Origin: Sphingopyxis sp. CCNWLW2
GTDB taxonomy: Bacteria; Pseudomonadota; Alphaproteobacteria; Sphingomonadales; Sphingomonadaceae
DNA length: 64,000 nt
Direction: 5' to 3'
Assembly: GCF_037095755.1 (NCBI RefSeq)
Contig: NZ_JBAWKJ010000003.1
Span: 558,001-622,000, forward strand
The position numbers were made by a program, and so were the translations under genes. The notes under the pieces were generated by a model. It did not search any database. It was not told the DNA's origin and was given only the letters and a program-made list of their open reading frames with translations. This document shows, piece after piece, positions 1 through 64,000 of the stretch (positions within the stretch are counted from its first letter, which is position 1; every line of letters begins with the position of its first letter).

Positions 1-1039
1 GCCAAACGGGCACGGTCGTTGCAGCTAGAAGCCAAGAGGGCGGCGCGCCTTCTAGATAGCGTCGCGCCATGCGTCGTAGAGTTGGTTGCGGTTGGTCGTC
101 TGCGTCCTTCTTGGCTAGAGTCCAAGAGCGGGGAACAACATATTCGGCCGCTTCAATCTCCGCTCTGGAAATGGCTTTGGATACCGCAAGTAAGCGTTCC
201 ACAAATGCGTTTGATCGCTTGGCGACTTCGGGAGGCGTGAGATGACTCCCAAGCTTTTCGCTTATCCATTCCACGAAATCCTTAAGAGTGGCTTGAATTA
301 TAACGATATTTTTAGCATTGAAGCTCGCAAGTTGAATCTCGGTGAAGTTGTCGGGCGTCACAAGAAAGGCCATTCCCAAGCCGGCTTCAGGTGATGGGCG
401 CGCTCTATCTAGCTCTGCGGACAAGATTGGCTCGTTCAGGCGGCTTCCGATAAAAATGGGGGTGTATGAGATATAGTCAGAAGATAATTCTCTATACCAA
501 TCATGCTCATTTTTGTTTATTCGGCGGTTGTAGTCGGCCGGACTAAAAATGAATCCGTGCTCAGGTTTCGATGCGTCGCCGTGAAGGTTTATGATTTGCA
601 GGTAGTCATGTCCGTCATGAACAGATACTTTATCTGCCAAACCGTTAAAATATTTTCTTATTTGTGAAGATGATTTTACGTTATTGATAGAGTCGTCAAT
701 ATTCCACGTATATATTCTTCTCCACGTGTATTTTAATAGATTCTGGATTTCGTCAGACGGCTGAATTTTCGTGTATTCTAAGCGAAGTATGTCTTCAAAC
801 TGCTTTTGGCTTATCCGTGGCCCCACTATCCCAGGAAGAACTTCTGGAAGCTCCTCGCCGGCATAGGGAAGCCCTACTTTTGTGGTAAGTAGTTCCGCTA
901 GCGCTTTGCCTTGACGAACCTTTTCTCCCTGCGAATTCAATGAAGTGGCAGAAGCGCCTGCTCCAAGAGCAAGTACAATATTTCCATCCTTCAGTGCATT
1001 CAAAAGCAACTGTTCATCGGCGGCATTAAGCTGAATCAC
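1..1039 (-). CDS. SIR2-like domain protein, partial (runs off left edge)
   Basis: An uninterrupted frame of about 346 codons runs from a GTG at 1039 to the first base of the window, so the C-terminus is missing. The GTG start is fixed by an in-frame TAA seven codons upstream and a GGAGAAGG ribosome site. Near the N-terminus is the Rossmann signature LALGAGAS, then YTWNIDD with the SIR2-type Asn and Asp, LHGD with the catalytic His, and PIFIGSRLNEP: the layout of SIR2_2-type NAD-consuming domains. The last visible residues (EGAPSWLLAA) resemble the linker before STAND or other sensor modules in antiphage SIR2 proteins, but that part lies outside the window. The codon use is AT-rich compared with leuA next door, which suggests horizontal acquisition. 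Role as a defence NADase is inferred from the family. Confidence 0.8.
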   Translation of the reverse strand, partial: MIQLNAADEQLLLNALKDGNIVLALGAGASATSLNSQGEKVRQGKALAELLTTKVGLPYAGEELPEVLPGIVGPRISQKQFEDILRLEYTKIQPSDEIQNLLKYTWRRIYTWNIDDSINNVKSSSQIRKYFNGLADKVSVHDGHDYLQIINLHGDASKPEHGFIFSPADYNRRINKNEHDWYRELSSDYISYTPIFIGSRLNEPILSAELDRARPSPEAGLGMAFLVTPDNFTEIQLASFNAKNIVIIQATLKDFVEWISEKLGSHLTPPEVAKRSNAFVERLLAVSKAISRAEIEAAEYVVPRSWTLAKKDADDQPQPTLRRMARRYLEGAPPSWLLAATTVPVW

Positions 1040-1164
1040 TTCCTTCTCCCCGGCAAATTACGCCGAGTTTACGGTTTTAGATCGAGCATTGCGAGCAGCA
1101 TTTTGGCGCGCTGAGTCGCGGCTTGGAATGAGTCATTTCAGAATGTGGTGATGCGAGGTGCCGG

Positions 1165-2829
1165 TTACGCCCCATTCGCCGCCGACAAAATCGCCCGAAC
1201 ACTCGCCGTCGCCACGTCCGTATCCAGCCCGCAGCCGAACAGGCTTTTCCCGTCCGCGGTGCGGCACTCCACGTAAGCTGCGGCCTGCACATTGCTGCCC
1301 TGGCCGATCGCGTGCTCGCTATAGTCGACGATGTCCATGATCGGGCCGCCTGACTCGGCGAGCGCGGCGATGACGCTGCTCATCAGGCCGTTGCCGCGGC
1401 CGCTGACGCTGCGCGGAGTGCCGTCGATGGTGAGCTTGCCCGCGAAGATGCGGTCGGTGCCCGCATGGCTCTCCGACCAGTCGACGAGCTGGAAGCGCTT
1501 GCCCTCGGTGACCAGATAGGCGTGGTCGAAGGCGCCCCAGATGTCCTCGGCGCCGAGTTCGCGGCTCGTCTCGTCGGCGAGTGCCTGGACGACGTGGCTG
1601 AAGCTCGCCTGCATTTTCTTGGGGAGTTTCAGGCCCTTGTCCTGTTCGAGCACCCACGCGACGCCGCCCTTGCCCGACTGGCTGTTGACGCGGATCACCG
1701 CTTCATAGCTGCGGCCGAGGTCGGCAGGGTCGATGGGGAGGTAGGGGACTTCCCAGCGCTCGTCATTCTGGCGTTCGCGCGCGGCGAAGCCTTTCTTGAT
1801 CGCGTCCTGATGGCTGCCCGAGAACGCCGTGTAGACGAGCTCGCCGCCATAGGGGTGGCGCGGGTGGACGGGCAGGCGATTGCAATATTCGACCGTCTGG
1901 ATGACCTCGTCGATGTTCGAGAAGTCGAGCTGCGGGTCGACGCCCTGCGTGTACATGTTGAGCGCGATGGTGACGAGGCAGGTGTTGCCGGTGCGCTCGC
2001 CATTGCCGAACAGGCAGCCCTCGACGCGGTCGGCGCCCGCGAGCAGGCCGAGTTCGGCCGCCGCGACGCCGGTGCCGCGGTCGTTGTGGGTGTGCAGGGA
2101 CAGGATCGCGGCGTTGCGGTTGGGGAGGTTCTTGCCGAAATATTCGATCTGGTCGGCGTAGATGTTCGCGGTGGAGGCCTCGACCGTCGCGGGGAGGTTG
2201 AGGATGATCGGGTTGTCGGTGGTGGGCTGGAGGATGTCCATCACCGCGGCGCACACCTCGATGCTGAAATCGATCTCGGTCGTCGAGAAGCATTCGGGGC
2301 TGTACTGGAAACGCCAGTTGGTTTGCGGCAGGCGCGCGGCATTGTCGCGGAGCTGCTTGGCGCCGTCGATCGCGATCTGTTTGATGTCGGCCTGATCCAT
2401 GCCGAACACGATCTTGCGCCACGCGGGGGCGACCGCGTTATAGACGTGGACGATCGCGGTTTTCGCGCCCGCGAGGCTGTCGAAGCTGGTGCGGATGAGG
2501 TCGGCGCGCGACTGGGTCAGCACCTGCGGCGTCACGTCGTCGGGGATGCGGCCTGATTTGACGAGGCCCGAGATGAAGTCGAACTCGGTCGCGCCGGCGC
2601 TGGGGAAGCCGACTTCGATCTCTTTCAGGCCGATGCGGACGAGCAGGTCGAAGAAGCGCGCCTTTTTCTCGGCATCCATCGGGTCGATCAGCGCCTGATT
2701 GCCATCGCGCATGTCGGTGGAGAGCCAGATTGGCGCCTTGGTGGTGACGCGGCCGGGCCATTCGCGGTGGCTCAAGGGAACCTGCGGAAAGGCGCTGTAC
2801 TTGACCGAGGGGTCGCGGAGCATGGTCAT
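1165..2829 (-). CDS. leuA: 2-isopropylmalate synthase
   Basis: First committed enzyme of leucine biosynthesis: condenses acetyl-CoA with 2-oxoisovalerate in the cytoplasm. The 554-residue product has the usual length of the long LeuA type, starting MTMLRDPSVKY. The HMGL-like barrel shows STDMRDGNQAL, the metal-binding region SLHTHNDRGTG and GNGERTGNTCL. The C-terminal LeuA dimer/regulatory domain (about residues 430-554, with GRGNGLMSSVIAAL and IGQGSNVQAAAYVE) is where leucine feedback acts in this family. It is monocistronic as far as seen and preceded by a leader peptide with five Leu codons (2913-2963), so transcription attenuation by leucine is likely. Confidence 0.96.
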   Translation of the reverse strand: MTMLRDPSVKYSAFPQVPLSHREWPGRVTTKAPIWLSTDMRDGNQALIDPMDAEKKARFFDLLVRIGLKEIEVGFPSAGATEFDFISGLVKSGRIPDDVTPQVLTQSRADLIRTSFDSLAGAKTAIVHVYNAVAPAWRKIVFGMDQADIKQIAIDGAKQLRDNAARLPQTNWRFQYSPECFSTTEIDFSIEVCAAVMDILQPTTDNPIILNLPATVEASTANIYADQIEYFGKNLPNRNAAILSLHTHNDRGTGVAAAELGLLAGADRVEGCLFGNGERTGNTCLVTIALNMYTQGVDPQLDFSNIDEVIQTVEYCNRLPVHPRHPYGGELVYTAFSGSHQDAIKKGFAARERQNDERWEVPYLPIDPADLGRSYEAVIRVNSQSGKGGVAWVLEQDKGLKLPKKMQASFSHVVQALADETSRELGAEDIWGAFDHAYLVTEGKRFQLVDWSESHAGTDRIFAGKLTIDGTPRSVSGRGNGLMSSVIAALAESGGPIMDIVDYSEHAIGQGSNVQAAAYVECRTADGKSLFGCGLDTDVATASVRAILSAANGA

Positions 2830-2963
2830 GGTGTTAAAACTTCTTCTGGTGGTTGCGATGCTGTGTCGATCGGACCCTTGAGCGGGTGGCCGCGACTAGC
2901 GCGCAGCCAGTGTCACGCCCAAGGGCGTGTAAGTCGCAGAAGAAGAAGGGCGTTGCCGCGCAT
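2830..2963 (-). promoter_or_regulatory. leuA leader region, candidate leucine attenuator
   Basis: The 133 bases before leuA contain a 16-residue reading frame (2913-2963) with Leu codons CTT CTT CTT CTG and, after one Arg, CTT. A perfect 7-bp hairpin with the short TT loop lies at 2914-2929, over the end of the frame. A second weaker stem (GGCTGCG/CGCGGCC with one wobble) follows at about 2890-2910. No clear T-run terminator is visible, so the exact mechanism is not settled. The arrangement matches proteobacterial leucine attenuators. Confidence 0.6.
2913..2963 (-). CDS. Leucine-rich leader peptide (LeuL-like)
   Basis: ATG at 2963 to TGA at 2913 encodes MRGNALLLLRLTRPWA. Four consecutive Leu codons plus a fifth two codons on are far above expectation for 16 residues and sit in the correct strand and place for a leuA attenuation leader. 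No good Shine-Dalgarno sequence precedes the ATG (the bases are AATAGCCTCCTC), which weakens the case; translation could be weak or leaderless. Role: ribosome stalling on charged-leucine shortage would alter leader RNA folding ahead of leuA (inference from the known family). Confidence 0.6.
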   Translation of the reverse strand: MRGNALLLLRLTRPWA

Positions 2964-3032
2964 GAGGAGGCTATTGGTTCAAAATGTCGCGTTTGGCAAG
3001 GGGGGAGTGTGAAAATTGCGTGGCGGGCGGGC

Positions 3033-3518
3033 TCAGCCTGTCACCCATTCGACCTTCGGATCGTTGAAATCGACGACGTCGGCGAGCTCGCGGACGTTCG
3101 GATAGCCGTAGCCGACGAGGTTGATGAAGGTCTGGATGTTGAGCGCGAGCGCGGCCGATTTGAGCGGCACGGGGCTGCGGTGGTTCGAGAAATTATTGTT
3201 GCAATAGATGAGGATGGGACGGCCCTGGTTCGCGCCCACCACCGCGGCGAGGCTCTCGGCGGTGAAGTCGGTGAGCGGCAGGTTGACCGCGCCCTTGATA
3301 TGGCCGCGCGCGAAGGCGTCCTTCGAACGCGCGTCGAGGAGGAGGGTGCCGGGCTTCGCGGCCTCGGCCTTGAAGGCGTCGAAGGCGATGAGGCGCGTCG
3401 CGCGCGCGGGGGCGACGCTGGCGGTGAGCGTCTGGAACGCGGGATAGTCGATCTGCGGATTGGCTTGCGCCAGCGCGGGGGTGGCGGTGAGGGCGAGAGC
3501 GAGAAGCAGGGTGCGCAT
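3033..3518 (-). CDS. Periplasmic rhodanese-like protein
   Basis: 161 residues with a Sec signal peptide (MRTLLLALALTATPALAQA, cleavage after about residue 19) and one rhodanese domain. The domain shows LLLDARSKDAFARGHIKGAVNLPL and the active-site loop IYCNNNFSNH with the single catalytic Cys. Rhodanese domains transfer sulfane sulfur or act as phosphatase-like folds; the substrate of this exported version is not deducible. Start at 3518 gives the complete signal peptide. It stands alone between leuA's leader and a hairpin at 3587-3617. Confidence 0.85.
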   Translation of the reverse strand: MRTLLLALALTATPALAQANPQIDYPAFQTLTASVAPARATRLIAFDAFKAEAAKPGTLLLDARSKDAFARGHIKGAVNLPLTDFTAESLAAVVGANQGRPILIYCNNNFSNHRSPVPLKSAALALNIQTFINLVGYGYPNVRELADVVDFNDPKVEWVTG

Positions 3519-3586
3519 GGTGATCCTCCCTTGAATATTGGGAGGCTACGCCGTGCTTGCTGGCTCTGCGATGAACCGAAAATGTC

Positions 3587-3617
3587 GCCGGACCGCAAAG
3601 CGGCTTCGCGGTCCGGC
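3587..3617 (-). terminator. Hairpin after the 117-residue ORF
   Basis: Perfect 10-bp stem GCCGGACCGC/GCGGTCCGGC with an 11-base loop, 30 bases past the stop of the minus-strand gene at 3647. There is no T-run, so intrinsic termination is uncertain. Confidence 0.5.
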
Positions 3618-3646
3618 GCAGTGCAGGGGGTGGTTGCGGGGCGGGA

Positions 3647-4000
3647 TCAGGCGGCTTCGCTCTCGTCGTCGTCTTCGTCCCACGGTTCGAAAACCTCGTC
3701 CTCGATCAGATTGTCGACCGCGTGGATGCGCACGCCGATGCACCAGTCCAGAAGCGGGCCTTCCCATGCGGCCTCGACTTCGCTGAGGACTTCGGCGGCG
3801 TCAGCGGGGCGATCGCCGACGAGGTCGAAATCCTGCACGCCGTCGTCGGGCGGGGTGATGTAGACATGCGGGTCGAGCCGGATATTCGCCCAGCCCGCGG
3901 TGGGGGCGAGACCCTCGACCTCGACGACCAGCAGCGGATTTTCCTCGTCGCCGTCGATCGAGGCGTTCACTTCGACAATTTCGCGTACCAGTTCGCTCAT
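3647..4000 (-). CDS. Acidic conserved hypothetical protein
   Basis: 117 residues, strongly acidic, ending in a Glu/Asp-rich tail (EPWDEDDDESEAA). No signal peptide, membrane segment or recognisable motif. The ATG at 4000 is preferred over the GTG at 4003 because AGGAG lies seven bases upstream. It has its own downstream hairpin and is separated from yceI by a terminator, so it is probably transcribed alone. Function unknown; I recognise no family with certainty. Confidence 0.7.
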   Translation of the reverse strand: MSELVREIVEVNASIDGDEENPLLVVEVEGLAPTAGWANIRLDPHVYITPPDDGVQDFDLVGDRPADAAEVLSEVEAAWEGPLLDWCIGVRIHAVDNLIEDEVFEPWDEDDDESEAA

Positions 4001-4017
4001 CACATGGCTCCTGTACG

Positions 4018-4049
4018 AAAAGGGGCGGGACCCGCGAAGGTCCCGCCCC
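4018..4049 (-). terminator. Rho-independent terminator of the YceI gene
   Basis: Perfect 11-bp stem GGGGCGGGACC/GGTCCCGCCCC with a 6-base loop, followed on the minus strand by TTTT. It sits 36 bases past the YceI stop. Confidence 0.85.
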
Positions 4050-4085
4050 GTTCATACGCAGCGCGTGTGACAGATTGGCGTGAGC

Positions 4086-4724
4086 TTACTGCTTTTCGAA
4101 CGCGGCGTGGATTTCGAGTTCGACCGCGTCGCTGACGTAGGGAATGCCCATCGAGACGCCGAAATCGCTGCGCTTGATCGTCGTTTCGGCCTGGAAACCG
4201 ATGGTTTCCTTCTTGTTCATGCCGACGCCCGCGCCGTGGAAATCGACGTCGAGGGTGACGGGCTTGGTCACGCCGTTGAGCGTGAGGTTGCCGGTGACCT
4301 TGGCTTCGTCGCCGTCGCTGCCCGGAACGACGCTGGTCGAAACGAATTTGGCGTCGGCGGGGGCGGCGCCGAAGAAGTCGGGCTTGCCGCCGTCCTTGCC
4401 GGCGCGGAGCAGGTGGCTGGTCAGCCCGGCGCTGGCGGTGGTGACCTTTGCCACGGGGATCGTCACGTCGACCTTGGCCGCGGCGAGATTCTTGGGATCG
4501 ATGACCAGCGTGCCGGTCACGTCGCCGAAGATGCCGGTATATTTGCTGAAGCCGAGGTGATCGACTTCCCACACGACCATCGTGTGGAGCGGATCGGCGG
4601 CGTAGGTGCCCGCGGTGACGCGCGTCTTGTCGGGCGCGCCGGGGGCGGAGCCGCCCTGCGCGAGGACGATCGGGGTCGCGACGACGGCGAGTGCGAGGGC
4701 GGCGAGGGGGACGATGCGACGCAT
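4086..4724 (-). CDS. YceI family periplasmic protein
   Basis: 212 residues with an N-terminal signal sequence (hydrophobic residues 4-22, cut near AQG). The mature part is a YceI lipocalin-like barrel: start DPLHTMVVWEVDHLGFSKYTG, then GDVTGTLVIDPKNL, LTLNGVTKPVTLDVDF and the end FGVSMGIPYVSDAVELEI, all family hallmarks. YceI proteins bind polyisoprenoids or other lipids in the periplasm and are often induced by base or stress; the ligand here is unknown. Monocistronic, with a strong terminator at 4018-4049. Confidence 0.93.
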   Translation of the reverse strand: MRRIVPLAALALAVVATPIVLAQGGSAPGAPDKTRVTAGTYAADPLHTMVVWEVDHLGFSKYTGIFGDVTGTLVIDPKNLAAAKVDVTIPVAKVTTASAGLTSHLLRAGKDGGKPDFFGAAPADAKFVSTSVVPGSDGDEAKVTGNLTLNGVTKPVTLDVDFHGAGVGMNKKETIGFQAETTIKRSDFGVSMGIPYVSDAVELEIHAAFEKQ

Positions 4725-4920
4725 GAGGAAGTCTCCTGTTGAGGAAGGCGCGAAGCTAGGCGAAGGCGAGGGAGGGCGTCAATAAGCCCGACGGAAACGC
4801 AGCGTTGCGATTTCGTCCCACGGCAGCGCGCCGTCGCAAGGCGCTTGTGCCGCGCCCGCTTTCATGCTGCAATGCGGTAAGTTACGGAAGCTGGGCACGA
4901 AGGCTGGGGGGCCGACGTCG

Positions 4921-6036
4921 ATGGATAGCTTGTTCGTCCGCGAAGCGGGCGAGGTCGAAAATGCCTTTCTGGCGGCGCCGTTCGAGGAGGACGGCTGGAA
5001 CGCGGCGCTGCGCCTGTTCGCGCGGCGGACCGGATCGTCGCGCGCGCAATTGCTGGGGCTGGGCGACGACGCGACTTTGTTCAACTTCATGCCCGATATC
5101 GACCCCGCCTATCAGCGCGAGTTCGTGGAAATCGAGGGATGGCGGCCCGAGGTCAACTGGCGCGTCGCCGCGAGCGGCCGCCCGCTCGAGATATTGAGCG
5201 AGGCGCATTACGACATCGCGCGCCAGCACAGCGGCACCGACGATTATGAAGAGCATATCCGCAAGTGGGACGGCGTCCACGGCTGCCAGACCGTGCTGGT
5301 CGAGGGCGAGGGGCTGCTCGTCGGGCTGGCGGCGCTGCGGTCCGAGCGCGACGGCCGCACCGGGCGGCGCGACCGCAAGCTGTTCGCCGCGGGCGCGACC
5401 TATGCGCTGGCGGCGGTCCGCATGCAGCAGGCGATGGCGCAGCGCGGCGCGGCGATGACCGTCGGCGCGTTCGACGCGATCGGCGTCGCGGCCTTCCTGA
5501 TCGATCGCCAGGGCGCGGTCGCCGCGCTGTCGGCGGCGGCCGAGGCGATCGTCGGCGACGGTGCGGGCGGGGCGCTGCGCCTGCGCCGCGGCCGGCTGGG
5601 CGCTGCGCGGCGCGATGCCGATGCGGCGTTGCAGGCGGCGCTCGGCCGCGCGCTGAACGGGGAGGCGATGCAGCAGCAATGGATCGGGTCGCCGCAGGAG
5701 GGCGGGGGCGAAAGCGGCGGGCTGCTGTGTGAAATCTTTCGCCTGCCGCGGCGCGAATGGGATTTCGGGTTCGACCCGCGCGTGCTGGTCGTCGCGCGGC
5801 GCGCGGCGGACATTCCCGCGATGCGGATCGTACCGCTGCGCGCGGCGCTGGGGCTGACCGAGGCCGAAGCCGAGATCGCGCTGCACCTGGCGAATGGCGA
5901 GGCGCGCGAGGAGATCGCCGCCGGTCGCGGCACGAGCACGCAGACGCTAAGCACGCAGATCAAGTCGATCCTGCGCAAGAGCGACGTCACCCGCGAGGCC
6001 GAACTGACGGCGCTGGTGAACCGTTTGCTGCGCTAG
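4921..6036 (+). CDS. LuxR-type HTH transcriptional regulator
   Basis: 371 residues from the ATG at 4921 (MDSLFVREAGEVENAF). An in-frame ATG at 4864 would add 19 residues that look non-coding. The C-terminal 65 residues form a LuxR/GerE helix-turn-helix (LGLTEAEAEIALHLANGEAR, then TQTLSTQIKSILRKSDVTRE). The N-terminal part (about 1-180) resembles PAS/GAF-like sensor regions of Sphingomonad LuxR proteins, with a central PAS-like stretch (AFLIDRQGAVAALS). No autoinducer synthase is nearby, so it is an orphan regulator with unknown signal and targets. Confidence 0.85.
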   Translation: MDSLFVREAGEVENAFLAAPFEEDGWNAALRLFARRTGSSRAQLLGLGDDATLFNFMPDIDPAYQREFVEIEGWRPEVNWRVAASGRPLEILSEAHYDIARQHSGTDDYEEHIRKWDGVHGCQTVLVEGEGLLVGLAALRSERDGRTGRRDRKLFAAGATYALAAVRMQQAMAQRGAAMTVGAFDAIGVAAFLIDRQGAVAALSAAAEAIVGDGAGGALRLRRGRLGAARRDADAALQAALGRALNGEAMQQQWIGSPQEGGGESGGLLCEIFRLPRREWDFGFDPRVLVVARRAADIPAMRIVPLRAALGLTEAEAEIALHLANGEAREEIAAGRGTSTQTLSTQIKSILRKSDVTREAELTALVNRLLR

Positions 6037-6259
6037 AAGAAGGGGAGCATCGAGGGACCGGAAGATACCGGCGGCGGGTCGCGAGCCGCCGATATCCCCC
6101 CTCAGGCCGGGCGCCGTCGTTGCCGTGCAACGCCGTGCCCACCATCATCCACCGGCAGGCCGAGGCAAGCCGTTGATCCGCGGCGAGTATCATCGATCCG
6201 TCGCGGGTGTCATACCCTGACCGGGGTATATGCGACGAGCGGAGGGTTAGGTCCTGACC

Positions 6260-6676
6260 CTAGGGCGCGCGGCGCGCCTCGAACCATTCGCGCATCGCCG
6301 CGGCGGCGCAGCCGGTGAAGCCGTAGCTGCCGACGGGCGAGCAGCTGTTCGGGCGGCTCGCTGCCGCGGCGCCATTGGTATAGCCGTCGACGGCCGAGGC
6401 CCAGCTGCCGCCGCCGGCGGGAGCATCTTCCTTCAGTTCCTCGCGCAATTCCTTGGGTACGCGGTAGCGTTCGGCTTCGGGCTGCTGCGCGCACACGATG
6501 ATCTCGTCGCCTTTGGGTTCGGGGCAGGGCTCGTCGCCATAGGTGTAGAGGACCGAGGTGCGCTGCGGCGGCTCGCTCGACTGGGCGAGCGAGCTGTCGT
6601 TCTGCGCCAGTGCGGGCGCGGCGAAGGCGAGCGCCGCGAAGAGGGGGAGGAGGAGGAGGCCGGCTGTTTTCTTCAT
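6260..6676 (-). CDS. Secreted hypothetical protein
   Basis: 138 residues with a Lys-Lys/hydrophobic signal peptide (MKKTAGLLLLPLFAALAFAA, cut at ALAQ). The mature part has four Cys, the stretch CPEPKGDEIIVCA followed by an ERYRVPKELR segment that recurs in small Sphingomonad secreted proteins, and a final Cys pair around SYGFTGCAAA. Function unknown. It stands alone; flanking spacers of about 220 and 280 bases show only short GC-rich hairpins such as the one around 6210-6225. Confidence 0.75.
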   Translation of the reverse strand: MKKTAGLLLLPLFAALAFAAPALAQNDSSLAQSSEPPQRTSVLYTYGDEPCPEPKGDEIIVCAQQPEAERYRVPKELREELKEDAPAGGGSWASAVDGYTNGAAAASRPNSCSPVGSYGFTGCAAAAMREWFEARRAP

Positions 6677-6960
6677 TATCGATCGCGTTCCCAGACCCCA
6701 TGTCCCCGCGGCGCAGATTGCCGTGCGGAGATGAACCTAAGCCGAACTCGTCCGGCGTAACCCATTGCGCTTTCGGCGGGAACGGGAATGCGGCGGCCCG
6801 GCGCGGGGCCGATGTTACTCAGATGGTGACTGGAAAATGGAAAACCAGACCCCGTTCCGCTAGTTCGTCGCAGCGGGTGGGCCTTTGCAACGCTGAATTT
6901 GGTTGCAAGCTGAAGCGCGGCAATTCCTCCTTTGGGAGAAGGGGAAAATGAGGGTTTATC

Positions 6961-7791
6961 TTAATCGCCCAACCAATCGGTTGTGATCTTGCCCCTATGC
7001 CCCTCCGGCGCCAGCGCGGCGCGCAGGGCTTCCAGCAGAGGCGGCAGCGCCTGCGTGAAGGCGTAGGGCGGGTTGACGATAAAAAGGCCCGCGCCGTTAT
7101 AGATGTCGGGCTGATCGCTATCGTACAACCAATGCTCCACCACCAGAAACTTCGGGATGCCGAGCTTTCGTAGCTGCGCCTTCCACCGCACATGCGTGGC
7201 GCGGTCTTTCAGCGGATACCAGACCACCGTCACGCCATGCGCCCATTTGCGGGTAGCCGCGGCGAGGGTGGCGGTGATGCATGCGCGTTCGTCGGTCTGC
7301 TCGTACGGAGGGTCGACGACCACCACGCCGCGCGCGGTGCGGGGCGGCAGCATCGCCAGCCAAAACTCGTAAGCGTCGCGCTCATGCACGGCGGCGGATG
7401 TGTCGCGCATCGCGCCGCGCAGGGCATAGACGTCTTCGAGATGTTTCTCGTTCAGGATCAGAAAATCCTGCGGACGCAGAAGCTGCGCCAGAAATCGCGG
7501 CGATCCGGGGTAGAGGCGCGGCTCTTCCCCGGCATTTACCGCCTGCACGGCGGCGCGATAGTCGTCCAGCAACGGGTTCGTGTCGGCAAAGGCGCGCACT
7601 ACGCCCTGTGTAGCCTCGCCGGTGCGTTGCGCCTCATCGCCGCCAAGGTCGTACAGGCCGCAGCCGGCGTGGGTATCGATCAGGGTGAGCGCGCTCTCTT
7701 TGAGCTGCAACGCCCGCACGAGGGCGATCAGCAGGCTGTGCTTTACGACGTCGGCGCTGTTTCCAGCATGAAAGCTATGGCGATAATTCAT
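6961..7791 (-). CDS. rlmJ: 23S rRNA (adenine(2030)-N6)-methyltransferase
   Basis: 276 residues matching RlmJ (YhiR): MNYRHSFHAGNSADVVKH at the N-terminus, the SAM-binding LIDTHAGCGLYDL, and the catalytic motif IV VVVDPPYE with the DPPY typical of N6-adenine methylases. It methylates A2030 of 23S rRNA from SAM. Length and start agree with the family. Monocistronic on the minus strand; the 253 bases between it and bioA contain nothing I recognise. Confidence 0.95.
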   Translation of the reverse strand: MNYRHSFHAGNSADVVKHSLLIALVRALQLKESALTLIDTHAGCGLYDLGGDEAQRTGEATQGVVRAFADTNPLLDDYRAAVQAVNAGEEPRLYPGSPRFLAQLLRPQDFLILNEKHLEDVYALRGAMRDTSAAVHERDAYEFWLAMLPPRTARGVVVVDPPYEQTDERACITATLAAATRKWAHGVTVVWYPLKDRATHVRWKAQLRKLGIPKFLVVEHWLYDSDQPDIYNGAGLFIVNPPYAFTQALPPLLEALRAALAPEGHRGKITTDWLGD

Positions 7792-8044
7792 TGTAATTCA
7801 GTATCCTGGCGATCTGCCTCTATACCAACGGCTGGGCGCGGAAGCCGGGCGCGAGGCGATGGAAGCAACCAATCCGGTGCCCGTATAGCGTCGGGCGGAA
7901 ACCTTCAAAGCATTCTGCACAATGCCTCAAGGAGCCGGATGCGATTGGCTTTGACTGCGGCGCTTCGACGTCCGCGTCTGTCGGTAGCGGACCTGCACCC
8001 GCCCAATGTCGAATGACTTGGATCGGTCGTTTCCCGCCACTGCC

Positions 8045-9292
8045 CTATATGGTGCCGAGCGAGGCGCTGATCGCACCCCAAACCTGCGCCAGTTCGTCGG
8101 CGGTGATGCAATAGGGCGGCATGACGTAGAGCGTGTTGCCGAGCGGGCGGAGGAGGACGCCGTGGTCGCGATAGAAAGCGATCAGGCGCGGGGCGAGGTT
8201 CGAGAGATAGCCCGCGTCGGGGACGACGATGTCGAGCGCGGCGATGGTGCCGAGGCGGCGGGGGTTTTGGGCGCGCGGGTCGTGGCTGAGGAGCGAGAGA
8301 TGTGCGGCCTGCGCGTCGGCGAGGGCGTCGATGCGTTGCTGGACGGGCTCGTCGCGCCAGATTTCGAGGTTGGCGTTCGCGGCGGCGCAGGCGATCGGGT
8401 TCGCGGTGTAGCTCGACGAATGATAGAAGGTCTTGGCGCGGTCGGTCGAGAAATGGGCTTCGAAGATCGGTTCGATGCAGAGGGTGACCGCGAGCGGCAG
8501 CGCGCCGCCGGTCAGGCCCTTCGACAGGCAGACGATGTCGGGGATCACGCCCGCCTGATCGCAGGCGAAGCGCGTGCCGGTGCGGCCCCAGCCGGTCATC
8601 ACCTCGTCGGCAATGAAGAGCACGCCGTGGCGCGCGCAGATCGCGCGCATTTCGGCAAGCACCCATGCGGGATAGATGAGCATGCCGCCGGCGCCGAGGA
8701 TGAGCGGTTCGACGATGAAGGCGGCGGGCTTTTGGGCGCAGGCGGCTTCGAGTGCGTCGAGCGTGGCCTGTTCGCGGCCTTCGTGCGGGAAGGGGATGGT
8801 GTCGACGTCGAAGAGTAATGGCTGCCAGGCGCGGTTGTAGACGCCGCGCTCGCCGACCGACATCGTGCCGATCGTGTCGCCATGATAGCTATGCTCGAGC
8901 ACGAGGATGCGGCTGCGCGGCTCGCCGATGTTGAACCAGTAGCCGAGCGCCATTTTGAGCGCGACCTCGACGCTGGTCGAGCCCGAGTCCGAGAAGAAGA
9001 CGCGCGTAAGCGGATCGGGGGTGATGCGGATCAGCTCGGCGGCGAGACTTTCGGCGGGCTCGTGCGTCCAGCCCGCGAAGATGAGCTGGTCGAGCTGTTC
9101 ACTCTGGGCGCGGATCGCGGCCATGATGTGCGGGTGCGCGTGGCCGTGGGTGGTGACCCACCATGAGGAGATGGCGTCGATCCAGCTTTGGCCGTCGGCG
9201 GCGTAGAGTTGGGCGTCTTTGGCGTGCGAAATCAGCGGGATGGGGTCGCCGAGGCCGTGCTGGGTGAAGGGGTGCCAGACGGGGGAGGTCAT
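8045..9292 (-). CDS. bioA: Adenosylmethionine-8-amino-7-oxononanoate aminotransferase
   Basis: PLP enzyme converting 7-keto-8-aminopelargonate to 7,8-diaminopelargonate in biotin synthesis, using SAM as amino donor. 415 residues from the ATG at 9292 (MTSPVWHPFTQHGL, the standard BioA start). The frame extends 22 codons further upstream, but those translate a dispersed palindromic repeat and are rejected. Motifs: SSWWVTTHGHAHPHI, HSYHGDT, DEVMTGWGRTG and the PLP lysine in CLSKGLTGG. It is the last gene of bioF-bioD-bioA and lies 106 bases after bioD, with the repeat between them; bioB is not in the window. Confidence 0.95.
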   Translation of the reverse strand: MTSPVWHPFTQHGLGDPIPLISHAKDAQLYAADGQSWIDAISSWWVTTHGHAHPHIMAAIRAQSEQLDQLIFAGWTHEPAESLAAELIRITPDPLTRVFFSDSGSTSVEVALKMALGYWFNIGEPRSRILVLEHSYHGDTIGTMSVGERGVYNRAWQPLLFDVDTIPFPHEGREQATLDALEAACAQKPAAFIVEPLILGAGGMLIYPAWVLAEMRAICARHGVLFIADEVMTGWGRTGTRFACDQAGVIPDIVCLSKGLTGGALPLAVTLCIEPIFEAHFSTDRAKTFYHSSSYTANPIACAAANANLEIWRDEPVQQRIDALADAQAAHLSLLSHDPRAQNPRRLGTIAALDIVVPDAGYLSNLAPRLIAFYRDHGVLLRPLGNTLYVMPPYCITADELAQVWGAISASLGTI

Positions 9293-9310
9293 ATGGGAAC
9301 CATTCTCTTT

Positions 9311-9394
9311 CGTCATTCCCGCGAAGGCGGGAATCCCGCTTAGTCGCGAACGATGCAAAGAAAAAGCGGGACCCCCGCCTTCGCGGGGGTGACG
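9311..9394. repeat. Dispersed palindromic repeat between bioD and bioA
   Basis: Two related arms face each other: CGTCATTCCCGCGAAGGCGG at the left and CCCCCGCCTTCGCGGGGGTG at the right, each itself a small hairpin. The same consensus recurs at 43729, and variants at 35371, 41419 and 45011. It lies inside the bio operon, so it would form RNA hairpins between bioD and bioA. Confidence 0.8.
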
Positions 9395-9398
9395 AAAA

Positions 9399-10007
9399 TT
9401 AGAGGAAGTCGGCGATGTCGAAGTTTGCGCTGAACGCTGCAGCCAGTGCTTCGCTGGTTAGTGGGTTGATGATCGGCAGGCGGCCCAGGCGGCGGATGCC
9501 GCTGATTTCCGAAATGATCGCTTCGCTGTCCTCCACGGCGTCGCCAAGGAAGGCGAGGCCGTGGATCGGCACGCTGCGCACGCGCAAAGCCTCGATCGTG
9601 AGCAGGCTGTGGTTGATCGTGCCGAGCGCGGTGCGCGCGCAGACGATTACCGGGATCTGCCAGCGCGCGAAGAGGTCGGCGTAGAGCGTGGTGCGCGTGA
9701 CCGGGACGAGCGCGCCGCCAGCGCCTTCGACGATGAGATTGCCCGGGGGCGGGGTGAGCGTTTCGACGTCGATGTTAACGCCGTCAATTTCGGCGGCAAG
9801 ATGCGGCGAGGCGGGGGTGATAAGGCGGTAGGCTTCGGGGCGGACGGGCACGCCGGCGAGGCGCGCGACGGCTTCGCTGTCGGTTTCCTCTTCGAGCCCC
9901 GACTGGATCGGTTTCCAGTAGGGCGCGCCGGTCGCCTGCGCCAAAGCGGCGGAAAAGATGGTTTTTCCGATGCCGGTGTCGGTGCCCGTGACGACGAAGC
10001 GCGTCAT
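9399..10007 (-). CDS. bioD: Dethiobiotin synthase
   Basis: ATP-dependent closure of the ureido ring to give dethiobiotin. 202 residues with the P-loop [11 protein letters not shown] at the very N-terminus, the substrate region [14 protein letters not shown], and [12 protein letters not shown]; all match BioD. Its ATG overlaps the bioF stop by four bases (ATGA), so translation is coupled to bioF. The C-terminus is slightly divergent but the length is normal for the short BioD type. Confidence 0.95.
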
Positions 10008-11140
10008 GCAGCGGCCATCGCCGAGGCAAGAGCGTCGGCCATCGCGTCGATGTTAGCTTCGTCAACATTGAGCGTGATGGCGATGCGGAGGCGGGCGGTT
10101 CCCTGTGCCACGGTGGGCGGGCGGATGCCGCGGATGTCGAAACCGGCGTCGCGCAGATTGCCCGCGATGCGCATCGTGCGGTCGTTGTCGCCGATGATGA
10201 CGGGCAGGATCTGGGTGCCGCTGGCGGGGATGCCGAGCGGCACGAGGCGCTCGGCGGCGTGGCGGACGAGGGCGTGGAGGCGCGCCTGCCGCTCGGGTTC
10301 GTTCGCGACGATCTCGATCGCCTGGCGGACGAGCCACGCCATCAAGGGCGAGGGCGCGGTCGAGAAGATGAAGGGGCGGCCGCGGTTGACGATGAAGTCG
10401 CATGCGACCGCAGGGGCGCAGAGCAAGGCCCCCTCGGCGCCGAGCGCCTTGCCGCAAGTGTGGAGGGTGACGAGGTTGTCGCGGCGCGGCAGGCCGTGCG
10501 CGAGGCCGGTGCCGCCGGGGCCGAACACGCCGGTTGCGTGGGCTTCGTCGACGACGAGCACCGCGTCGTGGCGGTCGGCGACCGCGGCGAGATCGGCGAG
10601 CGGGGCGCGGTCGCCGTCCATGCTGTAGAGGCTTTCGACCGCGATCCACGGCGTGCCCGCGCCGCCGCCGGCGCGCCAGCGGGTAATGATGTCGTCGAAG
10701 GATTGTGCGTCGTTGTGTGTCGCGGCGACGTGGCCGGCGCGGCCGAGCTTCATGCCGTCGTGCGCGCTCGCGTGGATCAGCTCGTCGTGGACGACGAGGT
10801 CGCCGCGCTGGGGGAGCGCCGCGAACAGCGCGGCATTGGCGGCGAAGCCGGTCGGGAAGAAGAGCGCGGCTTCGCTGCCGTAATGGCGCGCGGCGTGCGC
10901 TTCGAGCGCCTCATGCTCGGCGTGGTTGCCGCGGAGCAGGCGCGAGCCGCCTGAGCCCGCGGGAAGGCCGCGCTCGATGCCCGCGGCGAGCGCGTCGCGG
11001 AGCGCTTCGCTATCGGCGAGGCCGAGATAGTCGTTCGACGCGAAATCGCGGCCGGCGCGCGGCGCGAGGGTGCGGCGGCGGCTGTCGTGCGCGAGCGCCG
11101 CGAGATCGGCGTGGTGGGCGGTGAAGGGAGAGTTCGCCAT
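10004..11140 (-). CDS. bioF: 8-amino-7-oxononanoate synthase
   Basis: PLP-dependent condensation of pimeloyl thioester with L-alanine, first dedicated step of biotin ring assembly. 378 residues: [52 protein letters not shown] and the Schiff-base lysine region [14 protein letters not shown] are all AOX synthase hallmarks. First gene of the bioF-bioD-bioA run, overlapping bioD by four bases. It starts 14 bases after the DUF6151 gene, so that gene may share the transcript. Confidence 0.95.
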
Positions 11141-11154
11141 GGTTTCTTTTCAGC

Positions 11155-11772
11155 TTAGGGCGTTGGACCGGCCCGGTTGCGATTGAGCGCCGCCCGTTCT
11201 TCGCCGGTCAGCCGGTGCGGGGTTGCGATCGGTTCGAGGGTTTTTGCGTCGAAGAGCGCCGACCGCCGCCGGTCGCCGGAGACGATGTCCTTGATCGCGC
11301 GGACGAAAAAGCGCCGCATCAGCGTCGGCGTGCCCATTTTGGGCAGCTGGCTGGCGTCGCCTACGGCGTCCTGCGTGAAGAGATGGCCGCGCGGCGGGCC
11401 GAACACTTCTGCGCGTCTTGCCGGATCGCAGGCGGCGGTCAGAACCGTGATGAAGGGGAGCTTGCCGTTCTTGAATGTGTTGAACAGCGGCGTGCGGCAG
11501 CAGGCGGCGTACCAGCGCAGCGTCGGCGCGTCGGTCAGGTGGAGGCAGGCGAGCTGCTCGCGGCCGGTGTCGAGCCGCATGCGCGCGCAGCGCGTCTGGT
11601 AGAGCGTGGTGCCGCCGTGCGCATCGAGCAGGCGTTCGGCGTAGCCGAGATGGTGCGTGAGATTCTGACAGTCGGTGCAGTGGCAGACGACATGATCGCC
11701 CTCGCCGGACGTGACGCGCATCGTTCCGGTAACGGTTCCGCAGTCGCAGGCGAAGGAGAGATCGGATGCCAT
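11155..11772 (-). CDS. GFA-like / DUF6151 zinc protein
   Basis: 205 residues with a Cys pattern like the glutathione-dependent formaldehyde-activating (GFA/CENP-V) fold: CDCGTVTG, CHCTDC and a later CC pair (YAACCRTPLF) that would bind zinc. The spacing and the C-terminal half fit DUF6151 proteins. Catalytic function is not established for this group. The stop lies 14 bases ahead of bioF on the same strand, so co-transcription with the biotin genes is possible, though a role in biotin synthesis is not implied. Confidence 0.75.
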   Translation of the reverse strand: MASDLSFACDCGTVTGTMRVTSGEGDHVVCHCTDCQNLTHHLGYAERLLDAHGGTTLYQTRCARMRLDTGREQLACLHLTDAPTLRWYAACCRTPLFNTFKNGKLPFITVLTAACDPARRAEVFGPPRGHLFTQDAVGDASQLPKMGTPTLMRRFFVRAIKDIVSGDRRRSALFDAKTLEPIATPHRLTGEERAALNRNRAGPTP

Positions 11773-11823
11773 GATCCGGCCCTAGCTCCTCGCCCGCGAC
11801 TGGGGAAGGCCTTTGCAGGCTGG

Positions 11824-11844
11824 ACCCCGGATCAAGTCCGGGGT
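11824..11844. repeat. Short palindromic repeat, possible ilvC terminator
   Basis: ACCCCGGA-TCAAG-TCCGGGGT, a perfect 8-bp stem 18 bases past the ilvC stop. It is the common repeat of the form ACCCCGGATCAAGTCCGGGG, also seen within the element at 31614-31720. Confidence 0.7.
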
Positions 11845-11862
11845 GACGGCCTGTTGGGGCCG

Positions 11863-12915
<1,053 letters not shown>

Positions 12916-12997
12916 CTAGTCCTGTGGCCCCGCGAGGGGGTGATGTGATGTGGAGAGTGGGCGCCGGCCTGCGCCGGAGCCCGATGTTAACAGTGTT

Positions 12998-13516
12998 TTA
13001 GAGCGCCTCCGACCCGCGGGCGATGGCGACGACGCCGGTGCGGCCGACCTCGACCAGCCCGCATTCGCGCATCAGCGCGATGAAGCGGTCGACCTTGTCG
13101 CTCGTCCCGGTGATTTCGAAGATGAAGCTGGTGAGCGTCGTGTCGACGACCTTGGCGCGGAACACGTCGGCCATGCGCAGCGCCTCGATGCGCTTGTCGC
13201 CGGTGCCCGCGACCTTCACGAGCGCGATTTCGCGTTCGACATGTGCCTCGCCCGCGTCGTTGAGGTCGATGACCTTGTGCACGGGGACGAGCCGGTCGAG
13301 CTGCGCGATGATCTGGTCGATGATCGGCGGCGGGCCCGAGGTGACGATGGTGATGCGCGACAGCGCGTGGTCGGCGGTAATATCGGCCACCGTCAGGCTT
13401 TCGATATTATAGCCGCGCGCGGTGAACAGCCCGGTGATCTTGGCGAGCACCCCGGCTTCGTTATCGACGGTGATGGCGAGCACATGGCGCTCGCCGGCTT
13501 CGGTTTTGATTTTCAT
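12998..13516 (-). CDS. ilvN: Acetolactate synthase small (regulatory) subunit
   Basis: 172 residues with an N-terminal ACT domain (HVLAITVDNEAGVLAKITGLFTARGYNIESL) and the C-terminal IlvN domain. It binds the large subunit and confers valine feedback inhibition. It begins five bases after the ilvB stop, so the two subunits are translated from one message in near stoichiometry. Confidence 0.96.
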   Translation of the reverse strand: MKIKTEAGERHVLAITVDNEAGVLAKITGLFTARGYNIESLTVADITADHALSRITIVTSGPPPIIDQIIAQLDRLVPVHKVIDLNDAGEAHVEREIALVKVAGTGDKRIEALRMADVFRAKVVDTTLTSFIFEITGTSDKVDRFIALMRECGLVEVGRTGVVAIARGSEAL

Positions 13517-13521
13517 ATGAG

Positions 13522-15276
13522 TTACACCAGTGCCTTGGCTTCGTCGTCCATCGTGCCGGTGACGTCGCTCGGCTGGAGGATCATGTCGGTATGCGCTGCG
13601 CCCGACGGGATCATCGGGAAGCAGTTGGCGAGCTGCGCGACGCGGCAGTCGACGATCACCGGACCCGGGGTCTCGATCATCGTCTTGATGCCGTCCTCGA
13701 GCTGACCGAGATTGTCGATGCGCAGGCCCGTCCAGCCATAGGCGTCGGCGAGCTTCACGAAATCGGGCAGGCTGTCCGAATAGCTGTTCGAATAGCGGCT
13801 TTCATAGGTGAGTTCCTGCCACTGGCGGACCATCCCCATCCATTCATTGTTGAGGATGAAGATCTTCACCGGCAGGCGGTACTGCGCGACCGTGCCCATT
13901 TCCTGGATGTTCATCTGCAAGCTGGCTTCGCCCGCGATGCAGATGACGAGGCGGTTCGGGTGCGCGATCTGCGCGCCGACCGCGGCGGGAAAGCCATAGC
14001 CCATCGTGCCGAGCCCGCCCGAGGTGAGCCAGCGATTGGGGGCCGAGAAGCCGAAATGCTGCGCCGCCCACATCTGGTGCTGCCCGACTTCGGTCGTGAT
14101 GATCGGGTCGCGGCCGCGCGTCGCGTCGAACAGTGCCTTCACCGCGCGCTGCGGCATGATTTCGGCGCCCGCTTCCTTCTTTTCGGGGTAGTCGAGGCAG
14201 CGCGTCGCGCGCCAGCCGTCGACGCGGCGCCACCATTCGCCAAGGTCGCGCGCCTTGTGGCCCTTGTCGGCCCACGCCGCGATCAGCGCATCGAGCGCGC
14301 GGCCGGCGTCGCCGACGACGGCGAGGTCGACGGGGACGATCTTGTTGATCGAGCTGCGGTCGATATCGATGTGGATCTTCTTCGATTCGGGCGAGAAGGC
14401 GTCGAGGCGGCCCGTCACACGGTCGTCGAAGCGCGCGCCGACCGCGATGATCAGGTCGGCGCGGTTCATCGCCATATTCGCTTCATAGGTGCCGTGCATG
14501 CCGAGCATGCCGAGCCATTTCTCGTCGTCCGACGGGAAGGCGCCGAGGCCCATGAGGGTCGAGGTGATCGGTGCGCCGGTGAGCGCGACGAGCTGGCGCA
14601 GCGCCGCGCTGGCATCGGGGCCGGCGTTGATGACGCCGCCGCCGGTGTAGAAGACGGGGCGCTCGGCCGCGGCGATCATGTCGATCGCCTGCGCGATCGC
14701 GTCGGCGTCGGGTTCGACCTGCGGGCGATAGCTGTTGTGCTGGATGAACTCGGGCACCGAATAGGTGCCGGTCGCGACCTGCACATTCTTCGGGATGTCG
14801 ATCACCACCGGACCGGGGCGGCCATGCGTCGCGATATGAAACGCCTCGTGCATGATCGGGCCGAGGCGGTCGGGGTCCATCACGAGATAATTATGCTTGG
14901 TGCAGTGGCGCGTGATGCCGACCGTGTCGCATTCCTGAAAGGCGTCGGTGCCGATCAAGGTCGTCGGAACCTGCCCGGTGAGCACGACCATCGGGATCGA
15001 ATCGAGCAGCGCGTCGGTGATGCCGGTGACGGCGTTGGTCGCGCCGGGGCCCGAGGTGACGAGCACGACGCCGGGCTTGCCGGTCGAGCGTGCATAGCCC
15101 TCTGCCGCGTGCGTTGCCGCCTGTTCGTGGCGGACGAGGATGTGCTTGATCGTCGGGTGTTTGTAGAGCGCGTCATAGATGGGAAGGACCGCGCCGCCCG
15201 GATAGCCGAACACTGTATCGACCCCGAGGTCGACCAGCGCCTGAACCACCATGTCGGCACCACTCATTTCCGTCAC
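13522..15276 (-). CDS. ilvB: Acetolactate synthase large subunit
   Basis: ThDP- and FAD-dependent synthesis of acetolactate or acetohydroxybutyrate. 584 residues from a GTG at 15276 (MTEMSGADMVVQAL). The GTG is chosen because GGAAGGAG precedes it by seven bases; a longer frame upstream would translate the terminator. Motifs: FGYPGGAVLPIYD, VRHEQAATHAAEGYAR with the catalytic Glu, TSGPGATN, and the ThDP/Mg site around GEASLQMNIQEMGT plus NNEWMGMV. In the metal motif the usual G-D-G reads G-E-A, as in some catabolic or alphaproteobacterial enzymes. Confidence 0.95.
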   Translation of the reverse strand: MTEMSGADMVVQALVDLGVDTVFGYPGGAVLPIYDALYKHPTIKHILVRHEQAATHAAEGYARSTGKPGVVLVTSGPGATNAVTGITDALLDSIPMVVLTGQVPTTLIGTDAFQECDTVGITRHCTKHNYLVMDPDRLGPIMHEAFHIATHGRPGPVVIDIPKNVQVATGTYSVPEFIQHNSYRPQVEPDADAIAQAIDMIAAAERPVFYTGGGVINAGPDASAALRQLVALTGAPITSTLMGLGAFPSDDEKWLGMLGMHGTYEANMAMNRADLIIAVGARFDDRVTGRLDAFSPESKKIHIDIDRSSINKIVPVDLAVVGDAGRALDALIAAWADKGHKARDLGEWWRRVDGWRATRCLDYPEKKEAGAEIMPQRAVKALFDATRGRDPIITTEVGQHQMWAAQHFGFSAPNRWLTSGGLGTMGYGFPAAVGAQIAHPNRLVICIAGEASLQMNIQEMGTVAQYRLPVKIFILNNEWMGMVRQWQELTYESRYSNSYSDSLPDFVKLADAYGWTGLRIDNLGQLEDGIKTMIETPGPVIVDCRVAQLANCFPMIPSGAAHTDMILQPSDVTGTMDDEAKALV

Positions 15277-15296
15277 GACGAAACTCCTTCCAATAC

Positions 15297-15320
15297 AAAA
15301 AGGCAGCGCTTGTGCGCTGC
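15297..15320 (-). terminator. Intrinsic terminator in the miaA-ilvB gap
   Basis: Perfect 7-bp stem GCAGCGC/GCGCTGC with a 4-base loop, followed on the minus strand by TTTTT, then directly by the ilvB ribosome site. It ends the miaA transcript, but a promoter candidate at 15333-15361 would place it inside the ilvB leader. Confidence 0.85.
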
Positions 15321-15332
15321 AACAGGGTGCGG

Positions 15333-15361
15333 GCAATAGGTGTATGATTCTATCTTGTCAA
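15333..15361 (-). promoter_or_regulatory. Candidate ilvB promoter
   Basis: TTGACA (15356-15361) and TATTGC (15333-15338) spaced by 17 bases, on the minus strand. The -35 overlaps the last codons of miaA. Transcription would begin just before the terminator hairpin. Confidence 0.45.
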
Positions 15362-16324
15362 CAGCTTATCACGTAATATTATTGCTAATTCCCTGATGGA
15401 ATCGATGTTTAATGACTCGACGTGGCGCAGCCAGTCGGCGGGGGGCTGGTTGCGGAACCACGTATATTGGCGCTTTGCATATTGGCGCGTTGCGGCTTGC
15501 GTCAGGTCGAGCGCTTCGGCGCGGGTGATGTCGCCGTGGAGGTGGCTTGCGATCTGGGGGACGCCGATCGCGCGCATCGCGGGGAGATCGGGGTCGAGAC
15601 CGCGCGCGAGCAGGGCTTCGGCCTCTTCGACCGCGCCGCGTTCGAACATCTGGACGAGGCGTAAGTCGCAGCGGTCGCGCAGCCAGTCGCGCGGGGGCAG
15701 GAGGACCAGCGGGGCGAGCGCGATCTCGCCCTCGATGCCGCCCGCAATCGCCCGCTGCCAGTCGGCGAGGGTGCGGCCGGTCGAGCGCACGACTTCGAGC
15801 GCGCGGGCAACGCGGGTGGTGTCGGCGGGGTTGAGGCGCGCGGCGGCGTCGGGATCGGCTTCGGCGAGTGCGACGTGGGCGTCGGCGACGGGGAGCGCGC
15901 GGACCGCCTCGCGAATATCGGGGTCGATCTCGGGCACCGGCGCGATGCCGTGGAGCAGGGTGCGCATGTGCAGGCCGGTGCCGCCGACGAGGATGGGAAT
16001 TCGCCCCGTGGCGTGCGCCTCCGCGATCACGCCGCGCGCCTCGTCCGCCCAGCGTACGGCGTTGTGCGCGTCGGCGGCGTCGATATGGCCGAAGAGGCGG
16101 TGGGGTATGCCGTCCATCTCTTCGTCGGTCGGCCGCGCCGAGAGGATGCGGAGGTCGGCATAGACCTGGCTCGCGTCGGCGTTGACGACGATCGCGTCCC
16201 GGCCTGTCCCGCAAAGAGATTTTGCGAGCGCGACCGCCAAAGCGCTCTTGCCGCTGGCGGTGGGTCCGGCGATAAGTGCCACGGGCAGCCGCGCACTGGC
16301 GGTCGAGAAAGAAGGAGATGCCAT
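15350..16324 (-). CDS. miaA: tRNA dimethylallyltransferase
   Basis: Adds the isopentenyl group to A37 of tRNAs reading UNN codons. 324 residues from the ATG at 16324 ([20 protein letters not shown]). Motifs: P-loop [44 protein letters not shown] and the C-terminal [15 protein letters not shown]. The upstream frame extends to 16489 without plausible protein. No clear ribosome site precedes 16324; a GTG at 16282 just before the P-loop is an alternative. Its start codon overlaps that of serB on the other strand (shared CATG). Confidence 0.93.
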
Positions 16325-17207
16325 GTTCGTCGCGACGCTGATAGCAGCAGGAAAGCTGACCGACGAGGTGGTTCGCGAGGGGATCGACCGGCTCGCCGCG
16401 ACGGGGCACGATGTCGGTGCCCCGCACTGGATCGACGAGCATGACGCGGCCGACATCGTATTCCACGGCAGCCTGGTGAGCGCGCGCAAGGAACTGGCGC
16501 TGATGGATCATGGCTCGCTCGACATCGTCGTGCAGCCGCTGGGCGACCGGACGAAGAAGCTGATCATCGCCGATATGGATTCAACGATGATCACCGTCGA
16601 ATGCATCGACGAACTCGCCGATTATGCCGGGCTGAAGCCGCAGATCGCGGCGATCACCGAGCGCGCGATGCGCGGCGAACTCGATTTTCGTGCCGCGCTG
16701 GAGGAGCGCGTCGGGTTGCTCGCGGGGATGCCCGAGACGACGCTCGTCGATTGCCGGATGGAGCGCGTGCGGCTGACGCGCGGTGCGCGCACCCTGGTGC
16801 AGACGATGAAGGCGCATGGCGCGCACTCGATCCTGATTTCGGGCGGCTTCACCGCCTTTGCCGGACCGGTGGGCGAGGCGATCGGGTTCGACAAGGTCGT
16901 CGCGAACGAGCTGGAGATTGCCGACGGCAAGCTGACCGGCAAGGTGCGCGAGCCGATCGTCGACAGCAAAACGAAACTGGAGACGCTGAAGGCCGAGGCG
17001 GCGAAGCACGGCCTGCCGCTCGCCGAGACGCTGGCGGTCGGCGACGGCGCGAACGACATTCCGATGATCACCTCGGCGGGGCTGGGGGTCGGCTATTATC
17101 CGCACCCCGCGGCGGGCGAGGCGGCGGCGGCGGTGATCCGGCATCATGATTTGACGGCTTTGCTGTGGGCGCAGGGCTATCCGCGGCGGAGCTGGGTGCT
17201 GGGCTGA
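16323..17207 (+). CDS. serB: Phosphoserine phosphatase
   Basis: Last step of serine synthesis. 294 residues from the ATG at 16323, chosen for GAAGGAG seven bases upstream and the start [15 protein letters not shown]. An N-terminal regulatory (ACT-like) region of about 80 residues precedes a HAD phosphatase: nucleophile motif [19 protein letters not shown], and the motif-IV acid [12 protein letters not shown]. Divergent from miaA; the two ATGs overlap by two bases, so each gene's promoter must lie in the other's coding sequence. Confidence 0.95.
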
Positions 17208-17210
17208 TAT

Positions 17211-17852
17211 ATGTCGGGAGGGTTTGTCGCGAACTGGTTGATCAGCCTTACGCTGGCGACACAGGCCGCGCCCGCTTCTGTTCAGGAGCTATGCGCGGGC
17301 AGTCGGCTGACGCGCGGGAATCTGGGCGTTTCGGTTTCGCTCAAACAGGTCGGCGAAGCGAAGCCCTTCGCGGACTACATCCATTTCCGTGCCCTGAGCA
17401 AAGATGGCACACTGGAGTTGTCCGCCGCTTATGTAGCCGATGCGGCGGGTTCACTGACACCGCACAGTTTTTCCGTCCAGACCCGGCCGCAGCGTCCGCC
17501 GGAGGACAGAACCCGCGAAACCGTCAGGTGGCGGCTCGCCGACGGGGCGTGGGCATCCTATCCCTATTCGCTGAACCCCGATCAGCGCGGCAATTACGAT
17601 TTCAGGATTGCCCAATCGGGCGGGCCGGGGCTGTCGTTCCGGACCGAGTGGCTGGAGCGCTTACTGAAGGGCGGTCGCTTTTCCGTGATGCGGGTAACGG
17701 AGAAGGGGGAGGAACTGGGCACGGGTTCGGTTGACTATCCGGATGCCGCATTGATTGCGGAAGTCTTCGCCGAAGCGAGGACACTGGCGTTGGCCAAACT
17801 CGCGCCGTGCAAGCCGCCGGCGGGTTTCGTCCGCCCGGCACCCTCGGACTGA
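17211..17852 (+). CDS. Hypothetical protein with probable signal peptide
   Basis: 213 residues beginning four bases after the serB stop, so probably co-transcribed. The first 20 residues ([20 protein letters not shown]) look like a weak signal peptide. Two Cys (QELCAGSR and LAPCKPPAG) could pair in the periplasm. No domain recognised. Confidence 0.6.
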
Positions 17853-17865
17853 ATCGGACAGGTAT

Positions 17866-18216
17866 ATGACCAAACACCGCATCTATTCGATCAGCGTCGC
17901 GAGCGTTTATCCGCATTATATCGCCAAGGCGGAGAAGAAGGGGCGCACGAAGGCGGAGGTTGACGAGATTTTCCGTTGGCTGACCGGTTACAGCCAGGCG
18001 GCGCTCGAGGGGGAGCTGGCGAAGGGGACGAACTTCGAGGATTTCTTTGCGCGAGCGCCGAAGCTGAACCCGGCGCGCGAACTGATCACCGGGGTGATCT
18101 GCGGCATCCGGGTCGAGAATATCGAGGATCCGCTGATGAAGGAGATCCGCTATCTCGACAAGCTGATCGACGAACTCGCCCGGGGCAAGAAGATGGAGAA
18201 GATCTTGCGGAGCTGA
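17866..18216 (+). CDS. DUF2200 family protein
   Basis: 116 residues starting [19 protein letters not shown], then [22 protein letters not shown] and [20 protein letters not shown], which match the DUF2200 family throughout. Function unknown; the family is small, soluble and widespread in bacteria. The ATG at 17866 is taken because the 37 upstream codons are Arg-rich read-through of the preceding gene in another frame. Confidence 0.85.
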
Positions 18217-18374
18217 TCACGAACGATGACGTGATCGCGGTTTCTCCTGTCAATATTAACAATGTCAACATTTCTGTCGTTCAAATGCGATCGATGTTTA
18301 CGTCGTCAACACTGGTGCGGAAACTTGTGTCGGTGCGGGCGGTTGGAAGCTACCGCGACCCGACAGGATTGGCG

Positions 18375-18581
18375 TCAGTCCTTCGCCTTGATCTTGACCC
18401 ACACATGGACCGTCGCGGCGAATTTGCCGGGCTCGGGTTTGCCCACGTCGATGCGTTCGGCGGTGACGAGTTCGCCGGTTGCGAGGTTGAAGCTGGCCCA
18501 GGGTTTCGGCATGCGGCCGAAGGTCATTTTCTGGATCGGCTGGCCGGTGGCGGTGTTCATTATTGTTGCGGTGATACCCAT
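18375..18581 (-). CDS. Small hypothetical protein
   Basis: 68 residues from the ATG at 18581 (MGITATIMNTATGQPIQ) ending VHVWVKIKAKD. It follows the LysR gene by 55 bases on the same strand. A longer frame to 18659 would overlap LysR. No strong ribosome site; balanced amino-acid composition suggests it is real. No family recognised. The gap 18217-18374 shows no gene. Confidence 0.5.
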   Translation of the reverse strand: MGITATIMNTATGQPIQKMTFGRMPKPWASFNLATGELVTAERIDVGKPEPGKFAATVHVWVKIKAKD

Positions 18582-18636
18582 GGCGGCCGGGTAGCGGCGG
18601 GGCGGTGATTCTGTCCAGTGCGTAAAAGCGGGATGG

Positions 18637-19512
18637 TTATGCGGTCGCGGCGATTTCATCGGCCAGCCAGCTGCGGAAGCGCAGCATCGCGTCGCTTTCG
18701 GGGCGCGACATCAGGCGGGTGAGCCAGTAGCGGCCGGCGTCGATCGTGACCCCGAAGGGCTGGACGAGCAGTTCGGCGGCGAGTTCGCGGGTGAACATCG
18801 AAGGCGGCGCGAGCGCGACGCCCTGACCCGCCGCGGCGGCGGTCGCCATCAAGGCCGAGCTGTCGAAGACGGGGCCGCGCAGCACGGGGACGGGGACGCC
18901 CGCGGCGGCGAACCAGAGCGCCCATTCGTCGGCGCGGTACGAGCGCAGCAGCCGCTCGTGGATCAGGTCGGCAGGGGTCTTGAGGCGCGCGGCGATCGCG
19001 GGGGCACAGACCGGCGCCATCGGCGCGGCGAGCAAAGGTTCGGCATGGGTGCCGTGCCACGCGCCGTCGCCGAAGCGGATCGCATAGTCGAGCGCCTCGC
19101 CCGCGAGGTCGACGCGGTTGTTGTTCGTCGAGATGCGGAGGTCGATCGCGGGGTGCAGGCGCGCGAAGGCGTCGAGGCGCGGGAGCAGCCAGCCGGTCGC
19201 AAAGGTGCCGACGACGCCGACCTTGAGCGCCTCGCGGAAGCGGCCGCCCGCATATTGATCGAGCGTCGCGGCGACGCGGTCGAAGGCATCGGCGACGACG
19301 GGGACGAGCGCATGGCCCTCGTCGGTGAGCGCGAGTCCGCGCGGCAGACGGTGGAAGAGGCGCGTGCCGAGGCGGCGTTCGAGCTGCGCGACCTGATGGC
19401 TGACCGCGCCCTGGCTGACGCAGAGCTCGATCGCGGCGCGGGTGAAATTGAGGTGGCGCGCCGCGGCCTCAAAGGCGCGGAGGGCGTTCAAGGGGAGTTG
19501 GGCGCGATCCAT
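18637..19512 (-). CDS. LysR-family regulator, AmpR/GcvA type
   Basis: 291 residues. The N-terminal winged HTH reads LPLNALRAFEAAARHLNFTRAA, then CVSQGAVSHQVAQLERRLG and LFHRLPRGLALTDEG, which is the AmpR/GcvA subgroup of LysR. The rest is the periplasmic-binding-like effector domain. It is divergent from a metallo-beta-lactamase gene with 93 bases between the start codons, the usual layout of ampR with its target, so it probably controls that gene and itself. Effector unknown; muropeptides are the known ligands of AmpR. Confidence 0.92.
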   Translation of the reverse strand: MDRAQLPLNALRAFEAAARHLNFTRAAIELCVSQGAVSHQVAQLERRLGTRLFHRLPRGLALTDEGHALVPVVADAFDRVAATLDQYAGGRFREALKVGVVGTFATGWLLPRLDAFARLHPAIDLRISTNNNRVDLAGEALDYAIRFGDGAWHGTHAEPLLAAPMAPVCAPAIAARLKTPADLIHERLLRSYRADEWALWFAAAGVPVPVLRGPVFDSSALMATAAAAGQGVALAPPSMFTRELAAELLVQPFGVTIDAGRYWLTRLMSRPESDAMLRFRSWLADEIAATA

Positions 19513-19528
19513 GGCCTGTCATCAATTA

Positions 19529-19549
19529 TTCTCATGGCTTTGTCGAGAA
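19529..19549. promoter_or_regulatory. Candidate LysR operator (T-N11-A dyad)
   Basis: TTCTC-N11-GAGAA, a perfect 5-bp dyad with the LysR T-N11-A spacing, in the gap between the LysR gene and the beta-lactamase gene, 17 bases from the LysR start. Confidence 0.55.
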
Positions 19550-19605
19550 ATCATGCTTTGTGGGCGGCGGCGCGGCGCGGCATCCCGGCGGGGAAGGAGA
19601 CGGAT

Positions 19606-20520
19606 ATGATCGCGATGATGACAATTGCCGCCTGGCTGGCGGGCGTGAGCCATGTGCCGCTGCCGCTCGTCCAGGAGGCGAAGGCGCAGACGGTGGCGGG
19701 CGCGGTCGCGCCGGACGCCGACGACCCGTTGACGCGGCCGATTGCGGCTTCGCGTGCGGCCGAATGGCTCGAGCCTGCCAAACCTGAGAAGATTTTCGGG
19801 ACGAGCTATCTGGTCGGGTTTGGCGGGCTGAGCGTCGCGCTGATCGATACCGGCGACGGGTTGGTGCTGGTCGACGGCGCGCTGCCGCAGGCGGCGCCCG
19901 CGATCCTCGCCAATGTCCGCGCGCTGGGGTTTGACCCCAAAGACATCAAATTTATTCTGAGCACTGAACCACATTTCGACCATGCCGGCGGGATCGCCGC
20001 GCTGGCGCGCGACACCGGCGCGACGGTGGTCGCGAGCGCGCGCGGCGCCGAAGGGCTGCGCACGGGCAAACATGCGGTGGACGACCCGCAGCTCGCTTAC
20101 GGCGGCAGCTGGCCCGCCGTGACGCGGCTGCGCGTGATCGGCGACGGCGAGGTGCTGAAGCTGGGCAAGACGGCGATCACGGCGGTGGCGACGCCTGGGC
20201 ACACGATGGGGAGCATGAGCTGGAGCTGGCAGGCGTGCGAGAAGCAGACGTGCAAGGCCATCGTTTTTGCGTCGAGCCTCAATCCGGTGTCGGCCGATGA
20301 CTATCGTTATACTGCGCCGTCGAGCGCGCCGATCGTGAAGGCGTTCGAAGCGAGTCATCGCAAGATGGACGCGCTCGCATGCGACATCCTGATTTCCGCG
20401 CACCCCGATAATGCGGGGAGTGGGCGGTACAGCGAAACCCCCGGTGCGTGCCGCGCCTATGCCGACCGATCGCGAAAAGCGTTGGCTGCGCGGCTCGCGA
20501 AGGAAAGGGCCGGAGACTGA
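19606..20520 (+). CDS. Subclass B3 metallo-beta-lactamase, E116 variant
   Basis: 304 residues from the ATG at 19606, with GGAAGGAGA just upstream and a signal-like N-terminus (MIAMMTIAAWLAGVSHVPLP). MBL-fold zinc ligands: the canonical B3 H116-x-H118-x-D120-H121 appears as E121-P-H123-F-D125-H126, then H199 (ATPGHTMGSMSW) and H266 (ISAHPDNAGSG). The start of the fold (GTSYLVGFGGLSVALIDTGDG) is typical B3. Glu in place of His116 matches the described B3-E group that includes SIE-1 from Sphingobium. Expected to be periplasmic and to hydrolyse beta-lactams, but zinc affinity and spectrum cannot be read from sequence. Likely regulated by the divergent LysR protein. Confidence 0.9.
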   Translation: MIAMMTIAAWLAGVSHVPLPLVQEAKAQTVAGAVAPDADDPLTRPIAASRAAEWLEPAKPEKIFGTSYLVGFGGLSVALIDTGDGLVLVDGALPQAAPAILANVRALGFDPKDIKFILSTEPHFDHAGGIAALARDTGATVVASARGAEGLRTGKHAVDDPQLAYGGSWPAVTRLRVIGDGEVLKLGKTAITAVATPGHTMGSMSWSWQACEKQTCKAIVFASSLNPVSADDYRYTAPSSAPIVKAFEASHRKMDALACDILISAHPDNAGSGRYSETPGACRAYADRSRKALAARLAKERAGD

Positions 20521-20542
20521 CCCTCCTTCGGCCGCGACTCTG

Positions 20543-21376
20543 TCAGGGAAGCGGCGGCTCCGCCTGGAACGGATCATAGCGGGCCGGGTCATAGGCACCG
20601 AAACGCACGGCGCCCTCGGTTTCGCTCCATCCTTTCGACAGGGCGATCGCTACTTCGCCGCCATCGTTGAGGAGGGCGCGGTGCACGGCGGCGCAGGGCA
20701 CCGATGCCTGATCGCGACAGACCAGCGGCCCCGGCGGGAGCGGATCGGATCGCCAGATCTGGCGAAGGGTAGCGGCGGCGGCGGGATCGTCGGCCTGCAG
20801 CTGGCGCCAGGGGCCTTCGGCGAGCGCCGCGACGTCGGTGCGGCCGGCAAGCAGCTCTGTCAGGGCGGCTTCGTGGGTGCCCGCATGGCGCCGCGTCGCA
20901 AAAGCCGGGGCGCGACCGGTGCTTCGCAGCGCGGCCGCCTGAACCAGTGCGCCGGACGTCGAGCCCGGCAGCACTTCGGTGTAGCGCAAGTCGCCGGCGC
21001 GCGCGCCGACGGCGTCGAGCGATGCGAGGCCGCTGTCGCGGCGCACCAGCAGGACGCCCCGATAGCGATCGAGCACGGCCGGAGGCGTGGAAAGGACGGC
21101 GATCGGCCGGACATCGGGGCAGGAGCGAGCCTCGACGAATGCGCCGAGATTGGTCATCGCAATATCGATCTCGCCGCGGCAGAGCGCCTTCGCCAGCGCT
21201 TCGGGCGTATCGAGCAAGCGGACCTCGGTCGGCCGCCCCGACGCGCGTTCGACGAGTGCGGCAAGCGGCGCCAGCGCAACCGACCGATCGTAACGCGGAT
21301 AATGATAGGTGCCGATGCGCAGCGCCGGTGGTGTTTCAACCGGCGACGCCCACGCCGCGAGAAGGGTCAGAAGCAT
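20543..21376 (-). CDS. PhnD-like phosphonate/phosphite-type substrate-binding protein
   Basis: 277 residues with a short signal-like start (MLLTLLAAWASPVETPP), then LRIGTYHYPRYDRSVALAPLAALVE, EIDIAMTNLGAFVE, GVLLVRRDSGLASL and YTEVLPGSTSGALVQ: the type-II periplasmic binding fold of PF12974 (PhnD-like). No ABC permease or ATPase is adjacent, so it is an orphan; such orphans can act as sensors or receptors for other systems. Convergent with the beta-lactamase gene, stops 22 bases apart. Confidence 0.75.
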   Translation of the reverse strand: MLLTLLAAWASPVETPPALRIGTYHYPRYDRSVALAPLAALVERASGRPTEVRLLDTPEALAKALCRGEIDIAMTNLGAFVEARSCPDVRPIAVLSTPPAVLDRYRGVLLVRRDSGLASLDAVGARAGDLRYTEVLPGSTSGALVQAAALRSTGRAPAFATRRHAGTHEAALTELLAGRTDVAALAEGPWRQLQADDPAAAATLRQIWRSDPLPPGPLVCRDQASVPCAAVHRALLNDGGEVAIALSKGWSETEGAVRFGAYDPARYDPFQAEPPLP

Positions 21377-21442
21377 GACCGCGCGATGGACGCGACGGTA
21401 GCCGAAGCAAAGGATTCTCCGACGAACGACATGTCGGCGCGA

Positions 21443-22711
21443 CTAGCGATCCAGCACCAGACAGGCCTGACCGCTCTTGCGCACGCTTGCGCAGAAGCTT
21501 TCGGCTTCGCCCTTGTTCGCGAAGCCGCCGGCCTGGAGACGGGTGAGCTTGCCGCTCTTGACCAGATAGGGTGTGCGCCCGGCGAAAGCGGGATTCTTCT
21601 TTTCGAGCGCGGCCCAGAGGCTCCGGGCGTTTGCCTCGACCCCGAAGGCGCCGAGCTGGGCGCGCCAGGGGCTGGCGGTGCCGTTGTGGACGCGCACCGG
21701 CGCCGGCGCGGCGGTGGCGGTGGCGACGGGGGCGGCCTTGACGGGTGCGGGCTTGACCGGCGCGGGTTTGGGTTCGGCGGGCTTGGGCGCGGGCTTTGCG
21801 GGCTCGGCCTTCGGCGGCAGCTTTCCGCTTTCGGGCGGCGCGGCATAGCTTGTGCCCGGCTGGCCGGTGGCGGCGACGGCGTTGGCGGTCGCTTCGGCGG
21901 CCGCGGCTGCGGCGGCACTCGCCACGGGGGACGAGGCCACAGCGACGCTGCGGACGGGTTCGGGCTTAGGCTGCGGTGCGGGCTTGGCGGGCGGCGTGTC
22001 GATCACTGGGGGCGGCGTATAGCGGGTGCCGGGGGTCGAGGCGGGCAGGCTCGCGACCTTGACGGGCGAGGCGGCCGGCACGGGTTTGGGCGCGGGCGGC
22101 GCCGCGGCGTTGACCGCCGCGAGGCGGGCCTGCTGTTCGCCGCGTTCGATTTCGGGGAGCAGCGCGAGGCCGCGCTGGCGCTGGTCGAGCGGGATCAGAT
22201 TGTCGAGCTGCGCAAGGCGCGCCGAAGCGATGCTGAGCCCGGCGTCGCTCGCGCGCTTGGTCAGCGCATAGGCGCGCGGCCAGTCCTCTGCCGCGAGGTC
22301 GCCGTTGAAGTGCGCGGTGCCCAGAACATATTGCGCGCGCGGTTCGCCGCGCGCGGCCGAATTGAGGATGAAGGGCATCGCCTCTTGCCGGCGGTTCGCG
22401 GTGAAGAGCACGAGACCGAGATTATCTTCCGCCTGCAAATGTCCTTGCTTGGCGGCGCGGCGATACCATGCCTCCGCCTGCACGAGGTCGGCGGGAACGC
22501 CGCGGCCGAGTTTATACGCCTGGCCGAGGTTGAACTGCGCATCGGCGTCGCCGGCAAGCGCGAGCGGACGCCATTCGGCGACCGCGGCCGCATAATTTCC
22601 CGCCTGCCAGGCATCGACGCCATCCTTGACGTCGGCATGGGCGGGCGCCGCCAGCATCGATGCCGCGAGCAACGGCAAAGCCAGCGAAAGGACGGTGCGG
22701 AAAGAACGCAT
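21443..22711 (-). CDS. Sel1-repeat and SPOR-domain exported protein
   Basis: 422 residues from the ATG at 22711 (TTGGAG six bases upstream; a start at 22738 is less likely). Signal peptide ending APAHA. Sel1/TPR-like repeats at about residues 28-190 (FNLGQAYKLGRGVPADLVQA, then AEAWYRRAAKQGHLQAE). A long Pro/Ala/Lys linker covers about 200-345, and a SPOR domain ends the protein (PWRAQLGAFGVEANARSLW to GQACLVLDR). SPOR domains bind glycan strands lacking stem peptides at division sites. Divergent from the parA-like cluster, which has a second SPOR protein. Confidence 0.88.
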   Translation of the reverse strand: MRSFRTVLSLALPLLAASMLAAPAHADVKDGVDAWQAGNYAAAVAEWRPLALAGDADAQFNLGQAYKLGRGVPADLVQAEAWYRRAAKQGHLQAEDNLGLVLFTANRRQEAMPFILNSAARGEPRAQYVLGTAHFNGDLAAEDWPRAYALTKRASDAGLSIASARLAQLDNLIPLDQRQRGLALLPEIERGEQQARLAAVNAAAPPAPKPVPAASPVKVASLPASTPGTRYTPPPVIDTPPAKPAPQPKPEPVRSVAVASSPVASAAAAAAAEATANAVAATGQPGTSYAAPPESGKLPPKAEPAKPAPKPAEPKPAPVKPAPVKAAPVATATAAPAPVRVHNGTASPWRAQLGAFGVEANARSLWAALEKKNPAFAGRTPYLVKSGKLTRLQAGGFANKGEAESFCASVRKSGQACLVLDR

Positions 22712-22969
22712 CTTATTCTCCAATGACTTGCGCCGCATAAGGCCGGCTGCAGTCCCCGGGGGCTTTATAACGGCAATTGGCTAACACGGCGTTAGCGACA
22801 AAGTGCGCCGCGCCGAACTTGATCCGTTCTGGCACAAGTCCGCCTTAGGGGTTCGTTTACCATATTCGCGAGGAAGTCGTTCACCCTCTTTTTATCATCG
22901 TTAACCCAATTTTAGCGCCCCGCATGGCATCCCTTCGCCGAATTTAGGATTTTCCGAGGGGGTAACGCA

Positions 22970-23692
22970 GTGCGCGTATTGGCATTGGCTTCACAGAAAG
23001 GCGGGTCGGGAAAGACCACGCTGTCGGGGCACCTCGCGGTGCAGGCGCAGCTTGCGGGCGCCGGCCCCGTCGTTCTGATCGACATCGATCCGCAGGGCTC
23101 GCTCGCCGACTGGTGGAACGAGCGCGAAACCGACCTTCCGGCGTTCGCCCAGACCACGGTCGCCCGGCTGGCCTCCGACCTCGAAATCCTGCGCCAGCAG
23201 GGCTTTAAACTGGCGGTCATCGATACACCGCCGGCGATCACCATGGCGATCCAGAGCGTGATTTCGGTCGCTGAACTGATCGTCGTTCCGACCCGCCCAA
23301 GCCCGCACGACCTGCGCGCCGTCGGCGCCACCGTCGACCTTTGCGAACGCGCCGGCAAGCCGCTGGTGTTCGTCGTCAACGGTGCGACGCCGAAGGCCAA
23401 GATCACCAGCGAAGCCGCGGTCGCGCTGTCGCAGCACGGCACCGTCGCGCCGATCACGCTGCACCACCGCACCGATTATGCCGCGTCGATGATCGACGGC
23501 CGCACGGTGATGGAAGTCGATCCCAACGGACGCTCGGCCGACGAGATCCGCCAGCTGTGGACTTATATGAACGACCGCCTCGAAAAGAATTTCCGCAGGA
23601 CCGTATTTGCCGCGCCGCTGCCCACACAGGGCAATTATGGCGCGGTTCGCCCGATGGGTGGTGGCTTTGGCCGCCGCATCGCTGGCCAGTGA
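22970..23692 (+). CDS. ParA family ATPase
   Basis: 240 residues from a GTG at 22970 with GAGGGGG upstream. Deviant Walker A (QKGGSGKTT), Walker A' (VLIDIDPQGSLADWW) and Walker B (LAVIDTPPA) are complete. It lacks an N-terminal DNA-binding extension, as in small chromosomal or type-Ib ParA proteins. The next gene, 17 bases on, would be the small partner. No ParB is nearby, so positioning of an envelope or chromosomal cargo rather than plasmid partition is likely. Confidence 0.9.
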   Translation: MRVLALASQKGGSGKTTLSGHLAVQAQLAGAGPVVLIDIDPQGSLADWWNERETDLPAFAQTTVARLASDLEILRQQGFKLAVIDTPPAITMAIQSVISVAELIVVPTRPSPHDLRAVGATVDLCERAGKPLVFVVNGATPKAKITSEAAVALSQHGTVAPITLHHRTDYAASMIDGRTVMEVDPNGRSADEIRQLWTYMNDRLEKNFRRTVFAAPLPTQGNYGAVRPMGGGFGRRIAGQ

Positions 23693-23709
23693 CGGGGAGT
23701 ACGGGAATC

Positions 23710-24405
23710 ATGGGCGAACCAAAACCTCTCGCATCGCTGAGCGCCGGCCTGCTTGCCCGCAAGGGTGGAGCGCGTCCCGCCATGCGCCGCCAGCCGCTCG
23801 GTAGCGGCCCCGCAACGATGAACAGCGGCGGTTATGACGACCTGGGCTGGAACGACATGGGATATGATGTCGATCCCGACCAGTCGGCCGAACCCGCGCG
23901 CCTGGTCGATCTGAAGCCGCTGCTCACCGGATCGGTGCTGGCGCATAATGTCGAGGCCGAACATGCGGTCGACGACAGCGTGGGTCACGAACTGACGCAG
24001 GAATTTTCGGCTGAATATACCGGTGATTTTGCCGCTCCGGTCGACGATTACGGCGTCGACCAGTATGAGGCCGAAGCGCCCGAAGTGCCCGAAATCGTCC
24101 GCCAGCAGGAATCGCTGATCGAGCGCGTCGCCGCCGTGGCACGCAAGGTCGAAGCACGCCCGGCACCGGCACCGAAGAAGGAAAAGGCGCCGCGCGCGCT
24201 TCGTGCTCGCGAAAAGGCGGCGTTCACGCTGCGCCTCGATGCCGAGCGCCATCTGCGCCTGCGCCTCGCGAGCGCGGTGACGAACCGGTCGTCGCAGGTG
24301 ATCCTGACCGACCTGCTCGACGAATATCTGTCTTCGCTGCCCGAAATCGACGCGATGGCGAGCCGCCTGCCGGCCGCACGCCCGGCGCGCCGCGTGGCGC
24401 GCTGA
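23710..24405 (+). CDS. Ribbon-helix-helix-like partner of ParA
   Basis: 231 residues; GGGGAG lies upstream of the ATG at 23710. The first 150 residues are acidic and low in complexity. The C-terminal 60 residues (EKAAFTLRLDAERHLRLRLA, then SSQVILTDLLDEYL) have the beta-strand plus two-helix pattern of an RHH DNA-binding domain. It lies between the ParA gene and a SPOR lipoprotein in one transcript and probably links ParA to DNA or cargo. Function inferred from context. Confidence 0.7.
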   Translation: MGEPKPLASLSAGLLARKGGARPAMRRQPLGSGPATMNSGGYDDLGWNDMGYDVDPDQSAEPARLVDLKPLLTGSVLAHNVEAEHAVDDSVGHELTQEFSAEYTGDFAAPVDDYGVDQYEAEAPEVPEIVRQQESLIERVAAVARKVEARPAPAPKKEKAPRALRAREKAAFTLRLDAERHLRLRLASAVTNRSSQVILTDLLDEYLSSLPEIDAMASRLPAARPARRVAR

Positions 24406-24427
24406 AGAGAAAAATGGGGGACCCGTT

Positions 24428-25819
24428 ATGAACCGCAAGATGCTGATGAACCTGGCCGTTTCAGGTTTTGTCCTGAGCGTGGCCACCGGATGCAGCGGCA
24501 TGGGCAAGATGGCCGATGCGCCGTCGCGCGCCGCCGGCAAGCCCGCGATCGCCGCCAAGTCGGCGAGCGATGCGCGCGTCGCGCTCGAAGCCGGGAAAGC
24601 CAGCAAGGCGGTCGGCCTGGCCGAAGCCGCGGTTGCGGGCAGCCCGCGCGATGCAAATTATCGCGCGTTGCTGGGACAGGCGTATCTGAACGACGGGCGC
24701 TTTGCATCGGCGACCGCGGCGCTGACCGAGGCGATCGAACTTGGCGCGAGCGACGGCAATACGGTGCTTTCCCTGGCGCTCGCGCAAATCGCACAGGGCA
24801 AGAATGCCGATGCCGTTACGCTGCTGACCCAGCATCGCGGGACGGTGCCGGCGTCGGATCTCGGGCTGGCGCTGGCGCTCGCCGGGGACAATGAAGGCGC
24901 AATCTATGTGCTGAGCGAAGCGGCGCGGGCCGAAGGCGCCGACGCGCGGACGCGGCAGAATCTGGCGCTGGCGTTCGCGCTGTCGGGCCGCTGGGCACAG
25001 GCGCGCATTCTCGCTTCGCAGGATCTGTCGATCGCCAAGCTCGAAGGGCGGATGGCCGAATGGTCGAAGCTGGCCGAACAGCCCGATGCGCAGATGCGCG
25101 TCGCGAGCCTGATCGGGACGAAGGCGCGGCAAGATGCCGGCATGCCGGTCCAGCTCGCGCTGAGCAATTTCGGCGCCCCACAAATGGCCGCGGCCGAGCC
25201 GGCAACCCAGCTCGCGAGCGCCGATCCGGCGCCGGTCGCCGACTATGCGCCGCCGCCGCCCGTCCTTGCCGACGCGAGCAGCGCGATCCGCAGCGTCGAA
25301 CTGCCGATGCCCACGCGCACCGCCGACGGCGTCGTGCCGGTGACCGAATTACCGCAGCCGAAACCCGCGGGCGAGGTGATCCTCGCCGACGCCGCGCCCT
25401 ATCGCGCCGCACCGCGTGTAGCGGGTGAGGGGCGTGTTCGTCCCGCACAGCAGCAGGCGATCGAGCTTGCGACGGTGCTGATCCCGAAGGCGATGGGTTT
25501 CGACGCGAAAAAGCCGACCGGCTGGGCGGTGCAGCTTGGCGCCTATGACAGCCTGGGTATCGCCAAGGAAAAATGGGGCAGCCTGAAAAAGCGCAATGGC
25601 GCGCTGGCGAATTTCCCCGCGTCGAGCCATGCCGCGACGGTGAACGGCCGCAATTTCTATCGCCTGACGGTGAACGGTCTCGCGACGCGCGCTGACGCGA
25701 CGAGCCTGTGCAATCAGCTGAAGGCGCAGGGCCAGACCTGCTTCATCCGTGCGATGGGCGGCGGCGAGGCGATCCAGTGGGCGTCGAAGGCCGACGCGAT
25801 GCGGCTCGCTTCGCGCTAA
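24428..25819 (+). CDS. TPR and SPOR-domain lipoprotein
   Basis: 463 residues. Lipoprotein signal with lipobox near residues 18-22 (VATGC). TPR repeats follow (ARVALEAGKASKAVGLAEAA, then NYRALLGQAYLNDGRF and LAFALSGRWAQARILA). A Pro/Ala linker leads to a C-terminal SPOR domain (GWAVQLGAYDSLGIAKEKWG to GQTCFIRAMGG). Third gene of the parA cluster, 22 bases after the RHH-like gene. It probably anchors in the outer membrane and binds septal peptidoglycan. Confidence 0.87.
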   Translation: MNRKMLMNLAVSGFVLSVATGCSGMGKMADAPSRAAGKPAIAAKSASDARVALEAGKASKAVGLAEAAVAGSPRDANYRALLGQAYLNDGRFASATAALTEAIELGASDGNTVLSLALAQIAQGKNADAVTLLTQHRGTVPASDLGLALALAGDNEGAIYVLSEAARAEGADARTRQNLALAFALSGRWAQARILASQDLSIAKLEGRMAEWSKLAEQPDAQMRVASLIGTKARQDAGMPVQLALSNFGAPQMAAAEPATQLASADPAPVADYAPPPPVLADASSAIRSVELPMPTRTADGVVPVTELPQPKPAGEVILADAAPYRAAPRVAGEGRVRPAQQQAIELATVLIPKAMGFDAKKPTGWAVQLGAYDSLGIAKEKWGSLKKRNGALANFPASSHAATVNGRNFYRLTVNGLATRADATSLCNQLKAQGQTCFIRAMGGGEAIQWASKADAMRLASR

Positions 25820-25841
25820 AAGACTTTACCCGGATAAGGGG

Positions 25842-25873
25842 GAGGGGCGTGGCCGCGAGGCCGCGCCTCTTTT
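25842..25873 (+). terminator. Terminator of the parA-SPOR operon
   Basis: GC-rich imperfect stem GAGGGGCGTGGCC/GGCCGCGCCTC followed by TTTTG, 22 bases after the SPOR lipoprotein stop. Confidence 0.75.
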
Positions 25874-26020
25874 GTTTGGGGTCGTCGCGATTTGCCGTTG
25901 CGTCGGCACCTATTCAATATTCATCGAATATATCCGCGTCATTATCTTCGTTATTTTCTGTATTCGTCTTGACGATGCGGTGGTGGATGGCAAGAAGGTT
26001 GGAATTCTCAGGGGGATTCC

Positions 26021-26941
26021 ATGCATTACCAACGCTTTGCCGCTATCAGTCTGAGCTGCGCCCTGTTGTCCGCTTGCGGTGGCGGCGGGGGTGGCGGCGT
26101 CAATTCGACTTCGCCGCCACCGAGCGCAAACGCCAACAGTTCGCTCGTGAACTTGCAGTATAGCGAGGATTTCATCGGCCGCGCGGCGATCATCCGCTAC
26201 AATGTTTCGCGGGCGACCGGCGGTGCGACGGTGCGCGATCCGCGCGAAAATCTGGGCGCGCAAATCCGCTATGACGCGGTGAACAAAACCTATCTGCTGG
26301 CTGGCACGACCTATCCGTCGTCGACCTTTGGTCCGGCCAACCGGGACGCCGGGTCGAGCGGCGCGGTCATCACCGCCTATGAGAAAGTCAGCGGCAACCG
26401 GCAGGAAAATCTGGCGTTATTCAATCCCGGTCCGGCCAACACCGAGCTGGCGCTCACCTATACCAGCTATGGCGCGTTGCAGACGATCACCGACAATGGC
26501 GCGACGGTCGATGTTGCGACCGCCTTTTTCACCTATGGCGTCCAGACTGCGGCGAGCGACATGCCGCGGACCGGATCGGTCAATTATCGCACACGGATCG
26601 ACGGCCAGTACGCCGACGCGACCGGCGTCTATTCGGTTTCGGGTCCGAGCAGCTTCTCCGCCAATTTCGGGGCGGGCACGATCGCCTTTTCGATGGATCC
26701 GGTCGGCCAGAATGTCGTCACCGGTGGCATGAAAAGCCTAGGGTCGCACACGATGACCGGGTCGATCGCCATCGGCAACCAGTTCAACGCCTCGACCGAG
26801 TTCAGCCGCCCTTATGGTAGCAGTGTCGCGGGCTATTTCTATGGCCCCGGCGCCGCCGAACTCGGTGGAACCTTCCTGATCAGGGACAACACGGGGGGAA
26901 GCGGCGCCGGCGCGGGCATCGTGGTTGGCAAGAAGAACTGA
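26021..26941 (+). CDS. Transferrin-binding-protein-like lipoprotein
   Basis: 306 residues with a lipoprotein signal (LLSACGG lipobox at residues 16-22) and a poly-Gly stretch straight after the Cys. The C-terminal barrel-like region with AGYFYGPGAAELGGTFLIRD is the hallmark end of TbpB-like and Slam-dependent surface lipoproteins. Ligand unknown; no TonB receptor or Slam gene is next to it. The 182 bases after it hold no gene. Confidence 0.75.
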   Translation: MHYQRFAAISLSCALLSACGGGGGGGVNSTSPPPSANANSSLVNLQYSEDFIGRAAIIRYNVSRATGGATVRDPRENLGAQIRYDAVNKTYLLAGTTYPSSTFGPANRDAGSSGAVITAYEKVSGNRQENLALFNPGPANTELALTYTSYGALQTITDNGATVDVATAFFTYGVQTAASDMPRTGSVNYRTRIDGQYADATGVYSVSGPSSFSANFGAGTIAFSMDPVGQNVVTGGMKSLGSHTMTGSIAIGNQFNASTEFSRPYGSSVAGYFYGPGAAELGGTFLIRDNTGGSGAGAGIVVGKKN

Positions 26942-27123
26942 TCGTTCCGGGCGGTGATCCTTTTCGCCCGAGCCCGTTCTGCCCGGCGCTTTTCATAGTC
27001 TACTTGCCCGGCGCAGGCAGCCGCGCGAGCTGGACGACGACGAATCGGTTATCCATCGGGGGTGGTCCGAGGGGGGCTCGCAAGGGGCATTGCCCGATTG
27101 AAGCCCGCTGGTTGCCGCGGACT

Positions 27124-28347
27124 TCAGCGTATCCGCAACCCGCCCTTCCACATCATCGTCGCGCGGCCCTGTACGGGCATGCCGTCGAAGGGGGTGTTGC
27201 CGGCCCAGGCCGCCATCTTCTTGGCGTCGACCTGCCAGGGCGTGCCTTCGTCGACGAGGATGAGGTCGGCTTCCTTGCCCACCGCGAGGCTCCCGGCTTC
27301 GACGCCGAGCAGGCAGGCGGGGGTGGCCGCGAGCAGTTCAAACAGGCGGCCCGGCGAGATATGTCCGTCGCGGACGAGGTTCAGGCCGAGCGCGAGCAGG
27401 GTTTCGGCGCCCGCCATGCCGGGCTGGGCTTCGGCGAAGGGCAGGCGCTTGTCCTCGGGGCCGCGCGGGTCGTGGCCCGAGGCGAGGATGTCGATCGTGC
27501 CGTCGGCGATCGCGGCGAGGCACGCGTGGCGGTCGTCCTCCGACCGGAGCGGCGGCGACAGGCGCGCAAAGGTGCGGAAATCGCCGATCGCTGTGTCGGA
27601 GAGCAGCAGATGTGCGGGGGTGATGCCGCAGAGGACAGGCAAACCCTTCGCCTTGGCGGCGCGGATCAGGTCGAGCCCGCGTGCGGTCGTGACCTGGCGG
27701 AAATGGACGGGGGCGCCGGTTTCCTCGACGAGTGCGAGGTCGCGCGCGATCGCGATCGCCTCGGCGACGGCGGGGGCGGAAGCGAGGCCGAGGCGCGTCG
27801 CCATCTCGCCGTCGGTCGCGACCGCGCCGGCGGTGAGGCCCTCATCCTCGGCATGGATGATCGTGACGAGCCCGAGCGAGGCGGCGTAAGCGAGGACGCG
27901 GCGCATCACGCCGCTGTCGGCGATGCGCGTGCGGCCGGTGGCGATCGCGCGCGCGCCCGCCTGTTTCATCAGGCCGATTTCGGCGAGTTCCGTGCCCGCG
28001 AGACCTTTGGTGGCGGCGGCGAGCGGGTGGACCCAGAGGTCGGGCTTGCCGCCCTTGGCGGCGCGCTCGACCAGCCCGGCGCCGTCGAGCGGGCCGTTGT
28101 CGGGCATCAGCGCGGCGCGCGTGATACCGCCGAAGTGGAAGGCGGGCTTGTCGGTCGCGAAGACGCCGAGGTCGATGATGCCGGGAGCGAGCCACTGGCC
28201 CTTGGCGTCGACGGTCTCGGTGCCTTCGGGAAGCTCGGCCGGGTCGAGCGCGGCGATGCGGCCGTCCGCGACTAGCAGGCTGCCCGGACGCGGCGCGTCG
28301 CCGTCGATGAGCTGCGCGTTCGTGATATGGAGCGGCTTCAGTTCCAT
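27124..28347 (-). CDS. pyrX: Dihydroorotase-like protein, probably inactive (PyrX/PyrC' type)
   Basis: 407 residues from the ATG at 28347, which overlaps the pyrB stop by ten bases and has GGGGAG seven bases upstream. The amidohydrolase barrel is recognisable ([46 protein letters not shown]). However, the metal-binding H-x-H after strand 1 is missing (D-L-G-V-F) and the late D-H-A-P-H is altered. In Pseudomonas-type pyrBC' operons such pseudo-dihydroorotases are structural partners needed for aspartate transcarbamoylase assembly. I infer the same here; a working pyrC should lie elsewhere. Confidence 0.85.
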
Positions 28348-29333
28348 CCGACGACTCCCCGCTTGCGGCGCGTCAGGATGTCGAGGCACGCCATGCGCAC
28401 GGCGACCCCCATTTCGACCTGCTCGGTGATCGTCGAGCGCACCGGATCGTCGGCGACATTGCTGTCGATTTCGACCCCCCGGTTCATCGGGCCGGGGTGC
28501 ATCACGATCGCATCGGATTTCGCTTTCTCGAGGCGTTTCTCGGTGAGGCCGTAGAGCGCGTGATATTCGCGCGCGCTGGGGAGGTAGGCGCCGTCCATGC
28601 GCTCGTTCTGGAGGCGGAGCATCATCACGACGTCGGCGTCCTTGATGCCTTCGTCCATGTCGGTGAAGGTCGTCACATGCATGCGGTCAATCGCCGGCGG
28701 GGTGAGCGTCGGCGGCGCGACGACGCGCACTTCGTTGCCGAGCAGGGTCAGCGCGAGGATGTTCGAGCGCGCGACGCGGCTGTGGAGGACGTCTCCACAT
28801 ATGGCAATGGTGAGCCCCTCGACGCGGCCCAATCGGCGGCGGATGGTGAGCGCGTCGAGCAGCGCCTGCGTCGGATGTTCATGGCGGCCGTCGCCCGCGT
28901 TGAGCACGGGGCAGTCGACCTTGTCGGCGATGAGCTGCACCGCGCCCGAGCTGCCGTGACGGATCACCATCGCGTCGGCGCGCATCGCGTTCAGCGTCAT
29001 CGCGGTGTCGATCAGCGTCTCGCCCTTTTTCACGCTCGATTGCGCGGCGTGCATGTTGACGACGTCGGCGCCGAGGCGCTTGCCCGCGATTTCGAACGAA
29101 AGGAGCGTGCGCGTCGAATTTTCGAAAAAGGCGTTGATGATCGTGAGGCCCGCGAGCCGGTCGTCATGCTTGGCGGCGCCCGAGCGGTTCAGGTCGACCC
29201 ATTGCTCGGCGGCGTCGAGGACGTAGGAAATCTCCCACGGGGTGAGCTGAGCGATGCCGATCAGGTGGCGATGGCGAAAGGCATCGCCGCCGGGCGGATA
29301 GTCGCTGGCGGGTCGGGTTTTTGCGCTTGTCAT
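28338..29333 (-). CDS. pyrB: Aspartate carbamoyltransferase catalytic subunit
   Basis: Carbamoyl phosphate plus aspartate to carbamoyl aspartate, first committed pyrimidine step. 331 residues from the ATG at 29333. Motifs: [13 protein letters not shown] (carbamoyl phosphate loop), [32 protein letters not shown] and [12 protein letters not shown]. The slightly extended N-terminus fits class A enzymes that pair with PyrC'. The end overlaps the pyrX start; ruvX and a DUF1294 gene lie upstream on the same strand. Confidence 0.96.
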
Positions 29334-29346
29334 TAAAGCCGAGCGT

Positions 29347-29664
29347 TTAGGTGGCAGCGCGCAAATAGGCAAGCGCGGAGGCGAGCCATGGCTCCAATAT
29401 TCCGAGCATCCAGAGGACGAGCAGGACGATCTGGAGCCAGAGCCAGACCATCATCCACGTCGCGAAGGGTTGCTTGCGCGTCTTGTGGCGGATGATGCGC
29501 GATGCGGCGAAGGTGCCGAAGCCGCCGCCGAAAAAGGCCCAGCGCAGGAGCGTGTGTTCGGGGATGCGCCGCGCGCGCGCTTCGGCGCGCCGCTTGTCCA
29601 CGACCATCAGGGTGAAGGCGACGATATTGGCGGCAAGCAGCCAGAGGAAGAGGTAGGGCGTCAT
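29347..29664 (-). CDS. DUF1294 membrane protein
   Basis: 105 residues: one N-terminal membrane helix ([20 protein letters not shown]), then [37 protein letters not shown] and a second helix around [19 protein letters not shown]. This order is diagnostic of DUF1294. Function unknown. Eight bases after ruvX and 13 before pyrB, so part of one operon. Confidence 0.88.
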
Positions 29665-29672
29665 GCGGGTCT

Positions 29673-30134
29673 CTATTGGCGGATCAGGGCGTCGATCGCG
29701 CCTTGCAGGATGAAAGCGGCGGCGGCGCTGTCGACGCGTTCGGCGCGTTTGGCGCGGCTGACGTCGGCGGCGATCATCGCGCGCTCGACTGCGGCGGTCG
29801 ACCAGCGTTCGTCCCAGAGAAGGAGGGGGAGGTCGAGCGGGGCAAGGTTGCGCGCGAACGCGCGGGTGCTTTGCGTGCGCGGGCTGTCGGTGCCGTCCAT
29901 GTTGAGCGGCAGGCCGACGACGAGACCGATGATATCATGCTCTGCGATCAGGGCTTTCAGCGCTTCGAGGTCGACTGAGAATTTCTTGCGGATGATCGTC
30001 TTGTCGGGGGTCGCGAAGCTCCAGTTCACATCGCAGAAGGCGACGCCGATGGTTTTCGTGCCGACGTCGAGGCCCATGAGGCGGCCGCCGTTTGGGAAAA
30101 GGGCGGCGAAGTCGGGGGCGGCGGTGGTGATCAT
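29673..30134 (-). CDS. ruvX: Putative pre-16S rRNA nuclease (RuvX/YqgF)
   Basis: 153 residues with the RNase-H-like fold of Yqg[52 protein letters not shown], and the final Asp motif [15 protein letters not shown]. The family processes the 5' end of 16S rRNA and was formerly proposed as a Holliday junction resolvase. First gene of a compact run with DUF1294, pyrB and pyrX. Confidence 0.93.
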
Positions 30135-30160
30135 GTCGACAGGCCTCTAATTCCAAAATC

Positions 30161-30245
30161 TCGTCATTGCGAGCGGAGCGAAGCAATCCGGTGCGGGTTT
30201 ATGCCGCCTCTGGATTGCCGCGCCGCGTCGCTCCTCGCAACGACG
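30161..30245. repeat. Dispersed inverted repeat (CGTCATTGCGAG type)
   Basis: Left arm CGTCATTGCGAGCGGAGCGA..CAATCC and right arm GGATTGCCGC..TCGCTCCTCGCAACGACG are imperfect reverse complements around a 25-base centre. A widespread bacterial intergenic repeat type; lies between ruvX and the DUF3089 gene. Confidence 0.8.
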
Positions 30246-30247
30246 GT

Positions 30248-31540
30248 TCAGGATTTGGGAGCAGGAGTGGGAGCAGGCGCGGCCGGAGCGGGGGTCGGCG
30301 CCGCGGCCGGCGGCACCGGCGAGGGCTTGCCCTGATAGGTCGCGAGGCGGCGGAGGGCGTCGGCGCGGACGTTCGCCCAGAAGAGGGTGATGTCGTAGAC
30401 GTGGTAATTGTTGCCGGGGAGCACATAGCCCGCGACGACATAATTCTTCGCGATATCGGCATCGCCGATCATCAGGAAACCGCGCGCGTCGTCGCATTTC
30501 GCGCCGATCTTGCCCGCGATCAGCGACCCCGACTTGAAACCCTCGGTGGGCTTGAGCGTGCCGATATTCGCCTCGGGCGGCGCCTCGGTATCGGGGATCC
30601 CGGTGAGCGGATTGGTGCAGAGCATTCGCGTTTCGGCGCGCGGGCGGCCGTCGAAACCGATCGTGCCGTCATAGGCGCCGGTGACCATCGCGGGATCGGC
30701 GGGCTCGGCGAAACTCGCCCAGCCGATGATGCAGCCCTTTTGTTCGGGGGTCTGGCACGCGGGCAGGCCGAGACCGGCGATGTCGGTGTCGAGGCTGACC
30801 GGCCAGCCGATGACGTATGCCGCGACGATGCGCTTCGCGAGCGGGGTGCCGGCGATTTTCGTGCGGAGTAAAGTGGTGAGGTGCAGCGCGCCCTGGCTGT
30901 GGCCCGCGAGGATGATCGGCTTGTTTTTCGGCTGCGCGGCGAGGAAGGCGTCGAACGCCTCCTCGACGTCGCGATAGGCCGAATCGATCGCCTTGCCGGC
31001 GGTGACGCGGTCCTCTGCGAGGAAGGCGCCGAGCGTCGCCTGGCGGTAACGCGGCGCCCAGATTTCGCCCGCGTCGGCAAAGGCGCTCGCCATGCCCTGC
31101 ACGAAGAGGTTGGCGCGGTGATCCGAATCGCGGTCCTCGAGCGGGGCGTTCCAGCTCGAGCGGCTGTAATAGCTTGTCGGGTGGATGAAGAAGATCGCGG
31201 CGTCGCCCTTGGCGAAGGGGGCTTCGATTGCCGCCTCGGCCGCCTTTGCGGGCGGGATCAGCGGTGCGGCGGCTTTTTCTCCCGGAAGCTCGGTCCCGGG
31301 GGTTTCGCTGCCGTCGGCGGCGGGGCGCCATGCCGACGGGTCGTTTTCCATGCCGGGGCGCGCGAACCACATTTTGGGATCGTCATAGGCGTTCGGGGCG
31401 ACGGCCGCTTGCGGCTTGAATTCGGTGCTGGGGACGAAGGCGGTGCGTGCGATCCAGCCCGGGAAGAGCTGGTACACGACCCCGGCGGCGACGATCAGCA
31501 GGATGATGGCAGCGATAATGTAGAGGAATTTGCGGGCCAA
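30248..31540 (-). CDS. DUF3089 alpha/beta-hydrolase-like membrane-anchored protein
   Basis: 430 residues with one N-terminal membrane helix (FLYIIAAIILLIVAAGVVYQ). The hydrolase domain starts AAIFFIHPTSYYSRSSWNAP, continues DVEEAFDAFL and has the nucleophile elbow LAGHSQGALHLTTLL with Ser. This matches DUF3089. Substrate unknown; probably faces the periplasm. A Pro/Ala tail ends the protein. Separated from ruvX by a palindromic repeat. Confidence 0.85.
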   Translation of the reverse strand: MARKFLYIIAAIILLIVAAGVVYQLFPGWIARTAFVPSTEFKPQAAVAPNAYDDPKMWFARPGMENDPSAWRPAADGSETPGTELPGEKAAAPLIPPAKAAEAAIEAPFAKGDAAIFFIHPTSYYSRSSWNAPLEDRDSDHRANLFVQGMASAFADAGEIWAPRYRQATLGAFLAEDRVTAGKAIDSAYRDVEEAFDAFLAAQPKNKPIILAGHSQGALHLTTLLRTKIAGTPLAKRIVAAYVIGWPVSLDTDIAGLGLPACQTPEQKGCIIGWASFAEPADPAMVTGAYDGTIGFDGRPRAETRMLCTNPLTGIPDTEAPPEANIGTLKPTEGFKSGSLIAGKIGAKCDDARGFLMIGDADIAKNYVVAGYVLPGNNYHVYDITLFWANVRADALRRLATYQGKPSPVPPAAAPTPAPAAPAPTPAPKS

Positions 31541-31613
31541 ATGGGCGCTCCATGGGGGAGGGGAGACGGATTTCGGGCCTCTCTAGCCGCTCGCGTGCCC
31601 GCCTACAAATAAC

Positions 31614-31720
31614 TCGTCATGCTGAACTCGTTTCAGCATCCATGGTCATAACTCGCGGCCTCGGGCCATGGATCCCCGGATCGGGTCCGGGGCAGGCCCT
31701 GAAACAAGTTCAGGATGATG
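31614..31720. repeat. Dispersed composite palindromic repeat
   Basis: Outer arms TCATGCTGAACTCGTTTCAG and CTGAAACAAGTTCAGGATGA are inverted copies. Within lie CCATGG pairs and CCCCGGATCGGGTCCGGGG. It fills the gap between two divergent genes and would have to include or border both promoters. Confidence 0.8.
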
Positions 31721-31743
31721 GGGTTACGCGATAGGCTGAGTGC

Positions 31744-33516
31744 ATGACCGACACGACCGCACCCGCCGCCCCCGATTCGCCCGCCCGATCGCCGGGCGTT
31801 TCGGCGCGCCTCGACGACAACGACCTGCCGTGGCCGCTACGCCCGTGGATCATGGCGGCGATCTGTGCTGCCGCGGGCTTGGCGTTCCATCTGCTCATCG
31901 ACCATCATTATGACGACACGCTGGCCGACTGGCGTAGCGCACTGGCGACCGCGGTTGCGGTGGCGGCGGTGGTGTTCGTGCTCGGCGTCGAACTCAGGCG
32001 CTGGCATTGGGCGCTGGGGTTCGCGCTCGGCTGGGGCACGATCCTCGGGCTGATCGCGTGGCAGACGGCGGCGTATAATATTCAGGGCAATCCGGTCGAA
32101 TGGCCTTTCTGGTCGGGGATGCTCGCGGTGCTCGTCGCGACGCCTTTGTTCCAGACGCGGCGCGACGTCGCGCCCGACTGGCGCTTCTGGAAACTGTGGC
32201 AGATGCCGTACGCGCGATTGCACAGCCATGCGTGGACCGATGCGGTCATCGGCGCCGCGAGCCTGGCGTTCGTCGGCATCACCTTCCTGCTGACCGTGCT
32301 GATCGGGCAGATGTTCAAGCTGATCGGGATCAACCTGATCTTCGACTTGCTCAATGACGAATGGTTCGGCTGGATGCTCGCGGGTGCGGCGTTCGGCGGC
32401 GCGGTCGGCCTACTGCGCGAGCGCGATAAGCTGGTCGCGACGTTGCAGCGGCTGGTGATGATCGTGCTTGCGGTGCTGGCGCCGGTGCTGGCTGTCGCAT
32501 TGGTGCTGTTCCTGCTCTCGCTCGCGGGGACGGGGCTACAGAAATTGTGGGATTCGGGCTTTTCGACCGCGGCGGTGATGATGGCGGCGGCGGCGTTCGC
32601 GGTGCTGCTCGCCAATGCGGTGATCGGAAATGGCAGCGACGATCGTGCGACGAGCCCGGTGCTGCGCTGGGCGGCGCCGGTGCTGGTCGTCGCGGTGCTG
32701 CCGCTGGCGGGGATCGCTTTCTATTCGATGCATTTGCGCGTGATCCAATATGGGTGGACCCCTGAGCGCATCTGGGGGGTGATCGCGGCGATGATCGCGC
32801 TCGCTTATGGTTTGGCGGGCGTGTGGTCGGTGGTGAAGGGGCGGCGCGATTTCGACGACTGGCTGCGGCCATTGCAGCAGAAGCTGGCGATCGGGCTGGC
32901 GTTGCTCGCGCTGTTCCTGGCGCTGCCGATCCTCGATTTCGGGGCGATTTCGGCGCGCGATCAGGTGGCGCGGTTGAAAAGCGGAGCGACGCCGGCCGAG
33001 AAATTCGACTGGGCGGCGATGGCGTTCGATTTCGGGCCGAGCGGCCGGGCGGCGCTGAAGGAGCTCGAGCGTTCGCCCATCAAGGCTCGCGCCGATGCGG
33101 CGAAGGCGGCGCTGACGGCGAAGAATCGTTGGGATTTGACGGGGCCTGACGGTCCGACCCTGCTCAAGCCCTTTGCCGAGCGGCTGCGCGTCGTTCCGGC
33201 GGAGCGGGCGTTGCCGCCCGAGGCACTCGAGCGCGTGTCGGGCAGCTACATGTGCAGCCGCGCGAAGGCGTGCGTCGCGGTGTGGCTCGACGACAAGCGG
33301 ATCGGCGTACTCGGGCAGAACGAGCCGGGCGATTCGCTCAATTTCGATTTCGTGACGCAGAATGATGCCGGGCAATGGGTGCAGGGCGATTGGGCGAAGG
33401 CGTCGCCGGCCAAAAAGCCGCCGGTCGACCTGTCGAAGGCGCGGATCGAGGTCGAGACGGTGCAGCAACGCCGCCTGTCGGTGGACGGGGTGCCGGAATC
33501 CGGCACTTTCGAGTAG
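31744..33516 (+). CDS. DUF4153 polytopic membrane protein
   Basis: 590 residues with about ten predicted membrane helices between residues 35 and 400 (for example WIMAAICAAAGLAFHLLI, LVMIVLAVLAPVLAVALVLF, KLAIGLALLALFLALPILDF), the DUF4153 pattern. A soluble C-terminal part of about 190 residues follows, with a two-Cys stretch (YMCSRAKACVAVW). Function unknown. Divergent from DUF3089. Confidence 0.82.
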   Translation: MTDTTAPAAPDSPARSPGVSARLDDNDLPWPLRPWIMAAICAAAGLAFHLLIDHHYDDTLADWRSALATAVAVAAVVFVLGVELRRWHWALGFALGWGTILGLIAWQTAAYNIQGNPVEWPFWSGMLAVLVATPLFQTRRDVAPDWRFWKLWQMPYARLHSHAWTDAVIGAASLAFVGITFLLTVLIGQMFKLIGINLIFDLLNDEWFGWMLAGAAFGGAVGLLRERDKLVATLQRLVMIVLAVLAPVLAVALVLFLLSLAGTGLQKLWDSGFSTAAVMMAAAAFAVLLANAVIGNGSDDRATSPVLRWAAPVLVVAVLPLAGIAFYSMHLRVIQYGWTPERIWGVIAAMIALAYGLAGVWSVVKGRRDFDDWLRPLQQKLAIGLALLALFLALPILDFGAISARDQVARLKSGATPAEKFDWAAMAFDFGPSGRAALKELERSPIKARADAAKAALTAKNRWDLTGPDGPTLLKPFAERLRVVPAERALPPEALERVSGSYMCSRAKACVAVWLDDKRIGVLGQNEPGDSLNFDFVTQNDAGQWVQGDWAKASPAKKPPVDLSKARIEVETVQQRRLSVDGVPESGTFE

Positions 33517-33579
33517 CCGCACCTTGAAGCGCGCGGGGCGGGATGCTAGCGGCGCGGCTTCGTTAAAGTTAGGGCGATC

Positions 33580-33882
33580 ATGTCAATCGATCAGGCAACA
33601 GTAAGGAAAATCGCGTCGCTGGCGCGCATCGCGATCAGCGATGCCGAAGCCGCCGCGATGGAAGGCGAATTGAACGGCATCTTGGGCTGGGTCGAACAAC
33701 TCGGCGAGGTCGATGTGACCGGGGTCGAGCCGATGACCGCGGTGATCCCGAACCATCTGCGGCTGCGCGACGATGTCGTCGATGCCGACCCGCTGACCGG
33801 CGGCGGCCGCCGTGACGACGTGCTCGCGAATGCGCCCGCGCCGCAGCACGGCTTCTTTGGTGTTCCCAAGGTGATCGAATAA
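33580..33882 (+). CDS. gatC: Asp/Glu-tRNA amidotransferase subunit C
   Basis: 100 residues: [48 protein letters not shown] and the final [16 protein letters not shown], as in GatC. It wraps and stabilises the GatA-GatB complex that amidates misacylated Glu-tRNAGln and Asp-tRNAAsn. Stop and gatA start share one base (TAATG), so translation is coupled. Confidence 0.96.
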
Positions 33883-35363
33883 TGACCGATCTTACGAATC
33901 TTACCGTTGCGCAGATCCGCGACGGGCACCGCGCGGGCGATTTCAGCGCCGTCGAGGTCGCCGAGGCGTTCAACGCCAATGTCGCCGGCGCGAAGGCGCT
34001 CAATGCGTTTATCGTCGAGACGCCCGAGCATGCGATCGCTGCGGCGAAAGCGGCCGATGCCGATCGTGCTGCGGGGACGCTGAAGCCCCTGTCGGGCGTG
34101 CCGATCGGGATGAAGGACCTGTTCGCGACGAACGGCGTCCAGACGACCGCGGCGAGCCATATGCTCGAAGGCTTTGTCCCGCGCTATGAATCGACCGTGT
34201 CGGCTAAGCTGTGGGACGCGGGTTGCGGGATGCTCGGCAAGCTGAACCTCGACCAGTTCGCGATGGGGTCGTCGAACGAGACGAGCTATTTCGGCAATGT
34301 GATCAGCCCGTGGAAGCGCAACGACGGCGGCAATGCCGCGCTCGCGCCGGGCGGGTCGTCGGGCGGGTCGTCGTCGGCGATCGCCGCGCGGCTGTGCCCC
34401 GCGGCGACGGGGACCGACACCGGCGGATCGATCCGCCAGCCCGCGGCTTTCGTGGGGATCAGCGGGATCAAGCCGACCTATGGCCGCTGCTCGCGCTGGG
34501 GCATTGTGGCCTTCGCAAGCTCGCTCGATCAGGCGGGGCCGATGGCGCGCGACGTCAAGGACTGCGCGATCATGCTCGAAAATATGGCGGGCTTCGATCC
34601 GAAGGACGCGACGAGCCTCGACATGGCGGTGCCCAATTGGGAAGCGGCTTTGTCGAGCGATCTCAAGGGCAAGAAGGTTGGTATTCCCAAGGAGTATCGG
34701 CTTGAGGGTATCGATCCCGACATCGACGCGATGTGGGATGCGGGCATCGCGATGCTGAAGGATGCGGGGGCCGAGGTCGTCGAGATCAGCCTGCCGCACA
34801 CGAAATATGCGCTGCCGGCTTACTACATCATCGCGCCGGCCGAGGCGTCGTCGAACCTCGCGCGCTATGACGGCGTGCGTTATGGTTTGCGCGATCTGCC
34901 GCAGGGCGCGGGGTTGCAGGACATGTACGCCGCAACGCGCGCCGACGGCTTCGGGCCCGAGGTCAAGCGCCGCATAATGATCGGCACCTATGTGCTGTCG
35001 GCGGGCTTTTACGACGCCTATTATACGCAGGCGCAGAAGGTGCGGACGCTGATCGCGCGCGATTTCGAACAGGCGTTCGGGGTGTGCGACGTGATCCTCG
35101 CGCCGACCGCGCCGTCGGCGGCGTTCGGGTTGGGCGAAAAGACCGCGGATCCGTTGTCGATGTACCTCAACGACGTGTTTGCGGTGCCCGCGAGCCTCGC
35201 CGGACTGCCCGCGATGTCGGTGCCCGCGGCGCTGAACCGCGAAGGGCTGCCGCTGGGGCTGCAGATCATCGGCAAGGCATTCGACGAGCAGGGCGTGCTC
35301 AACGCCGGGCTGGCTATTGAAGAGCGGGCGGGCTTCACGGCGCGCGCCGAGAAGTGGTGGTAA
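33882..35363 (+). CDS. gatA: Asp/Glu-tRNA amidotransferase subunit A
   Basis: 493 residues, amidase-signature family, releasing ammonia from glutamine. The Ser-cisSer-Lys triad lies in [19 protein letters not shown] (Lys), [15 protein letters not shown] (cis-Ser) and [14 protein letters not shown] (nucleophile Ser). Length normal. Second gene of gatC-gatA-gatB. Confidence 0.97.
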
Positions 35364-35370
35364 TTTAGCC

Positions 35371-35456
35371 TGTGCCCCTGCGAAGGCAGGGGCCCATCTC
35401 CGGATGGTGCAAGGTTGAAGCGGCAGGTGATGGGTCCCTGCCTTCGCAGGGACACA
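35371..35456. repeat. Long palindromic repeat between gatA and gatB
   Basis: TGTGCCCCTGCGAAGGCAGG..CCCATC and GATGGGTCCCTGCCTTCGCA..GGACACA form a nearly perfect 28-bp inverted repeat around a 30-base centre. It lies inside the gat operon and could fold as an RNA hairpin affecting gatB levels. Confidence 0.85.
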
Positions 35457-35468
35457 CTAAGGATTTGA

Positions 35469-36938
35469 ATGATGTCTGACTATCGCATCAAGGGCGAAAC
35501 CGGCGAGTGGGAGGTCGTGATCGGCCTCGAGGTCCATGCGCAGGTCACCTCCAACGCCAAGCTGTTTTCGGGCGCCGCGACGGCGTTCGGGGCCGAGCCG
35601 AACACGCAGGTGTCGCTGGTCGACGCCGCGATGCCGGGGATGCTGCCGGTGCCGAACCGCGAGTGCATCCGCCAGGCGGTGCGCACGGGCATGGCGATCG
35701 AGGCGCAGATCAACAAATGGTCGCGGTTCGATCGCAAGAATTATTTCTATGCCGATTTGCCGCAGGGTTACCAGATTTCGCAGCTTTATCATCCGCTTGT
35801 CGGTGAAGGTTCGCTGACGATCGCAGCCGATGAAAAGGCGGGCATTCCCGGCGACAAGGTGATCGGGATCGAGCGTATCCATGTCGAGCAGGACGCGGGC
35901 AAGCTGATGCACGACCAGCATCCGACGATGTCCTACGTCGACCTCAACCGGTCGGGCGTCGCGCTGATGGAGATCGTCTCGCGCCCCGACATGCGTTCGC
36001 CGGCGGAAGCAGGGGCGTATGTGCGCAAGCTGCGCTCGATCCTGCGCTATGTCGGCTCGTGCGACGGCAATATGGAAGAGGGCTCGATGCGCGCCGACGT
36101 CAATGTCAGCGTGCGCAAGCCCGGCGATGAGTTCGGGACGCGCACCGAGACGAAGAACGTCAATTCGGTGCGCTTTGTGATGGCGGTGATCGAGGGCGAA
36201 GCGAAGCGCCAGGTCGAGCTGATCGAAAGTGGTGGCACCGTGGTACAGGAAACGCGGCTTTACGATCCCGATCGCAACGAGACGCGTTCGATGCGGTCGA
36301 AGGAAGATGCGCATGATTATCGCTACTTCCCCGATCCCGATCTGTTGCCGCTCGAGCTCGACGATGCGTTCCTCGCCGAGTGCCGCGACAGCCTGCCCGA
36401 ACTGCCCGATGCCAAGCGCACGCGTTATCTGGCCGAGGGCATCAGCGCCTATAACGCCGATGTTTTGACCGCCGAGGTCGAGGCAGCGCGCTGGTTCGAC
36501 ACGTTACTCGATGCGGGTGCGAAGCCCGCCCCGGCAGCGAACTGGGTGACGAGCGAATTGTTCGGTGCGCTCAATCGTATGGGCCGCGACATTTCGAATT
36601 CGCCGGTATCGCCCGCGCATGCCGCCGAATTGCTCGGCCTTGTTGCCGACGGCACGATTTCGGGGACGATCGCCAAGGCGGTGTTCGAAAAGATGCTCGA
36701 AAGCGGCGACGCTGCGGGCGTGATCGTCGAGCGCGACGGGCTGAAGCAGACGAGCGACACCGGCGCGATCGAAGCCGAAATCGCGAAGATCCTGACCGCC
36801 AATGCCGACAAGGTCGAGCAGTATAAGGGCGGCAAGGAAGCGCTGTTCGGCTTCTTCGTCGGGCAGACGATGAAGGCGATGCAGGGCAAGGCGAACCCGC
36901 AGGTCGTCAACGAGTTGCTGAAGAAGGCGCTCGGCTGA
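35469..36938 (+). CDS. gatB: Asp/Glu-tRNA amidotransferase subunit B
   Basis: 489 residues. The GatB kinase/phosphorylating domain shows [55 protein letters not shown] and [14 protein letters not shown]. The C-terminal YqeY/helical tail that binds tRNA ends with [16 protein letters not shown]. The ATG at 35469 has AAGG six bases upstream; a second ATG follows at once. Separated from gatA only by a palindromic repeat. Confidence 0.97.
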
Positions 36939-37024
36939 GAATAAGTGATCGGATTCACAGCGAATTCAGCTACTTCTGTGTCATAGGCATTGCTATCGGT
37001 GCCTATGTGACGAAGGATGTGAAG

Positions 37025-37501
37025 ATGAAGCGGATTCTGATTTCGTTTTGTAGTGTGCTCGCACTTGGCGGCGCGGCGAACGCGGCGCCCGCGCCCGCGG
37101 TGAACAACGGTTATGACTGGGCGATGCGCGTCAACGACGAGGAACGCACGCAGAGCGCGATCCTCGCCTATGAGGTTGACGGCACCGACGACCAGCCGCT
37201 GAACTTCACCTGCGAGGAGGGCGGCGACCGCGTCTTTGCGGGGATTTCGGGCGGGGCTCTCAATCTGACCGCCATCGAACTGGAATCGGACGATCAGCGT
37301 GTGCGGTTGACCGGAACGACCGACGCGGACGAACTGCCGACCTTCACCGCGCAGGAAATGCCCGCGACGTCGCCGCTGTTCCGTGCCTTCGCGGCGAACG
37401 GCTGGCTGCGGATGACCGCCGATGGCACCACGACCGACATGGCGGCGACGCCAGGCGGCAAGAAGGCAATCGCGCGTTTTGCCGCCTTCTGCGCCGGCTG
37501 A
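37025..37501 (+). CDS. Secreted hypothetical protein
   Basis: 158 residues from the ATG at 37025 with GAAGGATG upstream. Signal peptide MKRILISFCSVLALGGAANA. The mature part has two Cys (FTCEEGGDR and FAAFCAG). No domain recognised. Its stop lies 13 bases before an amidohydrolase gene, so the two may share a transcript. Confidence 0.7.
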   Translation: MKRILISFCSVLALGGAANAAPAPAVNNGYDWAMRVNDEERTQSAILAYEVDGTDDQPLNFTCEEGGDRVFAGISGGALNLTAIELESDDQRVRLTGTTDADELPTFTAQEMPATSPLFRAFAANGWLRMTADGTTTDMAATPGGKKAIARFAAFCAG

Positions 37502-37514
37502 CGCGGCGCGGCGG

Positions 37515-38846
37515 ATGCTGCGCGCGCTGCTGACGCTGTGGATGCTGTTCGCTTGCGCGACGCTCGCGCGGGCGGAAACGGTGGTTTTTACCGACGTCAA
37601 TGTCGTGCCGATGGATCGCGAGCGCGTGATTGCGCGCACGACGGTGATCGTCACCGACGGTGTGATTTCGAGCGTCGGGATCAAGGCGAAGCTGCCCGCG
37701 GGCACCAAGGCGGTCGACGGCAAGGGGGCGTGGCTGGTGCCGGGGCTCGCCGACATGCACAATCATGTGACGAGCCGTGACGATCTCGCGCTGCTGCTCG
37801 CGAACGGCGTGACGACGATGCTCAACATGGGCGAGGCGACCAGCGCGTTCGCCGGGCGGACGCGGATCGCGGTGAACAAGGGCGAGGTGCCGGGGCCGCA
37901 GATCTTCACCGCCTTCGTCGTCGACAGCGACCCGCAATATGGCCATTTCGTCGTGCGGACGGCCGACGAGGCGCGCGCGATCGTGCGGCTGGCGAAGACC
38001 AACGGCTACAGCTTCATCAAGGTTTATACGAACCTGTCGGCCGAGGCTTTCGCGGCGCTCGCCGACGAAGCCAAAGCGCAAGGGGTCGGGATCGTCGGAC
38101 ATAATGTGAAGGCGGTCGGCCTTGCGAAGCAATTTGCGGCGGGGCAGGCGATGGTCGCGCATGTCGAGGAATTCTTCTACGGCTTCTTCCCCGAACCGCC
38201 AGCCGACGATCAAAACGCGCCGCCCGCCGACGCGCGGATTGCCGAGGCGATCGCGCTGGTGAAGGCGCATGATGCGTTCGTCACGTCGGACCTGTTCAAC
38301 TATCGCACAATCGCGGCGCAATTCGGCAAGCCCGAGGTGGTGAAAGCCTATCTGGCGGCGCCCGAGGCGCGCTATCTGTCGCCCGCCGACCGGCTGGCTT
38401 GGGCGGGGTCGGGCTATCAGAAGAAGGCGGTCGACCTGTCGCGGCGCGTGGCGTTCGAGGCGCGCTTCGTGAAGGCGATGGCCGACGCCGGGGTGCCGCT
38501 GATCGCGGGCGGCGACGCGCCGACGATCCCGGGGCAGGTGCCGGGGTTCGCTCTGCACGAAGAGATCGACGCGATGCTGGCGGCCGGGCTGACCCCGTGG
38601 CAGGCGCTGTCGGCGGCGACGCGCACGCCGGGCGAATTCATTGCCAAGACGGTGCCGGGCGCGGCGAAGTTCGGCGTCATGGCGCCGGGCTATCGTGCCG
38701 ACCTGTTGCTCGTTGCCGACAATCCGCTGGAAAAGGCCGCGACGCTGCGCGCTCCGCTCGGCGTGATGGCGGGCGGGCGCTGGTTCGACGCGGCGGCGCT
38801 GAAGGCGATGCTGGACGAGGTCGCGGCGAAGCGTGCGGCGCCTTAG
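37515..38846 (+). CDS. Exported amidohydrolase (imidazolonepropionase-like)
   Basis: 443 residues from the ATG at 37515; the frame upstream is Arg-rich read-through. Signal peptide ends ATLARA. Amidohydrolase_1 fold: VDGKGAWLVPGLADMHNHVT with the H-x-H metal motif, VGIVGHNVKAVG, MVAHVEEF and the late Asp in IAGGDAPTIPG; C-terminal PGYRADLLLVADNP. Substrate unknown; related enzymes are exported prolidases or cyclic-amide hydrolases. Its stop overlaps the stop of the opposing gene (shared TTAG). Confidence 0.88.
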   Translation: MLRALLTLWMLFACATLARAETVVFTDVNVVPMDRERVIARTTVIVTDGVISSVGIKAKLPAGTKAVDGKGAWLVPGLADMHNHVTSRDDLALLLANGVTTMLNMGEATSAFAGRTRIAVNKGEVPGPQIFTAFVVDSDPQYGHFVVRTADEARAIVRLAKTNGYSFIKVYTNLSAEAFAALADEAKAQGVGIVGHNVKAVGLAKQFAAGQAMVAHVEEFFYGFFPEPPADDQNAPPADARIAEAIALVKAHDAFVTSDLFNYRTIAAQFGKPEVVKAYLAAPEARYLSPADRLAWAGSGYQKKAVDLSRRVAFEARFVKAMADAGVPLIAGGDAPTIPGQVPGFALHEEIDAMLAAGLTPWQALSAATRTPGEFIAKTVPGAAKFGVMAPGYRADLLLVADNPLEKAATLRAPLGVMAGGRWFDAAALKAMLDEVAAKRAAP

Positions 38847-39610
38847 AAGCGCCGCGTGCCGGCCGCCCAGTCGCCGCTGTCGCACTGGCCCGAGAAATTG
38901 GTGATCGCGTTGATCGTGATGCGGCCCGAGCGGCGATCGACGGTCAGTTTCGGCTTGTTGAGGCCGTTGATCCGGTAACTTGCGGTGATACGGTCGGGGG
39001 TGACGACCAGATTATCGAGGTCCCACCAGCCGTGATCGTCGCCGCTGTGGATCGGCGCGACGAGCTTTGGCCCCAGATGGATGCGACCCTGATCGCCATA
39101 GAGTTCGATCTGGACGTCGCTGGTGAAGCCTTGCGCGGTGTTGCCGACCTCGGTGCTCCATTCCCACTTATGGTTCCACGGATTCCATTTGTAGGTCGGC
39201 TTGCTGGTGACCGTGGGACGGGTGCCCGCGCCATAGCAGACGAGAACAAGTGAATTCGGATCGCGATAGCCCGTTTCGGCGGAGCGATCATAGGCGTGTT
39301 GTTGCGGCGCATAGGCGTCGCGCGGCGGGCCGTTGTCGCAATTTTCGGCGGGCACCGCGATCAGCACGCCATAGCGGCCGTCGATCGTGGAGACCGAGAG
39401 GCAGCGGCCGAGGCGCTGGTTCCACCAGAAGGTATAGCGTTGTTCGCCGACGGTGGTCGAATGGCGCGAGACATAGCCGCGCGCGAGCAATTGGGTCTCG
39501 CCGCCCGCTGCGCGGGCGCCGGCGAGGTCGGCGACGTCGGGTGCCGACTGGGCGAAGGCCGGCGCGGGAAGCGCGGCGGTGACGAGGAGAAGCGCGAAAT
39601 AGCGACGCAT
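38843..39610 (-). CDS. Secreted hypothetical protein
   Basis: 255 residues with signal peptide MRRYFALLLVTAALPAPAFA. The mature part contains a Trp-rich centre (WNPWNHKWEWS) and a basic C-terminal SGRITINAITNFSGQCDSGD, which resembles short C-terminal motifs of Sphingomonad exported proteins. Function unknown. Convergent with the amidohydrolase, sharing four bases at the stops. Confidence 0.72.
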   Translation of the reverse strand: MRRYFALLLVTAALPAPAFAQSAPDVADLAGARAAGGETQLLARGYVSRHSTTVGEQRYTFWWNQRLGRCLSVSTIDGRYGVLIAVPAENCDNGPPRDAYAPQQHAYDRSAETGYRDPNSLVLVCYGAGTRPTVTSKPTYKWNPWNHKWEWSTEVGNTAQGFTSDVQIELYGDQGRIHLGPKLVAPIHSGDDHGWWDLDNLVVTPDRITASYRINGLNKPKLTVDRRSGRITINAITNFSGQCDSGDWAAGTRRF

Positions 39611-39663
39611 GACAAAGACCCCTACTGCTGCCGGGGTAACCCCGCCATTGCAATGATATCGCG

Positions 39664-41349
39664 TCAGAAGTTCGCGCGCCAGACGCTGCGTCCCTCCTTG
39701 ATCGTTTCGCGGACCTTGATCGACTTGATGTCATCGACGGGCGTGGTCAGCGGGTTCTTGTCGAGAATTACGAAATCGGCGAGCAGGCCGGGCTTGATGC
39801 GGCCCTTGCGATCCTCCTCGAACGCCTGCCAGGCGGGACCGGTGGTGAGCGCCTGGAGCGCTTCATAGGCGTTCAGGCGCTCGTCCGCGCCGCTGACGAC
39901 GCCGGTCGGCGAGACGCGCGCCATCGACGTCCAGAGCATGAAGCGCGTGTCGAGCGGGGTGACGCTGAAGTCGCTGTGGTTCGACGCGATGAGGCCCGCG
40001 GCGCGCGCCGAGCGGAGGGGGCTGATGAAATCGACGACTTCGGCGGGGAAGTTGGTGCGGTGGACGTCGGCCCAATACCACGCGTGGTTCGAGAAATAGG
40101 CGGGGCCGACGCCGATGCGTTTGTACGCGGCGAGCTGATCGCGGCGCTGGAACTGCGAGTGGATGACGATCGGGCGGCGATCGTCGGCCGCCTTGATGCC
40201 GAGCGTGTCGAACCCCTTGATCGCCATGTCGATCGCGGCGTCGCCATTGGCGTGAACGAACAGCTGCCAGCCGCGGTCGTGGACCTTGCGGGCTTGGGCG
40301 ACGAATTCTTCCTCGGAGAGGATCGGTTCGCCGTGCCAGGGGTGGTGGCCCTCGGGGCTGCCGCGCTGGTAGTCGCGGGTGAAGAAACCCGTGCGTGCCT
40401 GCACCGATCCGTCGAGGACGAACTTGATGCCCTGCAGTTTTACATGGCCCTGGTACGTGCCGAATTTGAGGTCGGGGTTGGCGAGCAGCGCGTCGAGACC
40501 CGGCGAGAATGGCAGGAGCGCGAGGTCGATCTTAAGGCGTTCACGCGCCGCCGGAGAGGTGAGGAAGGCGACGTCGTGGGGCTGGGTGGCGCCGTCCTGC
40601 GCGTGGGTATAGCCCTCGGCGAAATAGGCGTTCTGCGCGGCGTCGAGCGCGGCGAGTTTTTGCTCCGCGGTCGGTTGCGGCATCTTGGCGAGCATCAGGA
40701 ACATCGCCTTTTCGAGGAGGACGCCATTGAGCTTGCCCGCGTCGTCGCGCAGCATCATGCCGCCGGGCGGGACGGGGGTGGCCTCGTCGATCCCGGCCGC
40801 CTTGAGCGCCGCGCTGTTCGCGACCGCGCCGTGGAGCGAGACGTGGAGGAGGACGAGTGGGTGGTCGGGGGCGATCGCGTCGAGTTCGGCGCGGGTGATG
40901 TAGCGTTTTTCGGCGAGGGTTTCGTGGTCGAATTGCCAGACGGTCGTCCAGCCGCCGGGCTTGGCCGGGTTGCGCGCGAGATAGTCGCGGATTGCGGCCG
41001 AGACGCCGGCGATGTCGGTGACCGGCGGGCCGCTTGATGCGCGGAGGTCGAGCCCGCCCGCGCTCAGGGTCGCGACGGTGAAATGCGAATGGGCGTCGAT
41101 GAAGCCGGGGAGCAGGGTGGCGCCCTTGAGATCGCGGATGGTTGCATCCTTGCCCGCGGCGACGCGGGCCTGTTTTTCGGAGCCCGCGAAGGCGATGCGG
41201 TCGCCGCGCGTGACGACGGCTTCGACGGTTTGCGGGGTATCGCCGTCCATCGTGACGATCGGGCCGCCGCGGTAAAGCGTGGTGTCTTGCGCGGTGGCGG
41301 GTGCAGTCGTTGTCAGGAGCAGCGCGATGGCGGCGGCGATGTGGTTCAT
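39664..41349 (-). CDS. Exported YtcJ-like amidohydrolase
   Basis: 561 residues with signal peptide ending APATAQ. Amidohydrolase_3 (YtcJ) signatures: LKGATLLPGFIDAHSHFTVA, WQLFVHANGDAAIDMAIKGF, IVIHSQFQRRDQLAAYKRIG, SNHAWYWADVHR and SNHSDFSVTPLDTRFMLWTS, ending IKPGLLADFVILDKNPL. Metal ligands H-S-H, H-A-N-G-D and H-S-Q are present. The family hydrolyses varied amides and related bonds; substrate here unknown. Confidence 0.9.
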   Translation of the reverse strand: MNHIAAAIALLLTTTAPATAQDTTLYRGGPIVTMDGDTPQTVEAVVTRGDRIAFAGSEKQARVAAGKDATIRDLKGATLLPGFIDAHSHFTVATLSAGGLDLRASSGPPVTDIAGVSAAIRDYLARNPAKPGGWTTVWQFDHETLAEKRYITRAELDAIAPDHPLVLLHVSLHGAVANSAALKAAGIDEATPVPPGGMMLRDDAGKLNGVLLEKAMFLMLAKMPQPTAEQKLAALDAAQNAYFAEGYTHAQDGATQPHDVAFLTSPAARERLKIDLALLPFSPGLDALLANPDLKFGTYQGHVKLQGIKFVLDGSVQARTGFFTRDYQRGSPEGHHPWHGEPILSEEEFVAQARKVHDRGWQLFVHANGDAAIDMAIKGFDTLGIKAADDRRPIVIHSQFQRRDQLAAYKRIGVGPAYFSNHAWYWADVHRTNFPAEVVDFISPLRSARAAGLIASNHSDFSVTPLDTRFMLWTSMARVSPTGVVSGADERLNAYEALQALTTGPAWQAFEEDRKGRIKPGLLADFVILDKNPLTTPVDDIKSIKVRETIKEGRSVWRANF

Positions 41350-41418
41350 ATTGTCTCTCCCCGGCGCCGTTTTGGCGGCCGGGGAGAGGGTCGGTCAAGT
41401 AGTTAGTAAGCTAAATAT

Positions 41419-41490
41419 CGTCGTTCCGGCGAAAGCGGGAACCCCGTTGCACCGTCGCTTCGCTGGGTTCCCGCTTTCGCAGGAATGACG
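41419..41490. repeat. Dispersed palindromic repeat
   Basis: CGTCGTTCCGGCGAAAGCGG and CCGCTTTCGCAGGAATGACG face each other around a 30-base centre. Same family as the elements at 9311 and 43729. Confidence 0.8.
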
Positions 41491-41506
41491 AACGGGGGGA
41501 AGCTTA

Positions 41507-41704
41507 TCAAACCTGCTGCGGCGGCACTTCGTCGGGCCCGCGGCCGGGCTCGTCGATGTCGCCGCCGCCGGGGTTGCCGGGGATTTCTGGTGGCTGGCCG
41601 GCGGGGTCTTCGAGCGGGGTCGGCTGGGCCGGTTTTTCGGGGGGCGATTGCGGCTCGATCGTGTCGGGTTTCGGCTTGGGAAGCGGGTCGGGGCTGCTGG
41701 CCAT
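41507..41704 (-). CDS. Small proline-rich protein
   Basis: 65 residues from the ATG at 41704 with GGAGAAAGACC upstream. Composition is mostly Pro, Glu, Gly and Asp (SPDPLPKPKPDTIEPQSPPE to GRGPDEVPPQQV), so it is probably unstructured. Small Pro-rich proteins of this kind are common in Sphingomonads; function unknown. Confidence 0.65.
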   Translation of the reverse strand: MASSPDPLPKPKPDTIEPQSPPEKPAQPTPLEDPAGQPPEIPGNPGGGDIDEPGRGPDEVPPQQV

Positions 41705-41870
41705 GGTCTTTCTCCTTGGATTAACCAACGAACGGGCGCGGCGCATGTTCCGGCCACGGAATATGGGGCTTTGTGCCCTTGCCCTCGGCCACGCGTCTGC
41801 TATAGCCCCGCGCGGCCCGCACGGGCGTGCGCGGCAGCGCGCGATTTCGTGCACCCGGCCGAAAACACCT

Positions 41871-41955
41871 GCGGGCGTGGCGGAATTGGTAGACGCGCTG
41901 GTTTTAGGTACCAGTATCGCAAGATGTGGGGGTTCGAGTCCCTTCGCCCGCACCA
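41871..41955 (+). tRNA. tRNA-Leu (TAG anticodon)
   Basis: 85 bases with encoded CCA. Acceptor GCGGGCG/CGCCCGC, anticodon stem CTGGT/ACCAG with loop TTTAGGT giving TAG (reads CTN), long variable arm as in class II tRNAs, T loop TTCGAGT. Lies 87 bases before tig. Confidence 0.95.
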
Positions 41956-42042
41956 ATCTGCAATGCAGGCCGGGATCATGGGGAACTCCGCCGCTCTGGC
42001 GGGGTTCGATACGAGATTTTGAGCAAGGATAAGACCAAGGCA

Positions 42043-43644
42043 ATGAAGACCGTCGAAACGCTGAACGAAGGCCTGAAGCGCGAATATCGCGTGACCATCA
42101 CCGCCAAGGATATTGACGCGCGCGTCGACGACGAGGTGAAGAGCATCGCCCCGACCGTCCGCATGCCCGGCTTCCGCCCCGGCAAGGTTCCGCCGAACCT
42201 GATCCGCAAGATGCACGGCCCGGCGCTCTCCGCGGACGCGCTCAACAAGGCGATCGACGCCGGCGTGCGCGACCTGATGGCGAAGGAAAAGCTTCGCCCC
42301 GCGCTGCAGCCCGCCGTGTCGCTCGACGAAGGCTATGAAGCCGGCCAGGACGCCGAGCTGACCGTCAGCCTCGAAGTGCTGCCCGAAATCGAAACGCCGT
42401 CGATCGATGGTCTGAAGCTCGAACGCCTGACCGTCCCCGCCGACGACAAGGCCGTGATGGCCAAGATCGAAGAATTCGCCGCGCAGATGAAGCGCTTCGA
42501 AGAAGCACCGAAGACCAAGAAGGCCGCCCAAGGCGACCAGGTCATCATCGACTTCGCCGGCAGCGTCGACGGCGTCGCCTTTGACGGCGGCACGGGCGAG
42601 GACATGGCGGTCGAAATCGGTTCGGGTCAGCTGATCCCGGGCTTTGAAGACCAGCTGGTCGGCGTCAAGGTCGGCGACGAAAAGGTGCTGAAGGTCAGCT
42701 TCCCCGACGATTATCCGGTTGCGGACCTCAAGGGCCAGCCCGCCGAATTCGCCGTGACGGTGAAGGAAGTGAAGGTTCCGGCCGCCTCGAAGATCGACGA
42801 CGAGTTCGCCAAGACGCTTGGCCTCGAAAGCCTCGACAAGCTGAAAGAGCTGATGAAGGATCAGGTCGAGCAGGAACTGAACGGCCTGACGCGGACCTAT
42901 ATGAAGCGCAAGCTGCTCGACCAGCTCGCCGCCGCGCACGATTTCGACGTGCCGCCGACGATGGTCGAGGCCGAGTTCAACCAGATCTGGCAGCAGCTCG
43001 AGCATGAAGTCAGCCACGAGGAAGATCCCGAAGCGGCGAAGGCCGAGCTCGAGAACGACCGCGACGATTACCGCTCGATCGCGGTGCGCCGCGTCCGCCT
43101 TGGCCTGCTCCTCTCGGAAATCGGCCAGGCGCATGGCGTCCAGGTGTCGAACCAGGAAATGTCGCGCCTGATCGCGCAGGCGGCGCAGCAGTATCGCCCC
43201 GAAGATCGCACGCGCTTCATCGAATATGTGCAGCAGGACGCGCTCGCCGCGGCGCAGCTCCGCGCCCCGCTGTATGAAGACAAGGTCGTCGACTTCCTGT
43301 TCGAAAAGGCCGAGATCACCGACCGCGAAGTGACGCGTGAAGAGATCGAAGCCGCGATCGAAGCCGACGACGACGGCCACGTCCATGGCCCGGGCTGCGG
43401 CCATGACCATGACCACGACCACAAGCCCGCCAAGAAGGCGGCCGCGAAGAAGCCGGCTGCTAAGAAGGACGCGGTGAAGGAAGAAGCCAAGGCCGAGGAA
43501 GCTCCCGCCAAGAAGGCGCCGGCGAAGAAGGCCGAAGCCAAGGACGAGGAAAAGCCCGCTGCGGCGAAGAAGGCTGCTCCGGCGAAGGCCGCCGAGGACA
43601 AGCCTGCAAAGGCTCCGGCCAAGAAGGCCGCGGCGAAGAAATAA
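42043..43644 (+). CDS. tig: Trigger factor, peptidyl-prolyl isomerase chaperone
   Basis: Ribosome-bound chaperone. 533 residues from the ATG at 42043. Ribosome-binding domain with the signature MPGFRPGKVPPNLIRK, FKBP-type PPIase domain (GDQVIIDFAGSVDGVAFDGG, IPGFEDQLVGVKVGDE), and the helical C-domain to about residue 440. The remaining 90 residues are an added tail: a His-rich segment (HVHGPGCGHDHDHDH) and then Lys/Ala/Pro repeats of the PAKKA type. Standard trigger factors end near 430-450. A strong terminator follows at 43664. Confidence 0.96.
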   Translation: MKTVETLNEGLKREYRVTITAKDIDARVDDEVKSIAPTVRMPGFRPGKVPPNLIRKMHGPALSADALNKAIDAGVRDLMAKEKLRPALQPAVSLDEGYEAGQDAELTVSLEVLPEIETPSIDGLKLERLTVPADDKAVMAKIEEFAAQMKRFEEAPKTKKAAQGDQVIIDFAGSVDGVAFDGGTGEDMAVEIGSGQLIPGFEDQLVGVKVGDEKVLKVSFPDDYPVADLKGQPAEFAVTVKEVKVPAASKIDDEFAKTLGLESLDKLKELMKDQVEQELNGLTRTYMKRKLLDQLAAAHDFDVPPTMVEAEFNQIWQQLEHEVSHEEDPEAAKAELENDRDDYRSIAVRRVRLGLLLSEIGQAHGVQVSNQEMSRLIAQAAQQYRPEDRTRFIEYVQQDALAAAQLRAPLYEDKVVDFLFEKAEITDREVTREEIEAAIEADDDGHVHGPGCGHDHDHDHKPAKKAAAKKPAAKKDAVKEEAKAEEAPAKKAPAKKAEAKDEEKPAAAKKAAPAKAAEDKPAKAPAKKAAAKK

Positions 43645-43663
43645 GCTTCGGCTGACGATCAAC

Positions 43664-43701
43664 AAAAAGGCCGGGTGGAGGATGCTCCACCCGGCCTTTT
43701 T
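43664..43701 (+). terminator. Bidirectional intrinsic terminator after tig
   Basis: Perfect 12-bp stem GGCCGGGTGGAG/CTCCACCCGGCC, 4-base loop, flanked by AAAAA and TTTTT. Confidence 0.95.
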
Positions 43702-43728
43702 GTTTTGCCCGTAGCGACCTTCAACTTT

Positions 43729-43756
43729 CGTCATTCCCGCGAAGGCGGGAATCCAG
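43729..43756. repeat. Dispersed palindromic repeat, single arm
   Basis: CGTCATTCCCGCGAAGGCGG then GAATCCAG, identical in core to the left arm at 9311. Confidence 0.75.
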
Positions 43757-43770
43757 TTCAGCTGTCCATT

Positions 43771-43947
43771 TTCCTCCCCCTTGATGGGGGAGGCAGTGAG
43801 ACTTGCCAGCTTGCTGGCTAGTCGCAGCGGTGGGGGTGTGCTCTCGGCCTCAAACCTCGGTTTAAGGACGCGCCTTCACCCCCATCCAACTCCGCCTAGC
43901 CGCTTCGCGGCAAGGCTGCGTATCCTTCCCCCATCAAGGGGGAAGGT
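43771..43947. repeat. MITE-like element with 23-bp terminal inverted repeats
   Basis: Left end TTCCTCCCCCTTGATGGGGG and right end CCTTCCCCCATCAAGGGGGA are reverse complements with few mismatches. Inside, GCGGTGGGGGTGTG and CTTCACCCCCATCC form a second inverted pair. About 177 bases, no open frame. Similar short elements are scattered in alphaproteobacterial genomes. Confidence 0.65.
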
Positions 43948-43967
43948 GGAGCGCGTTCCCGCGCCGC

Positions 43968-44585
43968 CTAGATCACGTCCATATTATAACAATGCCAGCT
44001 GAAGATCGCCGCCGCCCCGCGATGCGGGCGCCAGGCCTCCGCCAGTTCGCGCGCTTGTTTCTCGCTGGGGCGGGCGCCGAGCTGGAAGATGCGGCCGACG
44101 GCTTCCTGTACCGCGAGATCGCCCGCGGGCCAGATATCGGGGCGTCCCTCGGCAAAGAGCAGATAGATTTCGGCCGACCAGCGGCCGATGCCCTTTACCC
44201 GGGTCAGCAGCGCGATCGCCTCCTCGTCGTCGGCGGGGAGGGCGTCGAACTGGAGCTCGCCGTCGAGGATCAACTGCGCGAGGCTTTTGGCATAGCCCTG
44301 TTTCTGCCCCGAGAGGCCGCATGCGCGGAGCGTGTCGAAGTCGGCGGCGGCGACCGTTTCGGCCGGACAGCCCTCGCCGAACTTCGCCTCGAGCTTGTTC
44401 CAGATCGAGTTGGCCGCGGCGACGCTGACCTGCTGGCCGACGATGGTGCGCAGCAGCGTGGCATAGCCGCGCGCACGGATGCGGGGCTCGGGATAGCCGA
44501 CATTGCCGAGTGCGCGCGCGACGTTCGAATCCCGCGCCGCAAGCGCGTCGATTCCCGCGTTCAGCTGCTGCTGGCTGAGGCCCAT
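43968..44585 (-). CDS. DNA-3-methyladenine glycosylase II-like protein
   Basis: 205 residues from the ATG at 44585 (GGAGAATATAGG upstream). HhH-GPD fold: TIVGQQVSVAAANSIW, then the helix-hairpin-helix LTRVKGIGRWSAEIYLLF and the catalytic Asp in WPAGDLAVQEAVG. This corresponds to the AlkA/Mag family catalytic core without AlkA's N-terminal domain. It excises alkylated purines. The longer frame to 44639 is rejected. Confidence 0.9.
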   Translation of the reverse strand: MGLSQQQLNAGIDALAARDSNVARALGNVGYPEPRIRARGYATLLRTIVGQQVSVAAANSIWNKLEAKFGEGCPAETVAAADFDTLRACGLSGQKQGYAKSLAQLILDGELQFDALPADDEEAIALLTRVKGIGRWSAEIYLLFAEGRPDIWPAGDLAVQEAVGRIFQLGARPSEKQARELAEAWRPHRGAAAIFSWHCYNMDVI

Positions 44586-44686
44586 CCTATATTCTCCTTT
44601 TGTTCCTTGGGTAGCCAATAGCAACGCTTGATTTGACAAGCAACGCGCGACATAGCGCCACCAACATCGAAGATATGGGGACTAGC

Positions 44687-45004
44687 ATGGCCAAGCTGAT
44701 TGTCGTGACGCGCGACGGAACCGAACATGAGATCGAGGGCGACACCAGCCTGACGGTGATGGAAAATATCCGCGACGCCGGGTTCGACGAGCTGCTCGCG
44801 CTGTGCGGCGGCTGCTGCTCGTGCGCGACCTGCCATGTCCATGTCGAGGCCGGCGCGACCGACCAGCTGCCCGCGATGAGCGAGGACGAAAACGACCTGC
44901 TCGATTCGACCACCGACCGCGACGACAATTCGCGCCTGTCGTGCCAGCTGCCGTTCAGCGAGGCGCTCGACGGGCTGAAAGTGCGGATCGCGGCGGAGGA
45001 TTGA
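44687..45004 (+). CDS. [2Fe-2S] ferredoxin
   Basis: 105 residues from the ATG at 44687 (TGGGGA upstream). The Cys pattern C-x5-C-x2-C ([12 protein letters not shown]) and a distal Cys (RLSCQLPF) bind a [2Fe-2S] cluster, as in adrenodoxin/putidaredoxin-type ferredoxins. Such proteins deliver electrons to P450s or other oxygenases; no partner is next to it. Divergent from the glycosylase gene. Confidence 0.93.
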
Positions 45005-45010
45005 TCCGCG

Positions 45011-45089
45011 CTGTCATCCCGGCGAAAGCCGGGATCTCGACGTTTCTGAAGTGACGCGAAGTTGAGACCCCGGCCTTCGCCGGGGTGAC
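45011..45089. repeat. Dispersed palindromic repeat between convergent genes
   Basis: CTGTCATCCCGGCGAAAGCC and CGGCCTTCGCCGGGGTGAC face each other. Placed between the ferredoxin and rRNA methylase stops, it could serve as a two-way terminator. Confidence 0.8.
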
Positions 45090-45100
45090 TGCTAATGGGA

Positions 45101-45868
45101 TCAGGCGCCCGCCGTCGCCACCGCATAGAGCGCGATCGCCGCGGCGTTCGAGATATTCAGGCTCTCCATCCGCGGCGAGATCGGCAGTTTTGCCAGCACA
45201 TCGCAATGCTCCATGACATTGTGGCGCATCCCGTCGCCTTCGGAACCGAGCACCAGCGCGACCTTGCTGCCGTCGAGCGTCGATCCGAGCGTCGTTTCGG
45301 TGTCGCCCATCAGTCCGATGCGCCAATATTGCGCCTCGGCGATTTCCTCGAGCGCGCGCGACAAGTTGACGACGCGGACCCAGGGCACGATTTCGAGCGC
45401 GCCCGACGCCGAGCGCGCGATGACGCCGCTTTCGGGCGGGCTGTGGCGGTCCTGCGTGATGATCGCCGCAGCGTCGAATGCCGCGGCCGAGCGCAGCACC
45501 GCGCCGATATTATGCGGGTCGGTGACCTGATCGAGGACGATCAGCGGGCGCTTGCTGTCGGCGTCGACCTCCTGCTGCAACAGATCGCCGAGGAAGACGT
45601 CCTCGAGCGGGTCGACTTCTATCACGAGTCCCTGATGCGGGGCGTCGCGCGCGACGAGTCGCGCGAGGTCGGTGACCTCAGCGTAGCTGATCGGGATCAC
45701 CGGCGGCAGGTCGAGCTGGCCCAGCGCTTCGCGCGTGCCCCAGATGCGCTTGACGGTGCGTTCGGGGTTGGCGAGCGCGGCCAGAACGGCGTGGCGGCCC
45801 CAGAAACGGATGGCTTGTCCGCGCGAATTCTGGCTGGCGGGGCGGCGATGACGGGAAAATTGTCTCAT
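45101..45868 (-). CDS. rlmB: SpoU-family rRNA/tRNA 2'-O-methyltransferase (RlmB-like)
   Basis: 255 residues from the ATG at 45868 (GGGAAAGG five bases upstream). The long frame above it reads through tRNA-Tyr and is rejected. N-terminal substrate-binding domain (IRFWGRHAVLAALANPERTV), then the SPOUT motifs LIVLDQVTDPHNIGAVLRSA, LVLGSEGDGM and LPISPRMESLNISNAAAI. Typical of RlmB, which methylates G2251 of 23S rRNA; assignment between RlmB and a TrmH paralogue rests on length and motif order. Confidence 0.9.
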   Translation of the reverse strand: MRQFSRHRRPASQNSRGQAIRFWGRHAVLAALANPERTVKRIWGTREALGQLDLPPVIPISYAEVTDLARLVARDAPHQGLVIEVDPLEDVFLGDLLQQEVDADSKRPLIVLDQVTDPHNIGAVLRSAAAFDAAAIITQDRHSPPESGVIARSASGALEIVPWVRVVNLSRALEEIAEAQYWRIGLMGDTETTLGSTLDGSKVALVLGSEGDGMRHNVMEHCDVLAKLPISPRMESLNISNAAAIALYAVATAGA

Positions 45869-45947
45869 GCGCGCGCCTTTCCCATGACTGGCATTGACAG
45901 GCAAGCCTCGTTTCGCCATTGGACCGCTTCCCAAAGCGGGCCCCAAT

Positions 45948-46033
45948 GGACAGGTGGCCGAGTGGTTAAAGGCAGCAGACTGTAAATCTGCCCGGGTTTC
46001 CGTACGCTGGTTCGAATCCAGCCCTGTCCACCA
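45948..46033 (+). tRNA. tRNA-Tyr (GTA anticodon)
   Basis: 86 bases with encoded CCA. Acceptor GGACAGG/CCTGTCC, anticodon stem GCAGA/TCTGC with loop CTGTAAA giving GTA, class II long variable arm, T loop TTCGAAT. The tyrosine recombinase gene starts the island 58 bases past its 3' end, so its 3' half is the probable attachment site. Confidence 0.96.
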
Positions 46034-46091
46034 TCTCTTCAGCGGCGAATATGCGCCGCCTTTCCCCGGCAAAATATGACAGAAGAAACAC

Positions 46092-47273
46092 CTACGGCTG
46101 GGGCGTGTGTAATTTTGGTGTAATCTCAGCGGGGACGGAAATGTCCAACGTGCTGATGGCATCGTGCACATGCTCGCCGAACAGGTGAACATAGTGAAGC
46201 ACCTGCGACGCCGTTTTGTGGCCGCTGATTTTCTGAATGGTGGGAATGTCCGTTCTCGCCATGACTAGCGAACTGATGGCGGTGTGGCGCATGATATGCG
46301 GGGTGCAAAGCTTCGGGTCGAGTCCTGCGCGTTTCACGATGCGCGCGAAAGGTTCACGCATATCGGGCCGATAAGCCGTCTGGCAGTTCCTTCGTGCGGC
46401 GGGAAATATCCACCCGTCGGGATCCGCCTCCATCTTTCGTTGACGAATGAGGGCGTCCCTCAACGCCGGGGTGATTGGCTGCTGCCGCTCGCCCGCTTTG
46501 GCCTTATCAATCCAGATGAAGCAGTTCTCGAAATCAATTTCGTCATATCGCCGACGCACGATCTCGGAATGGCGCATGGATGCGTTCAGGCCAAACATGA
46601 CGAAGAGCCAGGCTCTTCCGTCCTGATCTTCGATCGCCGCCTTGAGCAAGCTTTGCCGCTGTGCGACGGAGAGGATCCTGATTTGCTTCCGTGCTTCTTT
46701 CTCTTTCGGGATTTCCGGGACGTCTTCCTTCTTCATCCATGACCAGTCTTTCGATGCCGCCCGGTTGAGCATGTGCGACAATGTCGACATTTCGCGATTG
46801 ATGGTGGCCTCCCGGGCTCCCTCGCTGAGACGATGCTGCCGATATTGGCCGAGCCGAAAGCCCGTGATTTTGTCGAGGCGATCGCGCCCTAGAAATGGGA
46901 CGAGGCGCTGTTTCAAATGGCGCCGTTTATTCTTCATGTCCTTTCCGCCGCTCGATTCCATTCGGTCGATGTAGTCATCAGCCGCCTCGGAAAACGAACG
47001 GTGAAGTTTGCGGCCTTCGGGAAGATTGAACCGATCGGCGCGGGCGTCCGTCCTCAGTTTCTCGATGAGGCGTTCGGCCGTACCCCTTTTCGTTCCTTCG
47101 CTTTCGCGGCCCACGACCCTGTGAATGCGCTTTGCGTCGACCATTATATTGATCGACCACCGAAGATCACGATTTGGCAGCCTTTCTGCGGTGATCCCAT
47201 GCTCGGTCACGCGCTCCCCCGGAGAGAGCGCTCGTAGAAGGCGGCTATCCAATTTAGCAAAGCGCAATGCCAC
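46092..47273 (-). CDS. Tyrosine recombinase / integrase
   Basis: 393 residues from a GTG at 47273. N-terminal arm-binding and SAM-like core-binding domain (about 100-210, FSEAADDYIDRMESSGGKD), then the catalytic domain: Arg in NASMRHSEIVRRR, H-x-x-R in PHIMRHTAISSL, His in ISGHKTASQVLHYVH with the Tyr nucleophile. All catalytic residues are present. It points toward the tRNA-Tyr 3' end, the usual layout for an island integrase. Its GTG overlaps the stop of the preceding gene by one base. Confidence 0.94.
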   Translation of the reverse strand: MALRFAKLDSRLLRALSPGERVTEHGITAERLPNRDLRWSINIMVDAKRIHRVVGRESEGTKRGTAERLIEKLRTDARADRFNLPEGRKLHRSFSEAADDYIDRMESSGGKDMKNKRRHLKQRLVPFLGRDRLDKITGFRLGQYRQHRLSEGAREATINREMSTLSHMLNRAASKDWSWMKKEDVPEIPKEKEARKQIRILSVAQRQSLLKAAIEDQDGRAWLFVMFGLNASMRHSEIVRRRYDEIDFENCFIWIDKAKAGERQQPITPALRDALIRQRKMEADPDGWIFPAARRNCQTAYRPDMREPFARIVKRAGLDPKLCTPHIMRHTAISSLVMARTDIPTIQKISGHKTASQVLHYVHLFGEHVHDAISTLDISVPAEITPKLHTPQP

Positions 47274-47818
47274 TATGATTGATCCGGAGCCGTTGCGGTA
47301 GTTCGGGCCAAACGGCTGATGAGCAAGCTAGCGCCGAGATCGCGCGCCTTTCGCAGCGCAACCTCGTAGTCGCGAACCCTGGATGCCAACTCTGGATCCA
47401 TCTGGGCCTTCTCCGGGTGGTCGAGTATGTCCAAAAACACGCGGCTAGTGACTTCGTCATCGGGTTGGGTAGGGGACAGCGCCCTAAAAGCTCTGATCAC
47501 AGCTTCTTCTACTGCGATGGAAGTCAAATAGTCGTCGCGCCAACTTCTACCTGTGGCGGCTTCAACTGATTGAATTATCCCCGCGAGGAGGCGGAATAGC
47601 TCTGCCGTTTTCGAGCCACCGAGCACGGTGTCCTCTAGAAAACTCATGCCGACCCGGTTGGTGGCTTCTTGGGCTAGCGACCACCCGTTTCGATCGGCCT
47701 CCTTCTCCAGCAACCGTCTCTGTTCCGTCGAAAAACGCAACGTGACGACCGGCCTTTCGCCGTCGGACAACGGCTTTCTGGGGCGGCCGCGCGACTTTGA
47801 AGTGTCCGGCTTCTGCAT
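47273..47818 (-). CDS. Probable ribbon-helix-helix DNA-binding protein
   Basis: 181 residues. After a basic start (KSRGRPRKPLSDGERPVVTL) comes a strand and two helices (TLRFSTEQRRLLEKEADRNG, then LAQEATNRVGMSFL) like Arc-type RHH proteins. The C-terminal 110 residues are helical with no known domain. The stop overlaps the integrase start, so it probably shares a transcript and may regulate integration. Confidence 0.65.
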   Translation of the reverse strand: MQKPDTSKSRGRPRKPLSDGERPVVTLRFSTEQRRLLEKEADRNGWSLAQEATNRVGMSFLEDTVLGGSKTAELFRLLAGIIQSVEAATGRSWRDDYLTSIAVEEAVIRAFRALSPTQPDDEVTSRVFLDILDHPEKAQMDPELASRVRDYEVALRKARDLGASLLISRLARTTATAPDQS

Positions 47819-47905
47819 ATTTTCTTCCCTTCAGAATAAAAACGCTTGTCAGCCAATATGGCCATCACATATTATATTCAAGTGAGAATTAATTAGGAGG
47901 CTTCG

Positions 47906-48115
47906 ATGCCATTGGAAGAAGTGAGAATCCGGGTTCTTCCCGATGGACGCGTTCCGCGGGCCGACGCCGCGCTGTTCCTCGGCGTCGCTACTGCGACGAT
48001 GGCAGGGTGGAGCGTTAGGGGGCTGGGCCCCCTCCCACGGCGAGTGGGCGGGCGAGTTTTCTACTATCTGCGCGACATTGAAGCCTTCCGTGACACCGGT
48101 GCACGAGCGGCCTGA
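47906..48115 (+). CDS. Small helix-turn-helix protein (excisionase-like)
   Basis: 69 residues with TTAGGAGG upstream of the ATG. The sequence VPRADAALFLGVATATMAGW, then LGPLPRRVGGRVFYYLRDIEAF, is the MerR/Xis-type HTH plus wing used by excisionases and plasmid regulators. Divergent from the integrase operon, which supports a role as recombination directionality factor or repressor. Confidence 0.75.
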   Translation: MPLEEVRIRVLPDGRVPRADAALFLGVATATMAGWSVRGLGPLPRRVGGRVFYYLRDIEAFRDTGARAA

Positions 48116-48697
48116 TCCGAAAATACAGCGCGCGAATTATCAGGGGCAGGGCAGTCTGCGCAGACGAGCGTTCTTGCCGGACGTCGCGCGGGCCGATTCT
48201 ACGCAGCGGTCGGATAGCGGCAGTGTCGATGTTTCGCGAATCCACCGTGGCAAACGGGCGGCATGGCAAATCCGCGCCGCCCGTTTGCCACGGTGATTAA
48301 TGCGACTGGCCGATTTGAGACAGGCAGCTTTTGGGCGGCGATCTGAGCAAGCAGACATTCGCTTCTCCCGGGCCGCGACAACCTGCAAACGCCAACGGGC
48401 TCACTGGCAATCTACGCGAAGAGAGCATGACGCCGTTCCATCGTAGACGATTGATGGCTTATTTGTTTCCAGGTTCGTCGGTTTCGTGTCTGGTCACGTG
48501 GGCGGGCCGGCGGCATCGCGCCAAGAAGCATCTATTCTTTGGCATGTCGGCCCATCCGACCAAATAAGCCGGGCGATATTGCCTGTCGGGAGGAAGTGAG
48601 CGAGAGGATCATTAGGGCATTCGGTCCCGTCGCCCTCGCTCGCAGTGACTGTTCGGTTGCGTATCGCTGCGCGCGCCCTTGTTTCGGAAAGGTAAGG
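48116..48697. other. Gene-poor stretch in the island
   Basis: About 580 bases without a convincing gene. It holds a long perfect hairpin (48243-48295). Short frames here lack ribosome sites and balanced composition. The upstream frame extension of the next gene (from 48539) is also unconvincing. Confidence 0.6.
48243..48295. repeat. Perfect 20-bp inverted repeat
   Basis: CACCGTGGCAAACGGGCGGC and GCCGCCCGTTTGCCACGGTG are exact reverse complements around a 13-base loop. No T-run follows on either strand, so a DNA-level role (recombination, transfer or replication hairpin) is as likely as termination. Confidence 0.85.
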
Positions 48698-49558
48698 ATG
48701 GACGTCGGCACTGCAGGTTTCGTAAATTTGGTCGGGCACGGCATTACGATTGAGGCCGAGCGTGAGATAGCGCCCGGCATAACGGTGTCGGGCCAGGCGC
48801 CAACCAACGACAGCTCATTCGGCAGCCGGACAGTTGGCGAACTTCGCGAGACGCTGAACGTCATGTCGATGGAACCGCTCGCCGATTTTTCCCTGCGCAT
48901 TATCGGCGACAAGGGTGGCCAAACCCTACCAGCAAAGGCGTGGAACGCGCTCTGGATTTTCCATCTGCTTGCGTTGGCTTGTCGGCGTCCGGTGATGCCG
49001 CTCTATTGCGCAGCCAATCATGGCACGCGATTCACGCTCGCAAATCGCAACCTCGTGATCCATCGCTTGCCGAGCGTCGCGCCTGCCGGTGATAATGACC
49101 TCCGCTGGGCCACCGTACATTTCGATGCGTTCCATGGCCTGCTCAATGAGAACCGTTTCCAGAAAGCTGTGCGATGCTATGGTAACGCGCACTATCTTTT
49201 TGACGACGATGCCAAGATCATGCTGCTCTGGTCGGGCATCGAGGGGCTGCTCGATGTCGATTCCGAGCTGCGGCGGCGCATCGCACTACACGCGGCCATC
49301 TTGCTTGACGGCACCCCAGCGGAGAAGGCGCTTTACTTCGAGCGCGTCAAGAAAGGCTATGACGTGCGCTCGCGGGCAGTACATGGCAGCATCGCGAAAC
49401 CAGAAATGCTGCAACAGGGATATGAACTCGCGGGCGATGTACTGCTCACCTTGCTACGCAAATGCGTGGAACTTGGCCGGGTGCCGAGCGCAAAGGAGCT
49501 GGATGAGCGAGCGGCCAGCGTGTCGCTGGCCTCTAGCATCGCCAGCGTTCACGACTGA
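48698..49558 (+). CDS. HEPN (ApeA-like) domain protein 1
   Basis: 286 residues from the ATG at 48698 with GGAAAGGTAAGG upstream. The N-terminal 160 residues form an unrecognised beta-rich region. The C-terminal helical domain has LLWSGIEGLLDVDSELRRRI and the HEPN-type R-x4-H in GYDVRSRAVHGS. HEPN domains of this kind are often metal-independent RNases in defence and toxin systems. The stop overlaps the next start by one base, so two HEPN proteins are translated together. Activity is inferred. Confidence 0.75.
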   Translation: MDVGTAGFVNLVGHGITIEAEREIAPGITVSGQAPTNDSSFGSRTVGELRETLNVMSMEPLADFSLRIIGDKGGQTLPAKAWNALWIFHLLALACRRPVMPLYCAANHGTRFTLANRNLVIHRLPSVAPAGDNDLRWATVHFDAFHGLLNENRFQKAVRCYGNAHYLFDDDAKIMLLWSGIEGLLDVDSELRRRIALHAAILLDGTPAEKALYFERVKKGYDVRSRAVHGSIAKPEMLQQGYELAGDVLLTLLRKCVELGRVPSAKELDERAASVSLASSIASVHD

Positions 49559-50469
49559 TGCCGAGCTATTTCTTCCCGTGCCTCGCGCTTTCTCCCGGGG
49601 ACCTGCCGCGGACCGTCGAGACGGCGCGGGCCGTACTGCGCCAGCGCGAATGGGAAACGTCCACTTTCGATTTCGCGACGCTCGGCGCGTCGCACAAACT
49701 GCAATTTTCCTGGCATCTGCTCGACGTGTTCCTGAACGCGTGCAACCTCGAAATCGAGATCAAGGATGCGTCGGATTTCACAGACGCACAGGATCGCGTC
49801 CGCGTCCTGCAGGTGATGCTGTACCTGAAATGGGTGTCGCCGTTCGTTATGCCGGTCGGAATGACGCACACTCTGCGCGACTACAGCGGTATCAACTATC
49901 GCGATTCCGTGACGATGCGCGCCAAGCTGCCGCCCGGACTGCAGAGCGGGTTCGTGTCGGCGGACGGCAAAATCGAGGGTTGGCTGCACGAGCCGACATT
50001 CCAGTCGATTACGGTGGGGGCGGAGCGGACGGTTACAGCGCAGGCGTTCACCGATGCGGTCGATGCCGCAGAGCGCTGGACCGCACTGGAAGCGGCGCAT
50101 CAGCCGCTCAAGGCCGCTCGGCTCGCGTTGCAGACGGCGCCGGCCATACCGGACCTATCCTCATCACTGCTACATATCTGGCAAGGGATCGAGGCGCTGT
50201 TCCCCAGTGTCTCGACTGAAGTGTCGTTTCGACTCGGTCTGCTGGTGAGCCAGCTTTGCGCGCCGGTGCGGAGCGATCGCCTGAAAACCTATGAGGAAGC
50301 GAAGCGAAGCTATGGACGGCGTTCGCGAGCCGCGCATGGAAATGGCGGTAAGCTAAATGATCGCGATTGGGTCGATGCATGGGACCTGCTTATCCTGTGC
50401 CTGTCGGCCTGCCTTGCCCGTTCCGCGTTGCCGAGCGAGGACATGTTAACGCGCGAGCTGCTGGACTGA
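49558..50469 (+). CDS. HEPN (ApeA-like) domain protein 2
   Basis: 303 residues. N-terminal region unrecognised. The C-terminal helical domain has LLHIWQGIEALFPSVSTEVS, then EAKRSYGRRSRAAHGNGG with R-x4-H, the same layout as the upstream protein but diverged over the rest. The pair probably arose by duplication and may form a heterodimer, as paired HEPN domains need dimerisation for RNase sites. Starts one base inside the previous stop (TGATG). Confidence 0.75.
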   Translation: MPSYFFPCLALSPGDLPRTVETARAVLRQREWETSTFDFATLGASHKLQFSWHLLDVFLNACNLEIEIKDASDFTDAQDRVRVLQVMLYLKWVSPFVMPVGMTHTLRDYSGINYRDSVTMRAKLPPGLQSGFVSADGKIEGWLHEPTFQSITVGAERTVTAQAFTDAVDAAERWTALEAAHQPLKAARLALQTAPAIPDLSSSLLHIWQGIEALFPSVSTEVSFRLGLLVSQLCAPVRSDRLKTYEEAKRSYGRRSRAAHGNGGKLNDRDWVDAWDLLILCLSACLARSALPSEDMLTRELLD

Positions 50470-50521
50470 TCGTCGCACGCGCCTGCAATAACTTTGTCAC
50501 ATTCGGGCATTGAGGAATATG

Positions 50522-51019
50522 ATGGACGACCGCCTCTTCATAACAATCGGGAAGTATTTTATCGCCTTCCAATTCATCGAGGGACTAATCGATCAGGCCT
50601 TATTGATGCTTTGGGGACATGAGAATTGGACCGGCAGTCAAAAGCGGCTCGCCGCAATGTCGAATTTCCATAAGGTAGAAGCCCTTAGCCAAGAGATGCT
50701 GAAAAATGAGAGACTTGTGCGCGCTCAATCCCGCCCCGAATGGGACGACCTCGCAGCATCAACTCGCGATAGATTGCACCGCGAACGATCCACAAGAAAT
50801 CGTATTGCGCACTCGCAGTACCTTTTCGATGCCCTGAAATTCGATGGCCCAGTTGTGCAGTCGGCCAGGGTGAAAGAAGGCTCGGAAGTCAGGTTCGAAA
50901 CCGACATTATGACAGAGGAGATTCAGAATGCGTTGGTCGAGAACATTCTCGATCTGGTTAAATCGGTTAGCGCTTTGCGTACTCAACTACTTCAAGACTT
51001 CAGCGCCTCTGCGGAATAG
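50522..51019 (+). CDS. HEPN-like small protein
   Basis: 165 residues from the ATG at 50522, with GAGG six bases upstream; another ATG lies one codon earlier and a TTG at 50510. Entirely helical pattern with IEGLIDQALLMLWGHENW and an R-x4-H at RSTRNRIAHSQ. It ends with a coiled-coil-like helix. No N-terminal sensor region, unlike the two genes before it. Convergent with the operon to the right (stops 18 bases apart). Function unknown; RNase or antitoxin-like role possible. Confidence 0.65.
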   Translation: MDDRLFITIGKYFIAFQFIEGLIDQALLMLWGHENWTGSQKRLAAMSNFHKVEALSQEMLKNERLVRAQSRPEWDDLAASTRDRLHRERSTRNRIAHSQYLFDALKFDGPVVQSARVKEGSEVRFETDIMTEEIQNALVENILDLVKSVSALRTQLLQDFSASAE

Positions 51020-51037
51020 TTTGCGAAGTCAGTAGGC

Positions 51038-51712
51038 CTAGGTTTGCACGGGCACTGGATCCTCGCCGCATTTCCGAATTGTAACCTCCTCCACATAATC
51101 GGCTATATTCGGAACCCCGCCAATTACCGTCAATTCGACCACTGCCTCGTGACGCGACCGCCCCTTTTTTCGCCAATTTGAATATGGATACTGATCAATC
51201 GGAAGGAATGTTTCCGGTCCGCGAGGATGTGCGAACGGCATGGTGCAACCCGTGTTCATTGGGGCCAACTCAATCCGCTCACGATGATCATTAACCAGCA
51301 TCGCTGTATTAATCTTGAGGACGACGTGCTGTTGCTTCCGGTACGCACCCGCGCACAGCAACTTTTGCAGACGCTTTTCCGTCAGCCAGAAAAATACGCG
51401 CTCGTTCAGCTTTGCATGCCAATCAATCGGGCTAAGGCCGCCTTGAAGACACTTAGCGAGGTGGTGGTCGTACAGCGGGATCTGATCGCGGATCGTTGCC
51501 GAGCCAACTTCCGGGTGCGCGATAGGAAAGCTCGCTGGTCGTCGCTTAGTGGTGAGTTCAGCGCGCGTCTCATGATCCACATCAAAAAGTTCGAGAAGGC
51601 GATTTGTCGGAAGAAGCCCGTGCTTCTGAATCAGCGGCCAACTGTCCCTCATCGCCATGTGAAACAACGCCGGGCAATTTTTTAGCAGCTCACCGAGCTC
51701 TTCGTCCGTCAC
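51038..51712 (-). CDS. DUF7002-like protein, possible ADP-ribosyltransferase fold
   Basis: 224 residues from a GTG at 51712, which overlaps the preceding stop (GTGA) and has AGGAG seven bases upstream. N-terminus ALFHMAMRDSWPLIQKHGLL is the pattern of DUF7002 and resembles the entry motif of DarT-like and RES-like ART proteins (L-x-H-x4-x-W-x-x-I-x-x-x-G-L-L). Later ERVFFWLTEKRLQKLL and HVVLKINTAMLV fit the same family. The ART link is inference from motif shape. Last gene of the MazG-CHAT operon, tightly coupled. Confidence 0.65.
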   Translation of the reverse strand: MTDEELGELLKNCPALFHMAMRDSWPLIQKHGLLPTNRLLELFDVDHETRAELTTKRRPASFPIAHPEVGSATIRDQIPLYDHHLAKCLQGGLSPIDWHAKLNERVFFWLTEKRLQKLLCAGAYRKQQHVVLKINTAMLVNDHRERIELAPMNTGCTMPFAHPRGPETFLPIDQYPYSNWRKKGRSRHEAVVELTVIGGVPNIADYVEEVTIRKCGEDPVPVQT

Positions 51713-53343
51713 CAAGATCTCCTATCAATCACATTCCGCCAGTCAAACTTCGTAGATATCATTGTCACCGGTTGCCCTGCCACTCGCTCAACCTCTTCGA
51801 TGAACCGCAGGGTTTCTTCCGTGAGCTGCTCAAATCGAAAAGCTTGGCGATTCTTCACTGAAAGGTAATCAACAAACGTCAACGCGATATCGGTTGGACT
51901 GTTCAACAGGCATGAGCGGTGGAGCTGAGCCCAGTCGAATTCGCCAAGGCGCCGCTGTCGCAATGTGGTGGTAGTCACCTCGTTTGTTCGGAGCTCTTCA
52001 ATCGGAATACCGGACCGGTCGGAAAGGATCTCGTATGAGATTTCTCCGCCGCTGAGATCTCCAGACGGTCCTCCGACACGAATAGGATAGGTTCGAAACA
52101 CGACCACGACTTTTCGGACACGGCGAGGCGCGATACCCGCATCGGCCAAACAGCCGGCGACAGTCGTGTCGCGGGAGGTGACGTGTGGGTAGGGACCGTG
52201 ATGCAAACTAAGGCTCGTACCTTGGGTGCCCTCCAACAAAATCCTTTGACCGCGACAATACGCCAGCTCGAGCGTCCTTTGGCTTTCCCTGATATATGGT
52301 CTTAGCTCCGGAACATCCTTCGCTAGGCGCACGACGGGATCCTCCTTTCCTCCCCTTCCCATTATTTTCCGCGCCGAGGCAGATCCGACTCCCTGCGCGG
52401 TAGACCCCATGCTCGACAATTTCGCTACCTCGATGTCTCGATCGCGATCTTCGATGATCATCGCCTGCTCATCAATGATGAGCCGGTCGAACGGAATCTT
52501 ATGGGTAGTGATTTCAGTGAGCAGCTTCGGTGGATAGATTACGGCGCCGGGTCCAAGTATAAGTTGGGCATTAGGCGCCCTCTCCGATCCCGATGGCAGG
52601 TGGAAGTATGCTTCAGGCTTGGGCTCCGCATACACTTTGTGCCCCGCGTTTGGACCGCCGACCCGAACAAAGATATCATATTCAGGGGCGATATGTCCGA
52701 CTATGTTGCCTTTGCCCTCGCTCCCATACTGACCGCCGACGAGCACATCCACGAGGGGATCAACCGATCGCGGATACAATCCGAGCAGCGCAGTGGCCCG
52801 GACGAAAACGCCCTCAATTGTGCAGTAGTCGGTGTTTACGACCGTGTCGGCAACCTGCTTCAGGGCCTCGACATGGCGCTCCGTAGCGTTCGCCGCCGCC
52901 TGGCTGAAGCTAACCCCCGCATCTGACGCGGCAGTGCGTTCTGAATATCGGCGAGCTAGAGTGCCGTCTGAGGCTGTCAAATGAATGTGGTGGACAACGG
53001 AACTGCCAAATACGGCACGAATGGCCTCAATCTGTCCCGCGATTCTTACAGCGTCGAGCACGAAAAGCCCTGTGGACAGCCCAGCCTCTGATCCCTGCTC
53101 TTCTATGAGCGAAACAAGCGCATTTCCTACCCAACGCCCACCAGTCGATCGATCCAATCTCTCGCCGGCTTTCTGCAGTTCCAGTCTTTGGTCCTTGGTC
53201 CGCGGAGAGGCTTGAAGAATTAGTTGGCGCGTTTTGATCAAGATCGCGTCGTGACGCGCCACCAACGCCTGCGCGAGTTGCGTCTTGCCAGCCCCAATGC
53301 GCCCTGAAAGCAGCACTATCTGCAACCGAGGGCGTGGATTCAT
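51709..53343 (-). CDS. P-loop kinase fused to PurZ-like adenylosuccinate synthetase
   Basis: 544 residues, two domains. Residues 1-185: P-loop nucleotide-kinase-like domain with Walker A LLSGRIGAGKT and HIHLTASDGTLARRY, a dNMP- or adenylate-kinase-like pattern. Residues 196-544: adenylosuccinate-synthetase fold with GGQYGSEGKGN, VGGPNAGHKVY (catalytic His 235), MGSTAQGVGSA, EGTQGTSLSLHHGPYPHVTS. The P-loop Asp that acts as base in PurA (W-G-D-E-G-K-G) is Ser208 here, the change that marks phage PurZ, which acts on dGMP. This gene is clearly not the housekeeping purA. It starts two bases after the previous stop. Substrate inferred only. Confidence 0.85.
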   Translation of the reverse strand: MNPRPRLQIVLLSGRIGAGKTQLAQALVARHDAILIKTRQLILQASPRTKDQRLELQKAGERLDRSTGGRWVGNALVSLIEEQGSEAGLSTGLFVLDAVRIAGQIEAIRAVFGSSVVHHIHLTASDGTLARRYSERTAASDAGVSFSQAAANATERHVEALKQVADTVVNTDYCTIEGVFVRATALLGLYPRSVDPLVDVLVGGQYGSEGKGNIVGHIAPEYDIFVRVGGPNAGHKVYAEPKPEAYFHLPSGSERAPNAQLILGPGAVIYPPKLLTEITTHKIPFDRLIIDEQAMIIEDRDRDIEVAKLSSMGSTAQGVGSASARKIMGRGGKEDPVVRLAKDVPELRPYIRESQRTLELAYCRGQRILLEGTQGTSLSLHHGPYPHVTSRDTTVAGCLADAGIAPRRVRKVVVVFRTYPIRVGGPSGDLSGGEISYEILSDRSGIPIEELRTNEVTTTTLRQRRLGEFDWAQLHRSCLLNSPTDIALTFVDYLSVKNRQAFRFEQLTEETLRFIEEVERVAGQPVTMISTKFDWRNVIDRRSW

Positions 53344-53345
53344 TC

Positions 53346-54677
53346 TTAGAAACCCATATCTTGCTGGGTCTGCCTAGGTGGGAGATCGTAAATCCATACC
53401 CCCTTCTGCAATCCCTCAAAATTCTGTCTAATTATTGACTCCACAACCTCCCAATCCGCACCAGCTCCTCCGGTACCGATACGGGGCATGTGTACGGAGC
53501 AATCGTGTCGCTTGGCGTACTCTGCGACGCGGCGCAGACAATCATTCAACGCATGATATCGTATCCGGCTTGCGCTCTGCCCGTACCCCTCTTGTGCCAC
53601 CAGACTCGCAAGGATCACCTCTCCTTTCGTGCGCGCGAAGTGCACCTCTCCTAGCCTTGCCGCGCGGGGAACAGTTTTGATCCATTCGCCAAACTCGGCT
53701 TCCGCGTTAGGATGTCTGCGAGCCATCTGCCGCGCTACACCGCCGCCCCAGCGAACGGCTCGATCGTTTACAAGCTGGCACACGATAATTGGCGGGATTT
53801 CCCGAGGCGATAGAATGTCGCCATGGATGAAATGCATAAAGTCGGATAGCCGCCGCTCATTGTGACGAATTAGGCCAGCTACCCGCGGCAATGCTGTGCC
53901 TGGGTAACCGGGGATACCGACACACTCGATCAATGCCTCGCCATTTTGCCACCAACTTTCAATGCCCCGCGCCGAAGCTCCAATTGCAGTGCATTGTCGC
54001 ACCACGCTAGTTGATGGGACAATCTGCTCCCTAAGATCTCGAAGCGGAGCGGTCTCAGATGGGGCAGTATAGTCTATTCGGTAGTCGTAAGTGTCTCCAG
54101 ATGAATGGGCCGACGCGATGAACATCGTCACTGGCTCCGCGGTGACACTCACGATCCGAATGAGATACGCCTCGACCGACACGTCAAACTTCATCCGGTC
54201 CGCCAACAATGTCTCAAGCGACGGCACTTCAGTCAGCTTTGGAAGGCTGCCGATCGGCATGACCATTTCGGCCGCGCCAATGTTGCAAAGTAGCTCTAGC
54301 TGCCAATCGTCCGAGATCGTCTTGTCGCCTCCCCGATGCCGCACCGCTTCGCCATGGTCGGGAAAAAACGTGTGCACAATTTCGTGGGCGATGGAAAAGC
54401 GAGCGCGAGCTCGACGCTGCTGCGGATTATATTCGATGCGAGTGCCACGCTCATCGACGATGGTCCGTGCATCCGGAACCGCCGCGCTGGCCTCAACTGG
54501 AATTCGCAGCACTTTGGCAAGTGCAATTGGGTTAAACGGGGGACCCTGCCATCCTTCGTCCCGTGCGCGCAATACGACAGCGCGCGCCATCTTTATGATC
54601 GCTTCGACCGGATCGGCATTTGGCGAGAAACGACGAACCGATTCATTGGTCCAATGCTTCACGCCAAACTGTCTCAT
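53346..54677 (-). CDS. ImmA/IrrE-type zinc protease fused to macro domain
   Basis: 443 residues from the ATG at 54677. Residues about 20-215 are an ImmA/IrrE (COG2856) peptidase: FNPIALAKVLRIPVEASAAV, then the zinc motif HEIVH at 98-102 within RFSIAHEIVHTFFPDHGE, and LLCNIGAAEMVMP with the third Glu. Residues about 285-443 form a macro domain: IVCQLVNDRAVRWGGGVARQ, PRAARLGEVHFARTKGEVIL and VHMPRIGTGGAGADWEVVES, close to TARG1/ALC1-type ADP-ribose hydrolases. The middle (215-285) is unassigned. It lies 19 bases after the MazG-CHAT gene. The fusion suggests cleavage of a repressor or partner in response to an ADP-ribose-type ligand (inference). Confidence 0.85.
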   Translation of the reverse strand: MRQFGVKHWTNESVRRFSPNADPVEAIIKMARAVVLRARDEGWQGPPFNPIALAKVLRIPVEASAAVPDARTIVDERGTRIEYNPQQRRARARFSIAHEIVHTFFPDHGEAVRHRGGDKTISDDWQLELLCNIGAAEMVMPIGSLPKLTEVPSLETLLADRMKFDVSVEAYLIRIVSVTAEPVTMFIASAHSSGDTYDYRIDYTAPSETAPLRDLREQIVPSTSVVRQCTAIGASARGIESWWQNGEALIECVGIPGYPGTALPRVAGLIRHNERRLSDFMHFIHGDILSPREIPPIIVCQLVNDRAVRWGGGVARQMARRHPNAEAEFGEWIKTVPRAARLGEVHFARTKGEVILASLVAQEGYGQSASRIRYHALNDCLRRVAEYAKRHDCSVHMPRIGTGGAGADWEVVESIIRQNFEGLQKGVWIYDLPPRQTQQDMGF

Positions 54678-54696
54678 TATCTGTCCAAGTCCTGAA

Positions 54697-56388
54697 TTAA
54701 TTCTCGGCACGATGGGCCGAGCGGGTACCGGATATGCGGGCCACGATGTGACGGTCCATGCCCATAGACTCAAGGGCGGTCTCCGCAATCCCTACTGCCT
54801 CTTCGGGGCTTCGCCCAGATGCAAGCGCGTCGTAGAAACCCTTTGCGAATACGATCGCTTCGTCGTCGTCGATTTCGTCGACCATGCCGATTATGAGCGG
54901 CCCGGTGGCCCTATCTAACCCTTGCATTGCGCTACAAGCATTCAATATCACGCACTTAAGGCTTTTCTGAACCTCGAGCATCTTCATCAGCGCGCCAAAC
55001 TCGAGTGTATGGGAACCGTCCTCACCTTCGAGTTCAATCCCTTCAGCATTGGCGTGTCCGGCAAAGTGCACCACATCAAAACTGTTCGAAAGCAATCGAT
55101 GTCGTAAACTGTCGACGGTGGCCGCTGTGAGGGTAGAAATATTGATGCGATCGCGCTCATTGCCCATCAACACGCGCTCTTGAATCGCACTAATCTCACG
55201 ATCCAGCCGTAAAGCCCGATCGTCCCTTCCGCGGGGGTTCGCCGTCACAACGAGAATATTGGTATCGAGGATATGTGTCAGGGGCCGAAGTTCCGGCTGC
55301 TCAAGCTCAATAGCCGCTTGGATTTCTGGATCCGCCTTCAGCCACGCTTCTTTCAACAAGTCGAGCACGTCCACCGTAAGGCGATGCGCCTCCGTCCCAC
55401 TTTGACGCTTCTCATTGCCGAGCCTGATAGCCAATTCGAACAACTGATCGGCAGTTTCTTTATTGTCTCCAAGCGCATTGGCCAGCCGGAACGCCAATTG
55501 CGTTAGACCCGCATTCATCTCACCGCGATCAAACGGGAGGTAGGTGTCGATCCCAGTTACTCGACCGACACTTTCCAGAACTCTGTTAGCCACATCCCGA
55601 CCGCTCTTCTCAAACTCCTCGGCGTTTTGGATTGCTCCAACGCTGAGGGGCATCTCCTTAGCCATGCGCCCTACGGTGGCCTGAGGAACCGTAGGGCAAA
55701 TGCAAATCTTGGCGCCGCACGCAATGCAAAGCCCAGGATATCGAGCAAGATATTCCACCTGAAAATCGAAGGTCTCATCGCGTTCACTCAACGCCAAAGA
55801 ATACTCGTTGGCTAAGCCCATGATGTATGAAAATACGTCCGCCGCCTCGCCATAAAAGTAGTGAGGGTATCTGTCGAAAACGCGCACTGCTTCCGCAAGT
55901 TCGCCGACCTCCTCAAGCAAAGCGATCGTGCTAAATCCGGCAGCAGCGTTATATGATCGAGGGTAGATACGGCCGAACATAGCTTGCCATTCATTGAGAT
56001 CCTTAGGCCTTGAATCCCAATTTTCGCTCGTAAGCTCCCTAACCTTCTCGTGAGAAAGAACCTCCTCGGTCCCTCGCACGAGCTTACAATCCTGCTCAGC
56101 ATGGGGCGACTTTCGACAGTAGGGGCATACGCCGGGATATTTGGCGAACAGCAATTGCTCGACGCTTTCGACGCCCATTTTCGCAAGTAGTGGAAAGTAC
56201 CAGCCCAACGCTTTGCAGAGAGCGCCCGGAACGTCGAACTTGTCTCGCTTCTTTTTCCGATCGATCAACGTCAGCATGCCGCAGACCTCGACGAAATGAA
56301 GGAGCGTAGCCTCCCTGCTACGACCAAGATTGGCGTCCTGATAAATGTGTGCCGTCATTCGGTAGAGATCATCCAACGACAACTGCAT
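54697..56388 (-). CDS. MazG-like pyrophosphohydrolase fused to CHAT protease
   Basis: 563 residues from the ATG at 56388 (GGGGG upstream; a TTG at 56400 is a weaker start). Residues 85-101 hold a Cys cluster (CPYCRKSPHAEQDC); 150-215 a MazG domain with E-E-x-x-E at 159-163 (LLEEVGELAEA) and E-x-x-D at 181-184 (GEAADVFSYI); 221-231 a second Cys cluster (CIACGAKICIC). From about 370 a CHAT caspase-like domain: VVHFAGHANAEG (His445) and CVILNACSAMQG (Cys485). MazG enzymes hydrolyse NTPs or dNTPs to NMPs; CHAT proteases are effectors in several immune systems. First gene of the operon, divergent from a DUF3644 gene. Confidence 0.87.
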   Translation of the reverse strand: MQLSLDDLYRMTAHIYQDANLGRSREATLLHFVEVCGMLTLIDRKKKRDKFDVPGALCKALGWYFPLLAKMGVESVEQLLFAKYPGVCPYCRKSPHAEQDCKLVRGTEEVLSHEKVRELTSENWDSRPKDLNEWQAMFGRIYPRSYNAAAGFSTIALLEEVGELAEAVRVFDRYPHYFYGEAADVFSYIMGLANEYSLALSERDETFDFQVEYLARYPGLCIACGAKICICPTVPQATVGRMAKEMPLSVGAIQNAEEFEKSGRDVANRVLESVGRVTGIDTYLPFDRGEMNAGLTQLAFRLANALGDNKETADQLFELAIRLGNEKRQSGTEAHRLTVDVLDLLKEAWLKADPEIQAAIELEQPELRPLTHILDTNILVVTANPRGRDDRALRLDREISAIQERVLMGNERDRINISTLTAATVDSLRHRLLSNSFDVVHFAGHANAEGIELEGEDGSHTLEFGALMKMLEVQKSLKCVILNACSAMQGLDRATGPLIIGMVDEIDDDEAIVFAKGFYDALASGRSPEEAVGIAETALESMGMDRHIVARISGTRSAHRAEN

Positions 56389-56543
56389 CTTTGCCCCCAA
56401 TGCGCCTCTAGAAGCCCCATTCTTCGTATCCGTGGTAGGAAGAGAGCACCGAATTCCTCGAATTACAAATCAAACTGTCTCCAATTTTCTGATAGGTGTC
56501 GTCGCCAACCCGCATTCGGTCCAGGAATCGAGGTACTAAGTCC
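56389..56543. promoter_or_regulatory. Divergent promoter region, MazG-CHAT operon / DUF3644 gene
   Basis: 155 bases between start codons of opposite genes, AT-richer than the flanks. Both transcripts must start here; I can not place -35 and -10 boxes with confidence. Confidence 0.4.
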
Positions 56544-57746
56544 ATGCCAAGTCGAAAACGAGGTCATAGTCTTGAGCGATGGGAAGTCGCATTAGTCAAA
56601 GCTATGCTCGCTACCAAAAAGTACAATGATCAAGACATTCTCGCCTACTTCACGAGACCAACTCGCTCGATTAATCACCGGCTGATTTCGGAGATACGCT
56701 CGGAAAAGAGGCACAAGGCTGTTAAATCCGCAGGCGCCGACCAGCTGGAAGACTATCTGAGCTGTTGGCCCGACGTCGACGGTGAAACGGGACTGAGTCT
56801 CCGTGGGGACGAGCTACTTGTTAAGTCGCGCGAGGCGATGATCGCAGCAGTCCACAATTTCAATTCGGCAGGCCTCCAGTTTCGCGCTGAGATATTTATC
56901 ACGACGGCAATGATCGGCTGGACCTACCTTTGCCACGCCTGGTTCAAGCGCGAAGGTATCGACTACCGCCACAAAGCCAATGGTGTGCCGAAAATTCTGG
57001 CGAGCGGTGCGGAATCGTATTGGGAGCTCGGCAAGTGTTTGAAAAACGACAAATTGCCATTGAGCAAGGGCGCGAAACAGAACCTCGCACTGTTGTTGGA
57101 GATCCGGCACGAAATCGAGCATCGGTCCACGGATCGAATAGACAATGCGCTCGGCCCGTTGATGCAAGCTTGCTGCATTAATTTTAACGAAGCCATCCGT
57201 GCATGGTTTGGCGCCCAATTCGGACTTGAGCGCCGGTTGCCGATTGCACTCCAATTCGCGACATTTGATGCGGCACAGGTAGCGGGCCTCAAAAAACAGT
57301 CAGCTCTTCCAACAACGGTCGCGTCGACCATGGACGCATTTCACGCCAAGATGAGTGACGGCGAATTGAAGGATCCTGCCTTCTCTTACCGTGTTGCATT
57401 TGTTCCAAAACTTGGCGCGAAAGCGAGCAAAGCGGACACGGCCATTGAGTTCATCAAGCCTGATTCAGAAGAGGCCAAGGCGATCAACGCGGTCTTGCTC
57501 AAAGAGGTCGACAAATCCCGCTACACCGCGAGGCAAATAATCGACGCGATGCGCGCTGAAGGGTACGAGCGATTCAATCAAACGGCTCATACATCACTGT
57601 GGAAAGAGCTGGACGCTAAAAATCCCATAAACGGTTTTGGCAAAGCGGGTGACTACAAGAACACATGGGTCTGGTTCGACAGCTGGCTCGCTCGCGTTCG
57701 GGCGCATTGCCAAGAGAATGCTCCAAAATATCTCGCTGCGGGCTGA
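56544..57746 (+). CDS. DUF3644 (HEPN-like) protein
   Basis: 400 residues from the ATG at 56544 with GAGG ten bases upstream. The DUF3644 core is LLVKSREAMIAAVHNFNSAG, then AEIFITTAMIGWTYLCHAWF and a HEPN-type R-x4-H (LEIRHEIEHRST). N-terminal 70 residues are a helix-turn-helix-like basic segment (YNDQDILAYFTRPTRSINHR); the C-terminal 110 residues resemble a DNA-binding or winged-helix tail (SRYTARQIIDAMRAEGYERF). Divergent from the MazG-CHAT operon and perhaps its partner or regulator. Confidence 0.8.
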   Translation: MPSRKRGHSLERWEVALVKAMLATKKYNDQDILAYFTRPTRSINHRLISEIRSEKRHKAVKSAGADQLEDYLSCWPDVDGETGLSLRGDELLVKSREAMIAAVHNFNSAGLQFRAEIFITTAMIGWTYLCHAWFKREGIDYRHKANGVPKILASGAESYWELGKCLKNDKLPLSKGAKQNLALLLEIRHEIEHRSTDRIDNALGPLMQACCINFNEAIRAWFGAQFGLERRLPIALQFATFDAAQVAGLKKQSALPTTVASTMDAFHAKMSDGELKDPAFSYRVAFVPKLGAKASKADTAIEFIKPDSEEAKAINAVLLKEVDKSRYTARQIIDAMRAEGYERFNQTAHTSLWKELDAKNPINGFGKAGDYKNTWVWFDSWLARVRAHCQENAPKYLAAG

Positions 57747-57847
57747 CGTCCGCTTTCGAGAACATCCGAGACAAGGTTAAACGGCTGACCTGAGGCGCAA
57801 AGCCGCCAAGAGAGCCTGCTGCTTAATCATGCGCCGAATAACGCACT

Positions 57848-60800
57848 TCATTGCCGGCCATGCCCATTCCTATCTCGAAACCACTTCTGGTCAGCGAGTG
57901 CATGATCATCATGTGCGGCTGGAGGCAGTGAAGGTTCTCCTCGAGCAGAGTTTCCGGTGCCGAAGGTTAAATCACGAAACGTTGCGAACTCCGAATTCGA
58001 GGCTTGCTGATGGTTCGAGGCTTTCGGATCACGTGGGGCAGCGGAGTTGCGACGCGGGAGTCGTGCGCTCTCTTCGAGTACGGAAGCAATTTCAGGATGA
58101 TCACACCATTGAGCCGCGAAATAGCATAGATCTTCGTCGCTTCCTTCAATGATCCAGCGATTGTTGCCCCTAGAGGCGATCAGTTCCCCGGCCTCGAATG
58201 CCTCCAATATCTGCGCCCTCCGTCTGGCGCGGTTATTCTCCACTTGGAGCCGGTGACGCTCGGCGTCCCGCGCCTTCTTGTGATCTTCCTCCCATCGGTC
58301 ATCTATCGCCTTCTCGACGGACTCGTCGTCCTCGAAAGCCTCTACGCTCCATTTCCAGTCGGGAACACTGGAAGGATCGACACGTCGTTTCCCGTCGGTC
58401 GTTAGGATGCGCACATCTGGACCGGTTCGGATCGCAACAGCGTATGCTTCGATGGTCTCTTCGCGCGACGGGCTAGGGTTGGCGACTGACATCGCGGGAG
58501 ACTGATCGGGTGCCGCGAGTGGGGGTTCCAAGTGCTCTTCATCATGCGATTCGACCTCGATCTCGGACTGAGAAAAGGCCGCTTCGACAGACGACCGCAC
58601 GCGACGCCAGATCGATGGCTCCTTGGCGGAGGCGACCTCCTGCTCTGGAGTCTCCCATCCCATCAGGCGCGCTGCGAGAGGATGATCTCGATAGGCCTGA
58701 AGGGTCTGCAACGGGAGATTTTTCGCGGTGGTATCGCTCGAGGTCGTGCTTCTTTCCGCTGCGGCTGCAGGTCCATAGGATTTGTACAGAAGATGAGCGC
58801 GCTTGATCTCGTCGATCTGCCGCTTGGCCAGATCGGCCAACTCGGTCTGGGCGCGGTCTTTGGTGCTAGGGTCACGCAGGACCTGCAATTCGGCGCGGCT
58901 GACTCCTGCGACACGATAGCCGTCGTCGCCGTGGTACTCTGGGCCAAGCACTACAAGCCGGTCTGCCGATATCCTCGCGATGATTGTCGCAAGCTCGGGC
59001 TGCCTGACTGGGTCAGCAATCATGGGCTCGTTTGCGGGCGTGACTACCCGCTTCTCATTCCGCAGGTCCTGCTCGGGTGCGATGAGAATTGGATCCCGCG
59101 GTGCGGGTGAGGACGTCGTCGACGGCGGAAGGAGGGAAGGCGCGGAGACCCTCGGACTATGCAAGGATTGTACTTCCGGTGATTTCGGAACCGCCAACCG
59201 TCCCAAATAATTCGCCGCCGCGAACAGGTCGCGGAGCGCCTCGTCAATCAGCGGACGCTGTCCTGCGATGACTTTCTGGTTCTCACGGTCAATTTGCTCG
59301 ATCGTCTGGAGAAATGCAGTCGCTTCGTCTCGGCGCTGCAGAATGCGGGCCCTATTCCGGCGATCTGTTGACTTCCCGCCGCCAGCTTCAAGGTCGTCAA
59401 TAATACGCGAGCAGAGATTTAGGACCTTTGCCGGCCTTGCGCGCGCCATTGCGAGCGTCACGTCATATTCGGCCAGTTCGGGCTCAACCAAGTCGAGGAA
59501 TTTCGCAGCCCGCACCGCTCGCTCAAGAGCAGCACGGGCGGCCGGGGTGTCGGGATCAGAGGGCGACATCCGGTCAACTGCGGCACTGATAATTTCGATG
59601 GTCTGTTCACGTAGCGCGCGGGCGGGCTCACAGTCGGTAACGCAGGATTTGAGCTCGTAGCTCCAAATGATCTCAGAATTGATCGAGCCTTTCACCGTCG
59701 GTACTCCGGCCGCCTCCAGCGGAGCAAGCCGCGTTCCAAGCTTCTTGGTAGGCTGTCGGTCGATACCCATGAGCGAGTATTTCCGCGGATCGAAGAGCCG
59801 CTTGCTTCCCGCCAATTCGAGCTCCTCGTTGCAGATGTCGGCGAACTTGCGGCGCAGATATTTTAGGAAGGCTTCAAAATCGCCGCGGTTCGAACTCGTT
59901 TTCAGGTGCGATAGGACGACCTTTTTCTGACGCTCCTTGAAATTGACACGCCCACTTTGCCCTTCGACAGCCGTGGCGATCGTGAAGTCCCACAGACCGT
60001 TGATAAGGCTCGCGGGCCGGTCGTGCGCAACCAAATGCAGATGGTAATTGCGGCCATCATTATGTTCGTCGGGCTCGTGGATCACGAGCGTGTACATCGC
60101 ACCGGTCGTCTCCACTTCCTCCGCCACTTTGACCATGATGCGTACCCGAGCGGCATCGTCCAATCCGTCAGGAATCTCGGTCTCGAGTCTGTATTGCGTT
60201 CGGCCCTTTCGACCTCGTGCAAACCGTACGGGTCCCTTTTTCCGATCAGCGCCCGGAATAGACAGACGGATGAGGTCGATCGCCGAGGCGGCCTCTTCGT
60301 CCGTCATTGGGAGTTCCGCCTTGCGCAACAGCGTTCCGGCAGCAAATTGAGCGGCAATGTCCCGAATGTTTGAAGGGGCATCCTCGGCAGCGGCGAGCGC
60401 CTTCCATTCCTTCCGCGATGCCCGTGAAGGTTCCAAGATGAGCCGATCGGCGCCGGCCTTTCGTGCAGTCGAATGCACAGCGCTCCAGAAGCTCGCCCTC
60501 ACTGCGGGATCCAGGCTGATGTTCGACATTAGTGCGACATCGCCGCGGGCATTGTTGGAACCAGTGTTTTCACCACGTGCAGCGTAACCATCAAACTCAG
60601 CGGGGCCGATCGTCATGACAGCGCCCTCGCGGGCGATATATTTGTCGTGATCGCCGGGGTGGCTTTCCTTTTCGCGCGCCTTGCCACGCGTGTCCGACAC
60701 TACGGATTTCCCATCCGAGTTTCTTGTGACCGTCGTCCAGCGGAAGTGGAAGCTGACATGACCTTCCGGCGATGTTGGGCGATGCCAAAATGGTCCGGGA

Positions 60801-61150
60801 ACAGAGAAGCTCGGTGGAATGATCCAGCGACCGCCTTTGATCCGAGCTTGCAATTCGTCGTCCATGGCGCGTTTCGGAATCTTGATTCGCCAAGCCAGAG
60901 CTTGCTCTTCTTCGATTTCCAACATGCGGCGAAGTTTCTTCGAGCAGCGGCCTATGGGTGTCAGTGGGCGCAGCATACGATCTCCAAAAGTCTGTTGGAG
61001 AAATTGTAACAGCCGTGTTTCTTCGCTGGCTAGATCGGTATCGAAAATAGTTCTGATTTTATTGGTTAATTCCGGTTCGACATCGAAATGCATAGCTGCG
61101 TGCAAAAGTGACGGGGACCCTCCCGAACGCCCTCTATGCTCCGAATTCAC
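57848..61150 (-). CDS. MobA/MobL-like relaxase, large
   Basis: 1100 residues from a GTG at 61150; an ATG at 61093 is a good alternative. The region around residue 365 holds the metal-binding His triad pattern YHLHLVAHDRPA, preceded by EVETTGAMYTLVIHEPDEHN, as in MobA/MobL conjugative nickases. Around 430-480 are EAFLKYLRRKFADICNEELE and LFDPRKYSLMGIDRQPT, family motifs. The C-terminal 500 residues are charged, with Pro-rich linkers and no helicase or primase motif. No type IV secretion or coupling genes are in the window, so it would mobilise the element with outside help. Confidence 0.75.
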   Translation of the reverse strand: MNSEHRGRSGGSPSLLHAAMHFDVEPELTNKIRTIFDTDLASEETRLLQFLQQTFGDRMLRPLTPIGRCSKKLRRMLEIEEEQALAWRIKIPKRAMDDELQARIKGGRWIIPPSFSVPGPFWHRPTSPEGHVSFHFRWTTVTRNSDGKSVVSDTRGKAREKESHPGDHDKYIAREGAVMTIGPAEFDGYAARGENTGSNNARGDVALMSNISLDPAVRASFWSAVHSTARKAGADRLILEPSRASRKEWKALAAAEDAPSNIRDIAAQFAAGTLLRKAELPMTDEEAASAIDLIRLSIPGADRKKGPVRFARGRKGRTQYRLETEIPDGLDDAARVRIMVKVAEEVETTGAMYTLVIHEPDEHNDGRNYHLHLVAHDRPASLINGLWDFTIATAVEGQSGRVNFKERQKKVVLSHLKTSSNRGDFEAFLKYLRRKFADICNEELELAGSKRLFDPRKYSLMGIDRQPTKKLGTRLAPLEAAGVPTVKGSINSEIIWSYELKSCVTDCEPARALREQTIEIISAAVDRMSPSDPDTPAARAALERAVRAAKFLDLVEPELAEYDVTLAMARARPAKVLNLCSRIIDDLEAGGGKSTDRRNRARILQRRDEATAFLQTIEQIDRENQKVIAGQRPLIDEALRDLFAAANYLGRLAVPKSPEVQSLHSPRVSAPSLLPPSTTSSPAPRDPILIAPEQDLRNEKRVVTPANEPMIADPVRQPELATIIARISADRLVVLGPEYHGDDGYRVAGVSRAELQVLRDPSTKDRAQTELADLAKRQIDEIKRAHLLYKSYGPAAAAERSTTSSDTTAKNLPLQTLQAYRDHPLAARLMGWETPEQEVASAKEPSIWRRVRSSVEAAFSQSEIEVESHDEEHLEPPLAAPDQSPAMSVANPSPSREETIEAYAVAIRTGPDVRILTTDGKRRVDPSSVPDWKWSVEAFEDDESVEKAIDDRWEEDHKKARDAERHRLQVENNRARRRAQILEAFEAGELIASRGNNRWIIEGSDEDLCYFAAQWCDHPEIASVLEESARLPRRNSAAPRDPKASNHQQASNSEFATFRDLTFGTGNSARGEPSLPPAAHDDHALADQKWFRDRNGHGRQ

Positions 61151-61158
61151 CTACGCAG

Positions 61159-61181
61159 GCTAAACTGAGGATCAGTTTAGC
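61159..61181. promoter_or_regulatory. Inverted repeat upstream of the relaxase
   Basis: GCTAAACTGA-GGA-TCAGTTTAGC, a perfect 10-bp dyad nine bases upstream of the GTG. Position suggests an operator that represses the relaxase, or part of oriT. The following stretch to 61446 shows nothing else. Confidence 0.55.
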
Positions 61182-61446
61182 ATTTATTGCGCCCTCCTAG
61201 AGGACTTGTTCTCTTCGACTTCTGGTTCGACGGAATGGGCCGGGTGGAATGCTCTTGAGGCCCGGCGCTTAAGAAGTCGCAGCAGCGAGTGTGGCGGCGT
61301 GGTGCCTAGGCCGTTAGCGTCGCTCAACATGAAATTGGCGATCACGGGCCGAGCTCAATGTCGATGGTGCTCGATAGATGCGGTCATCCGTATTCGGGAA
61401 GATATCTTGTCGAGGATGGCCAACGGAAGGCACCGCAAACGCACCT

Positions 61447-62073
61447 CTATGTCCCTGTCGAGATATCCGGAACTCGACGCACACGGAGACTCCGAAATGT
61501 AATGGACCAGCGCGGCACATTCATCGGAGCAATGCTATGCTCCCAGGCATCACGGACCTCGCCGTGCATGTGATAGATCGAGCGCGGGGCAAGTCCCGTC
61601 GTGGCACGGTCGAAGCCGTTCCCGCCGCGGCGTCGAAACCGCATCGATGCCGGCGCGCCCAACGATACACCGATGACATGTTCGAACACGGGGCGATCCT
61701 TGTGCCAGCCGATGCCGGCCCCCTCGCCGTATTCGATGATCAGCGCCTGCTCGAGAACCTTAGGATCCAAGCCTGCGAATTGCGCAGCGCGGTCCCTAAT
61801 TAAGTCGAGCCAATTGGGGATGGGATCTCCCGGGGCGAAGCGGCCGGTCTGGAAATCATAGGTCCAGCCGAACGAGCGCGTCAGCCTTTTTCCTTTCCAC
61901 TGTTGGAACTGGAAGGGCGTGAGGCCGGACGTGCCGATGGCTGCGATCAGCTGACACTCTTTGTCAGCGTCGATGATCTCCTCTGCATAAGAGAGACCGG
62001 GAAGGAGCGGGGGGGCAAAGAGGTCGGGCTGCGAGGCGGCCCACGATGCGGGCGTGTTGGTCTGCGCAGTCAC
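61447..62073 (-). CDS. AlkB-like 2-oxoglutarate/Fe(II) dioxygenase
   Basis: 208 residues from a GTG at 62073 that overlaps the previous stop (GTGA). Jelly-roll dioxygenase with the H-x-D motif in GIGWHKDRPVFEHVIGVSLG, then FRRRGGNGFDRATTG, the second His in DAWEHSIAPM and the 2-oxoglutarate Arg region RWSITFRSLRVRR. Repairs N-alkylated bases oxidatively. Coupled to a 68-residue ORF behind a LexA box, so it is probably SOS-induced. Confidence 0.92.
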   Translation of the reverse strand: MTAQTNTPASWAASQPDLFAPPLLPGLSYAEEIIDADKECQLIAAIGTSGLTPFQFQQWKGKRLTRSFGWTYDFQTGRFAPGDPIPNWLDLIRDRAAQFAGLDPKVLEQALIIEYGEGAGIGWHKDRPVFEHVIGVSLGAPASMRFRRRGGNGFDRATTGLAPRSIYHMHGEVRDAWEHSIAPMNVPRWSITFRSLRVRRVPDISTGT

Positions 62074-62276
62074 AGCGGAAAGGCGGCCTGCGCTTGCAGG
62101 GATCCGACATCCGAGCGGACCAAACGGTAATTGACGCCGTCCGAGAAGCCGGGACCGCTTCCCCAGACCGCTTCCACCATTTTGACTCCATTTTCATGGC
62201 CGGGATTGCGCCTTATGAGCGCACGGCGTCCACCGTCCGGGGCATCGGGATCGAAAGGGGTTGGCGCCATTTCCAT
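62070..62276 (-). CDS. Small SOS-linked hypothetical protein
   Basis: 68 residues, starting MEMAPTPFDPDAPDGG, with GRRALIRRNPGHENG and WGSGPGFSDGVNYRL. The stop overlaps the AlkB-like start (GTGA), which argues that it is real. There is no ribosome site: the ATG lies only five bases after the LexA box, inside a 14-bp palindrome TTCCATATATGGAA. A leaderless message starting near the ATG is likely. Function unknown. Confidence 0.6.
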   Translation of the reverse strand: MEMAPTPFDPDAPDGGRRALIRRNPGHENGVKMVEAVWGSGPGFSDGVNYRLVRSDVGSLQAQAAFPL

Positions 62277-62281
62277 ATATG

Positions 62282-62296
62282 GAACATAATGAGAAC
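62282..62296. promoter_or_regulatory. LexA (SOS) box, alphaproteobacterial type
   Basis: GAAC-N7-GAAC (on the minus strand GTTC-N7-GTTC), exact match to the alphaproteobacterial LexA direct-repeat consensus. It lies between the small ORF/AlkB operon and a divergent SRAP remnant and would control both. Confidence 0.8.
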
Positions 62297-62332
62297 GAAG
62301 ATGAGTCGCAATGGTCAGGGGGGCGACTGAGA

Positions 62333-62436
62333 ATGTGCAATGATTACTGGCTGGAAGTCGACATCGCTTCGGTTGCGAAGATTTCTACAGCCTCCAGATC
62401 GAGATGCTAGAGCGCACCCCCGAGGTAGCTTCGAGG
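62333..62436 (+). pseudogene. SRAP (YedK/HMCES-like) gene remnant
   Basis: ATG at 62333 begins MCNDYWLEVDIASVA, the N-terminus of SOS-response-associated peptidases with catalytic Cys2. One missing G near 62378 shifts the frame; restored reading gives EDFYSLQIEMLERTPEV before homology ends near 62425. The rest of the gene is absent, replaced by IS66-like sequence. Confidence 0.75.
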
Positions 62437-62656
62437 TGACTCACGGGCGCGGGCAAGCGGCGGGAGTGACGCCCGAAGTGAAGGTCTCGATCGTCGCGGA
62501 GTGCTATCCGGGCCGTGAGGGCGTCAGTGCTGTGGCGCGCCGGCATGGGCTGGATCCTCGCAGGTTTACGCATGGCGCCGGGATTTGCACACGCAGTTCG
62601 AGGCCGCGGGGTTGATCGTCTCGCCGACCGTTTGCGAGCTTGCTGAGCGTTTCGGT
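62437..62656 (+). pseudogene. IS66-type transposase accessory ORF remnant
   Basis: Reads TPEVKVSIVAECYPGREGVS then AVARRHGLDP in one frame and VYAWRRDLHTQFEAAGLIVS in the next, as in IS66 OrfA/TnpA proteins. A frameshift near 62562 breaks it; no start codon in context. Confidence 0.65.
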
Positions 62657-62698
62657 CAGCCATTCTTGTGGGTTTAGCCACCGATGGCGAGGCTCCAC
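62620..62698 (-). pseudogene. IS66-type transposase C-terminal scrap
   Basis: On the minus strand, WLNPQEWLTETLSKLANG resembles the end of IS66 large transposases. Opposite orientation to the preceding remnant, so at least two rearrangements occurred. Confidence 0.4.
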
Positions 62699-62723
62699 AA
62701 TAGAACTATCTGCAAACCGTCCA

Positions 62724-62770
62724 GATCGGCCAAAAGATCGGCCAAAAGATCGGCCAAAAGATCGGCCAAT
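62724..62770. repeat. Four tandem 12-bp repeats (GATCGGCCAAAA)
   Basis: Exact copies start at 62724, 62736 and 62748, with a shorter fourth at 62760-62769. A related site GATCGGCCACATTTGGCCGA lies near 62828. The set looks like iterons or clustered operators. The 62699-62922 interval holds no gene. Confidence 0.85.
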
Positions 62771-62922
62771 TTAGGATGCTATGAGGTAGTATCTTACAGA
62801 AATCGAAGATTTTTCTTCCAATCAATGATCGGCCACATTTGGCCGAAATAATCGAGCGGAGACCAGTCTGATCGGACTTTTGACGTGAACACGGTAGACG
62901 AGATTGAGGCCAGATCGTCTTT

Positions 62923-63363
62923 TCAGCCGTAAATCATTCCCAAAAGATACCCGACCACTTTGTCGAGATCACCAAGCTCGCCGCTGGTCATTATGGCCAA
63001 CGCACTTCTACCCTCAAAAATCTCGTCCGCATTCGGCGCACGCAACCAGTCGGCCGTTCGCTCCTCGGGAAAGAGCGTTATGAGAGATCCATAGATCGAC
63101 AAAACGCAGCCGATCCTCACGATCACATCGACTGGAATCGCGACGGCCTCATGCGTTCGCACGCGGACCTTCCAATCTTCGAAGGTCGCGAGGTCATATA
63201 TGCCTAGCAGATCCATTTGCTCCTCGTCGCTCAGGCTCCACAGCTCAGCGATATTGAGGAATGTGCGCATGCCCGCCCCGCCATGTTGCATGGGATCAAC
63301 ACCGCGTTTGATGAAATAGGCCCTGGCTGCGAGTCTCGCGTCGTTCGGTTTGTCAGTGCTCAT
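62923..63363 (-). CDS. MbcA/ParS-type antitoxin-like protein
   Basis: 146 residues from the ATG at 63363, overlapping the previous stop by 11 bases. N-terminal Xre-like helices (TFLNIAELWSLSDEEQMDLL), then the toxin-binding domain: IGCVLSIYGSLITLFPEERT, ADWLRAPNADEIFEGRSALA, IMTSGELGDLDKVVGYLLG. This matches MbcA/ParS/Xre antitoxins of RES toxins. No RES toxin is in the expected place; the coupled upstream gene is of a different, unknown family. Confidence 0.82.
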   Translation of the reverse strand: MSTDKPNDARLAARAYFIKRGVDPMQHGGAGMRTFLNIAELWSLSDEEQMDLLGIYDLATFEDWKVRVRTHEAVAIPVDVIVRIGCVLSIYGSLITLFPEERTADWLRAPNADEIFEGRSALAIMTSGELGDLDKVVGYLLGMIYG

Positions 63364-63820
63364 CGGGCTGCAACACATCAAAATCCACCGACGAGGTCAG
63401 CCCCTTCGGGGTCAGCCTGAATATGGGTCCGCCCGGATCATGACCGGGCATGAAATGGATAAAGCCATCGAGCAAACAGGGACGATATTCCCGGTGCCAA
63501 GTCGGCACGAGACCATCGACCCCTATGTCGAGGATTATCTTCTTCGCGCCGTCGCAGGGCCGCGAGATTCGGACGATCAGCGCGTCGCACTTCGATAAGC
63601 ACATCGCGTTCGCGACCCTAGGCCGATCGGTTCCGTTGGACGCTGTCGATGGCACGACGAGAAGGAACGCGTCGGGCGCTATCAGATATCGTGCAAACTC
63701 GGGCGGTAGGACGGGGAGCTTGCCATCCAGTTCCAGCCCGGCAGTCCGTACGATCGCAAGTGCAGCCATTAATGTCTCAGCTTCCTCGAGCCGATCTTTG
63801 GCGGTCATATATTTTTTCAT
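63353..63820 (-). CDS. Hypothetical protein coupled to the MbcA-like antitoxin
   Basis: 155 residues from the ATG at 63820 (alternatives at 63808 ATG and 63826 TTG; none has a strong ribosome site). N-terminal helix (AKDRLEEAETLMAALAIVRT), then PPEFARYLIAPDAFLLVVPS and GLVPTWHREYRPCLLDGFIH. It lacks the R-G-x-R-W-N pattern of RES toxins. Ends in an 11-base overlap with the antitoxin-like gene, so they are one unit. Toxin role possible but unproven. Confidence 0.6.
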   Translation of the reverse strand: MKKYMTAKDRLEEAETLMAALAIVRTAGLELDGKLPVLPPEFARYLIAPDAFLLVVPSTASNGTDRPRVANAMCLSKCDALIVRISRPCDGAKKIILDIGVDGLVPTWHREYRPCLLDGFIHFMPGHDPGGPIFRLTPKGLTSSVDFDVLQPDEH

Positions 63821-63865
63821 CGTCAATCCAGTCTTCGCAGCGGTCGGGCTGGGCGACCGCTGCTT

Positions 63866-64000
63866 TCATCTGTTCGTACCAGCCAAAAGCTGGTTCTTCT
63901 TCTGTGAGGGGAAACTCCGGCCAACGTCCGGAGCGTCGGCAGCCGACGTCAGGTTATCCGCCAGCGGTGTCGGTACCGTCTCGCCGCTTCTGCCAGTCGG
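63866..64000 (-). CDS. Partial ORF at right edge
   Basis: A frame open from the right edge to a TGA at 63866, 44 codons, with TVPTPLADNLTSAADAPDVG and ending KKNQLLAGTNR. The composition is protein-like. A second frame (FPLTEEEPAFGWYEQMKAAV) overlaps it and has no start, so the reading is uncertain. Confidence 0.3.
   Translation of the reverse strand, partial: PTGRSGETVPTPLADNLTSAADAPDVGRSFPSQKKNQLLAGTNR

What the first reader, a model, noticed from the sequence alone, without database searches (positions are those of the whole stretch)
51038..56388. Four-gene operon joining MazG-CHAT, ImmA-macro, kinase-PurZ-like and DUF7002: candidate undescribed nucleotide-linked immune system
Seen: four minus-strand genes with gaps of 19 and 2 bases and a GTGA overlap, in an integrase-borne island rich in HEPN proteins. 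They pair a nucleotide pyrophosphohydrolase, a synthetase and a kinase with two proteases, a macro domain and a possible ART-fold protein. Known: phage S-2L makes 2-aminoadenine deoxynucleotides with MazZ (a MazG enzyme, dGTP to dGMP) and PurZ (dGMP to the succino intermediate). Inference: the operon makes or senses an unusual purine nucleotide and releases CHAT or ImmA protease activity, or uses the modified nucleotide against phage DNA synthesis. I know of no described system with this gene set.
Basis: partly seen in the sequence, partly recalled or inferred. Interest (0 to 1): 0.95.

Follow-up and report, generated by a model that had tools for sequence, protein, structure and literature searches.

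The report
Purine-making enzyme paired with ADP-ribosylating toxin

Summary
The four minus-strand genes are real and laid out as described. As a unit only three hold together. In 24 loci with a full kinase-PurZ gene, DUF7002 follows directly in 20 and ImmA-macro precedes directly in 7; 11 others have an HD phosphatase and a ~455-aa protein near by instead. MazG-CHAT is in 1 of 24, and seven full-length relatives in other genomes stand without the three.

Best reading: kinase-PurZ likely makes a non-canonical purine nucleotide that would control a DarT-like effector restrained by ImmA-macro. Chemistry and phage phenotype are untested. No paper found describes this gene set. MazG-CHAT is probably a separate nucleotide-gated protease.

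The parts
51038..51712 (-). DUF7002, predicted DarT-fold ADP-ribosyltransferase (224 aa, GTG start), core gene
51709..53343 (-). kinase-PurZ fusion (544 aa), core gene
   Evidence: Adenylsucc_synt 3.2e-53, AAA_33 5.2e-6; PHROG 1211 '2-aminooxy adenylosuccinate synthetase' 1.1e-61; PurZ clade in tree
52774..53343 (-). N-terminal P-loop kinase domain (about residues 1-190)
   Evidence: AAA_33/AAA_18; Walker A in 115 of 120 listed relatives, the other five being shorter rows; D97 in 17 of 17
51712..52755 (-). C-terminal PurZ-type synthetase domain (about residues 197-544); GSEGKG with S208, and H235
51709..51712 (-). GTGA overlap of kinase-PurZ stop and DUF7002 start
   Evidence: 11 of 19 other loci offer a start codon at the same 4-base overlap and all 19 within 10 bases of the stop
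53346..54677 (-). ImmA-macro (443 aa): IrrE/CapP-like metalloprotease plus macro domain
   Evidence: Macro 1.5e-5; PADLOC capP 3e-17, DarG 5.6e-6; PDB profile: macro 2fg1 5.7e-37, C6orf130 3.4e-8, 5m31 6.3e-5, IrrE 3dte 5.5e-9; H98/E99/H102/E128 in 16 of 16
54697..56388 (-). MazG-CHAT (563 aa): Cys-rich MazG-like N-terminal half, CHAT protease C-terminal half; accessory, without the other three genes in the seven other full-length loci seen
   Evidence: CHAT 4.5e-10; CHAT in 20 of 20 and MazG in 5 of 20 members at E<0.1; nearest solved CHAT 8tl0 3.8e-20; H445/C485 in 20 of 20
46092..47273 (-). tyrosine-recombinase integrase beside tRNA-Tyr (context)
   Evidence: Phage_integrase 1.5e-21; tRNA-Tyr 45948-46033
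45978..46033 (+). 56-base tRNA-Tyr 3' segment repeated exactly about 66 kb further on (predicted attachment site)

Best explanation
The three downstream genes are a recurring module in which a kinase-PurZ enzyme, of the clade that phages use to turn dGMP into the precursor of 2-aminoadenine, would likely make a non-canonical purine nucleotide that is predicted to switch on DUF7002, itself predicted to be a DarT-fold ADP-ribosyltransferase, while ImmA-macro would hold that activity in check. Shown here: the gene order and its recurrence (all three in 7 of 24 loci, the kinase-PurZ/DUF7002 pair in 20), the PurZ-type active-site serine and tree position, conserved catalytic-type residues in all parts, and the predicted ART fold. 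Inferred: during infection a purine monophosphate pool rises (for example dGMP from degraded host DNA). The PurZ half adds aspartate to it. The fused kinase phosphorylates the product, possibly after host PurB has acted. The nucleotide binds DUF7002 or its restrainer. DUF7002 then uses NAD+ to mark a nucleic acid or nucleotide and stops the infection. The macro half removes ADP-ribose, or senses it, and the ImmA half cleaves a partner to set or release the block. In the other main form an HD dNMP phosphatase and a ~455-aa protein take the place of ImmA-macro, which fits control by draining the dNMP substrate. MazG-CHAT is best read as a second, independent defence gene in which a nucleotide-binding MazG-like half gates a CHAT protease.
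Against: No activity, signal or phage phenotype has been tested. Profile-profile comparison of DUF7002 with DarT sequences found nothing (probability about 1% or less), so the link to DarT rests on a predicted structure and one aligner. A Foldseek search could not be run. NCBIfam's PurZ model scores 188.7 against its cut-off of 300. Four of 24 kinase-PurZ loci lack DUF7002, and two of five DUF7002 genomes above cut-off lack kinase-PurZ near by, so the pair is not obligate. ImmA-macro is missing in most loci, and one locus of the other form (L052) has a weak match to its protease half about 3 kb away. The kinase substrate is unknown; PDB hits of that domain are marginal (best 0.034). The module is rare: 4 of 396 genomes, the window's own included, and 7 of 397. 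A defence role is inferred from neighbourhood and fold only.
Confidence: 0.3

Rival explanations
1. Nucleotide poison: kinase-PurZ is itself the effector and likely turns the dGMP pool into 2-aminoadenine nucleotides that enter or stall phage DNA, with DUF7002 acting on such nucleotides or DNA.
For: PurZ clade; PMC8342488 (passages) says the S-2L datZ-mazZ-purZ set was toxic to E. coli and put Z into its DNA; the fused kinase would complete a path to the triphosphate.
Against: No DatZ-type or polymerase family is among the ten window proteins scanned; nothing shows incorporation; it does not explain ImmA-macro.
Confidence: 0.2
2. DarTG-like toxin-antitoxin pair that mainly keeps the mobile element in place: DUF7002 would be the toxin, ImmA-macro the antidote, and kinase-PurZ a regulator.
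For: Predicted DarT fold; macro domain with matches to the PADLOC DarG model and to C6orf130; plasmid and integrase-bearing contexts.
Against: 11 of 24 loci have the ART-like gene with no ImmA-macro beside it; the constant partner is kinase-PurZ, not the macro protein.
Confidence: 0.17
3. All four genes form one system and MazG-CHAT is its constant protease arm, with MazG feeding PurZ as MazZ does in S-2L.
For: Adjacency in this window; a 21,021-base contig length shared by all three protein families at 64-74% identity and a 15,230-base pair near-identical to the window.
Against: MazG-CHAT in 1 of 24 loci; none of 42 loci with a relative of any of its parts, seven of them full-length, has kinase-PurZ or ImmA-macro on the DNA held (some contigs are short); none of 12 of those genomes has kinase-PurZ at all (mostly MAGs, so absence is soft); contig coincidences near chance.
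Confidence: 0.13
4. Ordinary purine salvage or a relic of a Z-phage, with no immune role.
For: Phages and six viral contigs carry stand-alone PurZ-type genes; the genes sit on mobile DNA.
Against: The genome has a separate PurA-type gene; a frequent partner with a predicted toxin fold.
Confidence: 0.08

Closest known systems
Phage Z-cluster (PurZ, with MazZ and DatZ; cyanophage S-2L, vibriophage phiVC8)
   Same: Same synthetase clade and the same Asp-to-Ser change; a MazG-like protein sits beside it here, and a YfbR-like HD phosphatase sits near it in the other main form.
   Different: On chromosomes and plasmids, fused to a kinase, followed by a predicted ART; the HD protein matches dNMP phosphatases far better than dATPase (6.5e-63 against 3.1e-7, one protein tested); no polymerase family among the ten window proteins scanned.
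DarTG toxin-antitoxin defence
   Same: Predicted DarT fold for DUF7002; a macro protein in the same operon in 7 of 24 loci.
   Different: No DarT family match and DarG far below its cut-off; no detectable sequence relation; the macro domain is fused to an ImmA protease; the commonest partner is a nucleotide enzyme.
Kongming (KomABC, dITP signal)
   Same: Idea of a non-canonical purine nucleotide as alarm, built by a base-changing enzyme and a kinase (PMC12948488 passage).
   Different: None of the Kom gene families (named from recall) is among the Pfam matches of the four genes; here the kinase is built in, by inference.
CapP/IrrE (ImmA-type) regulators of CBASS and related systems
   Same: IrrE-like protease half (PADLOC capP 3e-17; 3dte 5.5e-9).
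   Different: Fused to a macro domain; no CBASS cyclase among the ten window proteins scanned.
SAVED-CHAT and other CHAT proteases
   Same: Nucleotide-binding-type half in front of a CHAT protease; nearest solved CHAT is 8tl0, named SAVED-CHAT in PMC11417357 (passages).
   Different: A MazG-like, Cys-rich half in place of SAVED.

Membership tests
PurZ (2-aminoadenylosuccinate synthetase) clade | Ser (Gly in some archaea) at the PurA Asp13 position | tested here: met
   23 of 23 kinase-PurZ rows (L054 was left out of this set), 120 of 120 listed relatives; Asp in 10 of 10 PurA
PurZ (2-aminoadenylosuccinate synthetase) clade | Groups with phage PurZ/PurZ0 and not with PurA | tested here: met
   36-row clade at 100/99; S-2L itself not in the tree
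PurZ as the NCBIfam phage model NF038379 | Score above the curated cut-off of 300 | tested here: not met
   188.7 bits; so filed as PurZ clade, not as that model's family
PurZ (2-aminoadenylosuccinate synthetase) clade | Condenses dGMP with aspartate | not testable with these tools
   needs enzyme assay
DarTG | DarT fold ART | tested here: met
DarTG | DarT sequence family (PF14487 or profile match) | tested here: not met
   only DUF7002 reported by Pfam at E<0.1; hhalign probability about 1% or less against two small DarT sets
DarTG | DarG antitoxin | tested here: not met
   NCBIfam DarG 18.2 bits against 250; only the macro region matches
Kongming | KomA, KomB and KomC genes | tested here: not met
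   no matching families in the four genes; gene identities recalled
CBASS with CapP/CapH control | cyclase and effector in the operon | tested here: not met
   none among the ten window proteins scanned
MazG/MazZ pyrophosphohydrolase | EExxE...ExxD metal site | tested here: met
   20 of 20 rows; EExxE-type motif 120 of 120, GEA[AT]D 118 of 120
MazG/MazZ pyrophosphohydrolase | Family profile match | tested here: inconclusive
CHAT protease | CHAT domain with His-Cys dyad | tested here: met
   Pfam in 20 of 20 members; H445 and C485 in 20 of 20; looser motifs in 115 (His) and 107 (Cys) of 120 listed relatives, some of them fragments

The most novel reading that the evidence does not exclude
Bacteria have taken the Z-nucleotide enzyme out of viral genome chemistry and wired it into immunity: a kinase-PurZ fusion turns a purine monophosphate into a 2-aminoadenine-type nucleotide that serves as alarm or bait, and a new DarT-like ADP-ribosyltransferase family answers it, under the control of either a protease-macro protein or a dNMP phosphatase.
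Probability: 0.28. Interest if true: 0.92.

Novelty: categorically new. Interest (0 to 1): 0.78.

Why it matters
In the passages seen here PurZ is treated as a viral genome-building enzyme with archaeal roots (PMC12884076, PMC8342488). A bacterial PurZ clade, fused to a kinase and usually followed by a predicted nucleic-acid-modifying ART, would add a new purine chemistry to nucleotide-based immunity, give DUF7002 a proposed function, and make it directly testable whether bacteria make Z-type nucleotides on purpose.

Tried and rejected
Four-gene unit: tested and rejected as a constant unit. Contig-length coincidences were first read as support for MazG-CHAT linkage (made with 74 of the 120 MazG-CHAT rows); with 119 of 120 rows (P0224 lists no contig) and a shift control only kinase-PurZ with ImmA-macro stands out.

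DarT by sequence: DUF7002 profile against PDB gave talin hits (best 0.019, read as chance) and DarT1 at E 1.3; hhalign against two small DarT sets (two and three rows) failed. DatZ for the HD protein: weaker than dNMP phosphatase. MazG by profile-profile: not detected. A 559-aa MazG frame in G029 looked like a MazG-CHAT relative but matches none of the four profiles. X455 (L050:10107-11462) has no match in Pfam, NCBIfam, PADLOC or PHROGs, and none in PDB better than E 1 (128). Promoter and terminator scans were no better than shuffles. Rfam finds only the tRNA. The gene caller missed kinase-PurZ in L083; the HMM pass corrected it. L054 was left out of the tree and its motif list by oversight. 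L068 (cut by its contig end) was left out of the 24.

Papers: search listings only for (15 of 134 listed; 10 of 214 listed, none of the ten with PurZ); passages for PMC12884076, PMC8342488, PMC12948488, PMC13092281, PMC9503650 and PMC11417357; a term search of PMC7159879 found no MazG, CHAT, PurA or adenylosuccinate. PMC4678834 and PMC9250638 are not held.
Full report
1. The observation. Pfam supports DUF7002 (4.8e-69), adenylosuccinate synthetase plus AAA_33, Macro and CHAT above their cut-offs. The ImmA match (M78, 21.6 bits against 22) and the MazG match (13.5 against 22) fall below. PADLOC finds capP (3e-17) and DarG (5.6e-6) in ImmA-macro and nothing in the other three.

2. The setting. 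The genes sit in a region that begins at tRNA-Tyr with a tyrosine-recombinase integrase. An exact 56-base repeat of the tRNA 3' part lies at contig position 669922-669977, which predicts an element of about 66 kb. GC drops inside it. Ten proteins sampled from its far part have no PADLOC match and include histidine kinases, cytochrome b and a TonB receptor. The element also has a MobA/MobL relaxase gene.

3. What recurs. Kinase-PurZ loci were gathered from plasmids (8), viral contigs (5 full fusions out of 12 loci, the others being six stand-alone PurZ-type genes and one cut gene, L068), genomes of two orders (10) and the window: 24 in all. DUF7002 follows directly in 20 of 24; it is absent in L060, L061, L085 and L086. 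ImmA-macro precedes directly in 7 of 24 (window, L058, L059, L077, L078, L081, L082). L080 ends at the contig edge. In 11 others (L050-L057, L079, L083, L084) an HD phosphatase and a ~455-aa protein lie within a few kb, and none of these has ImmA-macro next to kinase-PurZ. One of them, L052, has a weak match to the ImmA half alone (2.3e-4) about 3 kb away. The two forms fall mainly into two supported subtrees of the PurZ domain, with L078 outside the first. Three loci (L062, L085, L086) have a second, free-standing copy of the kinase domain in front. In the 19 loci other than the window that have the pair, a DUF7002 start codon lies within 10 bases of the kinase-PurZ stop, and in 11 of them at the 4-base overlap seen here. 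Prevalence is low: 4 of 396 genomes in the own order, the window's own included, and 7 of 397 in the order of G776.

4. What does not recur. MazG-CHAT is in 1 of the 24. From its own side, a pattern scan of the 84,980-species collection gave 42 loci with a relative of any part; seven of them (L001-L007) match through the CHAT half and the rest only parts in front of it. On the DNA held (up to 10 kb each side, less on short contigs) 41 show no kinase-PurZ, ImmA-macro or DUF7002, and one (L012) shows a DUF7002 fragment beside a MazG-like fragment. Twelve of these genomes, the seven included, have no kinase-PurZ anywhere (mostly MAGs, so absence is soft; the same query did ring). MazG-CHAT was found in 1 of 385 genomes of the class, the window's own, and in 2 of 248 of another family, one of them already known. 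The MazG-like half occurs with other C-terminal parts: a GGDEF domain in L013 and short tails in L008, L010 and L011 (that the tails are hydrophobic effector segments is my reading). This suggests that the MazG-like half is an input domain with exchangeable outputs. Longest-contig lengths shared between protein lists were tested against 120 shifted controls: kinase-PurZ with ImmA-macro 23 against 1.09; kinase-PurZ with MazG-CHAT 3 against 0.83 (2 shifts as high); ImmA-macro with MazG-CHAT 3 against 1.13 (10 shifts as high). The best case outside the window is the 21,021-base contig length shared by P0010, P0139 and P0259 at 64-74% identity, and a 15,230-base pair (P0001, P0121) is 95-98% identical to the window. 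Gene order there was not seen.

5. The synthetase is PurZ, not PurA. In PurA the residue at position 13 (E. coli numbering) is aspartate. PMC12884076 (passages) reports 99% conservation of it in PurA and serine in all 147 phage sequences of the PurZ group. Here serine stands at that place in 23 of 23 kinase-PurZ rows, 6 of 6 viral stand-alone rows and 7 of 7 phage PurZ/PurZ0 rows, and aspartate in 5 of 5 archaeal and 5 of 5 bacterial PurA rows; in all 120 listed relatives it is serine. A maximum-likelihood tree of 46 rows makes the 23 kinase-PurZ rows one group (100/99) inside a 36-row PurZ clade (100/99), apart from Thermococcus PurA and bacterial PurA. The nearest solved chains are archaeal PurA and then phiVC8 PurZ, so overall similarity alone would mislead. 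The genome keeps a separate gene with the PurA aspartate. NCBIfam's phage PurZ cut-off is not reached, which fits a separate branch beside the phage enzymes.

7. ImmA-macro. The profile of 16 rows matches macro domains of known structure (2fg1 5.7e-37, 5e3b 1e-32, CHD1L 3.9e-15, C6orf130 3.4e-8, 5m31 6.3e-5) and IrrE (5.5e-9), with CapP at 0.052. HExxH plus a further glutamate (E128) are kept in 16 of 16. A macro domain next to a predicted DarT-fold protein fits an antidote or sensor of ADP-ribose; this is inference.

8. The alternative arm. The HD protein of the other main form (L050) is a dNMP phosphatase by PHROG (6.5e-63) and only weakly a dATPase (3.1e-7); the HD proteins reach Pfam's YfbR-like cut-off in one of three tested. 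The review passage on Kongming (PMC12948488) says that phages escape by depleting dAMP with Dmp enzymes. A dNMP phosphatase beside a PurZ-type enzyme would likewise drain its substrate, which is one reason why I favour a dNMP as the input.

9. Mechanism and its weight. I commit to a nucleotide-controlled ART effector with ImmA-macro as restrainer, at 0.3. Steps shown: gene order, recurrence, clade, conserved sites, predicted fold. Steps inferred: substrate, product, binding, NAD+ transfer, immunity. The main rivals are a nucleotide poison (0.2), a DarTG-like addiction pair (0.17) and a true four-gene system (0.13).

10. Literature. No paper in the held library has DUF7002, MazG with 'CHAT domain', PurZ with 'defense system' and 'macro domain', or adenylosuccinate synthetase with 'anti-phage defense'. 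The one paper with adenylosuccinate synthetase, CHAT and MazG is a phage genome paper, seen as a listing only. DefensePredictor lists MazG among predicted, unvalidated defence domains (PMC13092281, passage). Subscription journals are mostly missing and preprints are not held, so a description elsewhere cannot be excluded.

Noticed in passing
L013:7698-8981, L008:452-1867, L010:5371-6522, L011:9812-11131: The Cys-rich MazG-like half of MazG-CHAT occurs with a GGDEF domain (9.1e-31, L013) or with short, unassigned C-terminal tails in place of CHAT, as if it were an input domain with exchangeable outputs.
   Followed up: partly
L014-L040: Relatives of the N-terminal half of MazG-CHAT, matching all or only part of it, lie in Thermococcus, Woesearchaeota, Parvarchaeota and Patescibacteria-type genomes; their role is unknown.
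   Followed up: no
L050:10107-11462 and its relatives in ten other loci: A ~455-aa protein of unknown family that accompanies kinase-PurZ, DUF7002 and the HD phosphatase in 11 loci. Its C-terminal part reminds me of PEP-synthase-like ATP-grasp proteins; this is recall only and no library matched.
   Followed up: partly
L059:10276-11430, L082:9192-10313, L085:8750-9865: A metalloprotease-like gene (PADLOC peptidase_U41 1.3e-7 in L085 and 3.5e-7 in L082; M48/M78 weak) directly follows DUF7002 in L059 and L082 and kinase-PurZ in L085.
   Followed up: partly
L012:1222-1584: A DUF7002 fragment (1e-6) lies beside a MazG-like fragment in an Acidobacteriia MAG, possibly a decayed link between the two families.
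   Followed up: no
L063-L067, L069: Viral contigs carry a stand-alone PurZ-type group (with Ser) distinct from both sampled phage groups in the tree, possibly further Z-genome phages.
   Followed up: no
window 56496-57746 (+): DUF3644 protein that matches PADLOC candidate PDC-S19 at 8.5e-103, divergent from the operon.
   Followed up: no
   Followed up: no
window 45978-46033 and contig C3:669922-669977: 56-base exact tRNA-Tyr repeat that predicts a 66 kb integrated element with a MobA/MobL relaxase (57848-61150).
   Followed up: partly
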